Assembly (NCBI RefSeq): GCF_014854695.1
Contig: NZ_CP027557.1
Span: 2,852,001-2,916,000, forward strand
Length of the DNA stretch: 64,000 nucleotides
From: Rhodococcus rhodochrous
Lineage (GTDB): Bacteria; Actinomycetota; Actinomycetes; Mycobacteriales; Mycobacteriaceae
Direction: 5' to 3'
The notes beneath the pieces were generated by a model. The model saw nothing but the letters and a program-made list of their open reading frames with translations. It was not told where the DNA came from and did no database searches. A program made the position numbers and the translations under genes. How positions within the stretch are numbered: the first letter of the stretch is position 1; each line of letters starts with the position of its first letter. Below are positions 1 to 64,000 of this stretch, in pieces.

Positions 1-1
1 G

Positions 2-214
2 ATCCTGGTCACCGAGTACTCGGTGGTGTTCTCCGCGATCGCCCTGCCCTTGACGTATCTACCGGTTCTGATCATCTCCAACGACCCGCAGTACATGGGC
101 GAACATGTCAACGGTCCGGTCGTCAACGCGATCGGTACCGTCTACCTGGTGATCATTGTCGCCGCCTCGGCAGCGGCGATACCGTTGATGATCGTCACCG
201 GAGCAGGACAATGA
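2..214 (+). CDS. Nramp-family divalent metal transporter, C-terminal fragment
   Basis: Only the last 70 codons are in the window; the frame is open from base 2. Two hydrophobic stretches (ending in LPVLIISND and VYLVIIVAASAAAIPLMIVTG) and the linking PQYMGEHVNG segment look like the last membrane helices of Nramp (MntH-type) proton-coupled Mn2+/Fe2+/Mg2+ transporters of the cytoplasmic membrane. The stop codon overlaps the start of the next gene (ATGA), so it is probably translationally coupled to the two PRC-barrel-like genes that follow. The exact metal cannot be read from this fragment. Confidence 0.75.
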   Translation: MLVTEYSVVFSAIALPLTYLPVLIISNDPQYMGEHVNGPVVNAIGTVYLVIIVAASAAAIPLMIVTGAGQ

Positions 215-606
215 GCAGATCAGAGCACCCAGCCGGCACCGACCGAGACGGTCGGCTGATCGATGCCCGCCTGCACCTGCTGGACCGGCAGATCCTCGAC
301 TGTGACGGCGTACCGGTGGCCACGGTCGATGACATCGAACTCAGCGGCATCGAATCCGACGGCGTCACCTCGTCAGCACCGCGTGTCGAGGCGATCCTCA
401 CCGGCTCAACCTTGATGACTCGGATCTTCGGGGGCCGTCTGCCCCGAAGCCGCTTGCATCGCATCAAGTGGGACGACGTTGCCGAGGTCGGTATCACTCT
501 CCGGCTACGAGTGCGGTCCGAGGCCTTAAATGCGACGTGGCCCGAGCGATGGGTACGGGACCAGATCATCGGCCGCATTCCCGGGGGCAGCCATGCTCCT
601 GACTGA
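211..606 (+). CDS. PRC-barrel-like protein linked to metal transporter
   Basis: 131 residues, starting in an ATGA overlap with the transporter gene. The region around residues 20-60 (LLDRQILDCDGVPVATVDDIEL) has the look of a PRC-barrel: a short conserved strand followed by DxxG and VxDI. No signal peptide or membrane segment is visible, so it is probably cytoplasmic and may act as a regulatory partner of the transporter. Assignment rests on this motif and on coupling to the transporter; the function is inferred. Confidence 0.55.
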   Translation: MSRSEHPAGTDRDGRLIDARLHLLDRQILDCDGVPVATVDDIELSGIESDGVTSSAPRVEAILTGSTLMTRIFGGRLPRSRLHRIKWDDVAEVGITLRLRVRSEALNATWPERWVRDQIIGRIPGGSHAPD

Positions 607-940
607 TCTGCTCGACCTGCCTGTCCACGAGCACAACGGCGACCACGTCGGGTGGGTGTGCGATATACGTTTCCGCATCCCTGCTCGTCCGCCTGAATCG
701 GACCGTGGGGGAGTGCTGTCGCCGGAGGTCGTCGGCATTCTCCTCTCGCCTCGCCGGCGCGGCTCGTACCTCGGATTCGAACGCACCGATGTGCGTGCCC
801 CGGTGTTGCTCGCTCGGTGGATCCGGTGGCGCCACCGCGGGACCTGCCTGGTTCCGTGGTCCGATGTCGATCGCGTCGAGGACGGGGCTGTCGTGCTGGA
901 CGCGCACTATCGTCGGGAATCGCCGCTGTTGAGCCGCTGA
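593..940 (+). CDS. PRC-barrel domain protein
   Basis: 115 residues from the ATG at 593, which overlaps the previous gene by 14 bases. The N-terminus (LLTDLLDLPVHEHNGDHVGWVCDIRF) is a good PRC-barrel pattern. It is the third gene of a tightly overlapping unit with the transporter and the first PRC-like protein. A further upstream start at 530 in the same frame would add 21 residues lying inside the preceding gene and lacking PRC character, so it was not chosen. The role, probably control of metal transport, is inferred from context. Confidence 0.6.
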   Translation: MLLTDLLDLPVHEHNGDHVGWVCDIRFRIPARPPESDRGGVLSPEVVGILLSPRRRGSYLGFERTDVRAPVLLARWIRWRHRGTCLVPWSDVDRVEDGAVVLDAHYRRESPLLSR

Positions 941-976
941 CAGATCACGCCGCAGCCTCGACGATGCTGGGCGGAG

Positions 977-1312
977 TTACCATGCTCCGGCGGCGGCACG
1001 CCGCTGCTGCCGACGCCCGCCTTTTCCGTCGTGACGTCGCCTTGCCGGTATCCGCTGCGCACGTCGACGCAACGCCAGCTCGTGCTGCAAGCGCTCCGCA
1101 GAAAGCTTGCCCGGACCGTGAATGCTCGTGCCGTCCGGCCGTTCGATCGTGGTGGCCATCGCCGTATTTCTCCTCGAGAATCTCGAAATTCGTCAGCGCC
1201 CAGTAGTACTCCTCGATGAGTACTGGGGCAACGGAATTTTCGCCCTCACCGCCGAGGACGAACGAACACCGAGTCGACGGCCACTTCGATACGGGTTCCC
1301 GACATCATCACC
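977..1312 (-). other. Possible small gene(s), perhaps frameshifted
   Basis: On the minus strand an ATG at 1159 preceded by GAGGAG at a good distance opens a 60-residue basic peptide ending at 977 (MATTIERPDGTSIHGPG...). Just upstream, an ATG near 1306 starts MSGTRIEVAVDSVFV and then hits a stop. Shifting one base continues into a protein-like stretch, LIEEYYWALTNFEILEEKYG, which reaches the 1159 start. This may be a small gene broken by one or two frameshifts, or two short genes. The rest of 941-1431 shows nothing else. Confidence 0.3.
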
Positions 1313-1431
1313 ACCCCTCGCCGTCGATAGCTCAGCGAGACTGTCTGCCGCAGAACGTCACCTACCTCTCATGAGACAACCATCCATCCGACCGGTGAAC
1401 GGAATTCGGCCGAGCGCCTTTGCCTCGGATC

Positions 1432-2202
1432 TCAGGCCGCGGCCGGTGCTCGACATCCACACCGCACGGCACGCCCCTGCTCGTCGTCGGGAAGCCACCC
1501 GTACTCGTCGCAGTCGCCGCACTTCGGTTGGAGGACAAGGGGCGTCGGCAGCGACCGCCATAACGGCAACCATCCGTGCGCCAACCGCATCGGATTGCCC
1601 GGTCTGTGCACGGAATTCGCTGCCGCAACGAGAGCCGGCACACCATGCGTGGCGACGAGTGCTTCGATCGCCGCTGCCGCATCGGGTTTGAGGTAGACGA
1701 AGGTTGCGGTGAGTCCGGCCCGTCTGCAGGCTGCCGCAAGCTCGACCACCGCCGGACCGAGCGGTGCTTTCGTGACGCGCGGTGTGCGGTTGGTTTCCGT
1801 CCTTGGTGTATCGGTACTTGAAAGAGCGCCTGGGTCTCCGATGTCCGCGCTGCCGCGGGTCGGATTCTCAGGCGCCGGGTCGGTGACGGGACGTTCGTAG
1901 ATGGTCTGGATGGTGATCCACTGGCCGAGCTCGTTCTGGATCTTCTCGCGTACCAGGTAGCCGAGGTCGGCGAGCTCGCGTAAGGCCGATCGGATGGCGT
2001 CGCGACCTTCTTTGGGCGACTGTGCCGCGATCGAGTCGGCGCGGGTGCGCCAGTCATCGGGCTTGGACAGCAACCAGACGAGCACGCCCCGCGCGCGGAA
2101 GGACAAACGCTCGTCGGTGATGACGGCATTGCTGAGGACGGTGAAGTTGGCGGCAAGGCGCGGTCCACGACGCACGCCGCCGGCCAGGGTATTCTGACCC
2201 AC
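1432..2202 (-). CDS. Winged-helix, replication-protein-like protein with C-terminal Cys cluster
   Basis: 256 residues from a GTG at 2202 with GGGAG seven bases upstream; a longer frame to 2310 lacks a ribosome site. Residues about 15-110 (FTVLSNAVITDERLSFRARGVLVWLLSKPDDW... IRSALRELADLGYLVRE) form the helix-turn-helix seen in actinobacterial replication-initiator-like proteins of plasmids and integrative elements. The C-terminus ends in a CGDC...CGC cluster that could bind zinc. An IS element lies 0.2 kb upstream. No integrase or partition gene is present, so whether it belongs to an integrated element is unclear. Confidence 0.6.
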   Translation of the reverse strand: MGQNTLAGGVRRGPRLAANFTVLSNAVITDERLSFRARGVLVWLLSKPDDWRTRADSIAAQSPKEGRDAIRSALRELADLGYLVREKIQNELGQWITIQTIYERPVTDPAPENPTRGSADIGDPGALSSTDTPRTETNRTPRVTKAPLGPAVVELAAACRRAGLTATFVYLKPDAAAAIEALVATHGVPALVAAANSVHRPGNPMRLAHGWLPLWRSLPTPLVLQPKCGDCDEYGWLPDDEQGRAVRCGCRAPAAA

Positions 2203-2352
2203 GTTCGACTCCCTATTAGTCGGACATCCGGCCCGTCGGGAGTTGCAGCTCCTGGCGGGCCTTATTCGATTGTGGCCGCGCGGATCGGCGGCGTGCTGGC
2301 ATCGTGCCACCTTCTGTACAAGGCGCGCAAGGAATCAAGCGGGGGGTGCTCG

Positions 2353-2400
2353 AATTTCGGTGTTCTCGACCTCGCTGAGCGGGGTCCGGAACACCGAATT
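2353..2400. terminator. Long inverted repeat, probable displaced terminator of the SIMPL gene
   Basis: AATTTCGGTGTTC (2353-2365) and GAACACCGAATT (2389-2400) form a near-perfect stem with a 23-base spacer. Before the IS701 insertion this hairpin lay directly after the stop codon of the SIMPL-domain gene now at 3845, so it is most simply read as that gene's terminator, now separated from it by 1.43 kb. It could also end transcription of other leftward genes. Confidence 0.45.
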
Positions 2401-2410
2401 TTCACCGGCG

Positions 2411-3848
2411 CTAGTAGTACTTTGTTAGGTTGGGAAGGTGTGGTGGCAGGTCGGGCAGGTGCCGATCCAATAGGCCAGTGCGCGTTGGAGTTCGCGCACG
2501 ATGCCGTAGAGGGTCAGTCCCGCCCGACCGCTTTTGGGTCGGTCAGCCGCAGGGACGTCAGGAACAGGTGCGCGGCGGTGACGAGCGTGACGTGATGGTG
2601 CCAGCCGAGCCAGGAACGCCCTTCGAAATGATCGAGGCCGAGACCGGTTTTCAGTTCCCGGTAGTCGTGTTCGATGCGCCAACGGATCTTGGCCAGACGC
2701 ACCAACTCCGACAGCGGGGTGTCCTCGGGCAGGGTGGCCAACCAGAAGTCGGTGGGGGCGGCCGCTCCGGCCGGCCATTCGGCGAGCAGCCACGCCTGGG
2801 GCAGGACGCCGCCCTCGTCGCGGGGAATGGTGCGGTTGGCCGGGCGGATCCGCAGTGCCACGAAGCGTGAGCGCATCGCCGCGGCCGGATTGGCCGGGCC
2901 GGTCTTGGTGCCGCGGCGCCAGGGGATCTCGGTCAGTGCTTCGACGCCGGCCGCCAGGACAAGATCTTTGCAGGTCACCGCCGCCGGGTAGCGCCGGGTC
3001 GGTGGCCGGCCGCGGCCGGAATACGGGGCGGTGGCCGGCACCGCATCGCCCGGGTGGGCGAGGGTGGCGCCCTTGACCGCGACGACGTAGGTCAGGTCGC
3101 GGTCGGTCAGGCCCTGCCGGAAGGTGGCCGAGTCGCCGTAGCCGGCGTCGGCGACGATCACCGGTGGGGTCCGGCCCCACGAGATCAGCTCGTCGAGCAT
3201 CTCGAGGGCCATGACTGCCTTGGTGCGATAGCGCTCCTCGTCGGGAATCGCGTTGCGTCGCCGGCGAGCGATGATCGCCGAGGCCGTCTCCGGATCGTCA
3301 CACCGCTGATCGTCCCAGCTCTCGGGCAGATACAGCCGCCAATCCAAGGGTGCGGACGCGGTATCGGTGGCGGCGTGCACACTGACGGCGACCTGGCAGT
3401 TGCCGACCTTGCCCAAGGTGCCCGAATACTGCCGGGCCACACACGGTGAGGCATTGCCGTCCTTGGCGAATCCGGTGTCGTCGATCACCCACGCATCCGG
3501 CGAGATCAGATCACACGCTTTGCGGGACAGTGTTTTCCGGACCGGTACCGGATCCCATGGGGAGGTGGTGACGAACTGCTGCAGGCGTTGGTGATCGACT
3601 CCGAGGCGGTCGGCCATCGGCTGCATCGACTTGCGGCGCCCGTCGAGCATCAACCCCCGCGTATATATCCCGGCCGTCGCCCGCTGATCCTTGCGTTTGA
3701 GCGAGGAGAACACCTGCTCGACGAACGCATCGAGGCGCTCACCAATATCGGCCAGGGCTGCGGCATCCACCCGGCCATCGTCTCGGAAACCTCACCGAAT
3801 CTCGAGGCCTCGCAACAAGAAGTGGTGAACCTAACAAAGCCCTACTAG
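2411..3848 (-). mobile_element. IS701-family insertion sequence with CTAG target duplication
   Basis: The element of about 1.43 kb is flanked by CTAG at 2411-2414 and 3845-3848, the four-base target typical of IS701 elements. Inside these lie imperfect inverted repeats: TAGTACTTTGTTAGG (from 2415) against the complement of CCTAACAAAGCCCTA (to 3844), differing at two positions. One transposase gene fills the interior. Both ends are intact, so the copy is structurally complete and looks recent. It sits exactly at the stop codon of the SIMPL-domain gene. Confidence 0.9.
2514..3770 (-). CDS. IS701-family DDE transposase (possible -1 frameshift product)
   Basis: 418 residues, GTG start at 3770. 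DDE residues are recognisable: D97/D98 in WVIDDTGFAKDG, D208 in VIVADAGYGD, and the glutamate in IEHDYRELK followed by GLGLDHFEGRSWLGWHHH. The zero-frame product stops after DPKAVGRD. The usual IS701 C-terminus (GLTLYGIVRELQ... ending in a CPTC motif) lies in the -1 frame and runs to 2425. The switch point coincides with an in-phase CCCAAAA heptamer (2538-2532), so the full-length enzyme may come from ribosomal frameshifting. The alternative is a simple 1-base mutation. Confidence 0.88.
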   Translation of the reverse strand: MDAAALADIGERLDAFVEQVFSSLKRKDQRATAGIYTRGLMLDGRRKSMQPMADRLGVDHQRLQQFVTTSPWDPVPVRKTLSRKACDLISPDAWVIDDTGFAKDGNASPCVARQYSGTLGKVGNCQVAVSVHAATDTASAPLDWRLYLPESWDDQRCDDPETASAIIARRRRNAIPDEERYRTKAVMALEMLDELISWGRTPPVIVADAGYGDSATFRQGLTDRDLTYVVAVKGATLAHPGDAVPATAPYSGRGRPPTRRYPAAVTCKDLVLAAGVEALTEIPWRRGTKTGPANPAAAMRSRFVALRIRPANRTIPRDEGGVLPQAWLLAEWPAGAAAPTDFWLATLPEDTPLSELVRLAKIRWRIEHDYRELKTGLGLDHFEGRSWLGWHHHVTLVTAAHLFLTSLRLTDPKAVGRD

Positions 3849-4546
3849 GGGGAAGCTTCGAACCGCGCCTCGACGTCGGCGGTGAGGGTGACGCGGTCGG
3901 GTTCGAAGACCAGCTCGGGTTCGGCGGACTCGGGTGCGCTCATCGCATCCGAGCGCAGCATCGCGGTGCGCATCATCGGAGCGCCGCCCGCATGGACGGG
4001 TGAGGGCTGGGAGCCGAGCATGCCCGGATCGGCGATGGCCACCGCACGAACCGTGTCGAGACCCAATGACGTCGTGTACGCCTTCGCCTTGTCGAGGGCG
4101 TCGCGGACGGCGAGGTCGCGGACCTGGGCGAGTCGCTTCTTCCGGGCCTTGCGGGTGATCCACCACTGGAGATCGGCCACGGTGACCACCTCGAGTTCGG
4201 CGACCCGTTCGATGAACGCGCCCACAGCGTCGAACTGGTGGAAGGTGACGGTGATCGACGCCGAGGAGTTGTACACCCACGGTCGGTTCTTGCCTTCGCG
4301 GTTGAACGGGCGCCGCCGGCTGTGGCGTACCCGATCGAAAGTCCACCGCTTCACCGGGCTCGGGGTGCGCTTGCGCAGTTCGGTGACGAGATCGGTGATG
4401 GTGGCGACGGCTGCGGTCACCGGTTCGGCGGCCTGCTTGCGCGACGAGCCGTCGGCGTGCACCCGCAACACCACCGTGCACCGGTTGGGTGCGACGGTGC
4501 GCTCGGCGTGACCGGTGACGGTGATCGTGACGAGAGGCCGGGTCAT
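3845..4546 (-). CDS. SIMPL (DUF541) domain protein
   Basis: 233 residues from the ATG at 4546. The start VTITVTGHAERTVAPNRCTVVLRVHADG is the first strand pair of a SIMPL domain, and VEARFEAS at the end is the usual closing strand. Unlike most family members it has no signal peptide, so it is predicted cytoplasmic. The stop codon TAG is part of the CTAG duplicated by the IS701 element. The pre-insertion sequence also read CCC TAG, so the protein is unchanged but its 3' untranslated region has been replaced. The biochemical role of the family is poorly defined. Confidence 0.75.
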   Translation of the reverse strand: MTRPLVTITVTGHAERTVAPNRCTVVLRVHADGSSRKQAAEPVTAAVATITDLVTELRKRTPSPVKRWTFDRVRHSRRRPFNREGKNRPWVYNSSASITVTFHQFDAVGAFIERVAELEVVTVADLQWWITRKARKKRLAQVRDLAVRDALDKAKAYTTSLGLDTVRAVAIADPGMLGSQPSPVHAGGAPMMRTAMLRSDAMSAPESAEPELVFEPDRVTLTADVEARFEASP

Positions 4547-4739
4547 GCGCACGAGTGTGCCAGCGCAAGCCGACCCCGTCGGGCAGACGGCACGTGCCGT
4601 AGTCGGAACCGTCGAATCCGACCTTCCGGACCTCGCAATCGTGACACTCTGAAGTTGTCAGAAGTGAGAGGTGTGACTGGTGGGACGACTGGGTATCTGA
4701 GTTGAGTCGAACTAGCCAGTGTTCACGAAAGGACTGCAC

Positions 4740-5012
4740 ATGCTCGGACTCGGAATCCTCGGTTGGATCATCATCGGTGGTCTCGCCGGTTGGATCGGTA
4801 GCAAGATCATGGGCACCGACGCCCAGCAGGGCATTCTCCTCAACATCGTCGTCGGCGTCATCGGCGGCTTGATCGGTGGTTTCCTGCTGAAGGTCTTCGG
4901 CGTTGATGTCGAAGGCGGCGGACTGATCTTCAGTTTCCTGACCTGCCTCCTCGGCGCGGTCATCCTGCTGTTCCTCGTCAAGGCCGTCACCGGCCGGGGT
5001 GTGCGCCGCTAA
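4740..5012 (+). CDS. GlsB/YeaQ/YmgE-family stress-response membrane protein
   Basis: 90 residues from the ATG at 4740, preceded by GAAAGGA; an in-frame upstream ATG at 4719 has no such site. Glycine-rich helices (LGILGWIIIGGLAGWIGSKIMG, GILLNIVVGVIGGLIGGFLL, and a third near the C-terminus) match the transglycosylase-associated/GlsB family of small inner-membrane proteins linked to stress. It is followed by a strong hairpin and stands alone as a transcription unit. Confidence 0.85.
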   Translation: MLGLGILGWIIIGGLAGWIGSKIMGTDAQQGILLNIVVGVIGGLIGGFLLKVFGVDVEGGGLIFSFLTCLLGAVILLFLVKAVTGRGVRR

Positions 5013-5025
5013 CCGCTCTGCATCA

Positions 5026-5064
5026 ACGAGGTCCCGGATCCACACAGGATCCGGGACCTCGTTC
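5026..5064. terminator. Perfect 17-bp hairpin between convergent genes
   Basis: AACGAGGTCCCGGATCC (5026-5042), a five-base loop and its exact complement (5048-5064) form a very strong stem 13 bases after the GlsB-type gene and 18 bases before the end of the convergent glutaredoxin gene. There is no clear T-run on either side. It probably serves both strands as a terminator. Confidence 0.75.
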
Positions 5065-5081
5065 GTGTCGGCGTCGGTTCG

Positions 5082-5501
5082 TCAGACGAGTTGATTGCGG
5101 AGCCAACGGGGGTCGGGATTGGTATGCGACACATCGCCGACGAACACCGTCGGCACCGTCTCGTTCCCGCCGTTGACTTCCCGGACCCGAGCGGCCGCAG
5201 CGGGATCCCGCCAGATGTTCACCCAGATCGCGCGACGCGCGCGGGTGCGCAGGGTAGCGCGCAACCGGATACAGAACGTGCACCCCGGGCGCCAGTACAC
5301 CACCGGAACGCCGCGGGCTGCGGCGTCGCGACGGGCGGTGGCGTCGTCGACGTGATGGGGGAGGAACAGGGGAGAGACGACCCAGGCGAGGGCGAGGAGC
5401 AGTACTGCCGTCACCACCGAGGTCACGTCGAATGCGCCGGTGAGCAGAACGACGGCCGCGACGGCCACCATCGCTGCGGAAAGGATCCAGGTTCGCCACA
5501 C
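5082..5501 (-). CDS. Membrane-anchored glutaredoxin/mycoredoxin-like protein
   Basis: About 139 residues from the GTG at 5501 (a longer frame begins at 5555). Two N-terminal membrane helices (TWILSAAMVAVAAVVLLTG and VTAVLLLALAWVVSPLFL) are followed by a glutaredoxin domain. This has a CTFC redox pair in VVYWRPGCTFC and the TVPTVFVGD cis-proline strand typical of mycoredoxins. Mycoredoxins reduce mycothiol mixed disulphides; here the domain would face the cytoplasm from the membrane. The start is uncertain. Confidence 0.8.
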   Translation of the reverse strand: MWRTWILSAAMVAVAAVVLLTGAFDVTSVVTAVLLLALAWVVSPLFLPHHVDDATARRDAAARGVPVVYWRPGCTFCIRLRATLRTRARRAIWVNIWRDPAAAARVREVNGGNETVPTVFVGDVSHTNPDPRWLRNQLV

Positions 5502-5618
5502 CCCTGTGAGCCTAGTTCCGTCGAGCCCTACCGAAACCTGCCGAGTGAGACGCACGGCGGAACCCGCCCGACCTGCCGGTCTGCAGCCGGTCGAGATGGC
5601 GCGATAGCGTATTCGGTC

Positions 5619-6299
5619 ATGGTCGTCACCGAGAGTTCACCTCCTGTATCCCCGCGGTTGGTCCGCTCGATGTTCATCCCTGCCGTAGGGGTGGCGCTCG
5701 TGCTGACTCTTCTCGCGGCGGCGACGGTGCCGATGCGCGACCGCCTGTATCTGTCCGTAGCCCAGACCGTCGAGGGATCCTTCCTCGGACCGCTCGCAGG
5801 TCTCGTCGCCGACAAGGGGTTGCTCGTCCTTGTCGCCTTCACCGGTGTGCTCGCGGCATGGCTGTGGCGGAACGATCGCCGCGGCTTCGGCACCCTCGCC
5901 GTCGGCGGCACCGGTGTCGTGGGTGCCTACCTGTCGAGCGAACTCGTCAAGCTCGTGGTGACGGAACCGCGACCGTGCCGCGCACTCGGCATCGAGACGG
6001 TGCTGGAATGCCCCGAAGTGGGTGACTGGTCCTGGCCGTCGAACCACTCCGTCATCGCGGCGTCGTTCGCCACGGCGTGTGTCCTCGCGGCTCCGCGTCT
6101 GATCTGGCTGGTCGCTCCGCTCGCCGCAGTGCTCGCCTTCTCTCGGGTGACGGTGGGGGTGCACTACGTCCACGACGTGCTGTCGGGTATGGCGCTCGGC
6201 GTGTTGGTGGTTGCGCTGGTCGTCGTGGTGCTTCTGCCGTTCGCGTCGCGGCTTCCGATCCTGTCGCGCGAGGCACCGGCGGTCCCGCCCACCGAGTAG
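5619..6299 (+). CDS. PAP2-family phosphatase, membrane
   Basis: 226 residues. The three phosphatase motifs of the PAP2 superfamily are present: KLVVTEPRP (KX6RP), WSWPSNHS (a PSGH variant with Asn for Gly) and SRVTVGVHYVHD (SRX5HX3D). Five or six membrane helices separate them. Enzymes of this type dephosphorylate lipid phosphates such as undecaprenyl-pyrophosphate or phosphatidic acid on the outer face of the membrane. The precise substrate cannot be told. A Rho-independent terminator follows. Confidence 0.88.
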   Translation: MVVTESSPPVSPRLVRSMFIPAVGVALVLTLLAAATVPMRDRLYLSVAQTVEGSFLGPLAGLVADKGLLVLVAFTGVLAAWLWRNDRRGFGTLAVGGTGVVGAYLSSELVKLVVTEPRPCRALGIETVLECPEVGDWSWPSNHSVIAASFATACVLAAPRLIWLVAPLAAVLAFSRVTVGVHYVHDVLSGMALGVLVVALVVVVLLPFASRLPILSREAPAVPPTE

Positions 6300-6321
6300 G
6301 CGCACCGAATACAGCACACCG

Positions 6322-6364
6322 AATCCGGCTGTCGGCAGAGCAATCTGCAGGCAGCCGGATTTTT
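6322..6364 (+). terminator. Rho-independent terminator after PAP2 gene
   Basis: AATCCGGCTG (6322-6331) pairs with CAGCCGGATT (6352-6361). The inner bases can extend the stem, and a T-tract (6360-6364) follows directly. Confidence 0.8.
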
Positions 6365-6459
6365 GTTCGCAAGTTGGACGGGGCGGGCGTGGTTCGTTAC
6401 CGAGGTCCCTCGGTCGCTGCAGTGGACCCGGTTTGCACGACCATCGGCTCTGCATCGGG

Positions 6460-6807
6460 CCGGCGGTCGTTCTCGACGATCCGGACGACGTATCGGTCCC
6501 CGACCCGTCGGCCGAGTCTTCGCCTCATTTCGACTCTGTTCTTGCTCAGTGGGAGTACGACGGCGTCGAGTACATCAGCCGAGTGAGTCTCGAGGGCCGC
6601 GGCCGCACGGGAGAGACAGTCCGCATGGGGGTCGACGAGACGGGCAACTACATGCCGGTTCCCCGCACCGGTACCGAGAATGCGGTCACGGCGCTCGGTG
6701 CGGCTCTGGTGATTCTCGTCCTCGGCACCGTGGCATGCTCGCTCACGCTGTTCGGCGTCCACGTCGTGATGAACCGGCAGAGACTGTCTCGGTGGGACCG
6801 TAAGTGA
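6460..6807 (+). pseudogene. Rv1733c-like membrane protein, 5'-truncated copy
   Basis: From about 6466 the frame aligns along its length with the C-terminal two-thirds of the intact gene at 13401. Shared motifs are ETVRMGVDETGNYMPVPRTGTEN against ETVLIWVDEDGNYRPAPRTGTEN, then the final helix and VMNRxRxxRW. The N-terminal part with the first membrane helix is missing; upstream sequence in this frame bears no resemblance and has no proper start. This is a remnant of a duplicated gene. Confidence 0.7.
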
Positions 6808-6906
6808 CAGGAAGCAGGACGACTCCCGGGGTGGCCGATCGGGTGAACGTCGCGCAGCGCCCGTCGTGATGGTCATCGTTGTCGACCTCCGCGTTCGGGG
6901 TACTCG

Positions 6907-7806
6907 ATGCGCATGAAGGATCGGGCCTGGGATCTCGCATACGCCGCCGGTTGGTGGGCGGTATGCGCGCTACCGGAGGAGCCGGCGAGGCGCTTGTTCG
7001 AGATGGCCGCGGATCGAGCGGCCCGAAACGGCGGACCGATCCAACTACGCCGCAACCTCGCTCGGGTGTTGTCCACCACTCCCGATCAGGTACCGGATGA
7101 ACTCGTACGCGCGAGCCTGCGTTCGTACGCGCGATATTGGTGCGAAGCGTTCCGCTTGCCGTCGATGGATCCGGTACGGCTGGCCGAGACCATCGACTCC
7201 GCGGCCACCGGTCTCGAACATATCCATACGGCCGTCGCGCGTGGGCGCGGCGCAGTGTTGGCGCTTCCGCACAGCGGAAACTGGGACCTAGCGGGAGTGT
7301 GGATCGTACAGCGGATCGGCACACCGACCGTCGTCGCCGAGCGGCTGCAACCGGAATCGTTGTTCCGCCGCTTCGTCCGGTTCCGTGAAAACCTGGGTTT
7401 CGAGATCATCCCGCTCACCGGCGGCACTGTCCCACCGTTCGAACAGCTGGCCGTCCGGATCCGGGAGGGACGGTTCGTCGGACTCCTCGGTGAACGGGAT
7501 CTGACGGGAACGGGCGTGCCGGTCACCTTCTTCGGCGAACCGGCCTGCATGCCGGCCGGCCCGGCCAAGCTCGCGATCGATACCGGCGCACCGCTGCTGC
7601 CGGTGCACTGCTGGTTCACTCCGGGCGGATGGGGATTCCACGTCGACGCACCGATCGATACCGCAGGCGGCGTCCACGCCACAACCCAGAGGCTGGCCGA
7701 TCGGTTCGCGGCCGGTATCGCCGCGCATCCCGCCGACTGGCACATGCTGCAATCGGTGTGGACGGCCGACCGGCGGGACCACACACAGACACCCGGCAGG
7801 GAGTGA
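6907..7806 (+). CDS. PatA-like phosphatidylinositol mannoside acyltransferase (lysophospholipid acyltransferase family)
   Basis: 299 residues. The acyltransferase HX4D motif is HSGNWD near residue 123. The GRFVGLLGERD and PAGPAKLAIDTGAPLLPV blocks match the actinobacterial PatA/HtrB-like family that acylates PIM1/PIM2 mannose at the membrane's cytoplasmic face. The usual patA neighbours (pgsA, pimA) are absent, so this looks like an orphan second copy whose acceptor may differ. An in-frame ATG two codons downstream is an equal start candidate. Confidence 0.75.
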   Translation: MRMKDRAWDLAYAAGWWAVCALPEEPARRLFEMAADRAARNGGPIQLRRNLARVLSTTPDQVPDELVRASLRSYARYWCEAFRLPSMDPVRLAETIDSAATGLEHIHTAVARGRGAVLALPHSGNWDLAGVWIVQRIGTPTVVAERLQPESLFRRFVRFRENLGFEIIPLTGGTVPPFEQLAVRIREGRFVGLLGERDLTGTGVPVTFFGEPACMPAGPAKLAIDTGAPLLPVHCWFTPGGWGFHVDAPIDTAGGVHATTQRLADRFAAGIAAHPADWHMLQSVWTADRRDHTQTPGRE

Positions 7807-7840
7807 CGACGCCGGTTCTCGCGGCTGGCCTCGTAGACCG

Positions 7841-8701
7841 TCAGAAGAAGTCGGCAGAGGTGATCTCGGCGCGGAAGAACTCGCCGTCCCCACCGGTACC
7901 CGTGTCCCAACTCGCGCGGATCCGCGAGGCGATCGTCATGCCGCCGAACCGGCGTTCGGCCTCGACCGCGACGATGAACGGATACCGGCCGAACTCATGA
8001 TTGTCGGGGTTGCCCCATCGCAGCATCCGCACCCCGCACAATGCCCCGTCATCGGCGACATCCAGACGCACGGTCTCCTTGTGGCGGTCCACCGTCCAGG
8101 TCGCCGAGGCGACGAATTCGTCGCCTCGCCACCGTGCGAGTGGAAACGATGTGGGCACGAAAATGCTCTCTCCGGCCAGGCGACCGGCCGCACTGTCGCT
8201 GACATCCGGACCATCGGCAGACATCACCGGGATGATTCCCCCGATCCGCCAAAGCATCTCGCCACACCCGTCGGTGAAACGATCGTACCCCGACACGGGC
8301 ATCGGGCCGATCCGAGTGGTCGCAGCCCAGATGAACCCCGTCGCCGGAGCGAGGAGTTGGACGGCGGTGAACGGTCGCCAGGAGCCGAGTCTGATCTCCC
8401 CGGAAATCTCCAGCCGTGCAGCTGCGGCCATCGGCGTGCCCTCGGCAACGGCATGATCGATCCAACGCCGCGCAGCAGGTGGCAGGGATGCGGTCATTGC
8501 CGGCGCGAACCGCTTACCGGTGCCCTTGACCTCGGACAGAGCGCGCCAGTGTGCGCCGACATGATGAGCGGCGCACGGAACAGCTGGTGCACGGCCTATG
8601 CGCACGAATCCTCCACCGGTCGGCTCGGCCCTTGACGATGCTTCGCTCGGACTCGGTGCTTCATCGGTGGGGTGGGCCGATACTCGCTGATTCCAGCACA
8701 T
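7841..8701 (-). CDS. DUF6544-family protein
   Basis: About 286 residues. Homology-like content starts around VGAHWRALSEVKGTGKRF; then come SLPPAARRWIDHAV, IRLGSWRPFTAVQLLAPATGFIW and a C-terminal WDTGTGGDGEFFRAEI strand. This matches the DUF6544 pattern of unknown function. The start is uncertain: ATG 8701 gives a low-complexity N-terminus, while GTG 8560 or ATG 8492 fit the conserved part better. A decayed copy lies at 21625-21910. No membrane helix is evident. Confidence 0.6.
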   Translation of the reverse strand: MCWNQRVSAHPTDEAPSPSEASSRAEPTGGGFVRIGRAPAVPCAAHHVGAHWRALSEVKGTGKRFAPAMTASLPPAARRWIDHAVAEGTPMAAAARLEISGEIRLGSWRPFTAVQLLAPATGFIWAATTRIGPMPVSGYDRFTDGCGEMLWRIGGIIPVMSADGPDVSDSAAGRLAGESIFVPTSFPLARWRGDEFVASATWTVDRHKETVRLDVADDGALCGVRMLRWGNPDNHEFGRYPFIVAVEAERRFGGMTIASRIRASWDTGTGGDGEFFRAEITSADFF

Positions 8702-8984
8702 TATGCCCGGCCCCGTGTCCTTGCCGATGGAATAGTCGATCGTCGCGCTGTAGGAAATCTCGGTCGGTCGCGGGTGGCGTCGCGGGGTAGACGGTCGTCC
8801 GAGACGGAAGAGGTACACATGCGCGCCACGGGTTGAGGACGCCGATTGTGGGGATGGTGGCTTTCGTCGCCGGCGCGATAGTGGTAGCAGTCTCAACCGA
8901 ACTAGGTTTCGCGGGCCGGGACGCGAACGGTTCGGCGTCTCGGCGTCGCATAGCACGAATCGACTGGTCGGCTGAGGGTGTTTT

Positions 8985-9120
8985 ACACGGCCGTTTCATA
9001 TATGTCGGGCCGGAGGCAACGAATCCGAGTCGAGAGTAGAGCGGTTGCGCATCTGCTGTGTGCAGCATCCAACCGTGTCGTCCATCGCGCAGGCACACGA
9101 CCTGGCTTCGCGACTTGGGC
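8985..9120 (-). pseudogene. GNAT acetyltransferase, C-terminal remnant
   Basis: On the minus strand HGWMLHTADAQPLYSRLGF, followed by GPTYMKRP, is the typical last part of a GNAT N-acetyltransferase (a DAQxLYxxLGF helix then a strand). It is only about 40 residues; the acetyl-CoA-binding half is missing and the frame runs on into non-coding sequence. Nothing else recognisable is seen in 8702-9346. Confidence 0.5.
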
Positions 9121-9346
9121 GCCGATTCTCGGAAGTCACCGACCCCGAGGGGTGTCGACTCGACGAATCCCGTTCCGTGTCACGCGAGGGCACGGGCAAT
9201 GAAGCAGGAATTCGACGTCTCCTCCATCGTGCTTGTCGATTTCCCGCGGCATTGCTCGATGTCGGCGGAACGGGGCTTTCACCCGCCGACCGCTGACGTT
9301 CGCGACTTTCCAGATTACGCCCGGGACGGCGGGTAATAAGGACGGC

Positions 9347-10132
9347 ATGACGAAATTGAATGCCGCGAGTCCCATCTGGCATGCGTTGGTGTGGATAGCG
9401 GTCTACGTGCTGCTTGCCAACATCGGCGACTGGATCTCCGAACTCTTCGACGAGCCGAATCTGGCGACCGCGCCGCTGTTGGCTGTGCTGTCGGTCGTCC
9501 TGTTCGCATACGTGAGGCGGAACGGCTGGTTGCGCTACTACGGTCTTCGCGCCCCCACGAGAGACGATTTCGCGGGCACGGCATGGTACATACCGTTGGG
9601 TGTCATCGTGGTGCTGCAGTACGCCAAAGGCTTTCGCAGTGATCTCGACCCGACCGAGGTGCTGCTGATAGTTCTGTTGATGGTTAGCGTCGGATTCGTC
9701 GAGGAACTGATCTTCCGGGGCTTGCTGTTCCGGGCCGTGCTCACGAACGGCACTCTGACCCGGGCCGTGCTCATCTCGGGCATCACGTTCGGTATCGGGC
9801 ACGTCGTGAATCTGGGGCGGGGATTCACGATCGCCGAGCAACTCGTTCAGATCGGTTTCGGGGTGGTCCTGGGGATCGTGCTGGCCTTGCTGTTCGCTGT
9901 GACCGGCACCATCGTTCCGCTCATCGTGTTCCATGCGCTGTTGAACATCAGTGGAAACGTGACGGCGCCCAGTTCCGACGCCGACCTGGTCCTGTTGGCT
10001 GTCACGGCTGTCCTCTGTGCTGGGTACATCGCGTATCTGGTGTCCGTGCTCCGGCGGCGAGGGGCTCGAATCGGGACCGAACCGGCACCGCGGCCGGGCC
10101 CGGTCGATCGGGACCACGGCCAGGTACGGTAA
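9347..10132 (+). CDS. CPBP-family intramembrane glutamic endopeptidase
   Basis: 261 residues from the ATG at 9347; an upstream in-frame start at 9233 would add non-hydrophobic sequence. The three CPBP (Abi/Rce1-like) motifs are visible: EELIFRG (EExxxR), FGIGH (FxxxH) and HALLN (HxxxN), within about seven or eight membrane helices. Members cleave prenylated or membrane-embedded substrates, or protect against bacteriocins. The substrate here is unknown and the gene is monocistronic. Confidence 0.88.
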   Translation: MTKLNAASPIWHALVWIAVYVLLANIGDWISELFDEPNLATAPLLAVLSVVLFAYVRRNGWLRYYGLRAPTRDDFAGTAWYIPLGVIVVLQYAKGFRSDLDPTEVLLIVLLMVSVGFVEELIFRGLLFRAVLTNGTLTRAVLISGITFGIGHVVNLGRGFTIAEQLVQIGFGVVLGIVLALLFAVTGTIVPLIVFHALLNISGNVTAPSSDADLVLLAVTAVLCAGYIAYLVSVLRRRGARIGTEPAPRPGPVDRDHGQVR

Positions 10133-10261
10133 CGACATTCGTCTCGAAGGGCAGGTGCTCACCCTGCAGAGCAGTGGCGGCTGCGTCGGGCCTTCGACGA
10201 TCTCAATGACCCCGGCGCGAAAAGCGCCCGTTGCGGCGCACGATGTTCCTATCGTGGAGCG

Positions 10262-10870
10262 GTGACAGGAACCGAATCCGACAACCCCGCTACCGGTGAT
10301 CTGCTCGATGTCTATCTACCGACCTACGATGTCGTGCTGACCGAACACCTGACGGTCGAAGCCGATGTGTCCGCCACCTACCGGGCCGCGCATGATCTGG
10401 ATTTCCTGCGGGTCCGCACCCCATTGCTGACCGCGGCCTTCTTCGTCCGCGGACTGCCCGCCCGTCTCGCCCGCCGACCGGCGCCAACGCTGCCTGAGCT
10501 GCGCATGTTCGCCGACCCCTCGTCGGCTGGGTTACCCGGCTGGCTGGTCCTGGGGCAGGTACCCGATCGGGAGATCGCCTTCGGTGCGGTCGGTAAGTTC
10601 TGGCAGCCCGACATCGAATGGCGCGACGTCCCTCGCGAGGAGTTCGCGGCGTTCGACGACCCAGGATGGGGAAAGATCGGTTGTCACTTCCTGGTGCGAC
10701 CCAACGGCGCGAACCGCAGTGTGCTCAGCTACGAATGCCGCACGAGCACGACAGATCCGCGCTCACACAAGCAGATGATGCGGTACTGGTGGCTGATTCG
10801 GCCGTTCGTCGGTCACATCATGCGTGCCACCGTGCGCACCATCGCAGCCGATGCCCGCCGAGGCACCTGA
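10262..10870 (+). CDS. Conserved protein of unknown function
   Basis: 202 residues from a GTG at 10262. I do not recognise a family with certainty. The fold-like pattern (VEADVSATYRAAHDLDFLRV..., ...FRP-like acidic strands, then HFLVRPNGANRSVLSYECRTSTTD and a C-terminal hydrophobic helix) resembles SRPBCC/START-like proteins. No signal peptide is seen. A truncated copy of residues about 55-105 (FFxRGxPARL, then PELRxFxDPSSAGLPG) occurs at 21388-21579, showing that this gene was once duplicated locally. Confidence 0.55.
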   Translation: MTGTESDNPATGDLLDVYLPTYDVVLTEHLTVEADVSATYRAAHDLDFLRVRTPLLTAAFFVRGLPARLARRPAPTLPELRMFADPSSAGLPGWLVLGQVPDREIAFGAVGKFWQPDIEWRDVPREEFAAFDDPGWGKIGCHFLVRPNGANRSVLSYECRTSTTDPRSHKQMMRYWWLIRPFVGHIMRATVRTIAADARRGT

Positions 10871-11543
10871 TTTCCCTTGTTCCACCCGGCAGCCACACAC
10901 GGGGAAGCCCACGGTGCGCGTGGCGCGGACTCTGCTCACCGAGCCCTCATCGAGGCAAGGGGGCCATGCGGTTCTGAGGCCGGCATGCCGACCCGATTGC
11001 GCGGGATCGTCTCGAATCGCAAGGCCGAGAACCATCCCGATTCCCGCCCCATAAGCGATGCCGAGGCCCACAGCGTTGTCGAGGACACTGGGCTCGATTG
11101 CCATGTACCCGGACGATACGGCAGTGGGCGAGCAGTCGGACTCCATGCTGCATCGACAGTCGGAGTCAATGGTCCACAGGCACGCGCATGATGGGACCGA
11201 AACGCGGCCGCACGAACCACCAGAGGCACCTGCGCGCCGTCCTGGACCGCAGATCGGGGGTGACCGCAGCATCCGTTGCCGACCGCACCGAAGCCGCGTC
11301 CGTAGGGACGCCTCATGAATGGGCGCCGATCTTGCCCCGATTCGCTCCGCACGTATCCCCTCGTGCTCGAGGAGCGGGGTTTGCGTATCGACCCGAAAGC
11401 TCTCCGGATCGTCCACGAGCGAGGTGCCGACATCCGGAGAGATGCGCGAGAGGCCTGATCCGGTACACCGATCCTCGGTCGTGCTCGGCAGCGTCGGGGC
11501 GGACACGGTCGCTGGTGCGGCGCATCGAGTGTGGACCAGAACG
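10871..11543. other. 673-bp stretch without a convincing gene
   Basis: Open frames exist on the minus strand, but protein-like composition is patchy. An ATG at 11104 opens a glycine-zipper-like hydrophobic segment (VLDNAVGLGIAYGAGIGMVLGLAI) that runs into basic, non-protein-like sequence. Around 11290-11430 a short stretch (DDPESFRVDTQTPLLEHEGI) looks coding. These may be remains of decayed genes; no intact gene is supported. Confidence 0.4.
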
Positions 11544-13061
11544 TCACAGACGCGGTGGTTCGCGGGTTGACAAATGGTCCGGGACCGACGAGGAGGCGGC
11601 CGGTCCTGGCGGTGGGGTGGTGTCGGCGCGCTCTCCCGGGTCGTGCGGGCCCTGGTCGAAGTGGAAGGGAGGATATTCGTCGCGCATGAGCGCGGCATAG
11701 GCCCACACGCGATATAGCCAGCGGTTGATGCCCATGACGAAGTCGAACAATCCCCGGGGATAAGTGCCGGTGAACAACACCGCCAGTGCCGCGAACAACA
11801 CCAGCACGCCCAGCAGTGAACCGAACGCCCATGTGCCGTTGCCGGTGGCGTTGTCAGCACCGTTGCCGGTGGCGATCCCGATGCTCCAGCCGCCGAGCCA
11901 TCCGCCCGCCAGCACTGCGAGGACGAGGTAGTGGGGGATGGCCAGCAGCCACCACTTGATCAACACCAGTCCGCGGGAGAGTCTCTGGGGGTAGTCGACC
12001 TCGAGATCGGCCGGGTAGTCGGTGCGGTGCAGGCTGAACGGGGGGTAGCGGTCGGTGCCCAGCGCCGAATAGGTGTAGAACGCCACCCGCCAGTTCCAGC
12101 GCAACACCCCGACGTTGAAATCGAACAGGGCACGGGGATAGCGGCCTGTGACCACGATGGCGACCCCGGCGGCTAGGGTGGCGAACACGAAGGCGACATT
12201 CAGGAAGAACAGCACGAGGTAGTGCGGGATCGCGATGATCCATTTGACCAGCCACAGCCACCGGGACAGCGGTTCGTCCAGTTCTCCGCGCAGGTGCACC
12301 GGGTACGCCCGCACCTGGTGTTGCGGTGCCGGTGTGGGCGTGGCGTCGGCGGCACCGTATGCCGGCCGGTGCGCAGGTGGGGGTCCGTGACGGCCGAGTC
12401 CGATCGCCCCGGCGAGCAGCAGGGGCAGTCCGAGGATCAGCAACACCACGGCGCCGGCCAGCGCCCCCAGCGCGAGCGGTCCGAGCAGGTCGATGTGCGC
12501 CCCTGCCTGCAGGCGGACATCGACTCCCGGTGAGCCGTCGGCATTCATGACCACGACGGTCCAGCTTCCCTCACGTACCGGCCATTGGGCCTGCTGGGTT
12601 CCCGCCCCGACGGCGGTGGCGTCCCAGAAGGGTTGCTCATTCGGTGCTGCGGCGGGCTCGTCGCCGGGGATCTCCCGGTAGTCGGCGTCGAAGGGATCGA
12701 ACTGCACCTCGGTGATGACGGTGTGCGCGACGTTCGCCAGATAGGCCTCGACGTCGCGGGTGGGGCCGATTCCGACGAAGATCTCACGCTCCGGTGCGGT
12801 GGCCGTGGCGCGCACGAGGAAACGGCCGATGTCCTGGGTGCGGAAACCGGGCGGGGCCGGTTCGTCGAGGAACAGATCCACACGTTCGGAGAGCAGCGCG
12901 CTGGAGGCGGTTCGGAACGTCTCGGTGGGGGTGGTCAGATATCCCTTGTCCCGCTGGATGACGTACAGCACCCCCAGGATCAACGCGGCGGCCCCCAAGA
13001 GCATGCCGAGCAGCGAGAGGATTGTGCCGACGACGAGCAGGACGACTTTGCCGGTCTTCAC
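11544..13061 (-). CDS. DUF4389 domain membrane protein
   Basis: 505 residues. An N-terminal helix (KVVLLVVGTILSLLGMLLGAAALILGVLYV) is followed by an extracytoplasmic region of about 150 residues and a second helix pair. Then come two DUF4389 repeats, each with a W(x)KWxxAIPHYLVL helix and a TGxYPRxLFDFxxGxxRWxxR motif. A C-terminal Pro-rich tail ends the protein. The domain's function is not established. The gene is upstream-divergent from an Rv1733c-like gene and lies near dormancy-type genes, so a stress role is possible but inferred. Confidence 0.85.
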   Translation of the reverse strand: MKTGKVVLLVVGTILSLLGMLLGAAALILGVLYVIQRDKGYLTTPTETFRTASSALLSERVDLFLDEPAPPGFRTQDIGRFLVRATATAPEREIFVGIGPTRDVEAYLANVAHTVITEVQFDPFDADYREIPGDEPAAAPNEQPFWDATAVGAGTQQAQWPVREGSWTVVVMNADGSPGVDVRLQAGAHIDLLGPLALGALAGAVVLLILGLPLLLAGAIGLGRHGPPPAHRPAYGAADATPTPAPQHQVRAYPVHLRGELDEPLSRWLWLVKWIIAIPHYLVLFFLNVAFVFATLAAGVAIVVTGRYPRALFDFNVGVLRWNWRVAFYTYSALGTDRYPPFSLHRTDYPADLEVDYPQRLSRGLVLIKWWLLAIPHYLVLAVLAGGWLGGWSIGIATGNGADNATGNGTWAFGSLLGVLVLFAALAVLFTGTYPRGLFDFVMGINRWLYRVWAYAALMRDEYPPFHFDQGPHDPGERADTTPPPGPAASSSVPDHLSTREPPRL

Positions 13062-13400
13062 GGATTGGCCCTCCAGACGACAACGACGGTCGGGGGAGTC
13101 GTCGGGTCACTGGAGGAACGACTCCGGGACTGTGCACTGGTGCGGTGGGGCACGCAGAGGTGACGGCGCGGCGCCCTCGGCGGATTTGTCGGGGGCGTTG
13201 CCGGTGGTCGGTCCCAGCGTATGTCGCACAGGTCAGTGCCGGGAAGGGAACAACGGCTCTACCGAATCGTGCCCGGCGTTCGGTGGCCACCGGGCGCGCC
13301 CATGGAAGCGACCAATGGCTCTACAGCAACGGCGGTAGACGGTCGACACTGAGGACAGAACAACACCGAGGACAGGACAACGGATGTCCCGGAGAGTGTG
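13062..13400. other. Divergent intergenic region, no gene seen
   Basis: 339 bases between the divergent DUF4389 and Rv1733c-like genes. It should hold both promoters. A small palindrome-like element (GGAGGAACGACTCC, near 13115) and several GGAC/GTCC half-sites are present, but no spaced pair matches the dormancy box. No coding frame stands out. Confidence 0.4.
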
Positions 13401-14009
13401 ATGAGTCGCAAGGATCCGGTAGTGATTCGATGGTGGCGCCTGCGGCCGTGGAGCCCGAATCCGCTCATGCGCGGCAGTGACCGGATCGAGACCGTCGCAG
13501 TGATCTTCATAGTGGCCGCCATGATGCTGCTCGTGCCCATTGCCGGTGCGATCGGAACCGTCTCGTATGCGCAGCTGACCGAACGATCACATCAGGCGAT
13601 CACCGGGGCCCAGCAAGTGCCGGCACTCGTGGTCGACAACGATGCGGGTGCAATGTCGGTGCGGGACCCGGTATCCGAGACTTCGACAGGACTTGCCCCT
13701 GTTCTCGCGCGTTGGGAGGCGGCGGGCACAGAGCACACCGGTCGGGTGAGACTCGAGACCCGCGCCGAGGCGGGGGAGACTGTACTCATCTGGGTCGATG
13801 AGGACGGCAACTACAGGCCGGCGCCGCGTACCGGAACGGAGAACGCGATCGCGGCGCTCGGAACAGCTTTGGCGTTTCTCGTCCTCGGAACGGCGGGATG
13901 CGCACTCGTCCTGTTCGGGCTGCACTGGGTGATGAACAGACATCGGATCGTGCGGTGGCAGCAGGAGTGGCAACAGGTGCGCCGTTCGCCGGGGTGGCAC
14001 ATCGGTTGA
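13401..14009 (+). CDS. Rv1733c-like two-helix membrane protein
   Basis: 202 residues from the ATG at 13401, with GGAGAG upstream. A basic N-terminus (RWWRLRPWSPNPLMRGSDRIE) leads into one helix (VAVIFIVAAMMLLVPIAGAIG). An external domain with the ETVLIWVDEDGNY motif, a second helix and a VMNRHR basic tail follow. This is the layout of mycobacterial Rv1733c, a dormancy-regulon membrane protein of unknown function. A truncated paralogue lies at 6460. Confidence 0.75.
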   Translation: MSRKDPVVIRWWRLRPWSPNPLMRGSDRIETVAVIFIVAAMMLLVPIAGAIGTVSYAQLTERSHQAITGAQQVPALVVDNDAGAMSVRDPVSETSTGLAPVLARWEAAGTEHTGRVRLETRAEAGETVLIWVDEDGNYRPAPRTGTENAIAALGTALAFLVLGTAGCALVLFGLHWVMNRHRIVRWQQEWQQVRRSPGWHIG

Positions 14010-14056
14010 GGGCACCAAATGGCGCAATTCGGACCATGGGTGCGCTTCCCAAGTTG

Positions 14057-14398
14057 TCACCGGGATGCGCCAGGCGTGCTCGGCCGTTGGTAGGTCACTT
14101 CCCACGGCTGCGCTCCGTGGTCGACCGGGCGCCATCCGTCCCCTTCGATGCGGTGTTGTATTTCGGCGAGGCTGTCGTCCATCCCGGGTGCCCACTGGTC
14201 CTGTGGGGGTACCGTTCCCCATAGTCGGGGGACGGGGAAGGCGGCACCGCGATAACGTGCTCGGCCGTCGACGACGCCGACGAACCGAATGTAGGCGTTA
14301 CCCGACTGGGAGGACAGGGTCGCCAGAAGCGCGGCCCACCAGTGCCGGGCCCCGACTTCTTCCAGTTGGAGTCGCAAGGTCTCGGTCTCGGGAGACAT
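14057..14398 (-). CDS. Small protein of unknown function
   Basis: 113 residues from the ATG at 14398. I do not recognise a family. It shares the pattern EVGARxxWxxL ... I(E/Q)xDGWxxVxxGxxxWxxTYxR with the 71-residue gene at 18966, so the two appear to be paralogues. Both sit beside the dormancy-like block. It is soluble, with no cysteine or metal motif visible. Confidence 0.55.
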   Translation of the reverse strand: MSPETETLRLQLEEVGARHWWAALLATLSSQSGNAYIRFVGVVDGRARYRGAAFPVPRLWGTVPPQDQWAPGMDDSLAEIQHRIEGDGWRPVDHGAQPWEVTYQRPSTPGASR

Positions 14399-14482
14399 GC
14401 ATCGGTCCTGTGTCTGTCGCGTCGTCGTCTGCCGCGTGACCCAAAAGACCCGCATGTGTGCCGGTCCGGTGATATCTGCTGG

Positions 14483-15883
14483 TTACGGTGCTGTTGGGTC
14501 TGCGGCGTCGGCGAGGTGGTGGAACTGTTCGTGCAGAGCCGTGGTGAGCTCTTCGAGGTCGGGGACGAGATCCGGATCGACCATGATCGTCACCGTCAGT
14601 GTGCCCGCATAGGACAGTGCCACGAAGGCGACAGCGATGTTTCCGGTGCTGACGATCAGCGGCACGATCGAGGTGACCGGCGCGTGGGCGATCGTCAGCG
14701 GCGTGGGTGGGCCCGGCAGGTCGGACAGGAACGAATTGACCAGCCGCTGCCGGTCGATGAACCACCGGAACATCCCGGTGGCGGCCAGGGCCCGGAACCA
14801 CGGACCCATCACCGCGGCTGACCCACCGCGCACGGTCGCCTTCTGCAGTCGGGTCCTGTGGGCCACGGCCACCAGACGCTGTGTCGGTGTCCCGACCAGC
14901 GGTACCCGCACGGGCATGACCCCGACCTGATTGCCCAACTGGCCACCGGCGGCAGCGCTACGAGCGGACACCGGTACCGAGATCACCAACTCCGACGGGC
15001 GCTCCCCGCGCCTGCGCAGGACCGTGGCCAGGGCGCCGCTGACGGCCACCAGCAGCACATCGTTGACCGTCGCCGCCCCGCATCGCCCCACCCGGCGGAG
15101 GGTCTCCAACTCCATCTCGGCCGTGCTGACCGCACGGCGAGCACCGGTGGGGGCATTGAACGAACAGCGAGGTGCACGTCCACCGGTGCCGCGCCCGAGT
15201 TCGGCCCACGCTGCCGGAATACGGGCGAGGGTCCATGGAAGATGGCGCAGCATCCGCAGACGTTCGGTGAGGTTGTCGACGAACAATTCCCGATTCCGGG
15301 GCCGCTCGGAAATCGAGACAGGGTCGTCGGTGGGTGCGGTGGTGTGCGGGCCATCGACGAGGTGCGCCAGAATCGCCAGACCTCCGATCCCGTCGGCCAG
15401 CACGTGGTGCAGCACCATCACCACCGCCACCCGGCCGTGGGGATCCGCGATGTCGGTGACGACGATCGCACGCCACAACGGCCGCGTTCGAGGCAATAGC
15501 CGGGTGAGCGCGTCCACCGCCAGCGACAGGACGGCCTCCCGGTCGCCGGGAGCCGGGCACCGCACCTGCGACAGGTGGGCTTCGAGGTCGAAGTGCGCAT
15601 CGTCGAACCAGTAGGGACGTCCGAGCCCGCAGCCCGGTTCGATCAAACGTTGCCGCAACCGCCCGATCCGGACGAGTCGCTCGGCGAGGACGGACCGCAC
15701 CGTCGCCGGATCCGGGGTGTCGATGTCGGTCTCGGCGAGGAAAAGTACCGCACCGACGTGCAGTGGTACCGGTCCGACATCCGAGACGAGCTCGGTCAGA
15801 TCACCTGGACCGATACGCTCTATCTGCTTCGATCCGATCACCTTTCGCGGACCGTGCGTGTGGTTGTCTGCGCCGGGGGTCAT
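14483..15883 (-). CDS. Wax ester synthase/diacylglycerol acyltransferase (WS/DGAT)
   Basis: 466 residues from the ATG at 15883 (a GTG at 15904 is possible). The active-site motif HHVLADG sits near residue 146. The order of blocks (an N-terminal LTELVSDVGPVPLHVGAVLFL region, the active site, then NDVLLVAVSGAL) matches the actinobacterial WS/DGAT (Tgs) family. These enzymes make triacylglycerol or wax esters from acyl-CoA at the membrane/lipid-body surface. It starts five bases after the CBS-domain gene and is probably co-transcribed with it. Confidence 0.9.
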   Translation of the reverse strand: MTPGADNHTHGPRKVIGSKQIERIGPGDLTELVSDVGPVPLHVGAVLFLAETDIDTPDPATVRSVLAERLVRIGRLRQRLIEPGCGLGRPYWFDDAHFDLEAHLSQVRCPAPGDREAVLSLAVDALTRLLPRTRPLWRAIVVTDIADPHGRVAVVMVLHHVLADGIGGLAILAHLVDGPHTTAPTDDPVSISERPRNRELFVDNLTERLRMLRHLPWTLARIPAAWAELGRGTGGRAPRCSFNAPTGARRAVSTAEMELETLRRVGRCGAATVNDVLLVAVSGALATVLRRRGERPSELVISVPVSARSAAAGGQLGNQVGVMPVRVPLVGTPTQRLVAVAHRTRLQKATVRGGSAAVMGPWFRALAATGMFRWFIDRQRLVNSFLSDLPGPPTPLTIAHAPVTSIVPLIVSTGNIAVAFVALSYAGTLTVTIMVDPDLVPDLEELTTALHEQFHHLADAADPTAP

Positions 15884-15887
15884 GGCG

Positions 15888-16442
15888 TCAGCCGACACGT
15901 ACACCGGTCACACCGGGGACCGTCTCGGCGAGCGCGGCAACGACCCGACGTTCGGACTCCTCGGCGTCTGCGCCGGAAACGTCGACGCGGCCGTCGGTGA
16001 CCGTCGCCGTCCAGCGATGTGGTCCTGCGTAGACGTCGAGACGGTGCTGAACCTCGTGCAGGATGCGGGTTTCATCCATCGTCAGCAACGACAGCAGATC
16101 GCGCCGTGTCACGATCCCGACGATCTTGCCGTTCTCGACGATCGGGATTGCGCGCAGGCCGGAGCGCAGCATCGCGGAGGCGAGAGCACTGACCTCGGTC
16201 TCTGGGGTCATCGCCACCACCGGGCTGGTCATGGCATCGGCTGCGGTGCCCTCCGTTCGAGGATGGTTGTGGAACTTCTCGCGCAGCAGATCACCTTCGG
16301 AGACGATGCCGACCAGGTGTTCGTCCTCGACGACAGGCAGGGCGGTGAAGCCGGATTCGTCGGCGATGCGCAGGCAGTCGTCGATCGACGTCGTCGGGCC
16401 GACCGTGGTGACGGGGATGCTCATGATGTGCCGCGCGTGCAT
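15888..16442 (-). CDS. CBS-pair protein with BON-like C-terminus
   Basis: 184 residues from the ATG at 16442, with GGAAGGA upstream. Two CBS motifs are present (SIDDCLRIADESGFTALPVVEDEHLVGIV and the matching ALASAMLRSGLRAIPIVENGKIVGIVTRRDLL). A short BON-like domain follows (VTDGRVDVSGADAEESERRVVAALAETVPGV). The architecture resembles hypoxic response protein 1 relatives; CBS pairs bind adenosine nucleotides. It heads an operon with the WS/DGAT gene, divergent from PEP synthase. Confidence 0.85.
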   Translation of the reverse strand: MHARHIMSIPVTTVGPTTSIDDCLRIADESGFTALPVVEDEHLVGIVSEGDLLREKFHNHPRTEGTAADAMTSPVVAMTPETEVSALASAMLRSGLRAIPIVENGKIVGIVTRRDLLSLLTMDETRILHEVQHRLDVYAGPHRWTATVTDGRVDVSGADAEESERRVVAALAETVPGVTGVRVG

Positions 16443-16519
16443 GCTCGTTCCTTCCGTCGACTCCAGCGTCACCGCCCTACGCGCTCGGGGGAAGAGTCGT
16501 TGGACCCCTGTCGTCGATT

Positions 16520-16535
16520 GCGGACCGACGTCCTT
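16520..16535. promoter_or_regulatory. Possible DosR-type box (GGAC-N4-GTCC)
   Basis: GCGGACCGACGTCCTT contains GGAC-N4-GTCC, the core of the mycobacterial DosR palindrome (GGGAC-N4-GTCCC). It lies in the divergent region between the CBS-WS/DGAT operon and PEP synthase, whose mycobacterial relatives include DosR targets. A single short palindrome in GC-rich DNA is weak evidence; no dosR gene is in the window. Confidence 0.35.
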
Positions 16536-16651
16536 TCACCCCGCGATTCGATCCGAAGACCGCCCCCAGCGGCCTACCGTGAAACACATCCTGCCGTGCA
16601 CGAGACAAAGCGCCCCTGCACTCGGCACGGCCACACTCCGGGGAGTCAACC

Positions 16652-18952
16652 ATGGCCGAAGACAATCTGTGGGTACGACCGATCGCGGAGGTCGGCGCCG
16701 CCGACGCGCCGACGGTCGGTGGCAAGTCCGCCAATCTGGGTGAACTCACCCGGGCGGGGTTTCCGGTACCGCCGGCGTTCGCCGTCACCACCGATGCGTA
16801 TCTCGACGCGATGGACGCAGCCGGCGTCCGATCCCGGCTGGCCGCCGAGGCGGCACCTGCCGCCGACATCGACGACGCCACCCTGATACGCACCTCCGCC
16901 GAGCTCGCCGCCCTGGTGACGGATTCGACCGTGCCGGCCGGGATGCGCGCGGCGATCGTCTCCGCCTACGAGAGCCTCGGTCCCGATGTGCCGGTCGCGG
17001 TGCGGTCGTCCGCTCCCGCGGAGGACGCCGCGGATACCTCGTTCGCCGGTATCCACGAGTCGTACACGAACATCATCGGCGCCGATGCCGTGGTGCGCGC
17101 GGTGCAGCGGTGTTGGGCGTCGTTGTGGTCCGAACGCGCCCGCACCTACCGAGGGCTGCGTGGGGTGACCGACGAACCGTCCATAGCCGTGGTCGTGCAG
17201 GTGATGGTGAAGTCCGAGTCGTCCGGGGTGGCGTTCACGGCCGACCCGCGCACGGGCGAACTCGATCGGATCGTCGTCGAAGCAGCGCTCGGTCTCGGTG
17301 AGGTCGTCGTCGGCGGGCAGGTCGAACCCGACACCTATGTCGTGGCGAAGGACGGCTTCGCGGTGCTCGACGTGCACCTCGGTCATCAGGAATTCCGCAT
17401 CACCTCCACCGACAGCGGGGACAGTCGCGTCGCCGTCGACCCCGCGCGCCGCACCCGGGTCCTCGACGACGAGCAACTCCTGCGCGTCGCGCGCCTGGCC
17501 GCCGGAGTCGAAGAACACTACGGGCGCCCCCAGGACCTCGAGTTCGCGTTCGCCGACGACGAGTTGTGGATCGTGCAGACCCGTCCGATCACCACCCTCG
17601 ACAAGCCTGCGGCGGCGGGGAACGCGACGGCGGGACCGTCTGGAAACGGTGAGGCGCGACCGTTGCTGACCGGCCTCGGTGCCGGTCCCGGTTCGGCGAC
17701 CGGACGGGTGCGGGTCCTTCATGAACTGGCGGACGGCACACGCCTGACCGACGGGGAGATCATCGTTGCCCCGATGACCCGCCCGGACTGGCTGCCGATC
17801 CTGCGGCGTGCCGGCGGCATCGTCACCGACGGTGGCGGTATCACCTGCCACGCGGCGATCGTCGGACGCGAACTGGGCAAGCCCGTGGTGGTCGGTGCCC
17901 GGACCGCCACCACCGATCTGCACGACGGGCAGCTGATCACCGTGGACGGCAACGCCGGTGTGGTGTTCGATGGGGCGGTCCACACCGCCGAGCGGCCCGT
18001 CGCGGCGGTGTCCGCGCCGGCGACATCGACTCTCTCCGCCGAGACTGTCACGGCCACAGCGGTCTACGTCAATCTCGCCACCCCCGACGCCGCGGAGGCG
18101 GTCGCCGCGACCGATGTCGACGGCGTCGGTCTGCTGCGCGCCGAGTTCATGATCACCGAAGCGCTCGCGGGGGAACATCCCTCGCACATGATCGCGCAGG
18201 GCCGTCGCAACGAATATGTGGAGAAGATGGCGGGTGGCCTCGCGCGGATCGCGGCGGCGTTCGCACCGCGTCCGGTCGTGTACCGCGCGATCGACCTGCG
18301 CAGCAACGAGTTCGCCGACCTCGAGGGCGGTGAGGTCGAACCCCACGAAGAGAACCCGATGATCGGCTACCGCGGATGCTTCCGGTACATTCGGGATCCG
18401 GAACTGTTCTCCCTGAATCTCGATGTGCTGCACCGGGTTCGGAGCACGCACCCGAACGTGCACCTGATGATCCCGTTCGTGCGCACCCGCTGGGAACTGC
18501 GGGACTGCCTCGCCCAACTCGACCGGCATCCGCTCGGCTCCGACCAGCGTATGCTGCGCTGGATCATGGCCGAGGTCCCGTCGGTCGTCTACTGGTTGCC
18601 GGAATACGCGAAGCTCGGCATCCACGGTGTGTCCATCGGAACCAACGACCTCACGCAGTTGATGCTCGGGGTCGATCGGGACTCGGAGGTGTGCAAGGAC
18701 CTGTTCGACACCCTCGACCCCGCGGTGCTCGACGCGATCGATCACATCATCGAGCGCGCGTCGGCCGCGGGACTGACGACGTCGCTGTGCGGTCAGGCCG
18801 TGTCGACGAGCACCGACCTGGCGGAACATCTCGTCCGGCGCGGTATCACCTCCGTGTCGGTTACGCCCGACGCCGCGGCGCAGACGAGACGGACGGTGGC
18901 GCGAGCGGAACAACGCATCCTGCTCGACCGCGCCCGCCGCGCGCAGGCGTGA
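16652..18952 (+). CDS. ppsA: Phosphoenolpyruvate synthase
   Basis: 766 residues. An N-terminal PPDK-type ATP-grasp domain (VGGKSANLGEL to WIVQTRPITTL, about 1-320) is followed by the mobile phosphohistidine domain. Its catalytic His is in GGGITCHAAIVGRELGKPVVVG (about 395). The C-terminal PEP-binding barrel shows GVGLLRAEFM, GTNDLTQLMLGVDRD and the catalytic Cys in SLCGQAVS. It converts pyruvate and ATP to PEP, AMP and phosphate for gluconeogenesis. It is divergent from the CBS-WS/DGAT unit. A 22-base piece of its 3' part (18690-18711) recurs in the remnant block at 21360. Confidence 0.93.
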   Translation: MAEDNLWVRPIAEVGAADAPTVGGKSANLGELTRAGFPVPPAFAVTTDAYLDAMDAAGVRSRLAAEAAPAADIDDATLIRTSAELAALVTDSTVPAGMRAAIVSAYESLGPDVPVAVRSSAPAEDAADTSFAGIHESYTNIIGADAVVRAVQRCWASLWSERARTYRGLRGVTDEPSIAVVVQVMVKSESSGVAFTADPRTGELDRIVVEAALGLGEVVVGGQVEPDTYVVAKDGFAVLDVHLGHQEFRITSTDSGDSRVAVDPARRTRVLDDEQLLRVARLAAGVEEHYGRPQDLEFAFADDELWIVQTRPITTLDKPAAAGNATAGPSGNGEARPLLTGLGAGPGSATGRVRVLHELADGTRLTDGEIIVAPMTRPDWLPILRRAGGIVTDGGGITCHAAIVGRELGKPVVVGARTATTDLHDGQLITVDGNAGVVFDGAVHTAERPVAAVSAPATSTLSAETVTATAVYVNLATPDAAEAVAATDVDGVGLLRAEFMITEALAGEHPSHMIAQGRRNEYVEKMAGGLARIAAAFAPRPVVYRAIDLRSNEFADLEGGEVEPHEENPMIGYRGCFRYIRDPELFSLNLDVLHRVRSTHPNVHLMIPFVRTRWELRDCLAQLDRHPLGSDQRMLRWIMAEVPSVVYWLPEYAKLGIHGVSIGTNDLTQLMLGVDRDSEVCKDLFDTLDPAVLDAIDHIIERASAAGLTTSLCGQAVSTSTDLAEHLVRRGITSVSVTPDAAAQTRRTVARAEQRILLDRARRAQA

Positions 18953-18965
18953 AGATCGGCGCCCT

Positions 18966-19181
18966 CTACCCGGTGGGCACTTCGACAGAGCGTCGATACG
19001 TCAGATCCCATGCCTCGGATCCGAGAGCGACCTGTTTCCAACCGTCGTTTTCGATCTGCCGCTGCGGGTCGGCGAGACTCGCGCTCAGTCCCGGAGTCCA
19101 CTTCTCCCACAAACGCACCCCACCAATGCGAGCTCCGACCTCTTTCCGCTTCACCAGTAGGGTCTCGATGTCGTCGAGCAT
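18966..19181 (-). CDS. Small protein of unknown function
   Basis: 71 residues from the ATG at 19181, with GGGGAGG upstream. I do not recognise a family. It is paralogous to the 14057 gene (shared EVGARxxxxxL, QxxIxxDGWxxVxxGxxxWxxTYxR). It is convergent with ppsA and downstream of the terC locus on the same strand. Confidence 0.5.
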   Translation of the reverse strand: MLDDIETLLVKRKEVGARIGGVRLWEKWTPGLSASLADPQRQIENDGWKQVALGSEAWDLTYRRSVEVPTG

Positions 19182-19240
19182 GTGAATGTCCTCCCCGTGC
19201 CTCGCTGACATGGTGGCACGCGAATGAATCCTTGTTCCGG

Positions 19241-20329
19241 TCAGTTGTCGGAGCGGGTCGCCGAAGTCCGAGACTCGGTGTCGTTGTCGGTGTCGGTGTC
19301 GTCCGGTCGAGCCGGGAAACGTGTGCGTGTCCGCGTCCATAGGGGTGCTGCGGCAGCGAGTTCCGCCGCAGTGGCGCTGCGGAACGGAGTCTCAGTGACC
19401 GGAGGGGCCTGACGTCCCCGGCCGCGGGTGACGTACAGACTCGCAGCAACGGAGACGCCGATGATCGTGGTCACCACGGCCAACGAGATCGTGGTGGGGA
19501 TGTAGAACACGTCGATCTTCAGTGCCATCTTGATTCCTACCCAGACGAGTACCAGCGCCAGGCCGACCTTCAGGTAGATGAAGCGGTGGATCAGATCGGC
19601 GAGAAGGAAGTACATCGCTCGCAGGCCCAGGATGGCGAACGCGTTGGCCGTGAATACCAGGAACGGAATGTCGGTGACCGCGAAGATCGCCGGAATGGAG
19701 TCGACGGCGAAGACGATATCGGTGACCTCTACCAGTACCAGCACCGCCAGCAGGGGAGTGGCCAGCAGTGTGCCACCGATCCGAACGAAGAACTTCTGCT
19801 CGTAGAAGGCGTCGGTCATCGGTACGTAGCGGCGGAACAGGCGTAACGTGCGCGAGCGTTCCGGATCGAGGTGCTCGTCGCGGCGGCGCAGCATCCGACA
19901 GCCGGTGACGATCAGGAATGCTGCGAACAGATACAGGATGGCCCCGAAACTGGCGATCAGCACCGACCCGGCAGCGATGAACAGACCACGGAAGACCAAC
20001 GCTCCCAGTACCCCGAGGAAAAGCACCCGGTGCTGCAACCGGCGAGGAACCGCGAAGTACGTGAAGATGATCGCCCACACGAAAACGTTGTCCACCGCAA
20101 GGGACTTCTCGATCAGGTACCCCGCGAAGTACTGCCGGCCGAACTCCGCGCCGGCGTTGAGCTAGATCAGAACACCGAACCCGATCCCGAAGCCGACCCA
20201 GACGGCCGACCAGACCGCCGCCTCGCGTACCCCGATCACATGGGCGCGGCGGTGGGCGAACAGGTCGATCGCAAGCATGGCCACGATGAAGCCGAGCACC
20301 GCGGCCCACGCCCAGAACGGAACAGTCAT
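19241..20329 (-). pseudogene. TerC-family membrane protein, interrupted by an in-frame amber codon
   Basis: The full frame runs from ATG 20329 (GGAGG upstream) and encodes a TerC/Alx-type protein of 362 codons: FIVAMLAIDLFAHRR, then EFGRQYFAGYLIEKSLAVDNVFVWAIIF, then VEVTDIVFAVDSIPAIFAVT with the usual paired acidic motifs. Codon 56 is TAG (20164-20162), where relatives usually have a hydrophobic or Trp residue. Without readthrough only a 55-residue peptide or a product restarted at GTG 20095 would form. TerC proteins export Mn2+ or insert in metal-stress complexes. The rest of the frame is undamaged, so the nonsense change is recent, or a sequencing error. Confidence 0.8.
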
Positions 20330-20336
20330 CGACACA

Positions 20337-20361
20337 CCTCCGGTTCATGATCAACCGGAGG
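20337..20361 (-). promoter_or_regulatory. Shine-Dalgarno sequestering hairpin of terC
   Basis: On the minus strand CCTCCGGTT (20361-20353) pairs perfectly with AACCGGAGG (20345-20337) across a seven-base loop. The second arm contains the GGAGG ribosome site of terC (ATG at 20329). The first arm overlaps the conserved GACCUCC end of the putative riboswitch. The two structures should be mutually exclusive, giving translational control by Mn2+. Confidence 0.65.
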
Positions 20362-20455
20362 TCTTTCCCGCCCGCCCGAGGCGGGCCCGTTCGCCGGGAC
20401 CGGATCACCGGGCCGTCGTGACGACGAGACAGTTGGGGGATACTCCCCTCCATTG
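20356..20455 (-). ncRNA. Putative yybP-ykoY (Mn2+) riboswitch upstream of terC
   Basis: Read on the minus strand, the leader has GGGGAGUA (20448-20441), then CGUCGUCA (20426-20419), GC-rich stems, and GGGAAAGACCUCC (20369-20357). This order of short conserved blocks resembles the yybP-ykoY manganese riboswitch, which commonly precedes terC/alx and other Mn2+ exporter genes. The 3' end runs into an anti-Shine-Dalgarno hairpin. Identified from motif order and context only; no covariance search was possible. Confidence 0.65.
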
Positions 20456-20509
20456 GAGACCAGTGAAGCCGATCCGGCGGAGTTCTGCAAGGAATCTCGT
20501 CGACTGCGT

Positions 20510-21169
20510 TCACGGTCGCCCCTGTCGAGACTCCGCAGCTCGGGAGACGGAGGAGGTCTGCCGCCTGAGCAGGACCGTCATGGCCCAGCCCGTCACCGCC
20601 GCCATGGCAAATGCCATGCCGACGCCGGCGACGAGTCCGATCGTCACTGCGAGAGCAGGGGATTGGTCGGGATGCCAGAGTGGTGGGGCCACCGCAAAGA
20701 AGACAGCGAGACCGACAAGCCAGCTGAGAGCGGTGGCGGGTATCCACCATGTCGCGCCGGAAAGATGATGGCGCAGTTCGAGCCATTGAGCGAGGCCGAT
20801 CGATATCAGCAGGACGACAGCACCCGCTCCGAAGAAGAGCACCTGCACGATCAGCGGCCAACTCGTCCACCACGCCGCGAGGGTGGAGGGCAACAGCCCG
20901 ATCGCGTACGCCGACATCGCCGCTGCAGCTGTGAGCACCACCCATCTCCGTTTCGACAAATATGGCAATTGCCCGTGCAGTACCGTCGCCTGCGAGAGTC
21001 CCAGGATCGCTCCTTCCACGGCACCGGCGACCAGGAGCAAGGGAAATGCCGACGCGGAATCCCGCGTGAGGACACCGATGGCGGCAGGCACAGCGAAACC
21101 CACCGCTTCTCCTGCCGTCACCACCGCGATCCACCTCGCCAGCCAGCGTTTCATCGGTTGGTGCTTCAT
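20510..21169 (-). CDS. Polytopic membrane protein of unknown function
   Basis: About 219 residues from ATG 21169 (ATG 21154 and ATG 21205 are alternatives). Six or so hydrophobic segments are visible, beginning WIAVVTAGEAVGFAVPAAIGVL, with a GAVEGAILGLSQATVLHGQLP loop in the middle and a basic C-terminus. I do not recognise the family; the GxxEGxxLGxxQ motif resembles small transporter-like or regulator membrane proteins. The frame continues upstream into a fragment of a P-type ATPase gene, which is not part of this protein. Confidence 0.6.
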   Translation of the reverse strand: MKHQPMKRWLARWIAVVTAGEAVGFAVPAAIGVLTRDSASAFPLLLVAGAVEGAILGLSQATVLHGQLPYLSKRRWVVLTAAAAMSAYAIGLLPSTLAAWWTSWPLIVQVLFFGAGAVVLLISIGLAQWLELRHHLSGATWWIPATALSWLVGLAVFFAVAPPLWHPDQSPALAVTIGLVAGVGMAFAMAAVTGWAMTVLLRRQTSSVSRAAESRQGRP

Positions 21170-21214
21170 CGGCGTTGCGCTCCGTTTCGAGTCCGACGCC
21201 CCCATTTGGGGCAG

Positions 21215-21319
21215 CTCGTCGCATCCCCACACGATCACCGCCAGCGGGATCATCAGAGCCAGCAACCACAGCTCCGGCACCGCGGTACCGAAGACGGACT
21301 GCAACGGCGGACGAACCAC
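21215..21319 (-). pseudogene. P-type ATPase C-terminal fragment
   Basis: The translation [19 protein letters not shown], then [12 protein letters not shown], is almost identical to the C-terminus of the P-type ATPase at 22986. The DNA matches 23025-23130 over about 100 bases with few differences. It is an orphan duplicated 3' end with no ATPase gene attached. Confidence 0.75.
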
Positions 21320-21359
21320 GTCCTGCACCGTGTGCGGAGTATGCGTCCCAATATGCACC

Positions 21360-21381
21360 TGTGCAAGGACCTGTTCGACAC
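21360..21381 (+). repeat. 22-bp exact copy of a ppsA segment
   Basis: These 22 bases are identical to 18690-18711 inside ppsA and encode the same CKDLFDT peptide. Flanking bases do not match. It lies between the ATPase fragment and the fragment of the 10262 gene. Confidence 0.6.
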
Positions 21382-21387
21382 GAGCGC

Positions 21388-21579
21388 GTGAATGCGGTGG
21401 ACGACGATTTCCTACCGACGACATCGTTCTTCATGCGTGGCATCCCCGCCCGCCTGTCGGGCAAGGCTCAACCCCACCCTCCGGAACTGCGCTTGTTCGT
21501 TGACCCGTCGTCGGCCGGCCTGCCCGGATTGCTGGTCCTCGGGCGAATCCCGCGCACCATCGCCGTCGACGCGAAGTAA
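21388..21579 (+). pseudogene. Fragment of the 10262-type gene
   Basis: The frame reads FFMRGIPARLSGKAQPHPPE, then LRLFVDPSSAGLPGLLVLG. It aligns with residues about 55-105 of the intact gene at 10262 (FFVRGLPARLARR, LRMFADPSSAGLPGWLVLG) and then stops. Both ends of the gene are missing. Confidence 0.7.
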
Positions 21580-21624
21580 CCACCAAACGGGATCTGTCGC
21601 GCGGGGACCGGCGAGGCGATGGTC

Positions 21625-21910
21625 ATGCCCGGCAGTGAAACGGTCGTACCCCGCTACGGACGCGCGGCCGATCCGAGTTGTCGCAGCCCCGATGAACCCG
21701 GTCCTCGGAGCGAGGAGTTGGACGGCGGTGAACGGTCTCCGAGAACCGAGCCGGATCTGCCCGGACATCTCGAGTCGTGCGGCTGCGGCCCTCGGCGTGC
21801 CGCGTGGTCGATCCGGCGACGTGCAGCAGGTGGCAGGAGTGTGGTCATAGCTGGGGCGGACCGCTCAGCGGTGCCCTCGAGCTCGGACAGAGCGTGTCAG
21901 GGTGCGCCGA
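21625..21910 (-). pseudogene. Decayed DUF6544 gene copy
   Basis: Two minus-strand frames together align with the DUF6544 gene at 7841: LSELEGTAERSAPAM and LLPPAARRRIDHA in one frame, then IRLGSRRPFTAVQLLAPRTG and AATTRIGRASVAGYDRF in another. There is at least one frameshift and one internal stop, and the C-terminal half is absent. 21911-22225 downstream holds nothing recognisable. Confidence 0.75.
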
Positions 21911-22225
21911 TAGGACGGGCGACGCGAGCAATCGAGAGTGGCCGGGGCATGCGATACCTCCTCCGTATCGAGTGCCTTCTCCGTATCGAGACTCGATGCG
22001 ACGATATGGCCGTTGGGGCAAAGTCTTTCACAACCGAACGGTGCCGATGACCGTCGCGCCCCGAAAGGGTGGTCGTGAACGGACGAGTATGTGGCGGGTG
22101 CGGCGAGACTGGTCAGCGCATGAGGCGAATCGTATGTCAGACTCGTGGCCATGAGCCGGGGCCGCATGTGCGGGTGGGTCCGGGAACAGGACGGTCATCG
22201 CCGAGCTTTCGGAGGGATGTATCCG

Positions 22226-22789
22226 ATGGGGACCACTACACAGCAGTCGGTCAGGGCCGACCTGGTCATTCGGCCGTTGGGTCCGCAGGACGAGGGCGCC
22301 GTGCGAGCTTTGCACGAGCATCTCACCGAACATGACACCTATATGAGGTTCTTCACGGTGGCCCCGCGTCACGTCGACGAACTGGTGGAAATGCTGTGTC
22401 GGCAGGACGATAGGCATGTGAGCCTGGGGGCGTTCGACGATGGGACGGTCGTCGGTGTCGCGAACTACACCGTGCTCGATCCCGATCCTGGCTCCGCCTC
22501 CGATGGGGTATCGGCGGAATGCGCGGTCGCTGTCAGTCACCCCATGCAACATCACGGCATCGGAACCGCTCTGCTGCAACGTCTGGTCGGTATCGCCTGG
22601 GCACACGGGATTCGGCACCTGTCTGCATTCGTGCTCTCGGAGAACACCACGATGCTGCAGGTCCTTCGGGACATGGGCTGGTCGCGAAACGGCAGCGCGC
22701 CGGGACCAATCGTAGAAGTGAAGATCACCCTCGCCGATGCGCGCAGTGACGGAGGCTTCACAGCCTCGGTGGACCGCTCCGCTCCCTGA
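22226..22789 (+). CDS. GNAT-family N-acetyltransferase
   Basis: 187 residues from ATG 22226, with GGAGGG at a suitable distance; earlier in-frame ATGs lack one. Features are an N-terminal IRPLGPQDEGAVRALHEHL strand-helix, the acetyl-CoA motif VSHPMQHHGIGTALLQRLVGIA, and SENTTMLQVLRDMGW. The RFF motif (TYMRFFTVAPR) resembles the acetyltransferase domain of mycobacterial Pat, which acetylates lysines of acyl-CoA synthetases, though no cyclic-nucleotide domain is present. Substrate unknown. Confidence 0.82.
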   Translation: MGTTTQQSVRADLVIRPLGPQDEGAVRALHEHLTEHDTYMRFFTVAPRHVDELVEMLCRQDDRHVSLGAFDDGTVVGVANYTVLDPDPGSASDGVSAECAVAVSHPMQHHGIGTALLQRLVGIAWAHGIRHLSAFVLSENTTMLQVLRDMGWSRNGSAPGPIVEVKITLADARSDGGFTASVDRSAP

Positions 22790-22985
22790 ACCGACACCGA
22801 GAAGATTCCATCGTTCAGTCCGCGGTCCCTCATGCGCGCGTGCGCGAGTGCCCACCGGACGGTGTGCAACGAGGCGATGAGGCGCTGTGTCCCGGACACG
22901 GTGTTCTCGACTCCGGTCCAACGGTCGCACGTCCCCCAGAATCTGCCGAAGCACAGTGGTCCTCGGCAGTGGAGTGAACGACCTG

Positions 22986-25739
22986 TCAACGGTGGGTTCG
23001 TAACCACCAGCGGAAGGCCTCGTCGCATCCCCACACGATCACCGGCAGGGGGATCAACAGTGCCAGCAACCACAGTTGCGGCACCGCGGTACCGAAGACG
23101 GATTGCAACGGCGGAAGAACTACGACGGCTGCCGCGAACACGATTTCGAAGGCGATGCCCCACAGCAGCATCGGATTGGTGGTCAAGCCGATACGGATGA
23201 GGGAGCTGCGGCTGGTACGGGCAGCCATGGCGGTGCCGATCTGACAGGCCACGATACCGAGGAAGGTCATCGTTGTTGCCTGCTGCCAGGTGTGGTGCAG
23301 TTCACCCGTGCTGGTGTCAGCGCCGAAGGTCCATCCGCCGATGTGCAGGGTGAGCAGGAACAATGCCATCACCAGGACGGCGGAGATGCCACCGAGCAGC
23401 CCCCAGGCCCGGGCGAGCATGGGGCCGTCGATCACCGGCTGCGACCGGGGCCGAGGGGGGCGTCGCATCAGGTCCGGTTCGGCGTTCTCCCGACCGAGCG
23501 CCAACGCCGGAAGAGTCTCGGTGCCGAGATCGACCGCAAGGATCTGCATGATCGTCAGCGGCAGGGGGATCGCGCCGCTGGTGAGGGCATAGGCGAGGAA
23601 CGGCACGACCTCGGGGGTGGCATGCGCGAAGATGTAGACGATGAACTTGCGGACGTTGTCGTAGACACGACGGCCCGCTTCGATGGCCCCGACGATCGAG
23701 GCGAAATTGTTGTCGACAAGGACCATCACCGCGGCTTCGCGTGCGACATCGGTGCCCGAGCGTCCCATCGCCACCCCGATATCGGCCTGCCGCAAGGCCG
23801 GCGCATCGTTGGCGCCGTCGCCGGTCATTGCGACGATATGCCCCGATTCCTGCAGAGCGTCGGTGATGCGTAGTTTCGACTCTGGGGAGCTACGGGCGAA
23901 GACGATCTCGTCGTCCCCGGCCAGGGTGGCGTCGAGTTCCCGATCGGACATCGCGTCCGCTTCGTCTCCGCCGATCACCCGCAGACCCCGGTGCCCGATG
24001 TGCACGCTCTCGGCGATCCCCCGGGCGGTGAGCGCATGATCGCCGGTGACGACGATCAAGCGGATTCCCGCCGAATGGCAGCGGTCCACGGCCTCGGGGA
24101 CCTCGGGGCGGGGCGGATCGATCATCGCGGTGATCCCGAGCAACGTCGAACCCTGCTCTGCCTGATCCCGGGTCAGATCTGCCGGAACTTCGGACGGTCC
24201 GAGAGGGCGTTCGGCGATCGCCAATAGTCGCCGACCTCGTCGCGCCCAATCGGCGATGATCGCCTCGATCGTAGTGCGATCGGCGTCCGTCAACGGTCTG
24301 GTGCCGGTGGCTTCGGCGAGATGGGCGCAGCGGGCGAGGACTTCCTCCGGGGCGCCTTTGGTGTGTACGACGACGGTGTGGCCGACACGATCGATCGTCG
24401 ACATCCGCCGCAGCGCGGGATCGAAGTGGAACTGCGTCAGCCTGCCGTCCTTGTCGCGGCGGGGTTCGATGTGGAGACGCGCGGCGGCTTCGAGCAGTGC
24501 GAGTTCGGTCGGATCACCGATACCGGTGTCCGTTTCGTGTTCCCCGATGCGCGTGGTGCCCACGGCTGGTGCCGGTTCCGCGTTACTGCACCACACCGCC
24601 GCCCTCAGTAACCGCTCCGCGACCGGATCCGGCACGGACAATTCAGGGAGAGAGTCGAAGTCGACGATCCCCTGACTGGTCCACACCTGCGTTACGGTCA
24701 TCCGGTTCACGGTCAACGTCCCGGTCTTGTCGGTGCAGATCACACTCGTCGAACCGAGCGTCTCGACCGCCGAGATCCGCTTGACCAGTGCACCTTGCCG
24801 GGCCAACAGGCGCACGCCCACGGCCAGCGCGAGAGTGATCGTCGGAAGTAGTCCTTCGGGGACATTGGCGACGATCAATCCGATCGCGAAGGTCACCGAA
24901 TCACCCAGAGACAGTCCGGCCAGCAGCGTGCCGAGTGGAATGAACGCCGCACCCATCCCGATGGCCACGACGGCGATCAGACAGGCGACCCGCTTGACCT
25001 GCCTCTCGAGGGGACTTTCCTGATGGCCGCCGCGCTGGGACAACGCGGCGATCCGGCCGAGTTCGGTGTTCATACCGGTGGCGAACACCACCGCCGTCGC
25101 CTCCCCGGTGACGCACGTCGTGCCGCTGAACACCAGATCACGGGCGTGGATCAATGGGACATGACTGTCGGCGCTGTCCGCGCTCACCCGCACCGGCGCC
25201 GATTCCCCCGTCAGTGTCGAGGCGTCGATTTCGGCGACGCCGTCGAGCAGACGTGCATCGGCGGAGACCCGGTTTCCCTCGGAGACCACGATGACATCAC
25301 CGGGTACCAGCTCCCGCGCGTCGATCTCCGTTTCGATGTCGTCGCGCAGAACCCGGGCACGCTGGGGCAGATAGGCGGCGAGCGCCTCGACGGCCTGATC
25401 GGCGTGGCGTTCCTGCACGAACGCGAACGCGGCGTTGAGGGCGATCACCACCAGGATCGCCGCCCCCAAGGGAGCCGATCCGGACACCGCCGCGAGCACC
25501 GCCGCGATCCACAGCAGCAAGGCGAGCGGATGGACGAGTTGCCGGCCCAGTGCCCGCCACCAGCCTTCGCGGCGGCGGCGAACCAGCTCATTGAAGCCGG
25601 ACACGCCCAGGCGCCGTTGCGCTTCGCGAGTGGACAAGCCGGTCCGGGACGAGCGGAGATCCCGCAGTAGGCGATCGAGAGATTCGAGGGGATCGACGGG
25701 CACATCGTGTCCGGCTGTGTCGGTCGTCGGGTCGCTCAT
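22986..25739 (-). CDS. P2-type cation-transporting ATPase (CtpF-like)
   Basis: 917 residues from ATG 25739 (AGGG upstream; ATG 25748 also possible). An N-terminal cation-ATPase domain is followed by LTGES at 176-180, the [11 protein letters not shown] metal-site helix near 290, the phosphorylation motif DKTGT at 337-341, and [17 protein letters not shown] in the P-domain. A C-terminal helix bundle ends the protein. The VPEGLLP motif places it with the P2 Ca2+/Na+-type pumps such as mycobacterial CtpF, a DosR-regulated gene. Substrate is inferred. A duplicate of its 3' end lies at 21215. Confidence 0.88.
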
Positions 25740-26103
25740 CGGCTTCATCCCTGCAGGACCGCTCCTATCGCGTGGGCGTGGACAGATCTGCACCTTCCCG
25801 ATCTCGTTACAGGGCCTTGGAGGAAGTGTCCTCCTGCTCCTGTGTCGGTGCCGTCGAACCGACAGAACCGAGGTACTCACCGCACAACGGAGGGGGTGAA
25901 GATCTCGGGGCCGGGCCGCGATGGGTACTCGACGTTGTCCATGGCCATGAGAAAGTCCCCACTGGTGGCCGAGTAACGGTCCCCACCGGTGGCCAGATGA
26001 AAGTCCCCGCCTCGTGTTCGTCGTGATTCCCACCGGAACACCAGGCCTGAGCGGTGAAGGTGAAGGTGCCACCCAGTCACCTGTCACCGCCCAGGGAGTT
26101 CCA

Positions 26104-27604
26104 TTGAAGTCTGCGAAGGACCGCATGGACATCATTTCCGCCTACCGCGAGGTCGGCACCTACCGAGGCGCCGCCGAGATGTGCGGCACCACCCACAAAA
26201 CCGTCCGCCGTGTCATCGAACGATTCGAAGCCGGCGACACCCCACCCCCACGACAACCCCGCCCCCGCAACTACGACACCGTCACCGAGATCGTCGCAGA
26301 ACGCATCGCCTCGTCCCGCGGCAGAATCTGAAGCCAAACGCCTGCTCCCCATCGCCGCGGCCGCCGGATACACCGGCTCGGACCGCAACTTCCGCCGCCT
26401 CGTCGCCGACGAGAAAACCAAGTGGCGCAAAAACAATCACCGCGGTCGCCGCCCCGCCGTGTGGACACCGGGTGAATACCTGGTCATCGACTGGGCCACC
26501 CTCGGTGCCGGCCTGCACCTGTTCTGCGCGGTGCTGGCGTATTCACGGTGGCGGTTCGTCGCCTTCGCCACCGACGAACGCGCCGCCACCACCTTGACGC
26601 TGATCGCCGAGGCCCTCGCCGCGATCGGCGGGGTGCCCACCAAGGTCCTGGCCGACTTCGATGGCCTGCCTCAAAGGCGCAGTCGTGGCGAACGTGGTGG
26701 TCCCGACCCCGGACTACGTGCGGATGGCCACCCACTACGGGTTCCGTCCCGACTTCTGCCACGCCGCCGACCCCGAATCGAAGGGCGTCGTCGAACACCT
26801 CGTCGGCTACGCCCAACGCGACCTGGTCGTCCCGCTGCTCACCGACGCCGACCTGTCCGGCCGACCGGTGGACCTGGCCGCCGCGAACGCCGCCGCGAAG
26901 GCCTGGTGCATCGAGGTCAACACCCGGGTGCACACCGAGATCGACGCGGTCCCCGCCCAGCGCCTGCGCGAGGAACAGGCCGTGCTCGGGCCGCTGCCGT
27001 CGCTGCGACTGCAGATCGGGCCGCCACCGGTGACCCGCAAGGTCGACAAGCTCTCCTGCATCCGCTTCGGCTCGGCCCGCTATTCGGTGCCGACCCGCCT
27101 GATCGGGGCCACCGTCACCGTCACCGCCGGCGAGGGGCGACTGCTGATCGCCGACCCCGCCACAGGGGAGGTCGCTGCCGATCACGCGCTCACCGCCCCG
27201 GGCACCGCGTCGATCCTCGACGAGCACTACCCGACCCCACGACAGGCTCCCAGTCGTGGTCCGCGACCGAAAACCGAAGTCGAGAAACGATTCTGCGCAC
27301 TCGGTCCGGTCGCCGAACAGTTCCTCGTCGGTGCCGCCGCGGCCGCCAACACCCGCCTGCCCGCCGAACTCGCGGTGCTCCTGGACCTGCAGGCCGCGCA
27401 CGGCACCGATGCCCTGCTCGCCGCCCTGACCCGGGCGGTGGCGTTCCGGCGGTTCCGCGCCGACGACGTCCGTTCCATCCTCGACGCCGGCGCCGGGGTT
27501 CCCAACCCCGCCCCGGCGGTGAGGCGCTGGTGCTGGACCTGCCGACCGCCCCGACCCGATCTCTCGACGCCTACGCCGTCACCCGAGAGGAGACCGCACG
27601 ATGA
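26104..27604 (+). pseudogene. istA: istA, IS21 transposase broken by three frameshifts
   Basis: The reading starts at TTG 26104 (AGGGAG upstream) with the N-terminal HTH ([20 protein letters not shown]). It shifts frame after IASSRGRI (about 26330), again at VLADFD/MACLKG (about 26660), and again near 27510 before the normal end LVLDLPTAPTRSLDAYAV at 27604. Joined together the pieces give a standard IstA with rve-type DDE core (LVIDWATLG, ADPESKGVVEHLVGYAQRDL). Each shift is a single base, so the copy is inactive unless the shifts are sequencing errors. Confidence 0.85.
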
Positions 27605-28389
27605 GCAGTTCGAGCACCGCCGTTCCGCCGGCGGTCGCGGCGTTGCCCGCCGACCTCGACGCCGGTCTGCGCCGACTCAAACTCGCCACCGTCCGCCGCA
27701 CCGCCGCCGAGGTCCTGCAGACCGCCAAGACCCAACGCTGGACTCCGGAGGAGGTGCTGCGCACCCTGATCGAAGCGGAGTTGGCCGCCCGCGACGCCTC
27801 CAACATCGCCGCCCGACTCAAAGCGGCCGCGTTCCCCGTCGCCAAGACCCTCGACAGTTTTATCGTCGCCGAGTCCTCCATCCCACAAGCCACATTCGAC
27901 TACCTGATCGGTTTGGAATGGGTTCGTTCCCACGCCAATCTGGCGTTGGTCGGCCCGCCGGGTACCGGAAAATCCCACACCCTGATCGGGTTGGGGATCG
28001 CGGCCGTGCACGCCGGGCACAAGGTCCGCTATTTCACCGCCGCCGACCTCGTCGAAGCCCTCTACCGCGGCCTGGCCGACAACACTGTCGGCAAGACCAT
28101 CGACACGCTGTTGCGGGCAGATCTGATCATCGTCGACGAGGTCGGGTTCGCGCCGCTGGACGACACCGGCACCCAGTTGCTGTTCCGACTCGTCGCCGGC
28201 GCCTACGAACGCCGATCCCTGGCGGTCGCCTCGCACTGGCCGTTCGAGCAGTGGGGCCGGTTCCTGCCCGAACACACCACCGCCGCCGGCATCCTCGACC
28301 GGCTCTTGCACCACGCCACCGTCGTGCTCACCGACGGTGAGTCCTACCGGATGCGCCAGGCCCGACACGAACGAGGTGAACGCCCCTGA
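27601..28389 (+). CDS. istB: IS21-family helper ATPase IstB
   Basis: 262 residues, ATG overlapping the istA stop (ATGA). Walker A is GPPGTGKS (118-125) and Walker B LIIVDEVGF (about 176); the C-terminus ends with GESYRMRQARHER as usual. IstB is the AAA+ ATPase that selects targets and stimulates the IstA transposase. It is intact, in contrast to its partner. Confidence 0.92.
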   Translation: MSSSSTAVPPAVAALPADLDAGLRRLKLATVRRTAAEVLQTAKTQRWTPEEVLRTLIEAELAARDASNIAARLKAAAFPVAKTLDSFIVAESSIPQATFDYLIGLEWVRSHANLALVGPPGTGKSHTLIGLGIAAVHAGHKVRYFTAADLVEALYRGLADNTVGKTIDTLLRADLIIVDEVGFAPLDDTGTQLLFRLVAGAYERRSLAVASHWPFEQWGRFLPEHTTAAGILDRLLHHATVVLTDGESYRMRQARHERGERP

Positions 28390-28463
28390 CCCCAACCCCG
28401 AACACCCACGAGGCGGGGACTTCCACCTGGCCAAGAGCGGGGACACCACGATGGCCGTTGACA

Positions 28464-29120
28464 GCATGCCGCTTCCTCCTGACCCGAGTATCGGTGACAC
28501 CGAACCGTAAGGGTGAGGTTCAAGCCCCCGCGTCCGGTTCTCGCTCAGTCTTTCACCTCCTGCGGGGCACATCGAGCCTCGGGATGCGGATGCCAATCCC
28601 AGATGTTGTAGGAGTGAAGGTTGGGGCAACGGAGCCGCATTTTCCGAAGACAGGTCATTTACCAGTGGTGACACTGGTGGTTCCGAATTCCGGCGGGCAG
28701 GGCTTGCAGCGGGCACTTCGGCACGCAGGGCGGCAGCGGGACCAGCCATCTTGACGATGATGGTGGGGCTGGCAGAAACGTGAGTACCTATAGGCGGCGG
28801 CCGCGCTCGTACCCCTGCCGAGTGCGGCCGCGCTGTGGTCGAATGGTGTGTCATCGGGTGTCGGTGAGTGATCGTCGGCCACCCAATGCGGGGCCATCCG
28901 GATTGGACGCAGCCATAACGGCGCACCGAGCCCATCGACGAAGGGTTCGCCGTCGAAGCTGCCTGGTTCGCGACCACCGTTCCGACCGCAGGCGTGCGGA
29001 GCAGGTCTGGTGCACGGCGCGGCGGCGGACCAGTCAACGATGCCGATCGTCTGGTGCAGCTACTCGTCACCGGCGTCCTTGCCGGACCGGGTCGACAGGA
29101 CCTATCCGACAATCTCGCAA
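28464..29120. other. 657-bp stretch without a recognisable gene
   Basis: Frames are open on both strands but composition is unconvincing. The only protein-like piece is on the plus strand near 28925-29165 (PIDEGFAVEAAWFATTVPTAGV... DADRLVQLLVTGVLAGPGRQDLSDNL), which lacks a start and may be the tail of a lost gene. No RNA gene was found. Confidence 0.4.
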
Positions 29121-29921
29121 TCAGAACGGATCAGCTGTGGAGCCAACGAGATCCGCCACCGAATTGATGACGCGGGTCGGACGGTAGGGGAATCGTTCGA
29201 CTGATTCACGGGTGGAAATACCCGTCAGGACCAGCAGCGTCTGCAGGCCGGCTTCGAGGCCGCAGACGATGTCGGTGTCCATGCGGTCGCCGATCATCAG
29301 CGTGTGTGCGGAGTGCGCACCGATCGCGCGCAGGGCCGAGCGCATCATCAAGGCGTTCGGCTTCCCCACGAAGTAGGGTTCGCGGCCGGTCGCGCGGGTG
29401 ATCAGCGCCGCAACGGCGCCGGTTGCGGGAAGCGAACCCTCCCGTGACGGGCCGGTAGGATCCGGATTGGTCGCAATGAACCGGGCGCCGCGTTCGACCA
29501 GTCGGATCGCGGTGGTGATCGCCTCGAAGGAGTAGGTGCGTGTCTCTCCGAGGACGACGTAGTCCGGGTCGCTGTCGGTGAGGACGTAACCGATGTCGTG
29601 CAGCGCGGTGGTCAATCCGGATTCGCCCACCACGTAGGCGCTGCCGCCGGGACGTTGATTCGCGAGGAATGTCGCCGTCGCCAACGCCGAGGTCCAGATC
29701 GCCTTCTCGGGAACGTCGAGGCCGGAGAGCAGCAGGCGAGCCCGTAGGTCTCGGGGTGTGCGGATGGAATTGTTGGTGAGCACCATGAACGGCGTACCGG
29801 TATCGCGGAGTTCGGTCAGAAACGCGTCGGCGCCGGGAATCAGGTGATCCTCGTGCACGAGAACACCATCCATGTCCATCAGGTAATTCCAGACCGGCGC
29901 GGATGTGGGTTCTTCGCTCAT
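29121..29921 (-). CDS. HAD-superfamily IIA (NagD-like) phosphatase
   Basis: 266 residues. HAD motif I is [13 protein letters not shown], motif II MVLTNNS, and motif [13 protein letters not shown] and [16 protein letters not shown]. The IIA cap type is indicated by the length and the [12 protein letters not shown] region between motifs II and III. Such enzymes hydrolyse small phosphorylated metabolites (nucleotides, sugar phosphates, 2-phosphoglycolate). Substrate unknown; monocistronic. Confidence 0.9.
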
Positions 29922-29999
29922 TCTTCGAGTGTGTCACCGACTGTTCCAGTCGGTGGCCGATACAAGGTGATCACCCGGCGGCCGGTGTCGGCTCCGTAC

Positions 30000-30254
30000 T
30001 CACCCGCCGAGGTTTGCGACGGTCGAGTCGAGCACGCCCGCCTGCAGTTCGAGGTCGCTCTCGTCGAAGTCGCGATCCTGCGGCAGTTGCTTCCGGAGGT
30101 CTTCCCTCGTGACCACGAGAAACGGTCGGTTCTGATCGGTCAGCTCCTGACCTCCGACAACGCGGAACCGTCCCTCCTCCAGAACGAGTGCGGGGTCGTC
30201 GAGCGTCGAATCGAGGAGTTCTCGAAGGTCGGTGGCGGTCAACTTGGTGGGCAC
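30000..30254 (-). CDS. Small soluble protein of unknown function
   Basis: 84 residues from a GTG at 30254 directly behind GGAGGACAT. It is acidic (DLRELLDSTLDDPALVLEEGRFRVVGG...), with no membrane segment or cysteines. I do not recognise it. It is the upstream neighbour of the HAD phosphatase on the same strand, 78 bases apart. Confidence 0.5.
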   Translation of the reverse strand: MPTKLTATDLRELLDSTLDDPALVLEEGRFRVVGGQELTDQNRPFLVVTREDLRKQLPQDRDFDESDLELQAGVLDSTVANLGG

Positions 30255-30685
30255 ATGTCCTCCTGCGCTTGCTCGTCTCTCGAACCGTTGTGTCCTCTCG
30301 GAGGTACCCGGTCGAGTGCCGGCTGAACCTGGTGTTTGTCGGGCGACGTGACGGGCCGGCAATCTCCTCGGGGGAGGACATCGGCAGCGAATATTCCGTG
30401 TTGCGGTATGTGCCGCATCTAATTTCGAAATGTCAAGGGACCGGGTGCGTTCGGTCGCCTCTCGGCGAAAGGCGCAACACGGCTCCAGCCGAACGGAACT
30501 TCCGTGAAGGCAATGGGTTGAGCCCGGGGGACACGAATACGCACCCGATCCGCCCAGCACAACGCGACCCGATGGTTATCTATTCCCGGTGGGGACAAGC
30601 GTGCGGAAGCCGAACGCGTGCGTGACGGACTGTGACCGCGGACATCTTCGTTGATGCTTCAACCGGCATACGATCGAGACCACTC
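30255..30685. other. Intergenic region, nothing recognised
   Basis: 431 bases between the 84-residue gene and the small peptide frame at 30686. It contains AT-richer patches near 30385-30430 that could hold promoters. No gene, repeat or RNA was recognised. Confidence 0.4.
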
Positions 30686-30775
30686 ATGTACACAGACTTC
30701 GCCACACTCGGCGGAACTCTCATCTGGTTCGCCGCTCTCATCGCCCTTACCCACATCCTCGGCCATACCCTCTGA
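30686..30775 (+). CDS. Possible 29-residue single-helix membrane peptide
   Basis: ATG 30686 opens a short peptide, MYTDFATLGG followed by TLIWFAALIALTHILGHTL and a stop. A single hydrophobic helix with a charged front, similar in size to KdpF-like peptides, is predicted. The ribosome site is weak. It lies 81 bases before the GAF-ANTAR frame. This could be chance; the reason to list it is the clean helix in GC-rich DNA. Confidence 0.3.
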   Translation: MYTDFATLGGTLIWFAALIALTHILGHTL

Positions 30776-30856
30776 CCTCCGACCCACGGTCGGCCACCCG
30801 ATTCCTGAGGTGTCTGCCGTAGACCGCCGAGAGGACGGCACGATTTCGGCGAAGCG

Positions 30857-31456
30857 TTGCGCGCAGTAACCGCGGCTGCGGCTGCCACGATTGCGGGGGT
30901 CGAGTGCGCCGACATCGTCCTCATCGGCAAGGACACATTCGAATCCCACGGAGCGACCTCGTCGTTGTCCCGGGAACTCGGTCGGATCCAACGCGACGCC
31001 GGTGGCCCCTGTATCGATGCGGCCGGAGTTACGAGCGTGGTCTACAGCAGCGACCTCCGATCCGAGATGCGCTGGCCGCAGTTCACGGAAGAAGCCCTGA
31101 TGGTCGGGGTCGGCAGCGTGTTGTCCTTCCAACTCCACACCCGCACCGACATTGCCGGTTCGCTGAACCTGTTCGCATCGAAACCGCAGGCCTTCGACGG
31201 TGCCGCGGTAGCGCTGGGCATCGCACTGGCGGCGCAGGCGGCCGCCGAGCGCACGGCTGCACGCGCGGAGCTGCATCTGCGCTCGGCGTTGGGCACCCGA
31301 GACACCATCGGCCAGGCCAAAGGTCTTCTGATGCAGCGCTGCGGTGTCGATGCCGCCCGCGCCTTCGTGATGCTGCGGACGCTGTCGCAGGATCTCAACG
31401 TCACCGTCGCTCGAATTGCCGAGCGAATCGTGGAGGACCACACCGCTTCTCTGTGA
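30857..31456 (+). CDS. GAF-ANTAR RNA-binding antiterminator
   Basis: 199 residues from a TTG at 30857; no ATG/GTG lies between the upstream in-frame stop at 30806 and this point. Residues 1-130 fit a GAF domain (IAGVECADIVLI... AGSLNLFASKPQAFD). The C-terminus is an ANTAR domain (LRSALGTRDTIGQAKGLLMQRCGVDAARAFVMLRTLSQDLNVTVARIAERIV). Such proteins bind paired hairpins in nascent RNA to prevent termination. It is shorter than usual at the N-terminus, so the 5' end may be truncated. Confidence 0.82.
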   Translation: MRAVTAAAAATIAGVECADIVLIGKDTFESHGATSSLSRELGRIQRDAGGPCIDAAGVTSVVYSSDLRSEMRWPQFTEEALMVGVGSVLSFQLHTRTDIAGSLNLFASKPQAFDGAAVALGIALAAQAAAERTAARAELHLRSALGTRDTIGQAKGLLMQRCGVDAARAFVMLRTLSQDLNVTVARIAERIVEDHTASL

Positions 31457-31547
31457 TCGTTTGTCCGATCACGCACAGTCCGTCCGTCGGGCGGTCCACA
31501 GCGGTTCCCTCGAGATCGATGTAGGCACAAGAGGTGCATTCGACTGC

Positions 31548-32738
31548 CTACGAACCGTGGGGGTGTCTATCGCCCTCGAGTGCTGCGACGACGCTTCTGG
31601 CATGCGAAACCCATGCAGCGACCGTCGCGCCGGTGCTCCGAAGCGGGAGTTGAGCCAGACGCAAAGTCGAGGTGCAGCGGCCTTCCGGATCGCGTACAGG
31701 GAAGACGAGGGACCCGACATCGTAGCGACCGTCAGAATCGAGCTCCTGAACGCGATAGTCGACGTCCGACCCAGGGATCACGGTCCGGATGTCACGTTCC
31801 TCCATGGGTGTGAGCAGACCTGATTCGTAGCGTCGCGTCGCTTCGCACATCGTCTCGTAGGCGGTGCGGCCTTCTCGAGGAAGAAGCGAGAGCGCGTATC
31901 CGTGGGCGCGTACGAAACCGAGTCGCCGGCGGTAGACCCCCTTCGTGTCCTCGTCGATTCCGATGGCCCTGGACAGCCAGCGTTCCTGTTCGTCCTCGGA
32001 CAGGTCGAAGACGATACTGTCGCCGATCGGAGGCACGATCGGGATACGTCGTGCGAGTCCGTTCGTCTGTTCCACGCCGGGACCGAAGGCCGACAGCACT
32101 CGGACCATCTCGTCCCGGCCGATCGTCGTATACAGCGCGATCTCGCAACCGATCGAGTGGGCGAGCGCTTCCACCTCCGGGCGGAGGGCCTCCGCCGCGC
32201 TGATCGAATCGGTGATCTCGTGCTGCAGCCGAGCGATCAGCGACGTACTCACGAAGCTGCCGTAACCGCCCTGGAAGTAGATCAGAGGCGCCACGGGGTT
32301 GGTGACCGCCAGATCGCTCACGGCGCAGAGGACGATCCAATGGTCGCCGGCATCGACCGTGTTCGTCACGCGTGCGTCGATCCAGGCGACCGATTGTTCG
32401 AGAACCGGGTTGCCGGACGGAGAGGTGGACCATTCGATGCCGTCGAGCTTGTTCTCCCAGCGCTGGGCGATCGTGGCGACAAGATCCTCCTGCTCGCCCC
32501 CGATGACATTGATGCATATCGACTCGCACCGCCGGAGTTTGTCGAAGGTCTGGGACGTCTTCATCGGCATGAACGAGACCAGGGGAGGATCGAGGGACAC
32601 CGAACTGAAGGTCCCGACGACGAGGGCGAGCAGTTCGCCGTCGGCCGCGCGTCCGGTGATCACTGCAACGCCCGTGGGATAGTGGCCCATCACCTCGCGG
32701 AACAGGCCCTTGTTGATACTGGCGGTGTCGAGGGACAT
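31548..32738 (-). CDS. iacG: Flavin reductase with IclR-like C-terminal domain (IacG-type)
   Basis: 396 residues from ATG 32738 with AAGGAG upstream. Residues 1-165 are a flavin-reductase (HpaC/HsaB-like) domain: MGHYPTGVAVITG, SLDPPLVSFMP. Residues 170-390 resemble the effector-binding half of IclR regulators (VEALAHSIGCEIALYTTIGRDEMVRV, PPIGDSIVFDLSEDE) but there is no HTH. In IAA degradation IacG supplies reduced flavin to the IacA monooxygenase. It lies downstream of the MFS gene on the same strand. The symbol rests on context plus family. Confidence 0.75.
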   Translation of the reverse strand: MSLDTASINKGLFREVMGHYPTGVAVITGRAADGELLALVVGTFSSVSLDPPLVSFMPMKTSQTFDKLRRCESICINVIGGEQEDLVATIAQRWENKLDGIEWSTSPSGNPVLEQSVAWIDARVTNTVDAGDHWIVLCAVSDLAVTNPVAPLIYFQGGYGSFVSTSLIARLQHEITDSISAAEALRPEVEALAHSIGCEIALYTTIGRDEMVRVLSAFGPGVEQTNGLARRIPIVPPIGDSIVFDLSEDEQERWLSRAIGIDEDTKGVYRRRLGFVRAHGYALSLLPREGRTAYETMCEATRRYESGLLTPMEERDIRTVIPGSDVDYRVQELDSDGRYDVGSLVFPVRDPEGRCTSTLRLAQLPLRSTGATVAAWVSHARSVVAALEGDRHPHGS

Positions 32739-32778
32739 AAGCACTCCTTGGTCGGAACGACGATCGATCCGGCTCGGT

Positions 32779-34212
32779 TCAGCCTTTGCGGTGACGCGCC
32801 TGGAGGGTGCGTCCGAGGGCTTCGGGGCGGAGGAAGAGGATGCACAGCACGCCGCCGACGAGCAGGACGACACCGGTGATCGTGAAGGCTTGATGTACGC
32901 CTACGGCCATGTTGTTCGCCATCTCGGGGGTGAGGGGCGTGCCCGAGGGCGGCGAGACGTACCCCGCGCGCGTCATCAGCCATCCGACGAGGGTGGGGGA
33001 GATGATTGCGCCGATCGACGCGACACCGCCCAGCGTGGCCATCATGATCGGACGCTGCCGTGCGCCAACCGCGAATGCCAGCGCTGAGGCGGTCATCGGG
33101 TAGGCGAGGCTGCAACCTGCGGCGATGCAGAGCAACGCGACGGCGGCGACACCGGAGGCCGCCTGGACCAGGATGAAGCACACACCGGCAACGAGTGCTG
33201 CGATACCGAAGGGGATCGCGATGGACCGATGCGCGTTGTATCCCCGCTGCATCAGTCGGTGACCGAGGAATCCGAGGAAGAGAAGCACGAGCGCTCCCAG
33301 GATCCAGGGAATCGTGGTGACCGTCCCGACCTGGGACAACGAAAGTCCGACCACGGTCCCCAGGTACTGGGGTAGCCAGGTGGTCACGAACCCCTGCACC
33401 CAGAAGTTCGAACCTCCGCCGATGACCGCCGCGAGGAAAGTCAAGCTCGCGAATGCCCGCCAGAGCGAGACGGCCGGTTGTTTGTCGACATCATCCGTGG
33501 CGATTTCGTGAGCGGACTCGGCATCCGCCTCGGGGGCATCCTTGCCGGCGGAATCCTTCTTCCCGTGGCCCGCGTAGGGTCCGTCGCCGGCCAGGATCAA
33601 CCAGGCGATCACCCAGACCAGACCGACGATACCGAGGACACCGAACGCCCAGCGCCATCCCCAAGCACCGATGACCCAGGCCAGGGCAGGTGCGGCGAGG
33701 ACCGGACCGAGGGTCGAGCCCGCAGCGACAAGATTGGAGGGAAGCGCGCGACGTCGGGGTTCGAACCAGGAGTGGGCGGAGGTCAGTGACATCGCGGTGG
33801 CCGGGCCCTCGGCGCCGCCGAGAACGATGCGGGTGACCAGAAGAATCGCGGCGCCGCCACCGAGCAGCATGGGGAACTGCATCACGGCCCACACGACGCC
33901 CATCGTCAGGATGATCCACCGCACCGAGAACCGCGCTGCGAGAAATCCGGTAACGACCGAGACCACGGCGTAGAGGAAGAAGAACGCACTGCCGATGAAA
34001 CCGAACTCGACGGCCGAGATTCCCAGGTCCGGGATCGCCTCTGACGCAACGAGTCCGAGTACGGCCTTGTCGGCAAACGCGACGATCTGAAAAAGAACGA
34101 GGAGTGCAGTGATCAACCAGGCCTTGCGGTTCATTCTGCCGAAGTCGATCTTCTTCGATGCCTTCGGATCGGAAGGATCGATGATCTTGTCCGGCGCCAC
34201 GGTCGAAGCCAT
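32779..34212 (-). CDS. MFS transporter of the iac cluster
   Basis: 477 residues, twelve predicted helices with a long acidic central loop (KKDSAGKDAPEADAESAHE). The motif ...GFLAARFSVRWIILTMGVVW and the overall pattern fit the anion:cation symporter/sugar-acid (ACS-like) branch of the MFS. Location between iacG and iacH suggests uptake of indole-3-acetate or a related aromatic acid; this is inferred. It is followed by iacG 40 bases later. Its upstream region is shared with divergent iacH. Confidence 0.85.
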   Translation of the reverse strand: MASTVAPDKIIDPSDPKASKKIDFGRMNRKAWLITALLVLFQIVAFADKAVLGLVASEAIPDLGISAVEFGFIGSAFFFLYAVVSVVTGFLAARFSVRWIILTMGVVWAVMQFPMLLGGGAAILLVTRIVLGGAEGPATAMSLTSAHSWFEPRRRALPSNLVAAGSTLGPVLAAPALAWVIGAWGWRWAFGVLGIVGLVWVIAWLILAGDGPYAGHGKKDSAGKDAPEADAESAHEIATDDVDKQPAVSLWRAFASLTFLAAVIGGGSNFWVQGFVTTWLPQYLGTVVGLSLSQVGTVTTIPWILGALVLLFLGFLGHRLMQRGYNAHRSIAIPFGIAALVAGVCFILVQAASGVAAVALLCIAAGCSLAYPMTASALAFAVGARQRPIMMATLGGVASIGAIISPTLVGWLMTRAGYVSPPSGTPLTPEMANNMAVGVHQAFTITGVVLLVGGVLCILFLRPEALGRTLQARHRKG

Positions 34213-34402
34213 GAGAGGCCGCCTTTCTTGTGGGCTGGGAATGGGGCTGGAGTGAGCGGCGAGTGCTCCGTTGGTGATCGGAAGCCCAACGGTGTGGAAA
34301 ACCTATGTCGCCTTGCGTCACTCGGGTAGGAGGGAAACCTTTACTGTCGGTACGTCCTTTTCCTGGGCAGAATGGGGAGGTCAGCGACTGCAGGAGGATG
34401 AT
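34213..34402. promoter_or_regulatory. Divergent MFS/iacH promoter region with repeated GGAAA-ACCT elements
   Basis: GGAAAACCTATG (34296-34307) and GGGAAACCTTTACTG (34332-34346) are similar AT-rich elements 36 bases apart in otherwise GC-rich DNA, placed between the divergent MFS gene and iacH. A related AAAGTAATTCC stretch lies upstream of the kinase gene at 42440. They are candidates for binding sites of the clustered response regulator; this is inference. Confidence 0.35.
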
Positions 34403-35695
34403 GTGAACGCGCCCGTGGTTGACGTGTCCATCGAAGATCAGGTGAGGTCGGTCCGGACCGGTTCGACGACGGCGACGGAACTCGTGTCCCGAGCCAGAAC
34501 GGCAATCGACGCTCAGGAACCCGTACTGCAGGCGTGGGTGCAAATGTCGAGCACTACTGCCGAGGACGTCGCGACGATCGATGCCGACCGCCGAGACCTG
34601 CCTTTGCGAGGGATTTCCGTCGGTGTGAAGGACCTGATCGACGTCGCCGGCATGCCGACCCGTGCGGGATCGCCGGTCACATCCGCCGCGGCAGCTGTCG
34701 CGGACGCGCCCTGCGTGGAACGATTGCGTTCGCTCGGCGCCGTCGTCCAAGGTAAGACCGTCACGACCGAGTTCGGTTACTTCCGTCCGGGTCCCACACG
34801 CAATCCTCATGCACCCGAGCACACGCCCGGAGGATCGTCGAGCGGGTCCGCCGCCGCGGTCGGTGCTGGCACCGTGCCGTTGGCGCTCGGTACCCAGACC
34901 GCGGGTTCCCTGACCCGACCGGCGTCCTATTGCGGCACGGCCGGACTGGTTCTCGCCCACGGCAGTACCGAGATGGCAGGAATTGTCGGCCTGAGCGACT
35001 CCCTCGATTCCCTGGGGCTGCTCACCCGCACCGTCGCCGATCTGCGTTACGTCCACGATGCGTTCCTCGGCTCAGCCGCCGCTGTTCAGTCCGGTCTTCC
35101 GGAATGTGCGTTCGTCTGGGGCGGAAGCTATCTCGGATATCTCGACCCTCCGATGATCGCTCTGCTGGGCCGTCTTCCGTCTGTTCTGGCCGGACTGGGC
35201 CTGCATTCGGAAATGCTCGACTGGGACGACCACGTGCAGACTCTCGCCGAGGACCACGCGACGATCATGGCCTTCGAGGCCGCACGCACCCGAGCTCGTG
35301 AGTTCGAACGGCAGCGGGACGATCTGAGCCCGCAGATCCGAGATCTGCTGCAGCAGGGACAGACAATCTCGGTCTCCGACCACACGGCTGCGTTGATCCG
35401 ACGGGATCGCTCGCGGGAGTTGTTGGGCGAGATACTCGACGGATCATCCCTCATCGTCGGTCCTGCCGCGACCGGACCTGCACCGAAGGGATTGTCGGCG
35501 ACCGGTTCGCCGATCCTCAGCCGCCCGTGGCAGTTGCTGGGCCTACCCGTGGTGATTGTGCCCGGAGCGCGCACCACTGCGGGACTGCCGCTCGGAATAC
35601 AGCTCGTCGGCCTGCCAGGTAGGGAGGATGACCTGTTCGAGGTCGGGGAGAGACTCGAAGCAATTCTCCGCGAAAGTCCCCCGCTGGACGAGTGA
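34403..35695 (+). CDS. iacH: Amidase-signature protein (IacH-type)
   Basis: 430 residues from GTG 34403 with GGAGG six bases upstream. The amidase signature triad is present: K76 in ISVGVKDLID, S145 in TPGGSSSGSAAAV and S169 in GTQTAGSLTRPAS. An amidase gene (iacH) is a constant member of proteobacterial iac operons, though it is not needed for IAA breakdown in the strains tested and may hydrolyse indole-acetamide-type conjugates. It begins a plus-strand unit with a small orphan and a response regulator. Confidence 0.8.
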   Translation: MNAPVVDVSIEDQVRSVRTGSTTATELVSRARTAIDAQEPVLQAWVQMSSTTAEDVATIDADRRDLPLRGISVGVKDLIDVAGMPTRAGSPVTSAAAAVADAPCVERLRSLGAVVQGKTVTTEFGYFRPGPTRNPHAPEHTPGGSSSGSAAAVGAGTVPLALGTQTAGSLTRPASYCGTAGLVLAHGSTEMAGIVGLSDSLDSLGLLTRTVADLRYVHDAFLGSAAAVQSGLPECAFVWGGSYLGYLDPPMIALLGRLPSVLAGLGLHSEMLDWDDHVQTLAEDHATIMAFEAARTRAREFERQRDDLSPQIRDLLQQGQTISVSDHTAALIRRDRSRELLGEILDGSSLIVGPAATGPAPKGLSATGSPILSRPWQLLGLPVVIVPGARTTAGLPLGIQLVGLPGREDDLFEVGERLEAILRESPPLDE

Positions 35696-35735
35696 TTCGA
35701 AGACCATGCCCCTGATGACGACTGGAGAATTCTCG

Positions 35736-36020
35736 ATGCTGAAACCGCGCCCGGTCAATCACCATCGGATGTTCCTCACCTGCTACGAGGACACCTTCAA
35801 CTACGGATGGCATCACGTCGACCTGTTCGTCCACGACGAGTACGGACGCGAGGTCAACTGGGTGCATTGGACCGTGGAGGCGGATGGACCGGAAGCGGCC
35901 GACGTATCGATCCGTCGTGAAGAACCCCTGCTCCGCCGCACCACCGACTGGGAGCCGAAGACAAGCGCAGTCGGGGCTCCGTACTGGACTGCCGAAGCAG
36001 CGTGGGATGCGGACAGCTGA
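35736..36020 (+). CDS. 94-residue orphan protein in the iac cluster
   Basis: From ATG 35736 (GGAG upstream) or ATG 35706. I do not recognise a family. It is rich in aromatic residues and histidines (PVNHHRMFLTCYEDTFNYGW, HHVDLFVHDEYGREVNWVHW), with alternating strand-like segments and no membrane helix. It is squeezed between iacH (40 bases) and the response regulator (1 base), so it is almost certainly co-expressed with both. A ligand-binding or enzyme-accessory role is possible. Confidence 0.6.
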   Translation: MLKPRPVNHHRMFLTCYEDTFNYGWHHVDLFVHDEYGREVNWVHWTVEADGPEAADVSIRREEPLLRRTTDWEPKTSAVGAPYWTAEAAWDADS

Positions 36021-36021
36021 C

Positions 36022-36678
36022 ATGGCCGAGCATGTGACCGGCAACGATGCGCCGGCGTCCGAGGCCACCGTGTACGTCGTCGACGACGATCCAGCGTTGT
36101 GCGATTCCGTCGACTGGATTCTGGAGAGCATCGGCATCCGACCGGTCATCTGCCACAGTGCCGATGTCTTCCTCGATGTCTACGACGGCACGCATCCCGC
36201 TTGCATCGTGCTCGATGTGCGCATGCCGGGCATGAGCGGCACGAGGTTGCACGAGCGGATCAACGAGTTCGCGCCGCATGTGGTGATCATCTTCGTCTCG
36301 GCGCACGGCGACATCAGGATGTCCGTCTCGACGCTACAGAAGGGCGCCATGGATTTCCTGGAGAAGCCGTACGATCCGCAACGGCTGCTCGACGCGGTTC
36401 AGTCCGGCGTCGAGCGCGCTCGGACGCGTTTCGCGGAGCATGCTGCACGCGTAGCGCTGCGGGAGAAACTCCAGGGGCTGACGCCGCGTGAGCGGCAGAT
36501 CCTGGCCTTGGTCGTCGAAGGCCTGCCGAGCCAGAATATCGCCCGCAAGCTGGGGATGAGCGTGAAGACCGTCGATGTCCATCGGGCTCGGATCAAGAGC
36601 AAGACCGACTCCGACAGCATCGGCACCTTCGTTCGGGACCTCCTCCGCTACGGCGTAGAGGTCCCGAACGAAGCCTGA
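36022..36678 (+). CDS. FixJ/LuxR-type response regulator of the iac cluster
   Basis: 218 residues from ATG 36022 (ATG 36007 overlaps the previous gene and is possible). The receiver domain has VVDDD, phospho-acceptor D65 in CIVLDVRMPG and K115 in EKPYD. A LuxR-type HTH lies at about 150-205 (LTPRERQILALVVEGLPSQNIARKLGMSVKTVDVHRARIKSK). It is the evident partner of the PAS histidine kinase at 42514. A two-component pair (IacS/IacR2) accompanies the iac genes in Paraburkholderia phytofirmans; these may be the counterparts. Confidence 0.85.
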   Translation: MAEHVTGNDAPASEATVYVVDDDPALCDSVDWILESIGIRPVICHSADVFLDVYDGTHPACIVLDVRMPGMSGTRLHERINEFAPHVVIIFVSAHGDIRMSVSTLQKGAMDFLEKPYDPQRLLDAVQSGVERARTRFAEHAARVALREKLQGLTPRERQILALVVEGLPSQNIARKLGMSVKTVDVHRARIKSKTDSDSIGTFVRDLLRYGVEVPNEA

Positions 36679-36688
36679 CCACGGTCGA

Positions 36689-37639
36689 TCAGTAGTAGTC
36701 GAGGACGAGTCGCTGCCCTCTCGTGCGCGACACGCACACTGCCATGACTTCCCCGGATTCCTTCTCGGCACGGGTGAGCACGTTGTCGCGGTGTTCGGGC
36801 GAACCCTCCAGGACCTGCATGATGCACGTTCCGCAGATGCCTTCCTGGCAGGAGGTGTCGACGTCGCAACCGTTGTCCTGGAGGACCTCGACGATGCTCT
36901 TATCGGCCGGAATCCGATAGGTCTCTCCGTCCAGCTCGACTTCGAATGCGGCGTTCGCCGACGCGTCGGGTTGCTCCGAGGCGTGGAAGTTCTCGATGTG
37001 GATGGCGTCGGGGGAGACGTGCTCACGCGCGACGGCAACGACCTTGTCCATGAACCCCGCCGGTCCGCACGTATAGATGTGAGTGTGTGGAGGCAATTCG
37101 GCGAATTCGTCCTTCAGGACATGCTCCTGGGCCTCGCGCGTCACTCCGAGATGCTGATGCAGCTTGTCCGGGCAGCGGTCGTTCAGCAGCGGCAGGAATG
37201 CCGCTTCGGATTCGGTGCGGGCGAAGTAGTGCAGTTCGAAGCTGATGCCGTGAACGTCCATGTAGCGGGCCATACTCAGCATCGGAGTGATGCCGATGCC
37301 GGCGGCGACGAGCACGTGGTGCTGTGCCTCTTCGGCGATGGCGAGCAGGTTCCGAGGTGTGCTGATGCGGAGGGTGTCGCCGACAGAGAGTTCGTGCAGG
37401 GCAGCGGATCCACCGCGTGAGTTCGCCTCCTTCTTGACGGCGAAGACGAACGAGTCCGGTGCGTCCGGGGTGCTGCACAGCGAGTACTGACGTGTGATCG
37501 CTGTCGGGCCCTCGACGTCGATGTGTGCGCCCGGCAGGTACGGACCCAGCGGTGACCCGTCCGCCTTCACGAGCGTGATCGACTTGACGGTCGGTGTTTC
37601 CTGGGTGATGTCGGAGACGATGACGTCGATGAGTGTCAT
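36689..37639 (-). CDS. iacF: Rieske-oxygenase reductase, FNR plus C-terminal [2Fe-2S] ferredoxin (IacF-type)
   Basis: 316 residues. An N-terminal FNR flavin/NAD domain (RQYSLCSTPD, VAAGIGITPML, YTCGPAGFMD) is followed by a plant-type ferredoxin with C264, C269, C272 and C302 (DTSCQEGICGTC...). This is the phthalate-dioxygenase-reductase architecture. In the iac pathway IacF passes electrons from NADH to the IacCD oxygenase. It is the last gene of the iacABICDEF run, 51 bases after iacE. Confidence 0.85.
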   Translation of the reverse strand: MTLIDVIVSDITQETPTVKSITLVKADGSPLGPYLPGAHIDVEGPTAITRQYSLCSTPDAPDSFVFAVKKEANSRGGSAALHELSVGDTLRISTPRNLLAIAEEAQHHVLVAAGIGITPMLSMARYMDVHGISFELHYFARTESEAAFLPLLNDRCPDKLHQHLGVTREAQEHVLKDEFAELPPHTHIYTCGPAGFMDKVVAVAREHVSPDAIHIENFHASEQPDASANAAFEVELDGETYRIPADKSIVEVLQDNGCDVDTSCQEGICGTCIMQVLEGSPEHRDNVLTRAEKESGEVMAVCVSRTRGQRLVLDYY

Positions 37640-37690
37640 GTCAGGTTCTCCTCGTGTAGCGACGGGTGCGGGCCGATAGGGATGGAACGC

Positions 37691-38443
37691 TCAGCGCAGG
37701 TACAGGCCGCCGTTGATGTCCCAGCAGGCACCGGTGACGAAGAAAGCGTCGTCGGAGATCAACAGCGCGACGGTGTCAGCGACGAACGATGCACTGCCGA
37801 GTCGCCCGACCGGAATGCCGGCAACGATGCCGTCGAGTTTGTCGGCCGGAACCGTCTTGCGGACGACCGGCAGATCGTGTGGGCCCGGGGAGATCGCGTT
37901 GACCGTCACGCCTCGCGCGGCGAGTTCTCGCGCGAAGATCTTGGTGGCGGTCAGGATCGCGCCCTTCGACGCCGCGTAGTGCCCGCCGGTGGCGGTGCCG
38001 CCGTTCTGGCCCGCGAGCGAAGCCATGTTGACGATGCGACCGAATCCCTTGTCGGCCATCGCCGCTCCGAACACCTGACAGCCGAAGAAGACGCTGTTGA
38101 CGTTCGTGGTGAGCACGTCCGTGAACTCGTCTTCACCGAGTGTCATCAGGTCGGCCGCGCGGGTGACCGCTGCGTTGTTGACGACGATGGTGGGCGTGCC
38201 CCACAGGTCTTCACAGACTGCGAGGCCTTCCTCGAAGGCCGCCTTGCGGCCGACGTCCAACTTGATGCCGCGGGCTGTGGACCCGTCGGGGGACAGTTCC
38301 GCCGCGAGGGCGTCGACCGCGGCGGTGTCGAGGTCGGCGAGGAGCACCCGCCGGCCGTCGGTATGCAGTTTACGGGCGATGGCGGTGCCCATTCCGCCGG
38401 CGGCTCCGGTGACGACCGCGATACGCGGGGCATGAGGATTCAT
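37691..38443 (-). CDS. iacE: Short-chain dehydrogenase (IacE-type)
   Basis: 250 residues. The cofactor motif is TGAAGGMG (12-19), with NNAAV at 89-93 and catalytic S142, Y156 and K160 (YAASK). In IAA degradation IacE acts with IacA/IacB in the early conversion toward dioxindole-3-acetate. It lies nine bases after iacD and before iacF. Confidence 0.87.
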   Translation of the reverse strand: MNPHAPRIAVVTGAAGGMGTAIARKLHTDGRRVLLADLDTAAVDALAAELSPDGSTARGIKLDVGRKAAFEEGLAVCEDLWGTPTIVVNNAAVTRAADLMTLGEDEFTDVLTTNVNSVFFGCQVFGAAMADKGFGRIVNMASLAGQNGGTATGGHYAASKGAILTATKIFARELAARGVTVNAISPGPHDLPVVRKTVPADKLDGIVAGIPVGRLGSASFVADTVALLISDDAFFVTGACWDINGGLYLR

Positions 38444-38452
38444 GGTGGCCTC

Positions 38453-38947
38453 TCAGAGCAGATAACCGGACGCACTGACCGCGTCCTCACTGTCGATCAG
38501 ACGGACCACCTTGAGCGCGATCCTGTCGTCGCCCTCGTCGTCGAACACGATCGTGTGCGTCAGATCCGCGCCGAGGGTCAAGAACGCGTTGCGTTTGAAG
38601 GCATTGACGATCTGCGCCGAGCGGAGGGTGACCGAGGTATCCGTGCGTTCCTGCACGGTGAAGCGGGAGATCACGCGGACGGTGCGTGCTGCGGCGACCG
38701 CGGACGGCGAGTAACCCTGGAGCATGCGTTGGACGCGCAGTCGGCGCATCCGTGCATCGTCGTAGACCATGTTGAGCGAGGACGCGAAGTCATCCGTGTC
38801 CGGGTCGATGGGGATCACGTAGATGCCATCATCGGTGTACATCTGCTCCCAGGACTTGTAGTCCTTCGCGTCGAGGGCTTCGGCCTCCTTCCACACCAGT
38901 TCTATGGCACGCAACACGCGGGGATCGGTCAGGCCCAGGTCAGTCAT
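38453..38947 (-). CDS. iacD: Rieske dioxygenase small (beta) subunit (IacD-type)
   Basis: 164 residues with the NTF2-like fold pattern of ring-hydroxylating dioxygenase beta subunits: EAEALDAKDYKSWEQMYTDDGIYVIPI near the N-terminus and a C-terminal VLRLIDSxDxxxxSGYLL-type end. It starts inside the last codons of iacC (8-base overlap), as expected for subunits made in equal amounts. Confidence 0.87.
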   Translation of the reverse strand: MTDLGLTDPRVLRAIELVWKEAEALDAKDYKSWEQMYTDDGIYVIPIDPDTDDFASSLNMVYDDARMRRLRVQRMLQGYSPSAVAAARTVRVISRFTVQERTDTSVTLRSAQIVNAFKRNAFLTLGADLTHTIVFDDEGDDRIALKVVRLIDSEDAVSASGYLL

Positions 38948-40220
38948 CGCTCATCAGCTTCTTCCACATTGCGTAGGCCTCGCGCATTCCTGTCTCGTCG
39001 GTGACATGTGAAGTGGGCCAACCTTCTTCGGTGATGTATTCGCGCCCCTCGCCGCGGTTGACGAGAATGGGCATGTCGGGATTGCCGCCGGCACCGATCT
39101 GAACCCGGGTCCAGCCCTCCGCATCGTCGGGGCTGCCGAAGCCGAACGGACCCTGGAAGTGCTCGTGAATACGCAGACGCTCCCGGTTGACGGATTCAGG
39201 GCCGCCGTCCATGCCGATGGCCATGTGCCAGATCTCGGTCTCGTCGACGGAGATGGGAATCAAGACCCGGAAGAACGACGAGGACATCGCCACATTCGGA
39301 AAAGTGTTGAGGTTGAACCCGCAGCCGTGCATCGAGCGCATGTAGCGACGGATCCGCTCCGGACTCTCCCCGGCCTCGGTGAGTTCGTCGACGAGATGCT
39401 GGAAGCGTGGCTGGATCTCCTCGGTGCCGTCGTCAATATCGAGGTCGACGTGGGCAGCGGCCATGATCGCGACGCTGTGTCCGTTGCCGAGCGAATGTGT
39501 CTCGGCGGCCGGATCGTCCATGAACGACATCATGTCGGCGGTTTCCGCGTCGACGGAGGCCATCCATGACTTGTGCACCATCGGGAAGTGGTAGCCGTCC
39601 GTGGTGTTCTCCAGTTGGATCTTCCAGTTGCCCTTGAAGCGGAACTTGTGGACGCCGAGCACCTTGGTCGGCAGTCCGTTGCTCTGCTTGAAGAAGCGCT
39701 CCATCCAGAGCTTGGCGTCACCGAGGAAATCCTCGAGGGGTTCGGCGTCCTGGTTGAAGGTTGTCCAGATCATGCCCAGGTAGCTCTCGGTGCGCAGCGT
39801 CTGGAGGGGGAAGTCCTTCTTGTCGATGACTCCCTCGTAGCCGTCCGGATAGGGGATACCGCGCAATCGACCGTCGAGAGCGTAGGACCAGTTGTGGTAC
39901 GGGCACGTGAAGCCGTTGGCCTTGCCGCTGCGCTGGTCGCAGACGGTCGCGCCGCGGTGCCGGCAGCGGTTCAGGAGGGTGTTGAAGTTTCCCTTGCGGT
40001 CACGAGTGACGATCACCGGCTGATTCCCGACCTGAGTGGTCTTGAACGAACCGGGCTCAGGGATCTCGCTCTCGTGCGCGACCCACACCCACGTGCGGTA
40101 GAAGATCTTCTCCATCTCGACACGGAAGATCTCCGGGTCCGTGTAGAGCCGTCCGGCGACCCGATCGGTGCCGACGAGATCCCCGTAATTGTTCTGGATC
40201 GAATGTTCGATCGTCGTCAT
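38940..40220 (-). CDS. iacC: Rieske dioxygenase large (alpha) subunit (IacC-type)
   Basis: 426 residues from ATG 40220 (GAAGGA upstream). The Rieske [2Fe-2S] ligands are C86, H88, C106 and H109 (CRHRG, CPYHNWSY). The mononuclear iron site is in ENTTDGYHFPMVH (D208, H211, H216). With IacD and electrons from IacF it should attack 3-hydroxy-2-oxindole-3-acetate (dioxindole acetate), leading to catechol. The family alone would allow other aromatic substrates; the assignment comes from the full iac gene order. Confidence 0.88.
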   Translation of the reverse strand: MTTIEHSIQNNYGDLVGTDRVAGRLYTDPEIFRVEMEKIFYRTWVWVAHESEIPEPGSFKTTQVGNQPVIVTRDRKGNFNTLLNRCRHRGATVCDQRSGKANGFTCPYHNWSYALDGRLRGIPYPDGYEGVIDKKDFPLQTLRTESYLGMIWTTFNQDAEPLEDFLGDAKLWMERFFKQSNGLPTKVLGVHKFRFKGNWKIQLENTTDGYHFPMVHKSWMASVDAETADMMSFMDDPAAETHSLGNGHSVAIMAAAHVDLDIDDGTEEIQPRFQHLVDELTEAGESPERIRRYMRSMHGCGFNLNTFPNVAMSSSFFRVLIPISVDETEIWHMAIGMDGGPESVNRERLRIHEHFQGPFGFGSPDDAEGWTRVQIGAGGNPDMPILVNRGEGREYITEEGWPTSHVTDETGMREAYAMWKKLMSDD

Positions 40221-40261
40221 GTGTTTGCTTCCTTCGAACTCGTCACGTGCGGGTGTCCGCA

Positions 40262-40759
40262 TCAGTGCAGATGACTCATCGCGTCGATGGGTAGGGGTGC
40301 CGCGAACATGCGCTGGGTGCGGAATCGGTGTATGCGGGCCGTGATGTCCGCCGAGCGGGTGATCTCGAAATCGATCTCGAGTCGGGCACACAGCAGTTCG
40401 GCCGTGCCGTCCGTGTACAGCGACAGTTGTTGCATGATCCATCGACCGTGAGCACTGTCGCGCTCGACCCGGATCCGTTCGCTGCCGAGCAGATGCGTGT
40501 TGCGAACGAAATGTTCGGCTGGTGGAAGATATCGAGAGACCAGAGCGACGATGTCCTCGCGCCCGTGAGCGATCCCGAACTTGCCTGTGTACTCCGATCC
40601 GATGCCTTCCCAAGTCGCATTGCCGGTGAACAGCGCGCCGATCTGTTCGGGATGCTCCAGGGAACCGGGGACGTCGCACAGGTCCATGTAGCGCATCAGG
40701 CATAGCCGGGCAGCGTCCTTGACTTCGAGCGCGGACAGTCGGTCCGACATGTCGGTCAC
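40262..40759 (-). CDS. iacI: SnoaL/NTF2-like protein (IacI-type)
   Basis: 165 residues. The pattern KDAARLCLMRYMDLCDVPGS, then ALFTGNATWEGIG and HFVRNTHLLGSERI is a SnoaL-like/NTF2 fold. iacI sits between iacB and iacC in the proteobacterial operons, just as here, and its enzymatic role is unsettled. It begins two bases after iacB ends and is translationally close to it. Confidence 0.78.
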   Translation of the reverse strand: MTDMSDRLSALEVKDAARLCLMRYMDLCDVPGSLEHPEQIGALFTGNATWEGIGSEYTGKFGIAHGREDIVALVSRYLPPAEHFVRNTHLLGSERIRVERDSAHGRWIMQQLSLYTDGTAELLCARLEIDFEITRSADITARIHRFRTQRMFAAPLPIDAMSHLH

Positions 40760-40761
40760 GT

Positions 40762-41121
40762 CTACACGTCCACGTCGTCCCGAATGGTCAGCTCACGACC
40801 CATACGAGCTTCGATCTTGAAATACCTCCACAATGCAAACTCACCGATCATGGTGGTGCGCAACAGGTTGCACGCGTTCTTCACTGTCTCCTGGTCTTTG
40901 ACGTCGGCGAGGACGTAGCACGTCCACGGCCACCCATCGGACGGTCCGACCATGTGGGCGTCGTCGTCGAAGGTGCCGATGATGTCGACGCCGTCCATGC
41001 GCTTGAGATCGGAGAGCATAGTGGAGATGCCGACCCAGACCGGGCCGATCTCCGCCTTGGGGAGATCGAAGAAGTTCTGGTTGTTGCCGATGCAGAACAA
41101 GGTGCGCAATGGTTCGGGCAC
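40762..41121 (-). CDS. iacB: IacB-type small dimeric alpha/beta-barrel-like protein
   Basis: 119 residues from GTG 41121 with AAGGA upstream. The sequence (LFCIGNNQNFFDLPKAEIGP, WVGISTMLSDLKRMDGVDIIGTFDDD, WTCYVLADVKDQETVKNACNLLRTT) has the alternating strand-helix pattern of EthD/muconolactone-isomerase-like proteins. In iac operons iacB follows iacA and is needed for efficient conversion, but its reaction is not firmly defined. The position between iacA and iacI supports the name. Confidence 0.75.
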   Translation of the reverse strand: MPEPLRTLFCIGNNQNFFDLPKAEIGPVWVGISTMLSDLKRMDGVDIIGTFDDDAHMVGPSDGWPWTCYVLADVKDQETVKNACNLLRTTMIGEFALWRYFKIEARMGRELTIRDDVDV

Positions 41122-41177
41122 GACAGGTGTCCTTTCGGTCGGGTGAGCCTTGCGGGCTCGCACGGTCGGAGAGGCGA

Positions 41178-42350
41178 TCAGGGGAAGCTGGGGATATCGG
41201 CGTCGAGACCGAGCAGAATCGAACCGGCGGCCTCGAACGTGTTGGTCTGCAACATGGCGTGCTGGGCAGGAACGAGCGCATCCTGCAGATATCGCTGGAG
41301 AGGATGACTGTCGTAGATCGCGCCGGTGCCGGCGAGATCGAAGGCCGACAGCACCACGGTGCGACCGACATGCGCGGCATGTGTCGCTGCCAAGCGGAGC
41401 ATCGCCCTGTGTTCGTCGGCGATCGGATCGCCCGCAAGCGCAAGACTCCACACTTCGTCGGTGACCTCGTAGAAGAATGCACGTGCCGACCGCAGATCGG
41501 CCTCGGCCCTGGCCAGACCGATCTTGTAGGCGGGACGGTTGCCCTTGGCGGCACCGCCGGTGATGCTGGAGCGCGCTGCACCGACCTCCTGCACGTAGTC
41601 GAGGGCACCGCGCGCTGCTCCGAGCGTGACCACCGCGAGCACCTGCGCTGCGTAGGGAAGCATCGGGTAGCGGGTGATCGGTTCGTCGACTTTCGGTGCG
41701 CCGCCGCGGACGAAGGTCATCTCCTCGGGCACGAAGAGTTGGTCAGCGCGTATCGAGTGCGAGCCGGTGGCTGCCATGCCCGCCACGTCCCAGTTCTCGA
41801 CGATCTCGACGTCCGCTGGATTCACCAGCGCGGTGAGAGGCATGCCGTTGGTGTCCGGGCCGCCGGCGAGACCGATCCCGAGGATGTCGGCGCCTCGGCA
41901 GCCGCTCGCGAACTGCCACAGCCCGCTGCACAGATAGCCACCGTCGACCTTCTCGGCTTCCTGCATGGGGAACAAGCCGCCGGCGTAGGCGATGTCGGGG
42001 CCGTCAGCGTAAATCTTCGCCTGGGTCGCGACCGGGAGAGCGGAGAAGTACACCAGCGACGATCCGAAGCTGGCGACCCAGCCCGTGGCTGGATCGATCG
42101 CAGAGATCCGTTCGACGAGGTGCATGAAGGACGACGGCGCCATCGGTTCGCCACCGAACTGTGCCGGCGTGGATGCCCGGTACAGTCCGGCCTGTTTGAG
42201 CAATGCGATGTAGTCGGGGGGTACGAAGCGTTGCTGGTCGAACTCGTCGCGCCGGTCGCGGAGCACTTCGAGCGCGTGCTCGAACGCGCGATCCCGCGCC
42301 GGACCCGCCGGCGCTGCCTCGATCCGTTCGGTCGTGCTGGGGATGGTCAT
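41178..42350 (-). CDS. iacA: Acyl-CoA-dehydrogenase-fold flavin monooxygenase (IacA-type)
   Basis: 390 residues from ATG 42350 with GGAG upstream; the frame stays open to 42389. It has the HsaA/HpaH-like two-component monooxygenase layout: an N-terminal helical domain, a DPATGWVASFGSSLVYFSALP region, LCSGLWQFASGCRGADILGIG, and a C-terminal bundle (ALDYVQEVGAAR, LAATHAAHVGRTVVL). IacA hydroxylates the indole ring of IAA using reduced flavin from IacG. First gene of the seven-gene run, divergent from the sensor kinase. Confidence 0.85.
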   Translation of the reverse strand: MTIPSTTERIEAAPAGPARDRAFEHALEVLRDRRDEFDQQRFVPPDYIALLKQAGLYRASTPAQFGGEPMAPSSFMHLVERISAIDPATGWVASFGSSLVYFSALPVATQAKIYADGPDIAYAGGLFPMQEAEKVDGGYLCSGLWQFASGCRGADILGIGLAGGPDTNGMPLTALVNPADVEIVENWDVAGMAATGSHSIRADQLFVPEEMTFVRGGAPKVDEPITRYPMLPYAAQVLAVVTLGAARGALDYVQEVGAARSSITGGAAKGNRPAYKIGLARAEADLRSARAFFYEVTDEVWSLALAGDPIADEHRAMLRLAATHAAHVGRTVVLSAFDLAGTGAIYDSHPLQRYLQDALVPAQHAMLQTNTFEAAGSILLGLDADIPSFP

Positions 42351-42513
42351 GCCGTCTCCGTTTCGGTACGTGTTCGCGCTGATGAACACGCTATGGACGA
42401 GCCGGTTACGGCGGTATCGGGACTTTCTCCCGAGGCCATAAAGTAATTCCTAATGGCGGTGACGACGTCGCTCGTCGGACGATGGACCGTCCTGCTCCCG
42501 GAGGTGTTGATCG
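42351..42513. promoter_or_regulatory. Divergent iacA/kinase promoter region with palindromes
   Basis: CGTGTTC (42369-42375) and GAACACG (42384-42390) form an inverted repeat with eight bases between the arms, close to iacA. An AT-rich 21-base element (42436-42456) is bounded by CCAT and ATGG and contains AAAGTAATTCC, resembling FixJ-type targets. Either could bind the cluster's response regulator. GGAGG lies just before the kinase ATG. Confidence 0.45.
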
Positions 42514-44004
42514 ATGTTCCCTACCCGACGTGACTTCCAGGCGATGGCGGAGCGAACGCAGACCGGCATCCTGATCCACGAGGCTGCGTCGAAGAACATC
42601 CTGTGGGCCAATCCCGCTGCGTGCCGGATGTTCGGTTTCACGCTCGAGGAGTTGCGGCCGCTCAAAGCGCACCACATGAGCAGTCAGGAACGTCAGTATC
42701 GCCGGGCCCTGGGAGTGGCGTGGCTGCAGTCCGCGGTCGTACATGGATCGAGTCGGCGGCAGTGGAAATATCGAACCAAGGACGGGGTGGACTTCCTCAC
42801 CGACGCCAACGCGTCCCTGGTGCAGTTCCAGGACGGTCCGGTGGTGATGGTCGAGTTCCGCAACATTTCCGAGGAGGTGGAGATCCAGCAGGAACTCAGC
42901 TGGGTGTCGCAGTCGTTGCAGCGGATCATGACGCACACCTCGGCCGGCATCCTGGTGCTCGACGACGGCAACTGCATCGACGACATCTCACCACTCGCGG
43001 CGCGGTTGTTCGGCTCGACCACCGACCAGTTGATGGGGGCCCACCTCGAGGGCCTGGGGCGATGCGATCCCTCGCTGGATTCCGAGCAGGTGGTGTCGAA
43101 GCTGGCGTCGGGCACCGGATCGGTGAAGATCCGGCAGAAGATCGAGAGGCCGGACGGCCGCGTCACCTGGCTCGCCGGTGAGCTCGAGGACGTGGTGCAC
43201 GACGGCATGGTCTCGCGGGTGCTCGTGATCCGGGACGTGACCGACCGCGTCGAGTTGGAGCAGCGCCACGAATACCAGGTAGCGAACCTGCAGTATCTGA
43301 GCCGCTACAACGCGATGGGTGACATGGCGATGATCCTGGCCCATGAACTCGGGCAACCATTGGCGGCGTCGTCGAACTACCTGCGTGGTCTCCAAACGCG
43401 CGTTGCCGGTGGCACTCTCGACCGCGATCAACTCTCCTACGGTCTGGACATGGCGGAGAAGCAGTTGAGCCGTGCTGCGGAGATCGTGGCGTCGGTCAAA
43501 CGGTATGTGCGGCGCATCGAATCGACGTCGTCGGCCATCGATCTCAACGACGTGATGGAGGAGAGCCTGTATTTCGTTCGGTTGCGCGCGGCTGAACGGG
43601 GCGTGCGGGTGGTGGTCGATCGGACCGTCGAGAGCTTGCCTGTGCAGGGGGAGAGCGTGTTGATCGGTCAGGTCATCATCAATCTGTGCTTCAACGCGAT
43701 CGACGAGATCGTCCTGCCCACAACGGAGGCGAAGGAATTGAGGGTCACGACCTGCCGTGATGGTGACTGGGCATGCATCCGGGTGGCCGACGAAGGCCGA
43801 GGCATGGAACGAGCCCCGCGAAATCAACTCGTCTCAGGGGCGTTCTCCGCGAAGCAGGACGGCTCCGGGCTCGGCTTGATCGTGTCGGAGCACATCGTCG
43901 AGCGTCACGGCGGCGACATCGAGTTCTCTCCGAACGAGCCGCGGGGAACCGAGGTTCGTCTGCGGCTTCCGATCGCCGGTGGCACGCCATCGGTAGGTGT
44001 GTAG
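42514..44004 (+). CDS. Cytoplasmic PAS-PAS histidine kinase of the iac cluster
   Basis: 496 residues, no membrane helix or signal peptide. Two PAS domains lie at about 8-120 and 130-250. The phosphoacceptor is H277 in AHELGQPL, followed by N-box NLCFNAIDE, G1 DEGRGM and G2 GSGLGL. It belongs to the group of soluble kinases (TodS/StyS/FixL-like) that sense aromatic ligands or redox inside the cell. Expected partner: the FixJ-type regulator at 36022. Divergent placement from iacA suggests direct control of the degradation operon. Confidence 0.87.
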   Translation: MFPTRRDFQAMAERTQTGILIHEAASKNILWANPAACRMFGFTLEELRPLKAHHMSSQERQYRRALGVAWLQSAVVHGSSRRQWKYRTKDGVDFLTDANASLVQFQDGPVVMVEFRNISEEVEIQQELSWVSQSLQRIMTHTSAGILVLDDGNCIDDISPLAARLFGSTTDQLMGAHLEGLGRCDPSLDSEQVVSKLASGTGSVKIRQKIERPDGRVTWLAGELEDVVHDGMVSRVLVIRDVTDRVELEQRHEYQVANLQYLSRYNAMGDMAMILAHELGQPLAASSNYLRGLQTRVAGGTLDRDQLSYGLDMAEKQLSRAAEIVASVKRYVRRIESTSSAIDLNDVMEESLYFVRLRAAERGVRVVVDRTVESLPVQGESVLIGQVIINLCFNAIDEIVLPTTEAKELRVTTCRDGDWACIRVADEGRGMERAPRNQLVSGAFSAKQDGSGLGLIVSEHIVERHGGDIEFSPNEPRGTEVRLRLPIAGGTPSVGV

Positions 44005-44046
44005 CGCCGTTCCTCGATCGCGACACCACCGGTTGCCGCGCGTCCT

Positions 44047-44481
44047 TCAGTCCAGACAGAACTCGTTGCCTTCGATGTCCTGCATGACGATGCAGGACTC
44101 GTCGACGCCGTCGGCATGCAGAACCTTCACCTGCGCAGCGCCGAGCGCGACCAGCCGGTCGGATTCGGCTTGCAGAGCAGACAGGCGTTCGTCACCCTCC
44201 AAGCCTGTCCCGACGCGGACGTCGAGATGCACCCGGTTCTTCACTACCTTTTCTTCGGGTACTCGCTGGAAGTGCAGCCGTGGCCCGGCACCGGTCGGGT
44301 CGGCGCACACGAACGCGCGTCCTTGCGACTCTGCGGGCAGGCTTGCGTCGTAGTCGGTCCGTGTCGCGAACCCGTCGGGCGGCGTGGGCACCTCGTAGCC
44401 GAGAACAGCGCACCAGAAGTGCGCGAGTCGCTCGGGTTCGGTGGAATCGAACGTGACCTGTACCTGCCTGATCGATGCCAT
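44047..44481 (-). CDS. VOC-family (glyoxalase-like) protein
   Basis: 144 residues from ATG 44481. It has the betaalphabetabetabeta pattern of the VOC fold: VQVTFDSTEPERLAHFWCAVLGYE and the second half HLDVRVGTGLEGDERLSAL ... VMQDIEGNEFCLD. This is the glyoxalase-like type 6 subgroup common in actinobacteria. Metal ligands of true glyoxalases are only partly kept. Function unknown; convergent with the kinase gene. Confidence 0.82.
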   Translation of the reverse strand: MASIRQVQVTFDSTEPERLAHFWCAVLGYEVPTPPDGFATRTDYDASLPAESQGRAFVCADPTGAGPRLHFQRVPEEKVVKNRVHLDVRVGTGLEGDERLSALQAESDRLVALGAAQVKVLHADGVDESCIVMQDIEGNEFCLD

Positions 44482-44631
44482 GCGGGCCACCCTAGGGAGC
44501 AGTGCCGGAACGAGCAACCGCATTTTCGGACGCGATATCGCACTCGGTCGTCGAACCGAATGTCGGTGGTGGGCATCGATTCTCGTTACCACGGACGTGG
44601 ACACCGACAGCTGTCGGTCGTATCCGCAGTC

Positions 44632-44943
44632 TCAGCGCTCGTTCACGGGGTAGGCGAGGGTCTCACGAGTCAGATGGAACAAGCCAGGTATCAGCAGCGC
44701 AACGACGATCACCACGACCACCTTGTCCATGGTCGGTAGGAGCGCGATCGCCAGGCTCGGAGCTCCGACGACCAGTCCGACAACCGCAACATTTCGCCCT
44801 TTCTTCACCCGGGTACGCCCCGCGTCCGATAGCGGACCCTCGGATCGGCGCACGACGCTTCGATGAGCCCGGTACACCACCGATGTGCCCCATCCGAACA
44901 CAGCCACGGCCACGATCGCTACCGCCCACAGCAGCGCAGTCAC
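44632..44943 (-). CDS. Small membrane protein of unknown function
   Basis: 103 residues from GTG 44943 with GGAGG upstream. Three hydrophobic segments (ALLWAVAIVAVAVFGWGTSVVY, NVAVVGLVVGAPSLAIALL, KVVVVIVVALLIPGLFHL) are separated by a basic loop. No family recognised. Confidence 0.55.
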   Translation of the reverse strand: MTALLWAVAIVAVAVFGWGTSVVYRAHRSVVRRSEGPLSDAGRTRVKKGRNVAVVGLVVGAPSLAIALLPTMDKVVVVIVVALLIPGLFHLTRETLAYPVNER

Positions 44944-45243
44944 TTCGAATCCTCCATGTGTCGTCGGTTGGTAGAAGACCGCCCGCAGGCTACATAACCG
45001 CGCGTTCCATTACGGGCTCGCAACAGAGTTGCAACAGTCTTCTCCGATACTCGAGAAACGAACAGACACCCTGTTCGCCCGGGAGGATGCTGGATCATCC
45101 GAGTTACACGGCTGCACTCCATCTCGTTGCGCGACTTCCACGACCAGGGGGTAGCCCATGAACGCCGGCCGCTGCTCGCGCGACGTTCCACCACCTCGGC
45201 GGCGTGACGCCGCCGTACGAACCGATCGCCTCAGGGAGACGGA
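44944..45243. other. Divergent intergenic region upstream of permease
   Basis: 300 bases between the small membrane protein and the ethanolamine-type permease. A tight GC hairpin (GGCGGCG-TGA-CGCCGCC, about 45197-45213) and the tandem-like CGCAACAGAGTTGCAACAG near 45025 are visible. No gene is supported. Confidence 0.4.
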
Positions 45244-46698
45244 ATGTCAGTCGTAGAACCATCGAAGAGTTCGGGAACCCGTAAGCACCACGACGGCGCC
45301 GACTTCCACGCCGAGAAGAGCGAATACCTCGAAAAACGTTCACTGCGTAAAGGAACCGCAGGGTGGGTGCTCCTTGCAGGACTCGGTGTCAGTTATGTCA
45401 TCTCCGGTGACTACGCCGGATGGAACAACGGACTCGCCGAAGGTGGATTCGGCGGCCTGCTCATCGCCAGCGTGGTCATCGCGGGCATGTATTTCGCGAT
45501 GGTGCTCGGGATGGCGGAATTGTCGTCGGCCCTTCCGGCCGCAGGGGGCGGATACACCTTCGCTCGTCGCGCGCTCGGCCCCTGGGGTGGATTCGCCACC
45601 GGCACGGCCATTCTCATCGAGTACGCGATCGCCCCTGCGGCCATCGCGACGTTCATCGGCAGTTATGTCGAATCGTTGAACATCTTCGGGATCACCGACG
45701 GATGGTGGATCTACCTCGCTGTCTATGCCATTTTCATCGGCATCCACCTCACCGGTGCGGGCGAAGCGCTCAAGGCGATGTTCGTCATCACCGCCATCGC
45801 ACTCGTCGGACTCGTGATCTTCGCGATCTCCGCGGTGGGACTGTTCGAGTCCGACAATCTCACGGACATTACGCCGACCGATGCCGTCGGTGCCTCGGGC
45901 TTCCTGCCGTTCGGCTACTTCGGTATCTGGGCCGCAGTTCCGTTCGCGATCTGGTTCTTCCTGGCGATCGAGGGCGTTCCTCTCGCTGCGGAGGAAGCGC
46001 GCGAGCCGGAGAAGAACGTGCCCCGCGGCATCATCTCCAGCATGCTGGTGCTCCTGGTGACAGGAGCGACGGTGCTGTTCCTCGCGACCGGTGCGTTGGG
46101 TGCCGAGGGGTTGTCGACCTCGGGCAACCCGCTCGTCGAGGCGCTGGGTGACGGGACAGCGGCGAAGGTCGTCAACTACATCGGGCTCGCCGGGCTGATC
46201 GCCAGCTTCTTCTCCATCATGTACGCGTACTCGCGGCAGACCTTCGCGTTGTCCCGCGCCGGCTACCTGCCGACGAGCCTGTCGGTGACGAATTCGCGCA
46301 AGGCCCCCATACTCGCGTTGATCGTGCCCGGCGTGATCGGCTTCGTCCTGTCGCTGACCGGTGAGGGCGCGATGCTCCTCAACATGGCGGTCTTCGGTGC
46401 CGCCGTGAGCTACGTGCTCATGATGGTCAGCCACATCGTGCTGCGCGTGCGCGAGCCCGGGATGCCGCGTCCGTACCGCACGCCCGGTGGTGTCGTTACG
46501 ATCTCGTTCGCGCTGGTGATCGCCGCGGCCGCTGTGGTGGCCACCTTCCTCGTCGATCCCGTCGCGGCTCTGTGGACGTTCGCCGCGTTCGCGGCATTCA
46601 TGGCCTACTTCGGTCTCTACAGCCGTCACCACCTCGTCGCGAACTCCCCGGACGAGGAGTTCGCGGCCCTCGCGAAGGCAGAGGAAGAGCTGGGGTGA
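45244..46698 (+). CDS. APC-family permease, ethanolamine permease-like
   Basis: 484 residues with AGGGAG upstream. An N-terminal polar tail is followed by twelve helices. The sequence GTAGWVLLAGLGVSYVISGDYAGWNNGLAEGGFGGLL and the later EEAREPEKNVPRGIISSML strongly resemble the ethanolamine permease (Eat) group of the APC superfamily. The eutBC ethanolamine ammonia-lyase genes usually found with it are absent, so the substrate is likely ethanolamine but unproven. Confidence 0.83.
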   Translation: MSVVEPSKSSGTRKHHDGADFHAEKSEYLEKRSLRKGTAGWVLLAGLGVSYVISGDYAGWNNGLAEGGFGGLLIASVVIAGMYFAMVLGMAELSSALPAAGGGYTFARRALGPWGGFATGTAILIEYAIAPAAIATFIGSYVESLNIFGITDGWWIYLAVYAIFIGIHLTGAGEALKAMFVITAIALVGLVIFAISAVGLFESDNLTDITPTDAVGASGFLPFGYFGIWAAVPFAIWFFLAIEGVPLAAEEAREPEKNVPRGIISSMLVLLVTGATVLFLATGALGAEGLSTSGNPLVEALGDGTAAKVVNYIGLAGLIASFFSIMYAYSRQTFALSRAGYLPTSLSVTNSRKAPILALIVPGVIGFVLSLTGEGAMLLNMAVFGAAVSYVLMMVSHIVLRVREPGMPRPYRTPGGVVTISFALVIAAAAVVATFLVDPVAALWTFAAFAAFMAYFGLYSRHHLVANSPDEEFAALAKAEEELG

Positions 46699-46728
46699 CG
46701 ACCTGAAGCCGTCCGCGCGGCCGTGTGC

Positions 46729-47625
46729 TCACAGCGTGCGGACCGAGGTGGGTTCGTAGACCATGACCGAAGCCGTCGGCGCTCCACGGCAGGTCAATCG
46801 GCACGGGGGAGTGCGATGGGCCCGCAGTTCGACGTCGACACGCTCCGGGTGCGGTGCACGACCGGCGAGCCGGATCCGCCAGAGATCACCCTCGCGGGCA
46901 CTCTCTGCGACTGTGTAATCACTGCGCCCGGCCGGACCGAAGCGTCGGAGCGTGGCAGCGAGCGCGGCCTGCTGAGGCGGCGACATATCGGTGTAGCCGC
47001 GTAGATGACGGTGGTGGATCCGGTCGAAGAAGTGTTCTTCGATCGTGAGGACGGACGACTCGGCGTCGAGACCGCCGTAGTAGACACCGTCGGGTACGAC
47101 GACGACATTGGCGGCGAACCGGTCTCCGCCTACGTGCGAGCATTCCCAGACCTGGTCGGGCCAGCGCTCGGCCAAGGCGCGCGCGACCGGCCGTCCACGC
47201 ACGGCGCAGCACGGGTCGTGGTGACCGTGAGCGCAGACCAGGAGGACGGAGGGGCCACCGAGGTCGCCGGGAGTCTCGAGGGCGGTGACGATCTGTGTCA
47301 GATCCTCCTCGCGATCCCACGTTCCCCATTGCTGACGCACCGCGCCCGAGGTCTCGCGGCGGAGCACCGCCCAATGGTCGTGTCCGCCGCGGCGGCGACG
47401 GCCCGGGCGCTTGACCAGCAGTATGCGTGCGCGGGCCGCCTGCGCGGCGGAGAACACGGCCGTCTTGGTCGCGGCGTCGAGCTCGAGCCCCTCGAACCCG
47501 TTCACCGGCCATCTGCCCCGGTATTCGACGAGGACCCAGGCGAATCCGCGCGGGGCCGTGCCGGCCATCGGATCACCCCGCAGGCGGGCATTGTCTGCGC
47601 AGAAGAAGCGTTCGGCTGAGACCAC
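46729..47625 (-). CDS. Sucrase/ferredoxin-like (thioredoxin-fold) protein
   Basis: 298 residues. The core is a thioredoxin-like [2Fe-2S] ferredoxin domain: LLVCAHGHHDPCCAVRGRPVA, then WECSHVGGDRFAANVVVVPDGVYYG, the signature of the 'sucrase/ferredoxin-like' (Apd1-related) family. Cys and His in CAHG/CC and CSHVGG could hold an Fe-S cluster. It starts ten bases after the cupin-4 gene ends, so the two form an operon with the repeat protein upstream. Confidence 0.82.
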   Translation of the reverse strand: MVSAERFFCADNARLRGDPMAGTAPRGFAWVLVEYRGRWPVNGFEGLELDAATKTAVFSAAQAARARILLVKRPGRRRRGGHDHWAVLRRETSGAVRQQWGTWDREEDLTQIVTALETPGDLGGPSVLLVCAHGHHDPCCAVRGRPVARALAERWPDQVWECSHVGGDRFAANVVVVPDGVYYGGLDAESSVLTIEEHFFDRIHHRHLRGYTDMSPPQQAALAATLRRFGPAGRSDYTVAESAREGDLWRIRLAGRAPHPERVDVELRAHRTPPCRLTCRGAPTASVMVYEPTSVRTL

Positions 47626-47634
47626 AGTGCACCG

Positions 47635-48867
47635 TCACTGTTCCGCGGGGACGAGGATCCCTGCGCGCAACAGCCGTTCGACCAGGTCGGTCCCGAGGGT
47701 TTTCGCCGGGTGGGATCCGCCGTCGAGCAGGCGCGTGACAGACGGCAGTTCCTCGTCCGCCACAGAGACACGGCCGACACGCGTGACCAGGTGTGAACCT
47801 TCCAGGCGCGCATACAGTGCGCTGCGGAGTTTCACCGTGGTGTCGGGGCCGAGATCGTGGACGGCGGCGAATTGGGCGAGCGGCCCCAGCGGTGCCGGAC
47901 GGGCCTGCTCCCGCCGGGCACGACGGAACAGGGAGGTGACGTCCGCCTCGCCCAGTACGGCGATGAGATGCTCACGAACAGCAGCGATCTCGGCTTCCGG
48001 GTCATCGATCCCCATGGGCAGCGCGTCGCGCATCTCGGGATCGTCGCCGAGCGCAGCGAGTGCTGCCCGGGTCAGATGCTCCGCAAGTGCGTGGCGCGTC
48101 CACGTGTGGATGCCGACGGTGAGGTGGATGGAGATCTCCCCTCGCGCCTCGGCGGCATGGATCCAGCCACGCGGTAGATAGAGGCAATCGCCGGGTTCGA
48201 GCACGGTGTCGATGCACGCAGGCTCTGTCGCGGCTCGGGCGACAGCGGCGCGGTGATCGGTCCAGGGTTGATTGCGCAGCGGCGCCGGGTGGACGGGCTC
48301 GTGGATCACCCATCTCTTGGTTCCCTCGATCTGCACGACGAAGACGTCGTGGACGTCGTAGTGGTGGCTGAACCCCTGGTTCCGAGGTGGAGTGATGTAC
48401 GCGTTGACCTGGACGGGGTGTCCGAGTTCGTCGCTCAGAGCGGTGCCGAACTGCGAGATCGGTTCCCACGTGCGGTGCAGTGCCTGCAGGACGAGGGTGG
48501 CACCGTCGGCAAGGTTGCGCCAGAGCATCGTGTCGTCGAGTTGGTCGGAGATGGTCGCTCCGACACCGGCGGGGGAGGTGAACGACGAGTCCGGCAGTGT
48601 CGTCCCGTCCTTGGCGACGCGAAGAAAGGGCGTGCGGAGTCCGCGACGCGAGATGAGTTCGTCGACCGCCTCGGCGGAGAACAGGTCGGTGAATGTCCCG
48701 GCGCTACGCGTCAGCAGTGGTGCTCGCCCCCAGATCTCGGACGCGAACTTCTTTCGACCGATGTCGATCAGGCGGGTTTCCAGGACTCCGGCGTCCGTTT
48801 CGACGCCGGAGTCCTGGGTGCGGTGCGAGGAGTCCTCACACTCAGCTGCCGCCGTCGGCTCCGCCAT
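47635..48867 (-). CDS. JmjC/cupin-4 2-oxoglutarate oxygenase-like protein
   Basis: About 410 residues. Conserved cupin-4 (ribosomal-oxygenase, YcfD/RoxA-like) core: RAPLLTRSAGTFTDLFS, then iron ligands HYDVHD (HxD), later LEPGDCLYLPRGWIHAAEA (distal His). A winged-helix-like C-terminus follows. Relatives hydroxylate Arg/His side chains of ribosomal proteins. The only good in-frame start, ATG 48867, lies within the 3' end of the Gly-Asp repeat gene, an overlap of about 26 bases. So the oxygenase is translationally coupled to that peptide. The start is uncertain. Confidence 0.8.
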   Translation of the reverse strand: MAEPTAAAECEDSSHRTQDSGVETDAGVLETRLIDIGRKKFASEIWGRAPLLTRSAGTFTDLFSAEAVDELISRRGLRTPFLRVAKDGTTLPDSSFTSPAGVGATISDQLDDTMLWRNLADGATLVLQALHRTWEPISQFGTALSDELGHPVQVNAYITPPRNQGFSHHYDVHDVFVVQIEGTKRWVIHEPVHPAPLRNQPWTDHRAAVARAATEPACIDTVLEPGDCLYLPRGWIHAAEARGEISIHLTVGIHTWTRHALAEHLTRAALAALGDDPEMRDALPMGIDDPEAEIAAVREHLIAVLGEADVTSLFRRARREQARPAPLGPLAQFAAVHDLGPDTTVKLRSALYARLEGSHLVTRVGRVSVADEELPSVTRLLDGGSHPAKTLGTDLVERLLRAGILVPAEQ

Positions 48868-49099
48868 CGGCTCCTCCGTCAGCCCCACCGTCGGCTCCAC
48901 CATCGGCTCCGCCGTCGCCACCGCTGTCGGCTCCACCATCGGCCCCGCCGTCCGCACCGCCGTCGCCACCGCTGTCGGCGCCCCCGTCGGCTCCGCCGTC
49001 AGCGCCACCGTCGTGAACGCCCGGGCCGCCGACTGCGCCGCCGTCCGCCGGGCCTTCCTGGCCTTCGTCCTTGTTCGGATCCTGCTGTGGGTCGGTCAT
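48842..49099 (-). CDS. Gly-Ala-Asp (ADGG) repeat protein
   Basis: 85 residues from ATG 49099 with GGGAGG upstream. A polar 30-residue leader-like N-terminus (MTDPQQDPNKDEGQEGPADG) is followed by some fifty residues made almost only of Gly, Ala, Asp and Ser in GGAD/GGADS repeats, ending GGADGGS. Asp recurs about every fourth residue. On the DNA level it is a 12-base repeat. No cysteine, aromatic or membrane segment is present. It precedes and overlaps a 2-oxoglutarate oxygenase gene. Function unknown: a calcium-binding spacer, a modified peptide precursor and low-complexity drift are all possible. Confidence 0.7.
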   Translation of the reverse strand: MTDPQQDPNKDEGQEGPADGGAVGGPGVHDGGADGGADGGADSGGDGGADGGADGGADSGGDGGADGGADGGADGGADGGADGGS

Positions 49100-49328
49100 G
49101 ATTCCTCCCGAGGTCAAAAGGCTTGGGAACAGCGGCGTTACCGGCTCCCGGAGCCTGCAGCGGTGTATCGTTCGGCCGTTCTCAGCTTATCCGGGCGCAT
49201 CGGTGGCCACGTTCGATTCCGAGATCATCGAACCGTTGTGCCACGCGTTGTACCCGCGCACTCGCCGGCGCGGCGTCGCGTAGAAGAAAGCCGAGGCGTT
49301 GCTCGCCGATAATCGGGTACAGGAGAGT

Positions 49329-49580
49329 ATGGCTGACGAGAATCCCGACGCGTCCGAGTTCGACCCGCAGAACCCCGATCCCGCGAACACTCCTGGTCTC
49401 GAACCCGGGGGCGGGGTGGCGCCCGGAGATACTCCGCCCGCCGAGACCTCTGTGGGCGGTCCGCAGCACGAACCGCCACAGCGCCGCAGTGCCGGCGCCC
49501 TCGTCGCCATCGTGATCGCAGTGGTCGTGGCCTTGATGGTGGCCGGCGGTCTGCTCGTTCGAGCAATCGGGTTGTTCTGA
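49329..49580 (+). CDS. DUF6480-family small membrane protein
   Basis: 83 residues from ATG 49329 (AGGAGAG upstream). The N-terminus NPDPANTPGLEPGGGVAPGDTPPAETS matches the Pro/Gly-rich DUF6480 signature. One C-terminal helix (ALVAIVIAVVVALMVAGGLLV) anchors it. Function unknown. Confidence 0.8.
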   Translation: MADENPDASEFDPQNPDPANTPGLEPGGGVAPGDTPPAETSVGGPQHEPPQRRSAGALVAIVIAVVVALMVAGGLLVRAIGLF

Positions 49581-49661
49581 ACAGTCGACCGAACGAGGGT
49601 CAGAGAGGTGCCGGAAGAACGAATTGCCTTGCGGTAGTTGAAGAGGTCGGGGCGGGTCGCA

Positions 49662-50387
49662 TCACGACGACGTCACGCCGCCGTATCGGTCGATTCGATG
49701 CGACGGCGGGTTCGGCGCGCCCCACGTTCCGAGCCAGATCGTCTTCACATTGACCAGCATCCGTCTCGACTCGGCTTCGGAGGGCCTGAGCGATCGGTCC
49801 TTGAAGAACGCCATGACGATCATGTCGGTCAGCGTCGTGACGAGACCCTCGTGGTCGTCCGACAGCGGAGTGATCTCCCCGGCGTCGGCGTCCCTGCTCA
49901 TCTGCGCTGCCAGTTGGTCGTTGAGATCGGTGACCAGCGACGTCCACCGAGCTCTGAGCTTGTCGTCGTAGTTGACGGCCTGAAGGCCCGCGACCATCAC
50001 GCGGTCGCGCTCGACCCAGGCGCGATAGGACGTGCCGAAGAGTCGGTCGAAATAGTCGGCGTGGGACTCGCCGGCGCGGCGGTGATAACCACCGATGCTG
50101 TCGGACCAGTCGTCCCATGCCCTTCCGACCAGTTCGCCGAGTACCTCGTCCTTGGACTCGAAATAGAAGTAGAAGTTCGGTCGCTTGATTCCCGCAGCTT
50201 CGGTGATGTCCTTGACCGAGATGTCCACGGCCGACATCTCGCGCAGGCACCGCTCGAACGCGTCGAGAATGGATTGCCGCTGGACCTCGCCGCGCGGAAT
50301 CCGCCGACGTCGCCCGACATCCTGGTCGGGTAGCCGTGCTCCGGCATCCCCGCCGCTCACCGCTGACGGGGATTTGGTCGACTCCAT
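49662..50387 (-). CDS. TetR-family regulator
   Basis: 241 residues from ATG 50387. The N-terminal HTH (RQSILDAFERCLREMSAVDISVKDITEAAGIKRPNFYFYFESKDEVLGELV) follows an unusually long basic lead of about 30 residues. The C-terminal helical domain resembles EthR-type regulators, which often control Baeyer-Villiger monooxygenases; such an enzyme lies 0.75 kb away. It is divergent from the DHFR-like gene. Confidence 0.87.
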   Translation of the reverse strand: MESTKSPSAVSGGDAGARLPDQDVGRRRRIPRGEVQRQSILDAFERCLREMSAVDISVKDITEAAGIKRPNFYFYFESKDEVLGELVGRAWDDWSDSIGGYHRRAGESHADYFDRLFGTSYRAWVERDRVMVAGLQAVNYDDKLRARWTSLVTDLNDQLAAQMSRDADAGEITPLSDDHEGLVTTLTDMIVMAFFKDRSLRPSEAESRRMLVNVKTIWLGTWGAPNPPSHRIDRYGGVTSS

Positions 50388-50482
50388 GGCTCGCATCCTA
50401 GTGTCGCGTTGCGGTCGGATCGGGGCAGGCAGGACCGGCCCCGGGGGTAGCGTCGGGCACGTCGCGTTCCGAGGAGGGTTCC

Positions 50483-51067
50483 ATGGGCAAGGTGGTCATG
50501 TACGCCTCGGTTTCGGTGGACGGCTTCATCGCGGACGAGAACGATCAGCCCGGACCGTTGTTCGACTGGTTGACCAGTGGCGACGTTCCGTTGGACGACA
50601 GTGGCTTCGTGAAGGTGTCCCGAACCTCCTACGACTACATCCGGCCGTACTGGGACGAGATCGGGGTGACGATCGCCGGTCGGCACGTCTTCGACATGAC
50701 CGACGGCTGGGACGGAGAACTGCCGGCCGGGGTCGACCACGTGGTCGTCGTTTCGCGTCGCCCGAGGCCCGAGGGATGGCACCCCGAGGCGCCGTTCCAC
50801 TTCGTCGACGGCATCGAGGCGGCCGTGGCCACGGCGCAGGAACTCGCGGGCGACCGCACCGTCGAAGTCGCCGCCGGCGACGTCGGAGGCCAAGTGCTCG
50901 CCGCGGGCCTGGTCGACGAGGTGCGCATGGAGGTCGTGCCCGTCGTATTCGGAACCGGGAAGCGCTACTTCGGATCGGTCCACGCGCAGCACCTGCTGGA
51001 CGATCCCGACGTGGTGATCCAGGGCGACAGAGTTCTCCACCTGCGCTATCCGGTGCGCCGACGGTAG
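50483..51067 (+). CDS. Dihydrofolate-reductase-family (RibD C-terminal-like) protein
   Basis: 194 residues. VVMYASVSVDGFIADENDQPGPLFDWL is the usual N-terminus of actinobacterial RibD_C/DHFR-like proteins; GRHVFDMTDGW and VAAGDVGGQVLAAGLVDEVRMEVVPVVFGTGKRYF complete the fold. It is probably an NADPH-dependent reductase of unknown substrate, not the essential DHFR. Confidence 0.88.
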   Translation: MGKVVMYASVSVDGFIADENDQPGPLFDWLTSGDVPLDDSGFVKVSRTSYDYIRPYWDEIGVTIAGRHVFDMTDGWDGELPAGVDHVVVVSRRPRPEGWHPEAPFHFVDGIEAAVATAQELAGDRTVEVAAGDVGGQVLAAGLVDEVRMEVVPVVFGTGKRYFGSVHAQHLLDDPDVVIQGDRVLHLRYPVRRR

Positions 51068-51144
51068 CGCGTGTGGCCACTGCCCGGTCGACGACCGAAC
51101 AGTGGCCACACGGCACAGCGCTTCACGACCCGAAGGAGACGGGA

Positions 51145-52992
51145 TCAGGCCTGGACCTCGACGGGGACCGCCGAACGAGACGGCTCGAACGTCAGACCCT
51201 CGAACTCCCGGGCCTCCCACCAGCCCTCGATCATGTTCCAGAAATCGATTTCGCTCGAGTTGTAGACCTCGTTGAACACGGCCTTCGACACGTCGCCCTG
51301 ACCGTTGTAGTAGCCGGGCGTGCACGCCGCCCAGTACGCCACGCGCGGTTCGTTCGATGCGCGGACCTTCGCGACCCACGAGGACTCGGCCTCGACGGTC
51401 GGTTCGAACGCGCCGATCCCGTTGTCCAGCACGTGTCGGATCAGCCGCGCAGCGTGCCGGGCCTTCCGGTCGAGCATGTACACGAAATTGACGTAGTAGG
51501 CGGTCTGGCTCATGCCCAGTTCGACGAAGTTCGGGAAGCCGTGCGTGAAGAAACCGTGCATGGTCTTCGCGCCGTCGGAGAAGTACTCCTGCATCGACCG
51601 GCCATCGCGTCCGAGGACGTCGTAGCCGTAGATCCCCGCGGGGCCGGAGCCGGTTTCGAATCCGGTCGCGAACACGATGCAGTCGACCTCGTAGTGCTTG
51701 CCACCGACGACGATGCCGTCGACCGTGATGCCGTCGATGCCCGTCGGCGCGGCCGCGAGCGTCACGTTCTCCCGGTTGAAGGCGTCGAGGTATTCGTCGT
51801 TGAAACAGGGCCGCTTGCACATGTATCCGAACCACGGCTTCAACCCGTCGGCGACGGCGGGGTCGGTGACGATCGAATCGATCCGACGGTGTGCGCTCAT
51901 GAGCAGCTGCATGTCGGCGATCTCGGCGACAACGGCCTGATCGGCCGCCGACAACTCCGCCATGGGCGTCTCGAGCAGATGCTGCCCCTTCAGGGCGGGG
52001 AACAGGTGCGTCCAGCCGTCGTCGACATGGTTGCCCTCGACGTCGTGGCCGGAGATGATCCCGTTGAAATTGTCGTGCCGCTCGTACTGCCAGCCCGGCT
52101 TCAGCGACGCCGCCCAAGCAGGGTCGGTCTTCCGGTTGTTGCGAGGCTGTACGACGCTCGGCGTCCGCTGGACCACGACGAGTTCCTTCGCGTCCGCAGC
52201 GAGGTAGGGGACGACCTGGACGCCGGTGGCGCCGGTGCCGACGACGGCGACGCGCTTGTCGCGCAGGTTCTCGAGGTTTCCGGCGGGCGACCCGCCGGTG
52301 TAGTCGTAGTCCCAGCGGCTGGTGTGGAAGATCTTGCCCGTGAAGTCGCCGATGCCGGGGACCTTGGGGAGCTGCGGCTTGGTCAGTGCGCCGTTCGAAC
52401 GCAGGAGGAACCTGGTGAGGAAACGGTCGCCGCGATCGGTGGTCACCTCCCAGCGCTGCTCGGCCTCGTCCCAGGTGGCCTGCGTGGCGCGGGTCTGGAA
52501 GTAGGTCCGCTCGTAGAGGCCGTAGTGGCGTCCGATGCGCTGGGCGTGTTCGAAGATCTCGGAGCCGTCGGCGTAGCGCTGGGTGGGGACGTATCCCGTT
52601 TCCTCGAGGAGCGGCATGTAGATGTGCGATTCGATGTCGCACTGCACACCGGGGTACCGGTTCCAGTACCAGGTGCCGCCGAAGTCGCCGCCGTATTCGA
52701 CGATGCGGAAGTTCGTGATGTCGTTCTGCGTGAGGTAGGCGCCGGCGGTGAGTCCGCCGAAGCCGCCGCCGAGAACGAGGGCGTCGAGTTCCTCGGTGAC
52801 GGGTTCACGATTGATCGGCTCGACGAAGGGGTCGCGATCGTCGACCTCGAGCACGTCGGAGAGTCCCTGGAACTGGGCGAGGGTGTCGGGCCGGATCCGC
52901 TTCTTCTTGTCCACCTCGAAGCGCTCGCGCAGGTGGTGCGGATCGAAGTCGAGGTCGAGGGGGAGCTTCGAGTCGGGGAGGGTGAACGCCAT
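51145..52992 (-). CDS. Type I Baeyer-Villiger monooxygenase
   Basis: 615 residues. FAD-binding VLGGGFGG (73-80), BVMO fingerprint FTGKIFHTSRWD (217-228) and NADPH-binding VGTGATG (251-257). The long N-terminal extension (about 65 residues) is like that of BVMOs acting on large cyclic or aryl ketones. It inserts oxygen next to a carbonyl to give an ester or lactone. It has its own upstream region with a palindromic operator and is separated from the next operon by a terminator, so it is a single transcription unit. Confidence 0.9.
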   Translation of the reverse strand: MAFTLPDSKLPLDLDFDPHHLRERFEVDKKKRIRPDTLAQFQGLSDVLEVDDRDPFVEPINREPVTEELDALVLGGGFGGLTAGAYLTQNDITNFRIVEYGGDFGGTWYWNRYPGVQCDIESHIYMPLLEETGYVPTQRYADGSEIFEHAQRIGRHYGLYERTYFQTRATQATWDEAEQRWEVTTDRGDRFLTRFLLRSNGALTKPQLPKVPGIGDFTGKIFHTSRWDYDYTGGSPAGNLENLRDKRVAVVGTGATGVQVVPYLAADAKELVVVQRTPSVVQPRNNRKTDPAWAASLKPGWQYERHDNFNGIISGHDVEGNHVDDGWTHLFPALKGQHLLETPMAELSAADQAVVAEIADMQLLMSAHRRIDSIVTDPAVADGLKPWFGYMCKRPCFNDEYLDAFNRENVTLAAAPTGIDGITVDGIVVGGKHYEVDCIVFATGFETGSGPAGIYGYDVLGRDGRSMQEYFSDGAKTMHGFFTHGFPNFVELGMSQTAYYVNFVYMLDRKARHAARLIRHVLDNGIGAFEPTVEAESSWVAKVRASNEPRVAYWAACTPGYYNGQGDVSKAVFNEVYNSSEIDFWNMIEGWWEAREFEGLTFEPSRSAVPVEVQA

Positions 52993-53078
52993 GGGGGGAG
53001 TCCTTTGTGTGCGTGCGTCCTGAGCCGAGTCGGGGCTGCAAATCGTGGGGAAACGCGGCTGGACGACCAGTCGAGATT

Positions 53079-53097
53079 ACTTGACGATGTGTCAAGT
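53079..53097. promoter_or_regulatory. Palindromic operator upstream of the BVMO gene
   Basis: ACTTGAC (53079-53085), five bases, GTCAAGT (53091-53097): a perfect 7-bp-arm palindrome about 87 bases before the BVMO start codon. The form fits a TetR-type dimer site; the TetR genes at 49662 and 57250 are candidates. Confidence 0.55.
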
Positions 53098-53147
53098 TGT
53101 GACCGAGGTTACGTCGAGTATGTGATGGGTGCAACATCCGGAACGAA

Positions 53148-53195
53148 AACGGCTGCGCCTCCGGCCAGGTTCTGTCGGCGAGGGGCGCAGCCGTT
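53148..53195 (-). terminator. Rho-independent terminator after the cyclase gene
   Basis: On the minus strand AACGGCTGCGCC (53195-53184) pairs with GGCGCAGCCGTT (53159-53148) and is followed by TTTTCGTT. It ends the acyl-CoA dehydrogenase-ligase-cyclase transcript 30 bases past the stop codon. Confidence 0.75.
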
Positions 53196-53226
53196 CGCTC
53201 CGGATTCGGAGGAGTCGAAGACAGCG

Positions 53227-54237
53227 TCAGAAGATGGCGGTCGGATTCACCGGCGTCCCTGCTCCACCGGTGATGTTCAACGGCGATGCGGTGAGGAAGA
53301 ATTCGTAGCGGCCTTCACGGGCGCACTCCGCGGCCAGTTCTTCGAGCCACCAGATCTCGCCGAGGGTGAGTCCGAGATCGCGGATCAGGCGTGCGTGCAG
53401 CGGGTAGACGCCGCCCTCCTCGGCCGGTTCCACCTCGACCGCGACGTTGTCCACGGCCAGTGCGGCGATCTCCTTCTCGTGGATCCACGCGACCGTGTCC
53501 GCGCCCAGGCCCGGTGCGCCGGCACCCCAGAACTCGCTCTTGTCGGTGAGCGAGTAGAACCACGGCACGTGCCCGGTGCGGATGGTGAGGATGTCCCCGG
53601 TGCGCACCTCCACGCCCTGGGCCTGCGCGCAACCGTCCAGTTGTGCGGCGGTGATCGGAACCCCCGGCTCGCAGCGCTCCACTCCGAGATACTTCGGTAG
53701 ATCGAGCAGGACGCCACGGCTGGTCAGCGAGTCCTTGAGATTGCTGATCGCGCACTTCTTCGCCCCGGCCACGCCTTCGACGTTGCCCATCCAGAACCCG
53801 TTGTACATGGCGTCGGAGCTGAAGATATGGGCCAGACCGTCCCATTGGGTGCTGCCCTGCAACGGCATGAAGATGTAGTCGTCGGCGCCCTGGAAACCGG
53901 GAGCGACGCGGCCGAGTTCGGTTCCGACCGTCCAGTCGGCGCCGCTGTAGCCGAAGAAGTGCACCACATTGGGGCGCGTCGGGTGCACGGGGCCGGTGGA
54001 GTCGAGGGGCACGGCGAGGCTGATGGACTTGCCGGATCGGATCAGTCCCGCCGCAGCGCTGACGACGTCGGGGGTGATGAAGTTCGCGGTGCCACGTTGG
54101 TCCTGGTCACCCCAGCGACCCCAGTTGTTCGGGACGTTGTCGTTCGTCAGCCCGATGACCTTGCCGTTCTCGTCGACACTGAACACCGGCGGTGCCCAGG
54201 TCTGGTCGGTGAATGTGCCTTCGGCGGTTCTACCCAT
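53227..54237 (-). CDS. Cyclase-family (kynurenine formamidase-like) hydrolase
   Basis: 336 residues from ATG 54237. GRWGDQDQRGTANFITPDVV and SISLAVPLDSTGP at the N-terminus, then GSTQWDGLAHIFS in place of the usual HxGTHxDxPxH metal motif, and GDILTIRTGH. Members hydrolyse amides or lactones with Mn2+/Zn2+. The altered metal motif is common in this longer subfamily. Together with a BVMO nearby it could open a lactone, an inference from context. It follows the ligase gene by 29 bases. Confidence 0.82.
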   Translation of the reverse strand: MGRTAEGTFTDQTWAPPVFSVDENGKVIGLTNDNVPNNWGRWGDQDQRGTANFITPDVVSAAAGLIRSGKSISLAVPLDSTGPVHPTRPNVVHFFGYSGADWTVGTELGRVAPGFQGADDYIFMPLQGSTQWDGLAHIFSSDAMYNGFWMGNVEGVAGAKKCAISNLKDSLTSRGVLLDLPKYLGVERCEPGVPITAAQLDGCAQAQGVEVRTGDILTIRTGHVPWFYSLTDKSEFWGAGAPGLGADTVAWIHEKEIAALAVDNVAVEVEPAEEGGVYPLHARLIRDLGLTLGEIWWLEELAAECAREGRYEFFLTASPLNITGGAGTPVNPTAIF

Positions 54238-54266
54238 GAGATCGTGTCTCCGTTCGTGAAGCGGGA

Positions 54267-55826
54267 TCAGTTCGCGGACAGGGATTCGCGCAAGCGGAAC
54301 TTCTGGACCTTCCCGGTCGCGGTGCGAGGCAAGGAGTCGGTGACGACCACCGAGGTCGGCTTCTTGTAGGAGGCCATCCGGCTGCGGCAGAACTCGATGA
54401 CGTCCTCCTCCGAGGGAGGATCGTTCGGATCGGTGGGCACGACGATGGCGACCGGGGTCTCCACCCACTTCGGGTGCGGCGCCCCGACGACGGCCACCTC
54501 GGCGACACCTGGGTGCTGATCGATGACCGCCTCGACCTCGGCGCAGTAGATGTTCTCGCCGCCGGAGATGATCATGTCCTTCGCGCGGTCGACGACGAAG
54601 AGGAAGCCGTCCTCGTCCTGCCGCACGAGGTCACCCGAGTGGAACCAGCCATCCCGGAACGCTTCCTCCGTCGCGTCGGGTCTGTTCCAGTAGCCCTGCA
54701 TCACGGTCGGTCCGCGATAGACGATCTCGCCGACGTTGCCCTGCTGCACGTCGTCGCCGTTGCCGTCGACGACGCGGGCCTCGACGTTGACGATGGGTGT
54801 GCCGACCGACCCCATCTTGGGGATGGCGTCCTCACCGCGGAGGATGCAGGTCACCGAACTCATCTCGGTCTGCCCGAACACGTTGAGCGTGGGGATGTTC
54901 GGGAACGTCTCGGCCATCGCCGAGAGCACCGACGGCGGGGCCACGGACGCTCCCCACATGATGCGGCGCAGACTCAGCTTCCGATCGCGCACCCCGGGAA
55001 CGGCACACAGTTCCTTCCACTGCGTGGGAACGAAATAGCAGGACGTGACCTCTTCTTGCTCGAGGGTCTCGATCGTCGAGACGGGATCGAAGTTCCCCGA
55101 GGGGGCGATGATCGAGCGTCCCCCGGCCATGAGATAGATCAGGATGCCGTTGAGCCCACCGATGTGGAACAGCGGCAGACCCGAGTACCACACCTCGCCT
55201 TCGGTCCGAACCTGGTGCTCGATCATCGAATTGACCGTGTTCATCGCAAGATTCAGGTGGCTGAGTACCGCGCCCTTCGGGCGACCCGTGGTCCCGGAGG
55301 TGTACATGATGAAGGCCGGATCGTGGTCGTCGACGACGATGTCCAACGAGGAGTCGTCCGGATCGAGCACCGACTCGTAGTCCAGCGCGGTATCGGACAC
55401 CCGGCTCGCATCACCGCCGGTCACCAGCACGGTCCGCACGAGCCGGGGTGCGAGTTGCGCAGCGAGCGATGTCATCGGCTCGTCGACGACGAGCACTTCG
55501 GCGCCACTGTCGGAGAGGATGTACTCGACCTCGGCGGCGACGAGACGGAAGTTGACCGGCACCACGATCGCCCCGAGTCGCAGGACGGCCAGATAGGATT
55601 CGACGACCTCGAGCCGGTTGTGCATCAGGACAGCGACACGGTCACCTTTCGACACACCACGAGCCTGCAGTGCCCGGGCCAGACGGTTGACCCGTTCGTC
55701 GAGTTGCCGATAGGTGAGGTCACTGTCGCCGAAGCTCAGGGCGATCGTCTCCGGCCGCTGTCGTGCCTGACGGGCGAGCTGTTCACCGTGGGCGAGCGTG
55801 CGGTGCGCCGCGAGGGAATCGATCAT
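54267..55826 (-). CDS. Acyl-CoA ligase (AMP-forming, FadD-like)
   Basis: 519 residues from ATG 55826, one base after the acyl-CoA dehydrogenase stop. ANL motifs: YTSGTTGRPKGAV (A3), FGQTEMSS (A5), GWFHSGDL (A7), and the C-terminal catalytic Lys in LPRTATGKVQKF. It activates a carboxylic acid to its CoA thioester; medium-chain or cyclic acids are likely given the neighbours. Part of a three-gene operon with the dehydrogenase and cyclase. Confidence 0.9.
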   Translation of the reverse strand: MIDSLAAHRTLAHGEQLARQARQRPETIALSFGDSDLTYRQLDERVNRLARALQARGVSKGDRVAVLMHNRLEVVESYLAVLRLGAIVVPVNFRLVAAEVEYILSDSGAEVLVVDEPMTSLAAQLAPRLVRTVLVTGGDASRVSDTALDYESVLDPDDSSLDIVVDDHDPAFIMYTSGTTGRPKGAVLSHLNLAMNTVNSMIEHQVRTEGEVWYSGLPLFHIGGLNGILIYLMAGGRSIIAPSGNFDPVSTIETLEQEEVTSCYFVPTQWKELCAVPGVRDRKLSLRRIMWGASVAPPSVLSAMAETFPNIPTLNVFGQTEMSSVTCILRGEDAIPKMGSVGTPIVNVEARVVDGNGDDVQQGNVGEIVYRGPTVMQGYWNRPDATEEAFRDGWFHSGDLVRQDEDGFLFVVDRAKDMIISGGENIYCAEVEAVIDQHPGVAEVAVVGAPHPKWVETPVAIVVPTDPNDPPSEEDVIEFCRSRMASYKKPTSVVVTDSLPRTATGKVQKFRLRESLSAN

Positions 55827-55827
55827 G

Positions 55828-57078
55828 TCACTTCTTCTTTCCGGTGAATCCGAACAGGTGACCGGCCACCTTGCGGATCTGGATCTCCTCGGCACCCTCG
55901 GTGATCCGATAGCGGCGATGGTGGCGGTAGATGTGCTCGAACGGCAGGTGACGGCTGTATCCCATGCCGCCGTGGACCTGCATGGCCCGGTCGGCGGCAT
56001 CGCACACGAGCCGGTTGGCGCGGTAGTTGCACATCGAGACGCGATCGGAGACCTCCATGTGCGAGCGTGTGTCCAGGTCACGGGCGGTGACGCGGATCAG
56101 CTCGCGCAACATCGCGCCGTCGGTGTGCAGTTCCACCAACGGCCACTGGATGGCCTGGCGGGCCGCGAGAGGCTGGCCGAAGGTCACGCGATCGCGGGCA
56201 AAGGAGACCGCTTCGTCGATGCAGTACTGGGCGGCACCGAGACTCGAGGCGGCCTGGCGGATCCTGTTCTCGTGCACGAAGTTCTGCGCGATCTCCAGTC
56301 CGCGACCTTCCTCGCCGAGGATCGCCGAGTCGGGCACCCGGACGTCGCGCAAGGACACGTCGGCGTGGTCGGTGGGCATGTTGAGCGTCCACCGGAACAG
56401 GTCGACGGATAACCCGGGCGTGTCGACGGGGACGAGGAAGGCGGTGATGCCGCGGGCCTGTCCCGGTTCGCCGCTGGTGCGCGCGAAGACCAGATCATGA
56501 GTGGCGATGTGCATCCCGGTGTTCCACCGCTTGGCGCCGTTGATGATCCAATCGCCACCGGAGCGGACGGCAGTCGTCTCCATCCACGTCGCGTCCGATC
56601 CGTGGTCGGGTTCGGTGAGGCCGAACCCGAGGAAACGCTCGCCGGTGATCAGGGCTTCGGCGAACTCGCTGCGCTGGTCGCCGGTGCCGAACTTCCAGAC
56701 CAGGTGGAAGCTGGGAAAGTTCCCGATGATCGACGATTCGTCCTGCAGGTCGTTGTGCAGCCCCAGGCCGCGGTGCGCGAGGTGCTCGCGTACGACCGCC
56801 ATCTCGAAGTTGCTCGCGTCGGTGCCACCGACCTCGGTGGGCAGGTCGCGGCGGAGGAAACCGGCCTTGTCGGCGCGACGTCGCATCTCCGAGAGCAGTT
56901 CGTGCCATTCGGGGCGGGGGAGGCCGCCGGCTTCGAAGTCGGTGCGCGCCCATTCGCGTCGATGGTCGAAGAAGCGTTCGTTGTCGTTCTCCGCCTGCAG
57001 GGGTGCGATCTCGGTGTCGATGAAGTGGTCGATGTCGTCGAGCAGTTGCTGCATGTCGTTCGGAAGATCGGATCTCAT
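55828..57078 (-). CDS. Acyl-CoA dehydrogenase
   Basis: 416 residues from ATG 57078. FAD/substrate motifs: GFGLTEPDHGSDATWM, FRWTLNMPTDHADVSLRDVRVP, RVTFGQPLAARQAIQWPLVE, and AMQVHGGMGYSRHLPFEHIYRHHRRYRITEGAEEIQIRKVAG. This last part is typical of the ACAD10/11-like group. It introduces a double bond alpha-beta to the CoA thioester. First gene of the operon, divergent from a TetR gene with two operator-like palindromes between. Confidence 0.9.
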   Translation of the reverse strand: MRSDLPNDMQQLLDDIDHFIDTEIAPLQAENDNERFFDHRREWARTDFEAGGLPRPEWHELLSEMRRRADKAGFLRRDLPTEVGGTDASNFEMAVVREHLAHRGLGLHNDLQDESSIIGNFPSFHLVWKFGTGDQRSEFAEALITGERFLGFGLTEPDHGSDATWMETTAVRSGGDWIINGAKRWNTGMHIATHDLVFARTSGEPGQARGITAFLVPVDTPGLSVDLFRWTLNMPTDHADVSLRDVRVPDSAILGEEGRGLEIAQNFVHENRIRQAASSLGAAQYCIDEAVSFARDRVTFGQPLAARQAIQWPLVELHTDGAMLRELIRVTARDLDTRSHMEVSDRVSMCNYRANRLVCDAADRAMQVHGGMGYSRHLPFEHIYRHHRRYRITEGAEEIQIRKVAGHLFGFTGKKK

Positions 57079-57104
57079 GCGTGGTCCTCGAATACGAAGT
57101 CGAA

Positions 57105-57118
57105 TGAACGAATGTTCA
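57105..57118. promoter_or_regulatory. TetR operator candidate 1
   Basis: TGAACGAATGTTCA, an almost perfect 14-base palindrome 27 bases upstream of the acyl-CoA dehydrogenase start. It matches the second element at 57214 at 11 of 14 positions. Confidence 0.6.
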
Positions 57119-57213
57119 GAGTGACCGTAGCCACATCCGGAGTGATTTTCAACGACTTTGCCGCAGATGAGCTTTGCGAAGATTGCCGATTCCGATTGAC
57201 AGTCCAGCGACCG

Positions 57214-57227
57214 TGAGCGATCGTTCA
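57214..57227. promoter_or_regulatory. TetR operator candidate 2
   Basis: TGAGCGATCGTTCA, the partner of the element at 57105, 22 bases before the TetR start codon. The pair flanks the divergent promoters, suggesting autoregulation and joint control of the degradation operon. Confidence 0.6.
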
Positions 57228-57249
57228 TAGTGGAGTAACCAGGAGGAAC

Positions 57250-57891
57250 ATGCCCCGCTCAACCGAGAAGAACCCACCGCGTGCGATGTCCTTCGCCGTG
57301 CGCGGGACCGACGACAAGGTCGCCGCCACGCTGATCACCGCCGCGGTGGCGACGATGGCCGCCAAGGGCTACCACGGCACCTCGGTGCGCGATATCGCCT
57401 CTGAGGCCGGGGTGGCGGTGGGTTCGCTGTACAACTACTTCGGCTCGAAGCAGGAGCTGCTCGCGCTCATCCTCAACCGAGGGCTCGACGCCCTCGTGGA
57501 GGAGACCGAGGAAGCGCTGCTCGCCGCGGGCAGTGATCCCGTGGACCGGCTGCGCGCAATCGTCGGCGTGCATGTAGGGCAGCACACGAAGGCTCCCCGG
57601 GAAAGCCTGCTCGGGAACAGTGAGTTGCGCAGCCTCGAACCGCAGCACTACGCCGTGGTGGTGACCAAGCGTGACGTGCAGCGACGCATGTTCGACCGCG
57701 TCGTCGTCGACGGCGTGGACCGTGGGGTGTTCACGACGAAGACCCCGGTGGACACCGCGCGCTTCATCGTCAGTGCCTGTACCGCTGTCGCCGGGTGGTT
57801 CCATCCCGACGGACCGCTCACCGCGCAGGAGGTCACCGCCCGCTACCAGGACATCGCCCTCGACGCCGTCGGGTACCGAAAGGATCCGTGA
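57250..57891 (+). CDS. TetR-family regulator of the acyl-CoA degradation unit
   Basis: 213 residues with AGGAGGA upstream. HTH: AAVATMAAKGYHGTSVRDIASEAGVAVGSLYNYFGSKQELLALIL. The ligand domain is KstR2/FadR-like in length. The stop overlaps the start of the phosphotransferase gene by one base (TGATG). Probable repressor acting at the two 14-base palindromes, released by an acyl-CoA. Confidence 0.88.
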   Translation: MPRSTEKNPPRAMSFAVRGTDDKVAATLITAAVATMAAKGYHGTSVRDIASEAGVAVGSLYNYFGSKQELLALILNRGLDALVEETEEALLAAGSDPVDRLRAIVGVHVGQHTKAPRESLLGNSELRSLEPQHYAVVVTKRDVQRRMFDRVVVDGVDRGVFTTKTPVDTARFIVSACTAVAGWFHPDGPLTAQEVTARYQDIALDAVGYRKDP

Positions 57892-59249
57892 TGAGCATCG
57901 ACGACCTGCGCGCGGCGCTGACCAGGCACCTCTCCGGACTCGACGGGGTTCGTGGGACGCTCACGGACCTGGCTCGTCTGACCGGCGGCGCGAGTCGCGA
58001 GACCTGGCTCCTCACCGTCACCGACGATGCCGGCGCCGAACGTGAACTGATCCTGCGACGCGACCCTCCCGAAGCCGAGGATCCGGCTCGAATGTCCCGC
58101 GAAGCGACTGTTCTCCGCGAGGCCCACACTGCGGGTGTTCCCGTCCCCGAACTGCTCGATCACAGCGACGGCGACCGGGTCGAGGGCCTCGGCGCGGCGT
58201 ATCTCCTCATGGAGAAGGTCCCCGGCGAAGCGCTCCCGCAGCGCCTGCTCCGCGACGACCGGTACAGCGCGGTGCGCAAGAACCTCTCCTACGCATTGGG
58301 TCGTGCGCTCGCCCGCATCCACCGGATACCGATCGACGCACTGCCCGACTTCCCGGCCGGAGATCAACTCGACGAGCTCTTCGCCCGTTATGTCGAGACG
58401 GGACCACCGCTGCCGAGCCTCGAACTCGCGTTCCGCTGGTTGCACGAGCATCGGTCACCGTCCACGCGCACCACCGTCGTCCACGGCGACTTCCGCAACG
58501 GCAACGTGCTCATCGACGAGTCGGGCATCCGCGCCGTCCTGGACTGGGAGCTGACGCACCTCGGGGATCCGATGGAGGATCTCGGCTGGTTGTGCGTGAA
58601 GACCTGGAGGTTCGGTGCCGTCGAACCCGTCGGAGGTTTCGGATCCCGCGACGAACTGTTCCGCGGCTATGAAGACGAAAGCGGAATTGCGCCGGATCCC
58701 GAGGCGGTGCGGTGGTGGGAGCTCTACGGCACCCTGCGGTGGGCGGTAATGTGCCGGATCCAGGCCAACCGCGCTCTCGTCCACGGCGAGGGAAACGCCC
58801 TCGAACTCCTGGCCATCGGCCGGCGCATCGCCGAATGCGAGCACGATCTCCTGCAGTTGCTGGAACCCGCCGGCGATTTCGACCCGGCCACCATCACTTC
58901 GGACGAGGAGTCCCGGCAGGATCTGTTCGGCATGCCCTCGGCCGCGGAATTGTCGCGGGCGGTCAAGGCTTTCGTCGTCGACCATCCGGCGACCGACGCA
59001 CCGTCTCGCTACCAGGCGCGAGTGGCATCGAAGGTTCTCGACATCGTCGCCCGGGAAGCCGAACACGGTGCGCATCTGCGGGCGCAGCATCGGGCCGCGC
59101 TCGACGCAGTGGGCGTGGCCGACGAAACCGAGTTGGCGCTGGCGCTGCGGGACGGGAAGCGGACGATGGGGGAAGCCTCCGTCGAGAAGGCGGTGCGGCA
59201 AACGGTCGCGGCTCGTCTCATGGTCGCGAACCCCGGGTACGCCGCGTGA
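57891..59249 (+). CDS. ACAD10/11-like aminoglycoside-phosphotransferase-fold kinase
   Basis: 452 residues. APH-fold kinase motifs: LTGGASRETWLL, VVHGDFRNGNVLID (Brenner-type catalytic HxDxxxxN) and VLDWELTHLGDPMEDLGWL. The C-terminal about 120 residues form an extra helical domain. Homologues fused or adjacent to acyl-CoA dehydrogenases phosphorylate hydroxyacyl-CoAs so the dehydrogenase partner can process them. Co-transcribed with the TetR gene and divergent from such a dehydrogenase. Confidence 0.85.
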   Translation: MSIDDLRAALTRHLSGLDGVRGTLTDLARLTGGASRETWLLTVTDDAGAERELILRRDPPEAEDPARMSREATVLREAHTAGVPVPELLDHSDGDRVEGLGAAYLLMEKVPGEALPQRLLRDDRYSAVRKNLSYALGRALARIHRIPIDALPDFPAGDQLDELFARYVETGPPLPSLELAFRWLHEHRSPSTRTTVVHGDFRNGNVLIDESGIRAVLDWELTHLGDPMEDLGWLCVKTWRFGAVEPVGGFGSRDELFRGYEDESGIAPDPEAVRWWELYGTLRWAVMCRIQANRALVHGEGNALELLAIGRRIAECEHDLLQLLEPAGDFDPATITSDEESRQDLFGMPSAAELSRAVKAFVVDHPATDAPSRYQARVASKVLDIVAREAEHGAHLRAQHRAALDAVGVADETELALALRDGKRTMGEASVEKAVRQTVAARLMVANPGYAA

Positions 59250-59295
59250 ACCACTCGTAGTGCTCTCGTCTCGGTGAGACCGGACTCGGTCGGGC

Positions 59296-60024
59296 TCAGT
59301 CCGGATGTGTTTCGTCATCGATGGGCGCCGGCGGTGCGGACGAGCGAGGATGCGACTCGGCGTCGTACTCGATCACCACACAACACCGATCCGGCCGCGG
59401 GTGCAGTTCGGCATGCGCGTCGAGGTGGTCGCTGCCGGCGATCACGCCCTCGATCAGGCGTAAGTTCAATCCGCACACCACATCCAGATGATCTTGGGCG
59501 ACGAGGTGGAAGGGACAGTTGCGTAGGTGGACGTGGCCGTCGCCCTCGGCTCGGGGCAGGTATCCGCAGCCGCGCAGCGCCTCCAGGAGGTCGCCTCCCG
59601 AGTCGGCGACCGCTCGTCGTCCGGCGTCGCGTGCGGCTTCGTTCACCGCCGCTCGTACCGTTCCGTCGGTGTCCTGTTCGACCGCGGAGACGAGCAGCCT
59701 GGCGAGCAGTTCGTAGTCGCGCGGCGGCACACTGACGGTCATTTCCGTCGTCGTCCTCGTGTAGACCTTCGCCGGGCGTCCCGCGCCGGGGCCGCCGCGC
59801 CCGGCAGGTCGCTGGTAGTCGACCGTGACCAGGCCGGCGTCGGCGAGCTTGTCGAGGTGATAGGCCGCGAGGGTCCGGCCGATATCGAGAGCAGCCGCCA
59901 CCTCCTCGCGCGAGACCGGTTCCTCGCTCTCGGCCACGTACTCGAACAACCGGCGCCGCAACGGATCGTCCAGATTGCTCAATGCCGCCAGCGCCGTCGG
60001 TGCGGCAGACCGGGGAGTGGACAT
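59296..60024 (-). CDS. HTH regulator with SufR-like cysteine-rich sensor domain
   Basis: 242 residues. N-terminal winged HTH (DDPLRRRLFEYVAESEEPVSREEVAAALDIGRTLAAYHLDKLADAGLV). The C-terminal domain carries conserved cysteines (RGCGYLP, RNCPFHLVAQDHLDVVCGLN, RCCVV) in the arrangement of SufR-type Fe-S sensing repressors. An Fe-S or redox signal is likely. Divergent from the DoxX-like operon, with AT-rich palindromes between. Confidence 0.8.
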   Translation of the reverse strand: MSTPRSAAPTALAALSNLDDPLRRRLFEYVAESEEPVSREEVAAALDIGRTLAAYHLDKLADAGLVTVDYQRPAGRGGPGAGRPAKVYTRTTTEMTVSVPPRDYELLARLLVSAVEQDTDGTVRAAVNEAARDAGRRAVADSGGDLLEALRGCGYLPRAEGDGHVHLRNCPFHLVAQDHLDVVCGLNLRLIEGVIAGSDHLDAHAELHPRPDRCCVVIEYDAESHPRSSAPPAPIDDETHPD

Positions 60025-60078
60025 GTCCCGACTCTAACACCAAAAAGTATTGACAAATAGGGTCAGTGGAGAGACTCT

Positions 60079-60100
60079 AAAAACATAAACTATTGTTTTT
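60079..60100. promoter_or_regulatory. Operator-like AT-rich palindrome
   Basis: AAAAACATAAACTATTGTTTTT is an imperfect palindrome, 16 bases before the DoxX-like ATG. A second AT-rich element containing AAAAAGTATTGACAA lies at about 60042-60056. They are the only strongly AT-rich patches in this region and probably bind the divergent SufR-like regulator. Confidence 0.55.
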
Positions 60101-60116
60101 ACAAAGGGGGTCCGTG

Positions 60117-60572
60117 ATGACCACTCCCGCAGCTCACTCGTCTTCCACAGCGCCCGGTGCACCTGCACATGGCGACGTGATGCACCGCGCTCGCAGTGAT
60201 CCCGCCTACGGGGCATTCGTGTTGCTACGCATCGGGTTCACCGCGCTCCCGATCGTCATGGGCATCGACAAGTTCACCAACGTGCTCACCTCCTGGCAGG
60301 GCTATCTGGCGCCGTGGATCGTCGATCTCAGTCCCCTCGGCGCGCAGCAGGTGATGCTGGTGGTCGGGGTGATCGAGATCGTCGCCGGTATCGCCGTCGC
60401 GATCAAACCGCGATACGCGGCGTATATCGTCGCCGCTTGGCTCGGAGGAATCGTGATCAACCTGTTGAGCTATCCCGGCTTCTACGATGTCGCCCTGCGA
60501 GACGTCGGACTGCTGCTTGCGGCTCTGACCCTGGCGCGGTTGGCGTCCGTGTACGACCCGCCCTGGCGATGA
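60117..60572 (+). CDS. DoxX-like membrane protein
   Basis: 151 residues from ATG 60117 (GGGGG upstream). Four helices: AFVLLRIGFTALPIVMGIDKF, VMLVVGVIEIVAGIAVAI, YIVAAWLGGIVINLLSY, VGLLLAALTLARLA, as in DoxX/DoxD-type small membrane proteins linked to redox or thiosulfate functions. First gene of a tightly overlapping three-gene operon. Confidence 0.78.
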   Translation: MTTPAAHSSSTAPGAPAHGDVMHRARSDPAYGAFVLLRIGFTALPIVMGIDKFTNVLTSWQGYLAPWIVDLSPLGAQQVMLVVGVIEIVAGIAVAIKPRYAAYIVAAWLGGIVINLLSYPGFYDVALRDVGLLLAALTLARLASVYDPPWR

Positions 60573-61564
60573 CCACCGCCTTCGTCCTCGGTGGTGGCGC
60601 CGGTCTCGGTGCCGTGGAGGTGGGGATGCTCTATGCGCTCACCGAACGAGGCATCCGTCCCGATCTGCTGATCGGGACGTCGGCCGGTGCGCTCAACGCC
60701 GCCTACGTCGCCGGTCGCGGTACCGGCCTCCCGGCTCTGGACGAACTGGCGGCGATCTGGCGGAATCTGCGCCGACAGGACGTCTTCCCCCTCGATCCGG
60801 TACGTCAGCTACTGGCCGTGACCGGACTCCGTTCCTCGCTGTGTTCCGACCGGAACCTGCGGCAGCTCATCGAATCACACCTGCCCTACCGTGATCTCGA
60901 GGACGCGTCGATCCCCGTGCACCTCGTGGCCACCGACCTGCTCACCGGCCGCGAGGTGCTGCTCTCTACGGGTGAGGCCGTCAGTGCCGTGCTCGCCAGT
61001 GCCGCCGTCCCCGGTGTTCTGCCCGCCCTGCAACGCGAGGGTCTGAGTCTCGTCGACGGGGGTATCGCCGACGATGCGGCTCTGTCCCAAGCAGTGGCCC
61101 TCGGCGCGGACGACGTATGGGTGCTGCCCGCCGGCTACGCATGTGCCCTGCCACGTCCTCCGACCACCGCGCTGGCCACCGCGGTGCAGGCTCTGACGCT
61201 GCTCACTCACCAGCGCCTGCTGCTCGAGGTCGCCGACTTCTCCGAACGGGTCGAACTGCACGTACTACCCCCACTGTGTCCGGTGTCCGTGTCGCCGATC
61301 GACTTCAGCCATGCCGGCGAGTTGATCGAGCGGGCCCATCGGGCGACGCAGGCCTGGATTGCCGCCGGGGGAGATCGACGGCCCCACCCCGAACGTATTC
61401 TGTCCCTGCACAATCACCGGCCCCGGCTCGGGGAGCCGGACGCGTCGAGCGGTCGCATTCCCGGCCGCGGTTCCGATCCGACACGGCCGGAAGACGGATA
61501 CACGACAGTTGCGGCATGGGGTCGGGTGTGGCCTTCTCAGGGAAGGGGTACGCGATCGCCATGA
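60569..61564 (+). CDS. Patatin-like phospholipase
   Basis: 331 residues; ATG overlaps the previous stop (ATGA). Oxyanion-hole GGGAGLGAVEVG, nucleophile GTSAG (about 37-41) and catalytic Asp in LVDGGIADD make the Ser-Asp dyad of patatin lipases. No signal peptide. The C-terminal 60 residues are Arg/Pro-rich and probably disordered. Lipid substrate unknown. Confidence 0.87.
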   Translation: MTTAFVLGGGAGLGAVEVGMLYALTERGIRPDLLIGTSAGALNAAYVAGRGTGLPALDELAAIWRNLRRQDVFPLDPVRQLLAVTGLRSSLCSDRNLRQLIESHLPYRDLEDASIPVHLVATDLLTGREVLLSTGEAVSAVLASAAVPGVLPALQREGLSLVDGGIADDAALSQAVALGADDVWVLPAGYACALPRPPTTALATAVQALTLLTHQRLLLEVADFSERVELHVLPPLCPVSVSPIDFSHAGELIERAHRATQAWIAAGGDRRPHPERILSLHNHRPRLGEPDASSGRIPGRGSDPTRPEDGYTTVAAWGRVWPSQGRGTRSP

Positions 61565-62022
61565 GCACAATCACGGAAGCCATCGATGTCGATGTACCGA
61601 TCCGCGTCGCATACAACCAGTGGACACAATTCGAATCGTTTCCTCATTTCATGGAAGGGGTTCGAGAGATCCGGCAACTCGACGACACGCATGTTCATTG
61701 GGTGATCGATATCGCAGGTCAGGTCCGCGAGTTCGATGCCACCATCACCGAGCAACATCCGGACGAGCGGGTGGCGTGGACGTCGGATTCGGGACCCAAC
61801 CACGCGGGAGTGATCACGTTCCATCGTCTCGATGACGAGAAGACCCGAGTGACAGCCCAAATGGACATCGACCCGGAAGGATTCGTCGAGAATGTAGCCG
61901 ACAAACTCGGTGTTCTCGGCAACCGGGTCAAGAACGACATGAGGAAGTTCAAGGAGTTCATCGAGCAGCGCGGACACGAGACCGGTGGGTGGCGCGGGGA
62001 CGTGGACCGACCCACCCCCTGA
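61561..62022 (+). CDS. SRPBCC (polyketide cyclase/dehydrase-like) protein
   Basis: 153 residues; ATG overlaps the patatin stop. ITEAIDVDVPIRVAYNQWTQFESFPHFMEGVREI and the later strands match the YndB/cyclase-dehydrase SRPBCC family, which binds hydrophobic ligands. Last gene of the DoxX-patatin-SRPBCC operon, followed by a strong hairpin. Confidence 0.87.
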   Translation: MSTITEAIDVDVPIRVAYNQWTQFESFPHFMEGVREIRQLDDTHVHWVIDIAGQVREFDATITEQHPDERVAWTSDSGPNHAGVITFHRLDDEKTRVTAQMDIDPEGFVENVADKLGVLGNRVKNDMRKFKEFIEQRGHETGGWRGDVDRPTP

Positions 62023-62092
62023 GGCCCTTCCATCATCGACGTCACCAGTTCCTGCAACGGTACCGGTTCCTCTCACCGTGGAGCTACGACGA

Positions 62093-62123
62093 AGGACCGG
62101 CCCGAAATGCTCGGGCCGGTCCT
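62093..62123. terminator. Perfect 13-bp hairpin between convergent operons
   Basis: AGGACCGGCCCGA (62093-62105), loop AATGC, and TCGGGCCGGTCCT (62111-62123). It lies between the SRPBCC gene and the convergent MFS gene and likely terminates both. Confidence 0.75.
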
Positions 62124-62194
62124 CTCATGTGGACGTCGCCGTCCGATTCGTCGATCGTCCCTGCACGGCAGGGGGTACCACTGTCAGACGCGTG

Positions 62195-63493
62195 TCAGAC
62201 GCGTTTGACCGCCTCGCGGTGGTCGACGGAGTCGTCCGATGCCTGCAGCCGCGGCGGTTCCTTGGTGAAGAACAGCATCGCGACAGCACCGATCAGACAC
62301 AGGGCGGTCATGACCAGGAATCCGCCGTCGTAGGTGCCGGTACGAGCGACACTGAAGCCCATGACCGACGGAGCGACGATGCCGGACAGTGCGAAGCAGG
62401 CATCGGCGAAACCGGCGGCCGTGCCGGGCTGGCTCGGAGCGGCATCGATCGACGCGACCCACCAGATGCCGCCGGTGATGAAGCCGAAGCCCACACCCGC
62501 GGAGATGCAGATCAGTGCGACGACGATGTTGCCGCGGAAGAACAGGATCGGTGCGATCGACGCGCCCGCCAGCAGCAGCGCGACACCGATGATGATGAAT
62601 CGCGAGCGGATGCTCTGCGTGCGCTTGTACACGCGGTCGACGAGGATTCCGCCGAGCAGTGCGCCCACCACACCGGCTGCCCACGGCGCCACGGAGAATG
62701 CACCGACCTCCTTGATGGACAGACCGAATTCGTGCTCGAGGTACTGCGGGAGCCAGTACATGAAGGCCCAGAACATGAAGCCCCACGAGAAGTATCCGAG
62801 ACCGACGAGCCAGAGATTGCGGTTGCGGAGGATCTCGCCCCAGTCGGTGCTCGACTCGTGACCGGTCTCCTCACCGTCCAGCTGGCCGGCGCGGATGTAG
62901 TCCAGTTCTTCCTTCGACACGAACTTGGCCTCGCTCGGCGAGTTCTTCAGCGTCGGATAGGCGATCACGACCCACACGACTCCGACGATCGCCAGAATCC
63001 AGAACATCGCCTTCCAGCCGGTGAGGGCGATCAGCTGGGTGAGGATCGGTCCGCCGACGAGCAGGCTGCCGGAGACCGCCACACCGCCGATCAGGGCCAG
63101 CGCCTTGCCTCGTTCCTGCGCCGGCAGCCAACGGCTGACGAGGCGGGTCGCTGCGGGGAAGCATGGCGCTTCACCGGCTCCGAGGAGGATGCGTAGCAGG
63201 ATCAGGCCGATGAACCCGCCGGCGAACGGGGTCAGTGCCGTGGCTGCGGCCCAGATGAACATGCCCACGATGAGCACGCGCCGGGAACCGTAACGGTCGA
63301 CCAGCGGTCCCGACAGGAGAGCGAAGAGCATGTAGCCGATCGAGAATGCGGAACTGATGATGCCGTACTCACCGGGAGTGATCCCGAACTCGGAGCGCAG
63401 ATCGGATGCTGCGAACGAGATGGCACTGCGATCGATGTAGTTGACGATTACCAGGCCCAGAATGATGGCGATGGTCCACCAACGCGATTTCAT
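62195..63493 (-). CDS. MFS transporter (organic acid/sugar-acid type)
   Basis: 432 residues from ATG 63493 with GAGGAG upstream. Twelve helices; motifs NYIDRSAISFAASDLRSEFG and DRYGSRRVLIVGMFIW belong to the anion:cation symporter branch (galactonate/glucarate-like). It lies 31 bases after a CaiB/BaiF CoA-transferase gene on the same strand, which suggests uptake of a dicarboxylic or aromatic acid that is then activated by CoA transfer. Confidence 0.87.
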   Translation of the reverse strand: MKSRWWTIAIILGLVIVNYIDRSAISFAASDLRSEFGITPGEYGIISSAFSIGYMLFALLSGPLVDRYGSRRVLIVGMFIWAAATALTPFAGGFIGLILLRILLGAGEAPCFPAATRLVSRWLPAQERGKALALIGGVAVSGSLLVGGPILTQLIALTGWKAMFWILAIVGVVWVVIAYPTLKNSPSEAKFVSKEELDYIRAGQLDGEETGHESSTDWGEILRNRNLWLVGLGYFSWGFMFWAFMYWLPQYLEHEFGLSIKEVGAFSVAPWAAGVVGALLGGILVDRVYKRTQSIRSRFIIIGVALLLAGASIAPILFFRGNIVVALICISAGVGFGFITGGIWWVASIDAAPSQPGTAAGFADACFALSGIVAPSVMGFSVARTGTYDGGFLVMTALCLIGAVAMLFFTKEPPRLQASDDSVDHREAVKRV

Positions 63494-63524
63494 AGCGAAC
63501 TCCTCGGATGACGCAGTCGCAGGG

Positions 63525-64000
63525 TCAGATGACGCCCCGGGCCCGCAGTTCGTCGATGTCCTCGGGGCTGCGCCCGAGGTGGGAGAGAACCCTGTCGGTA
63601 TCGGCACCGGCAGGGCGACCGGTGTGGCGGATCGCACCGGGGGATCGGCCCATGCGCCACATGACGTTCTGCATGCGCACGGGGCCGAGTTCGTCGTCGT
63701 CGACGGTGGTGACTATGTCGGTCGCGACGACTTGCGGATCTGTCAGCAGGTCACTGGGTCGGTAGACCGGTGCCACGGCGGCGCCGGCCTCCTCGAAGGC
63801 GACGACCACCTCGTCGCGAGTACGGTCGGCGATCCAGTCGCCGACGTACTTGTCGAGCAGGTCCGCGTGCTCGGCGCGGGTGCGACCGGTGGCGAACCAG
63901 TCTTCGTCGATGACCTCGGGATGCCCCACCAGGCGCAGTACCCGTTCGGCGATCGCTTGTGCGCTCGTGGACACGGCTACCCAGTGGTCGTCCTTGGTGC
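63525..64000 (-). CDS. CaiB/BaiF-family (type III) CoA-transferase, C-terminal fragment
   Basis: The frame is open through the window end; only the last 158 codons are present. TKDDHWVAVSTSAQ, then HPEVIDEDWFATGRTRAEHADLLDKYVGDWI and VVAFEEAGAAVAPVYRPSDLLTDPQV are typical of the C-terminal half of formyl-CoA-transferase-like enzymes, which move CoA between carboxylic acids. Upstream part and true start are outside the window. Confidence 0.85.
   Translation of the reverse strand, partial: TKDDHWVAVSTSAQAIAERVLRLVGHPEVIDEDWFATGRTRAEHADLLDKYVGDWIADRTRDEVVVAFEEAGAAVAPVYRPSDLLTDPQVVATDIVTTVDDDELGPVRMQNVMWRMGRSPGAIRHTGRPAGADTDRVLSHLGRSPEDIDELRARGVI

Follow-up and report, generated by a model that had tools for sequence, protein, structure and literature searches.

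An aspartate-repeat peptide paired with a JmjC oxygenase across actinobacteria points to an undescribed peptide-modification system

Hydroxylases act in several described RiPP pathways. The biphenomycin pathway includes a 2OG or cupin-type hydroxylase, PbsQ/BpmG (PMC12257519), PesHI hydroxylates Asp in nitrilobacillins (PMC13060819) and SmaO does so in graspetides (cited in PMC13097080); Asp β-hydroxylation is a known RiPP modification. These pathways modify one or a few residues, are antibiotic-like and contain other tailoring enzymes. The RRE-Finder update describes JmjC proteins of PF08007 to which RRE-like folds are fused, and notes that bacterial homologues occur in RiPP-like contexts (PMC12710340); its accessible text names neither an Asp-repeat precursor nor a Suc_Fer partner nor a cassette combining them with the oxygenase. 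The closest known relatives within PF08007 are the ribosomal oxygenases NO66, MINA53 and YcfD (RoxA).

Here we analyze a three-gene cassette in a 64,000-nt stretch of the Rhodococcus rhodochrous genome (the window, to which all coordinates refer unless stated otherwise). Its oxygenase has the same JmjC fold, HxD...H triad and C-terminal winged helix as NO66, MINA53 and YcfD, but is only ~20–27% identical to them, is patchily distributed, has a fixed Asp-repeat peptide partner and gives no sign of a ribosomal target. The cassette resembles the PbsQ/BpmG, PesHI and SmaO pathways in placing a small precursor gene beside the enzyme, here with side-chain hydroxylation predicted, and differs from them in its many repeated Asp sites, the lack of any other tailoring enzyme and its phylum-wide conservation. 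A search of the open-licence PubMed Central literature returned no text with the repeat strings and no description of a peptide/oxygenase cassette. Judged from sequence, the pair points to an undescribed peptide-modification system. Its features are as follows.

48842..49099, minus strand: aspartate-repeat peptide gene, 85 aa, with homologues in front of the oxygenase gene in every close relative that could be evaluated
49104..49109, minus strand: Shine-Dalgarno sequence GGGAGG of the peptide gene, before its ATG, assigned from sequence
47635..48867, minus strand: JmjC_2 (PF08007) 2OG/Fe(II) oxygenase, 410 aa, predicted to start inside the peptide gene
47638..47895, minus strand: predicted C-terminal winged-helix (RRE-like) domain of the oxygenase, residues 325–410, from AlphaFold2 and structural matches
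48780..48817, minus strand: RNA hairpin with a 16-bp perfect stem at the peptide/oxygenase junction, within the first oxygenase codons
46729..47625, minus strand: Suc_Fer-like (thioredoxin-like ferredoxin) gene, 298 aa, PF06999

All three genes lie where the sequence-only reading had placed them. The peptide and oxygenase genes overlap by 26 nt, and 9 nt separate the oxygenase stop from the start of the Suc_Fer-like gene. In the oxygenase frame, an ATG at 48867 falls within the repeat and is preceded by GGAGGA, and between the end of the peptide and the conserved domain the frame contains no ATG, GTG or TTG. An ATG is found at the equivalent site in each of the five Rhodococcus genomes that share this arrangement (L002 to L006), and the sixth Rhodococcus locus (L007) has a candidate GTG start for the oxygenase that overlaps the stop codon of the peptide (GTGA). 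We infer that the oxygenase starts at 48867 because this ATG is conserved and has GGAGGA upstream of it. Among relatives, 77 of 139 assigned peptide starts have a 6/6 match to GGAGGA/AGGAGG. Programmed frameshifting from peptide into enzyme was considered and rejected, because the relative frame varies among Rhodococcus loci (L004/L005 versus L007) and start codons exist. A DUF6480 protein of 93 aa (49299–49580, plus strand, 72 bits) is the divergent neighbor of the cassette, and an ethanolamine permease gene (45244–46698, plus strand, TIGR00908, 522 bits) faces it from the other side.

The window peptide can be written MTDPQQDPNKDEGQEGPADGGAVGGPGVHDGG(ADGG/ADSG/GDGG)nS and consists of a polar start, MTDPQQDPNKDEGQ, a single EGPADGGAVGGPGVHDGG unit and then the (ADGG/ADSG/GDGG)n array. 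Of the 14 matched four-residue units, 12 differ in their coding 12-mers, and third codon positions account for 198 of 246 pairwise differences between units, a count in which positions 1 and 2 are partly constrained because unit matching relied on the protein pattern. What is preserved in the repeat is its amino-acid sequence, while its codons vary. No Pfam or NCBIfam family matched the peptide in any repeat type tried; a weak PT-repeat match in a long JmjC frame proved to be an artifact of repeat DNA read out of frame.

Peptide and oxygenase occur in the same genomes. Six of the 18 Rhodococcus genomes sampled carry the oxygenase, and the same six carry the peptide; a seventh genome gave two weak peptide matches, both inside a 320-aa frame. 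In a family sample of 301 genomes, both genes are found in the same 86 (six of Rhodococcus and 80 of other genera) and neither is found in the other 215. Outside the genus, an SNPxGHDGG-type peptide query matched exactly the 80 oxygenase genomes, with zero matches in genomes of the family sample lacking the oxygenase, and all 80 pairs are neighbors that share a contig and a strand; the gap between the two matches runs from −23 to 141 nt (median, 29.5 nt). The sequence-only reading had named, as counting against it, a repeat protein that lacks the oxygenase in most genomes; these samples show the opposite, and the substrate–hydroxylase pair that it proposed gains support at the genomic level from strict co-occurrence and adjacency.

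The pairing extends through the actinobacterial phylum. In a phylum sample of 396 genomes, the peptide query matched in five, each time adjoining an oxygenase (5/5); this query misses deeper repeat types and is therefore uninformative on orphan peptides of those types. Scanning named genomes yielded 80 oxygenase loci, including those of Rhodococcus, Arthrobacter and relatives, Kocuria, Streptomyces, Brevibacterium, Brachybacterium, Leucobacter, Nakamurella, Flexivirga and others, with the peptide upstream of the oxygenase in every evaluable locus (L042, L048 and L006 are cut off by contig ends and were not evaluable). When loci were grouped by oxygenase identity, pairing was found in 83 of 83 evaluable loci at ≥60%, 32 of 33 at 42–60% and 28 of 29 at 34.3–42%, the last group consisting mostly of deep actinobacterial lineages; inspection of the exceptions showed an Asp-rich open reading frame (ORF) without clear repeats at L134, the other being L179. 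None of six JmjC paralogs below 34.3% identity has the peptide. The score behind these counts, small-residue plus Asp content, was chosen after the peptides had been seen; comparable Asp-repeat ORFs are rare upstream of random neighboring genes, where 27 of 835 ORFs reach a score of 18 and 10 of 835 a score of 19. Asp density, the first statistic tried, failed to separate ADGG-type peptides from background and was replaced.

In the oxygenase tree, Rhodococcus sequences (L002, L005 and L007; compare L044 and L051) nest within Micrococcaceae (support 98/83 and 99/77) and are widely separated from other members of their own family. Because of this nesting, the cassette was probably acquired by horizontal transfer. 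Repeat type follows the same tree closely, changing seven times, compared with 34 when shuffled, with some long end branches. The clade-specific units include ADGG, SNPxGHDGGADGSA, DGTDADGT, DGDAADAV and others, always with Asp beside small residues. A common N-terminal motif, LTDEDIxT or INDDDITT, marks peptides of the deeper lineages; a strict pattern finds it in 28 of 31 and 23 of 28 cases, and most of those failing the pattern are near matches; ADGG-type peptides lack this motif and have MTxPEQDPNQQ-like starts. A distinct repeat, [ADGTDQGVxGGTYGPRDAS]n, with a GDDDISSS leader, was observed in the peptide upstream of the L145 oxygenase.

We think it probable, on the strength of sequence comparisons, that the peptide is the dedicated multi-site substrate of the oxygenase, a RiPP-like precursor that would be β-hydroxylated on Asp, with the Suc_Fer-like protein as an accessory. 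The C-terminal RRE-like winged helix of the enzyme would hold the peptide while the active site, using O2, Fe(II) and 2-oxoglutarate, would oxidize its repeated residues, most likely at the β-carbon of Asp in each ADGG-type unit. The expected product is a Gly/Ala-rich peptide studded with β-hydroxyaspartate, probably intracellular, which might bind cations such as iron or calcium. Dense hydroxylation of this kind, if it occurs at many Asp sites, would be unusual for bacterial proteins and might yield a new metal-binding biopolymer. An orphan clade of bacterial JmjC oxygenases thereby gains a candidate natural substrate, amenable to a two-gene test in E. coli.

Conservation singles out Asp as the best candidate target. 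Only Asp, Gly and Ala are found in all 142 pooled peptides, which makes Asp the sole potentially modifiable residue common to them; His occurs in 112, Asn in 54 and Cys in three. β-Hydroxylation is the most likely reaction. To our knowledge, however, the known PF08007 enzymes hydroxylate His or Arg and not Asp, and a different outcome on the same substrate has to be weighed, in which the enzyme would act on the His of the PGxHDGG unit or on Gly/Ala, or would carry out another oxidation such as desaturation or cross-linking. NO66 and MINA53, the closest enzymes with solved structures, hydroxylate His, and His is frequent among the pooled peptides; but it is missing from 30 of the 142, 23 of these being among the 28 deep-group peptides, whereas every peptide has Asp, and several loci have Gln, Leu or Glu in its place. 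We consider this alternative unlikely, and Asp hydroxylation remains our preferred reading.

The oxygenase matches PF08007 JmjC_2 with E = 3e-28 and 98.3 bits (cut-off 22), and its HxD...H triad (H169, D171 and H237) is invariant. The AlphaFold2 model of the full protein has a mean pLDDT of 75.6 and most closely resembles the structures of NO66 (VIA Z 24.9, 268 residues aligned, rmsd 6.4), MINA53 and YcfD. Modeled alone, the C-terminal 86 residues reach a pLDDT of 87.1 and match best the winged helices of NO66 and MINA53 (Z ~9), followed by many RiPP recognition elements (PbtF, NisB, MibB, TbiB1, PqqD, McbB and MccB) at a modest Z of ~5–6, mixed with some unrelated proteins. The domain carries conserved Arg residues that would suit an acidic peptide. 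The cassette also bears on the question of whether the ribosomal-oxygenase winged helix and the RiPP recognition element have a common origin. A bolder and rather doubtful reading is that the winged helix is a true RiPP recognition element and that the products form a phylum-wide class of ribosomal peptides with multiple β-hydroxyaspartates, serving as oxygen-ligand buffers of metal or calcium; if so, the ribosomal oxygenases (RoxA, NO66 and MINA53) and RiPP hydroxylases would have branched from a single peptide-recognition lineage.

Plasmid-borne relatives of the oxygenase, with identities up to ~33%, belong to other subfamilies and were set aside. On a Streptomyces clavuligerus plasmid (L189:2760–2906), an Asp/Pro-rich 48-aa peptide, MDDKKTSLEPDEIEVIPP..., precedes another PF08007 enzyme (~32% identical), and its start resembles the LTDEDIETV leader. 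The Pseudanabaena galeata plasmid pPg_03 (L187) encodes a LanM-type lanthipeptide synthetase three genes away from a cyanobacterial PF08007 relative.

The junction between the peptide and oxygenase genes carries an RNA hairpin whose pairs covary across genera. Stems of at least 13 bp are present at this position in 47 of 84 ADGG-type loci, with sequences that differ by genus (examples besides the window are L044, L098, L102, L106 and L114); the remaining ADGG-type loci lack a long stem at the junction, and some loci of the same family have 12–14-bp stems slightly further downstream. At one pair position in 40 anchored loci, CG occurs 13 times, UA ten, AU eight and GC eight. Because these loci were selected for long stems, the evidence lies in the variety of pair types and not in the share that is paired, and the shuffled control, the largest of 20 shuffles, is too coarse for a probability. 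We found no intrinsic terminator or terminator-like U run at the junction, and an Rfam search gave nothing above threshold. The hairpin may act as an attenuator: together with the overlapping start, it would keep the yield of enzyme lower than that of peptide.

A regulatory upstream ORF would also fit the gene overlap and the hairpin, in which case the small ORF would be only a translational leader coupling or tuning expression and the oxygenase, which has the fold and family of the ribosomal oxygenases, would modify a ribosomal protein as YcfD/RoxA does. A leader of this kind sits poorly with a repeat whose amino acids are kept while its codons vary and whose units differ between clades with Asp always retained. 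Furthermore, 12 of the 18 genomes of the genus lack the enzyme, which makes a ribosomal housekeeping substrate unlikely; the sequence-only reading had named a ribosomal protein as the true substrate that would count against its proposal. We therefore regard this explanation as very improbable and retain the peptide as the candidate substrate.

The Suc_Fer-like protein scores 61.1 bits against PF06999 (cut-off 34.9). Its relatives in the cassette have invariant C9, C131, C139, C140, H164-X3-D168 and C279. In yeast Aim32, an HX3H motif accompanies a CX8C cluster motif (PMC8482512). Like Aim32 and Apd1 of the Suc_Fer family (PMC8482512), the cassette protein has CX8C and a downstream His motif; unlike them, it has HX3D for HX3H and the extra invariant Cys residues C9, C140 and C279. 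Across the cassette proteins, CX8C and the first His are invariant and Asp replaces the second His in 134 of 135, giving a variant, CX8C...HX3D, of the Aim32-type CX8C...HX3H [2Fe–2S] motif in place of the motif itself.

By a Cys/His motif test, the oxygenase gene is followed by a Suc_Fer gene in 86 of 86 loci with ≥60% oxygenase identity and in 21 of 32 and 25 of 30 loci of the two deeper identity groups, compared with none of the six paralog controls. It is also the only neighbor conserved across most of the 80 named-genome loci within flanks of up to 10 kb. We then searched 12 genomes whose oxygenase has no adjoining Suc_Fer gene, and seven have no PF06999 match anywhere (G087, G102, G022, G186, G499, G572 and G476, the last an incomplete genome). 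Because several genomes with the peptide/oxygenase pair have no Suc_Fer gene, we take the protein to be an accessory; the redox partner of the sequence-only reading thus holds as a usual neighbor of the oxygenase, and not as a constant member of the system. It may serve in electron transfer, for example by maintaining the iron of the enzyme in its reduced state through many turnovers. The same flanks of the 80 loci contain no conserved protease or exporter and so give no indication of a classical RiPP that undergoes maturation and secretion. Genome G000 has a second Suc_Fer-like gene away from the cassette (C1:3810478–3811020, minus strand).

Metal binding by the hydroxylated product is plausible. 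The peptide of Cys-based RiPP metallophores of the bufferin type contains Cys. The window peptide, in contrast, has none, and Cys is absent from the repeat regions of 139 of 142 relatives. High Asp content, an oxygenase that needs iron and a Suc_Fer protein predicted to carry a cluster would also be compatible with an unmodified acidic binder of metal or calcium, serving the oxygenase or the Suc_Fer protein, for example as an iron donor or solubility partner, while the enzyme acts on another substrate. However, the one-to-one pairing with a single enzyme clade and the leader of the deep lineages look like those of an enzyme–substrate pair, and IdeR/DtxR, Zur and PhoP boxes upstream of the peptide show no clear gain over shuffled sequence, the IdeR/DtxR and Zur result in particular speaking against such a binder. 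We give little credence to the unmodified binder and favor a peptide that is modified by its neighboring oxygenase.
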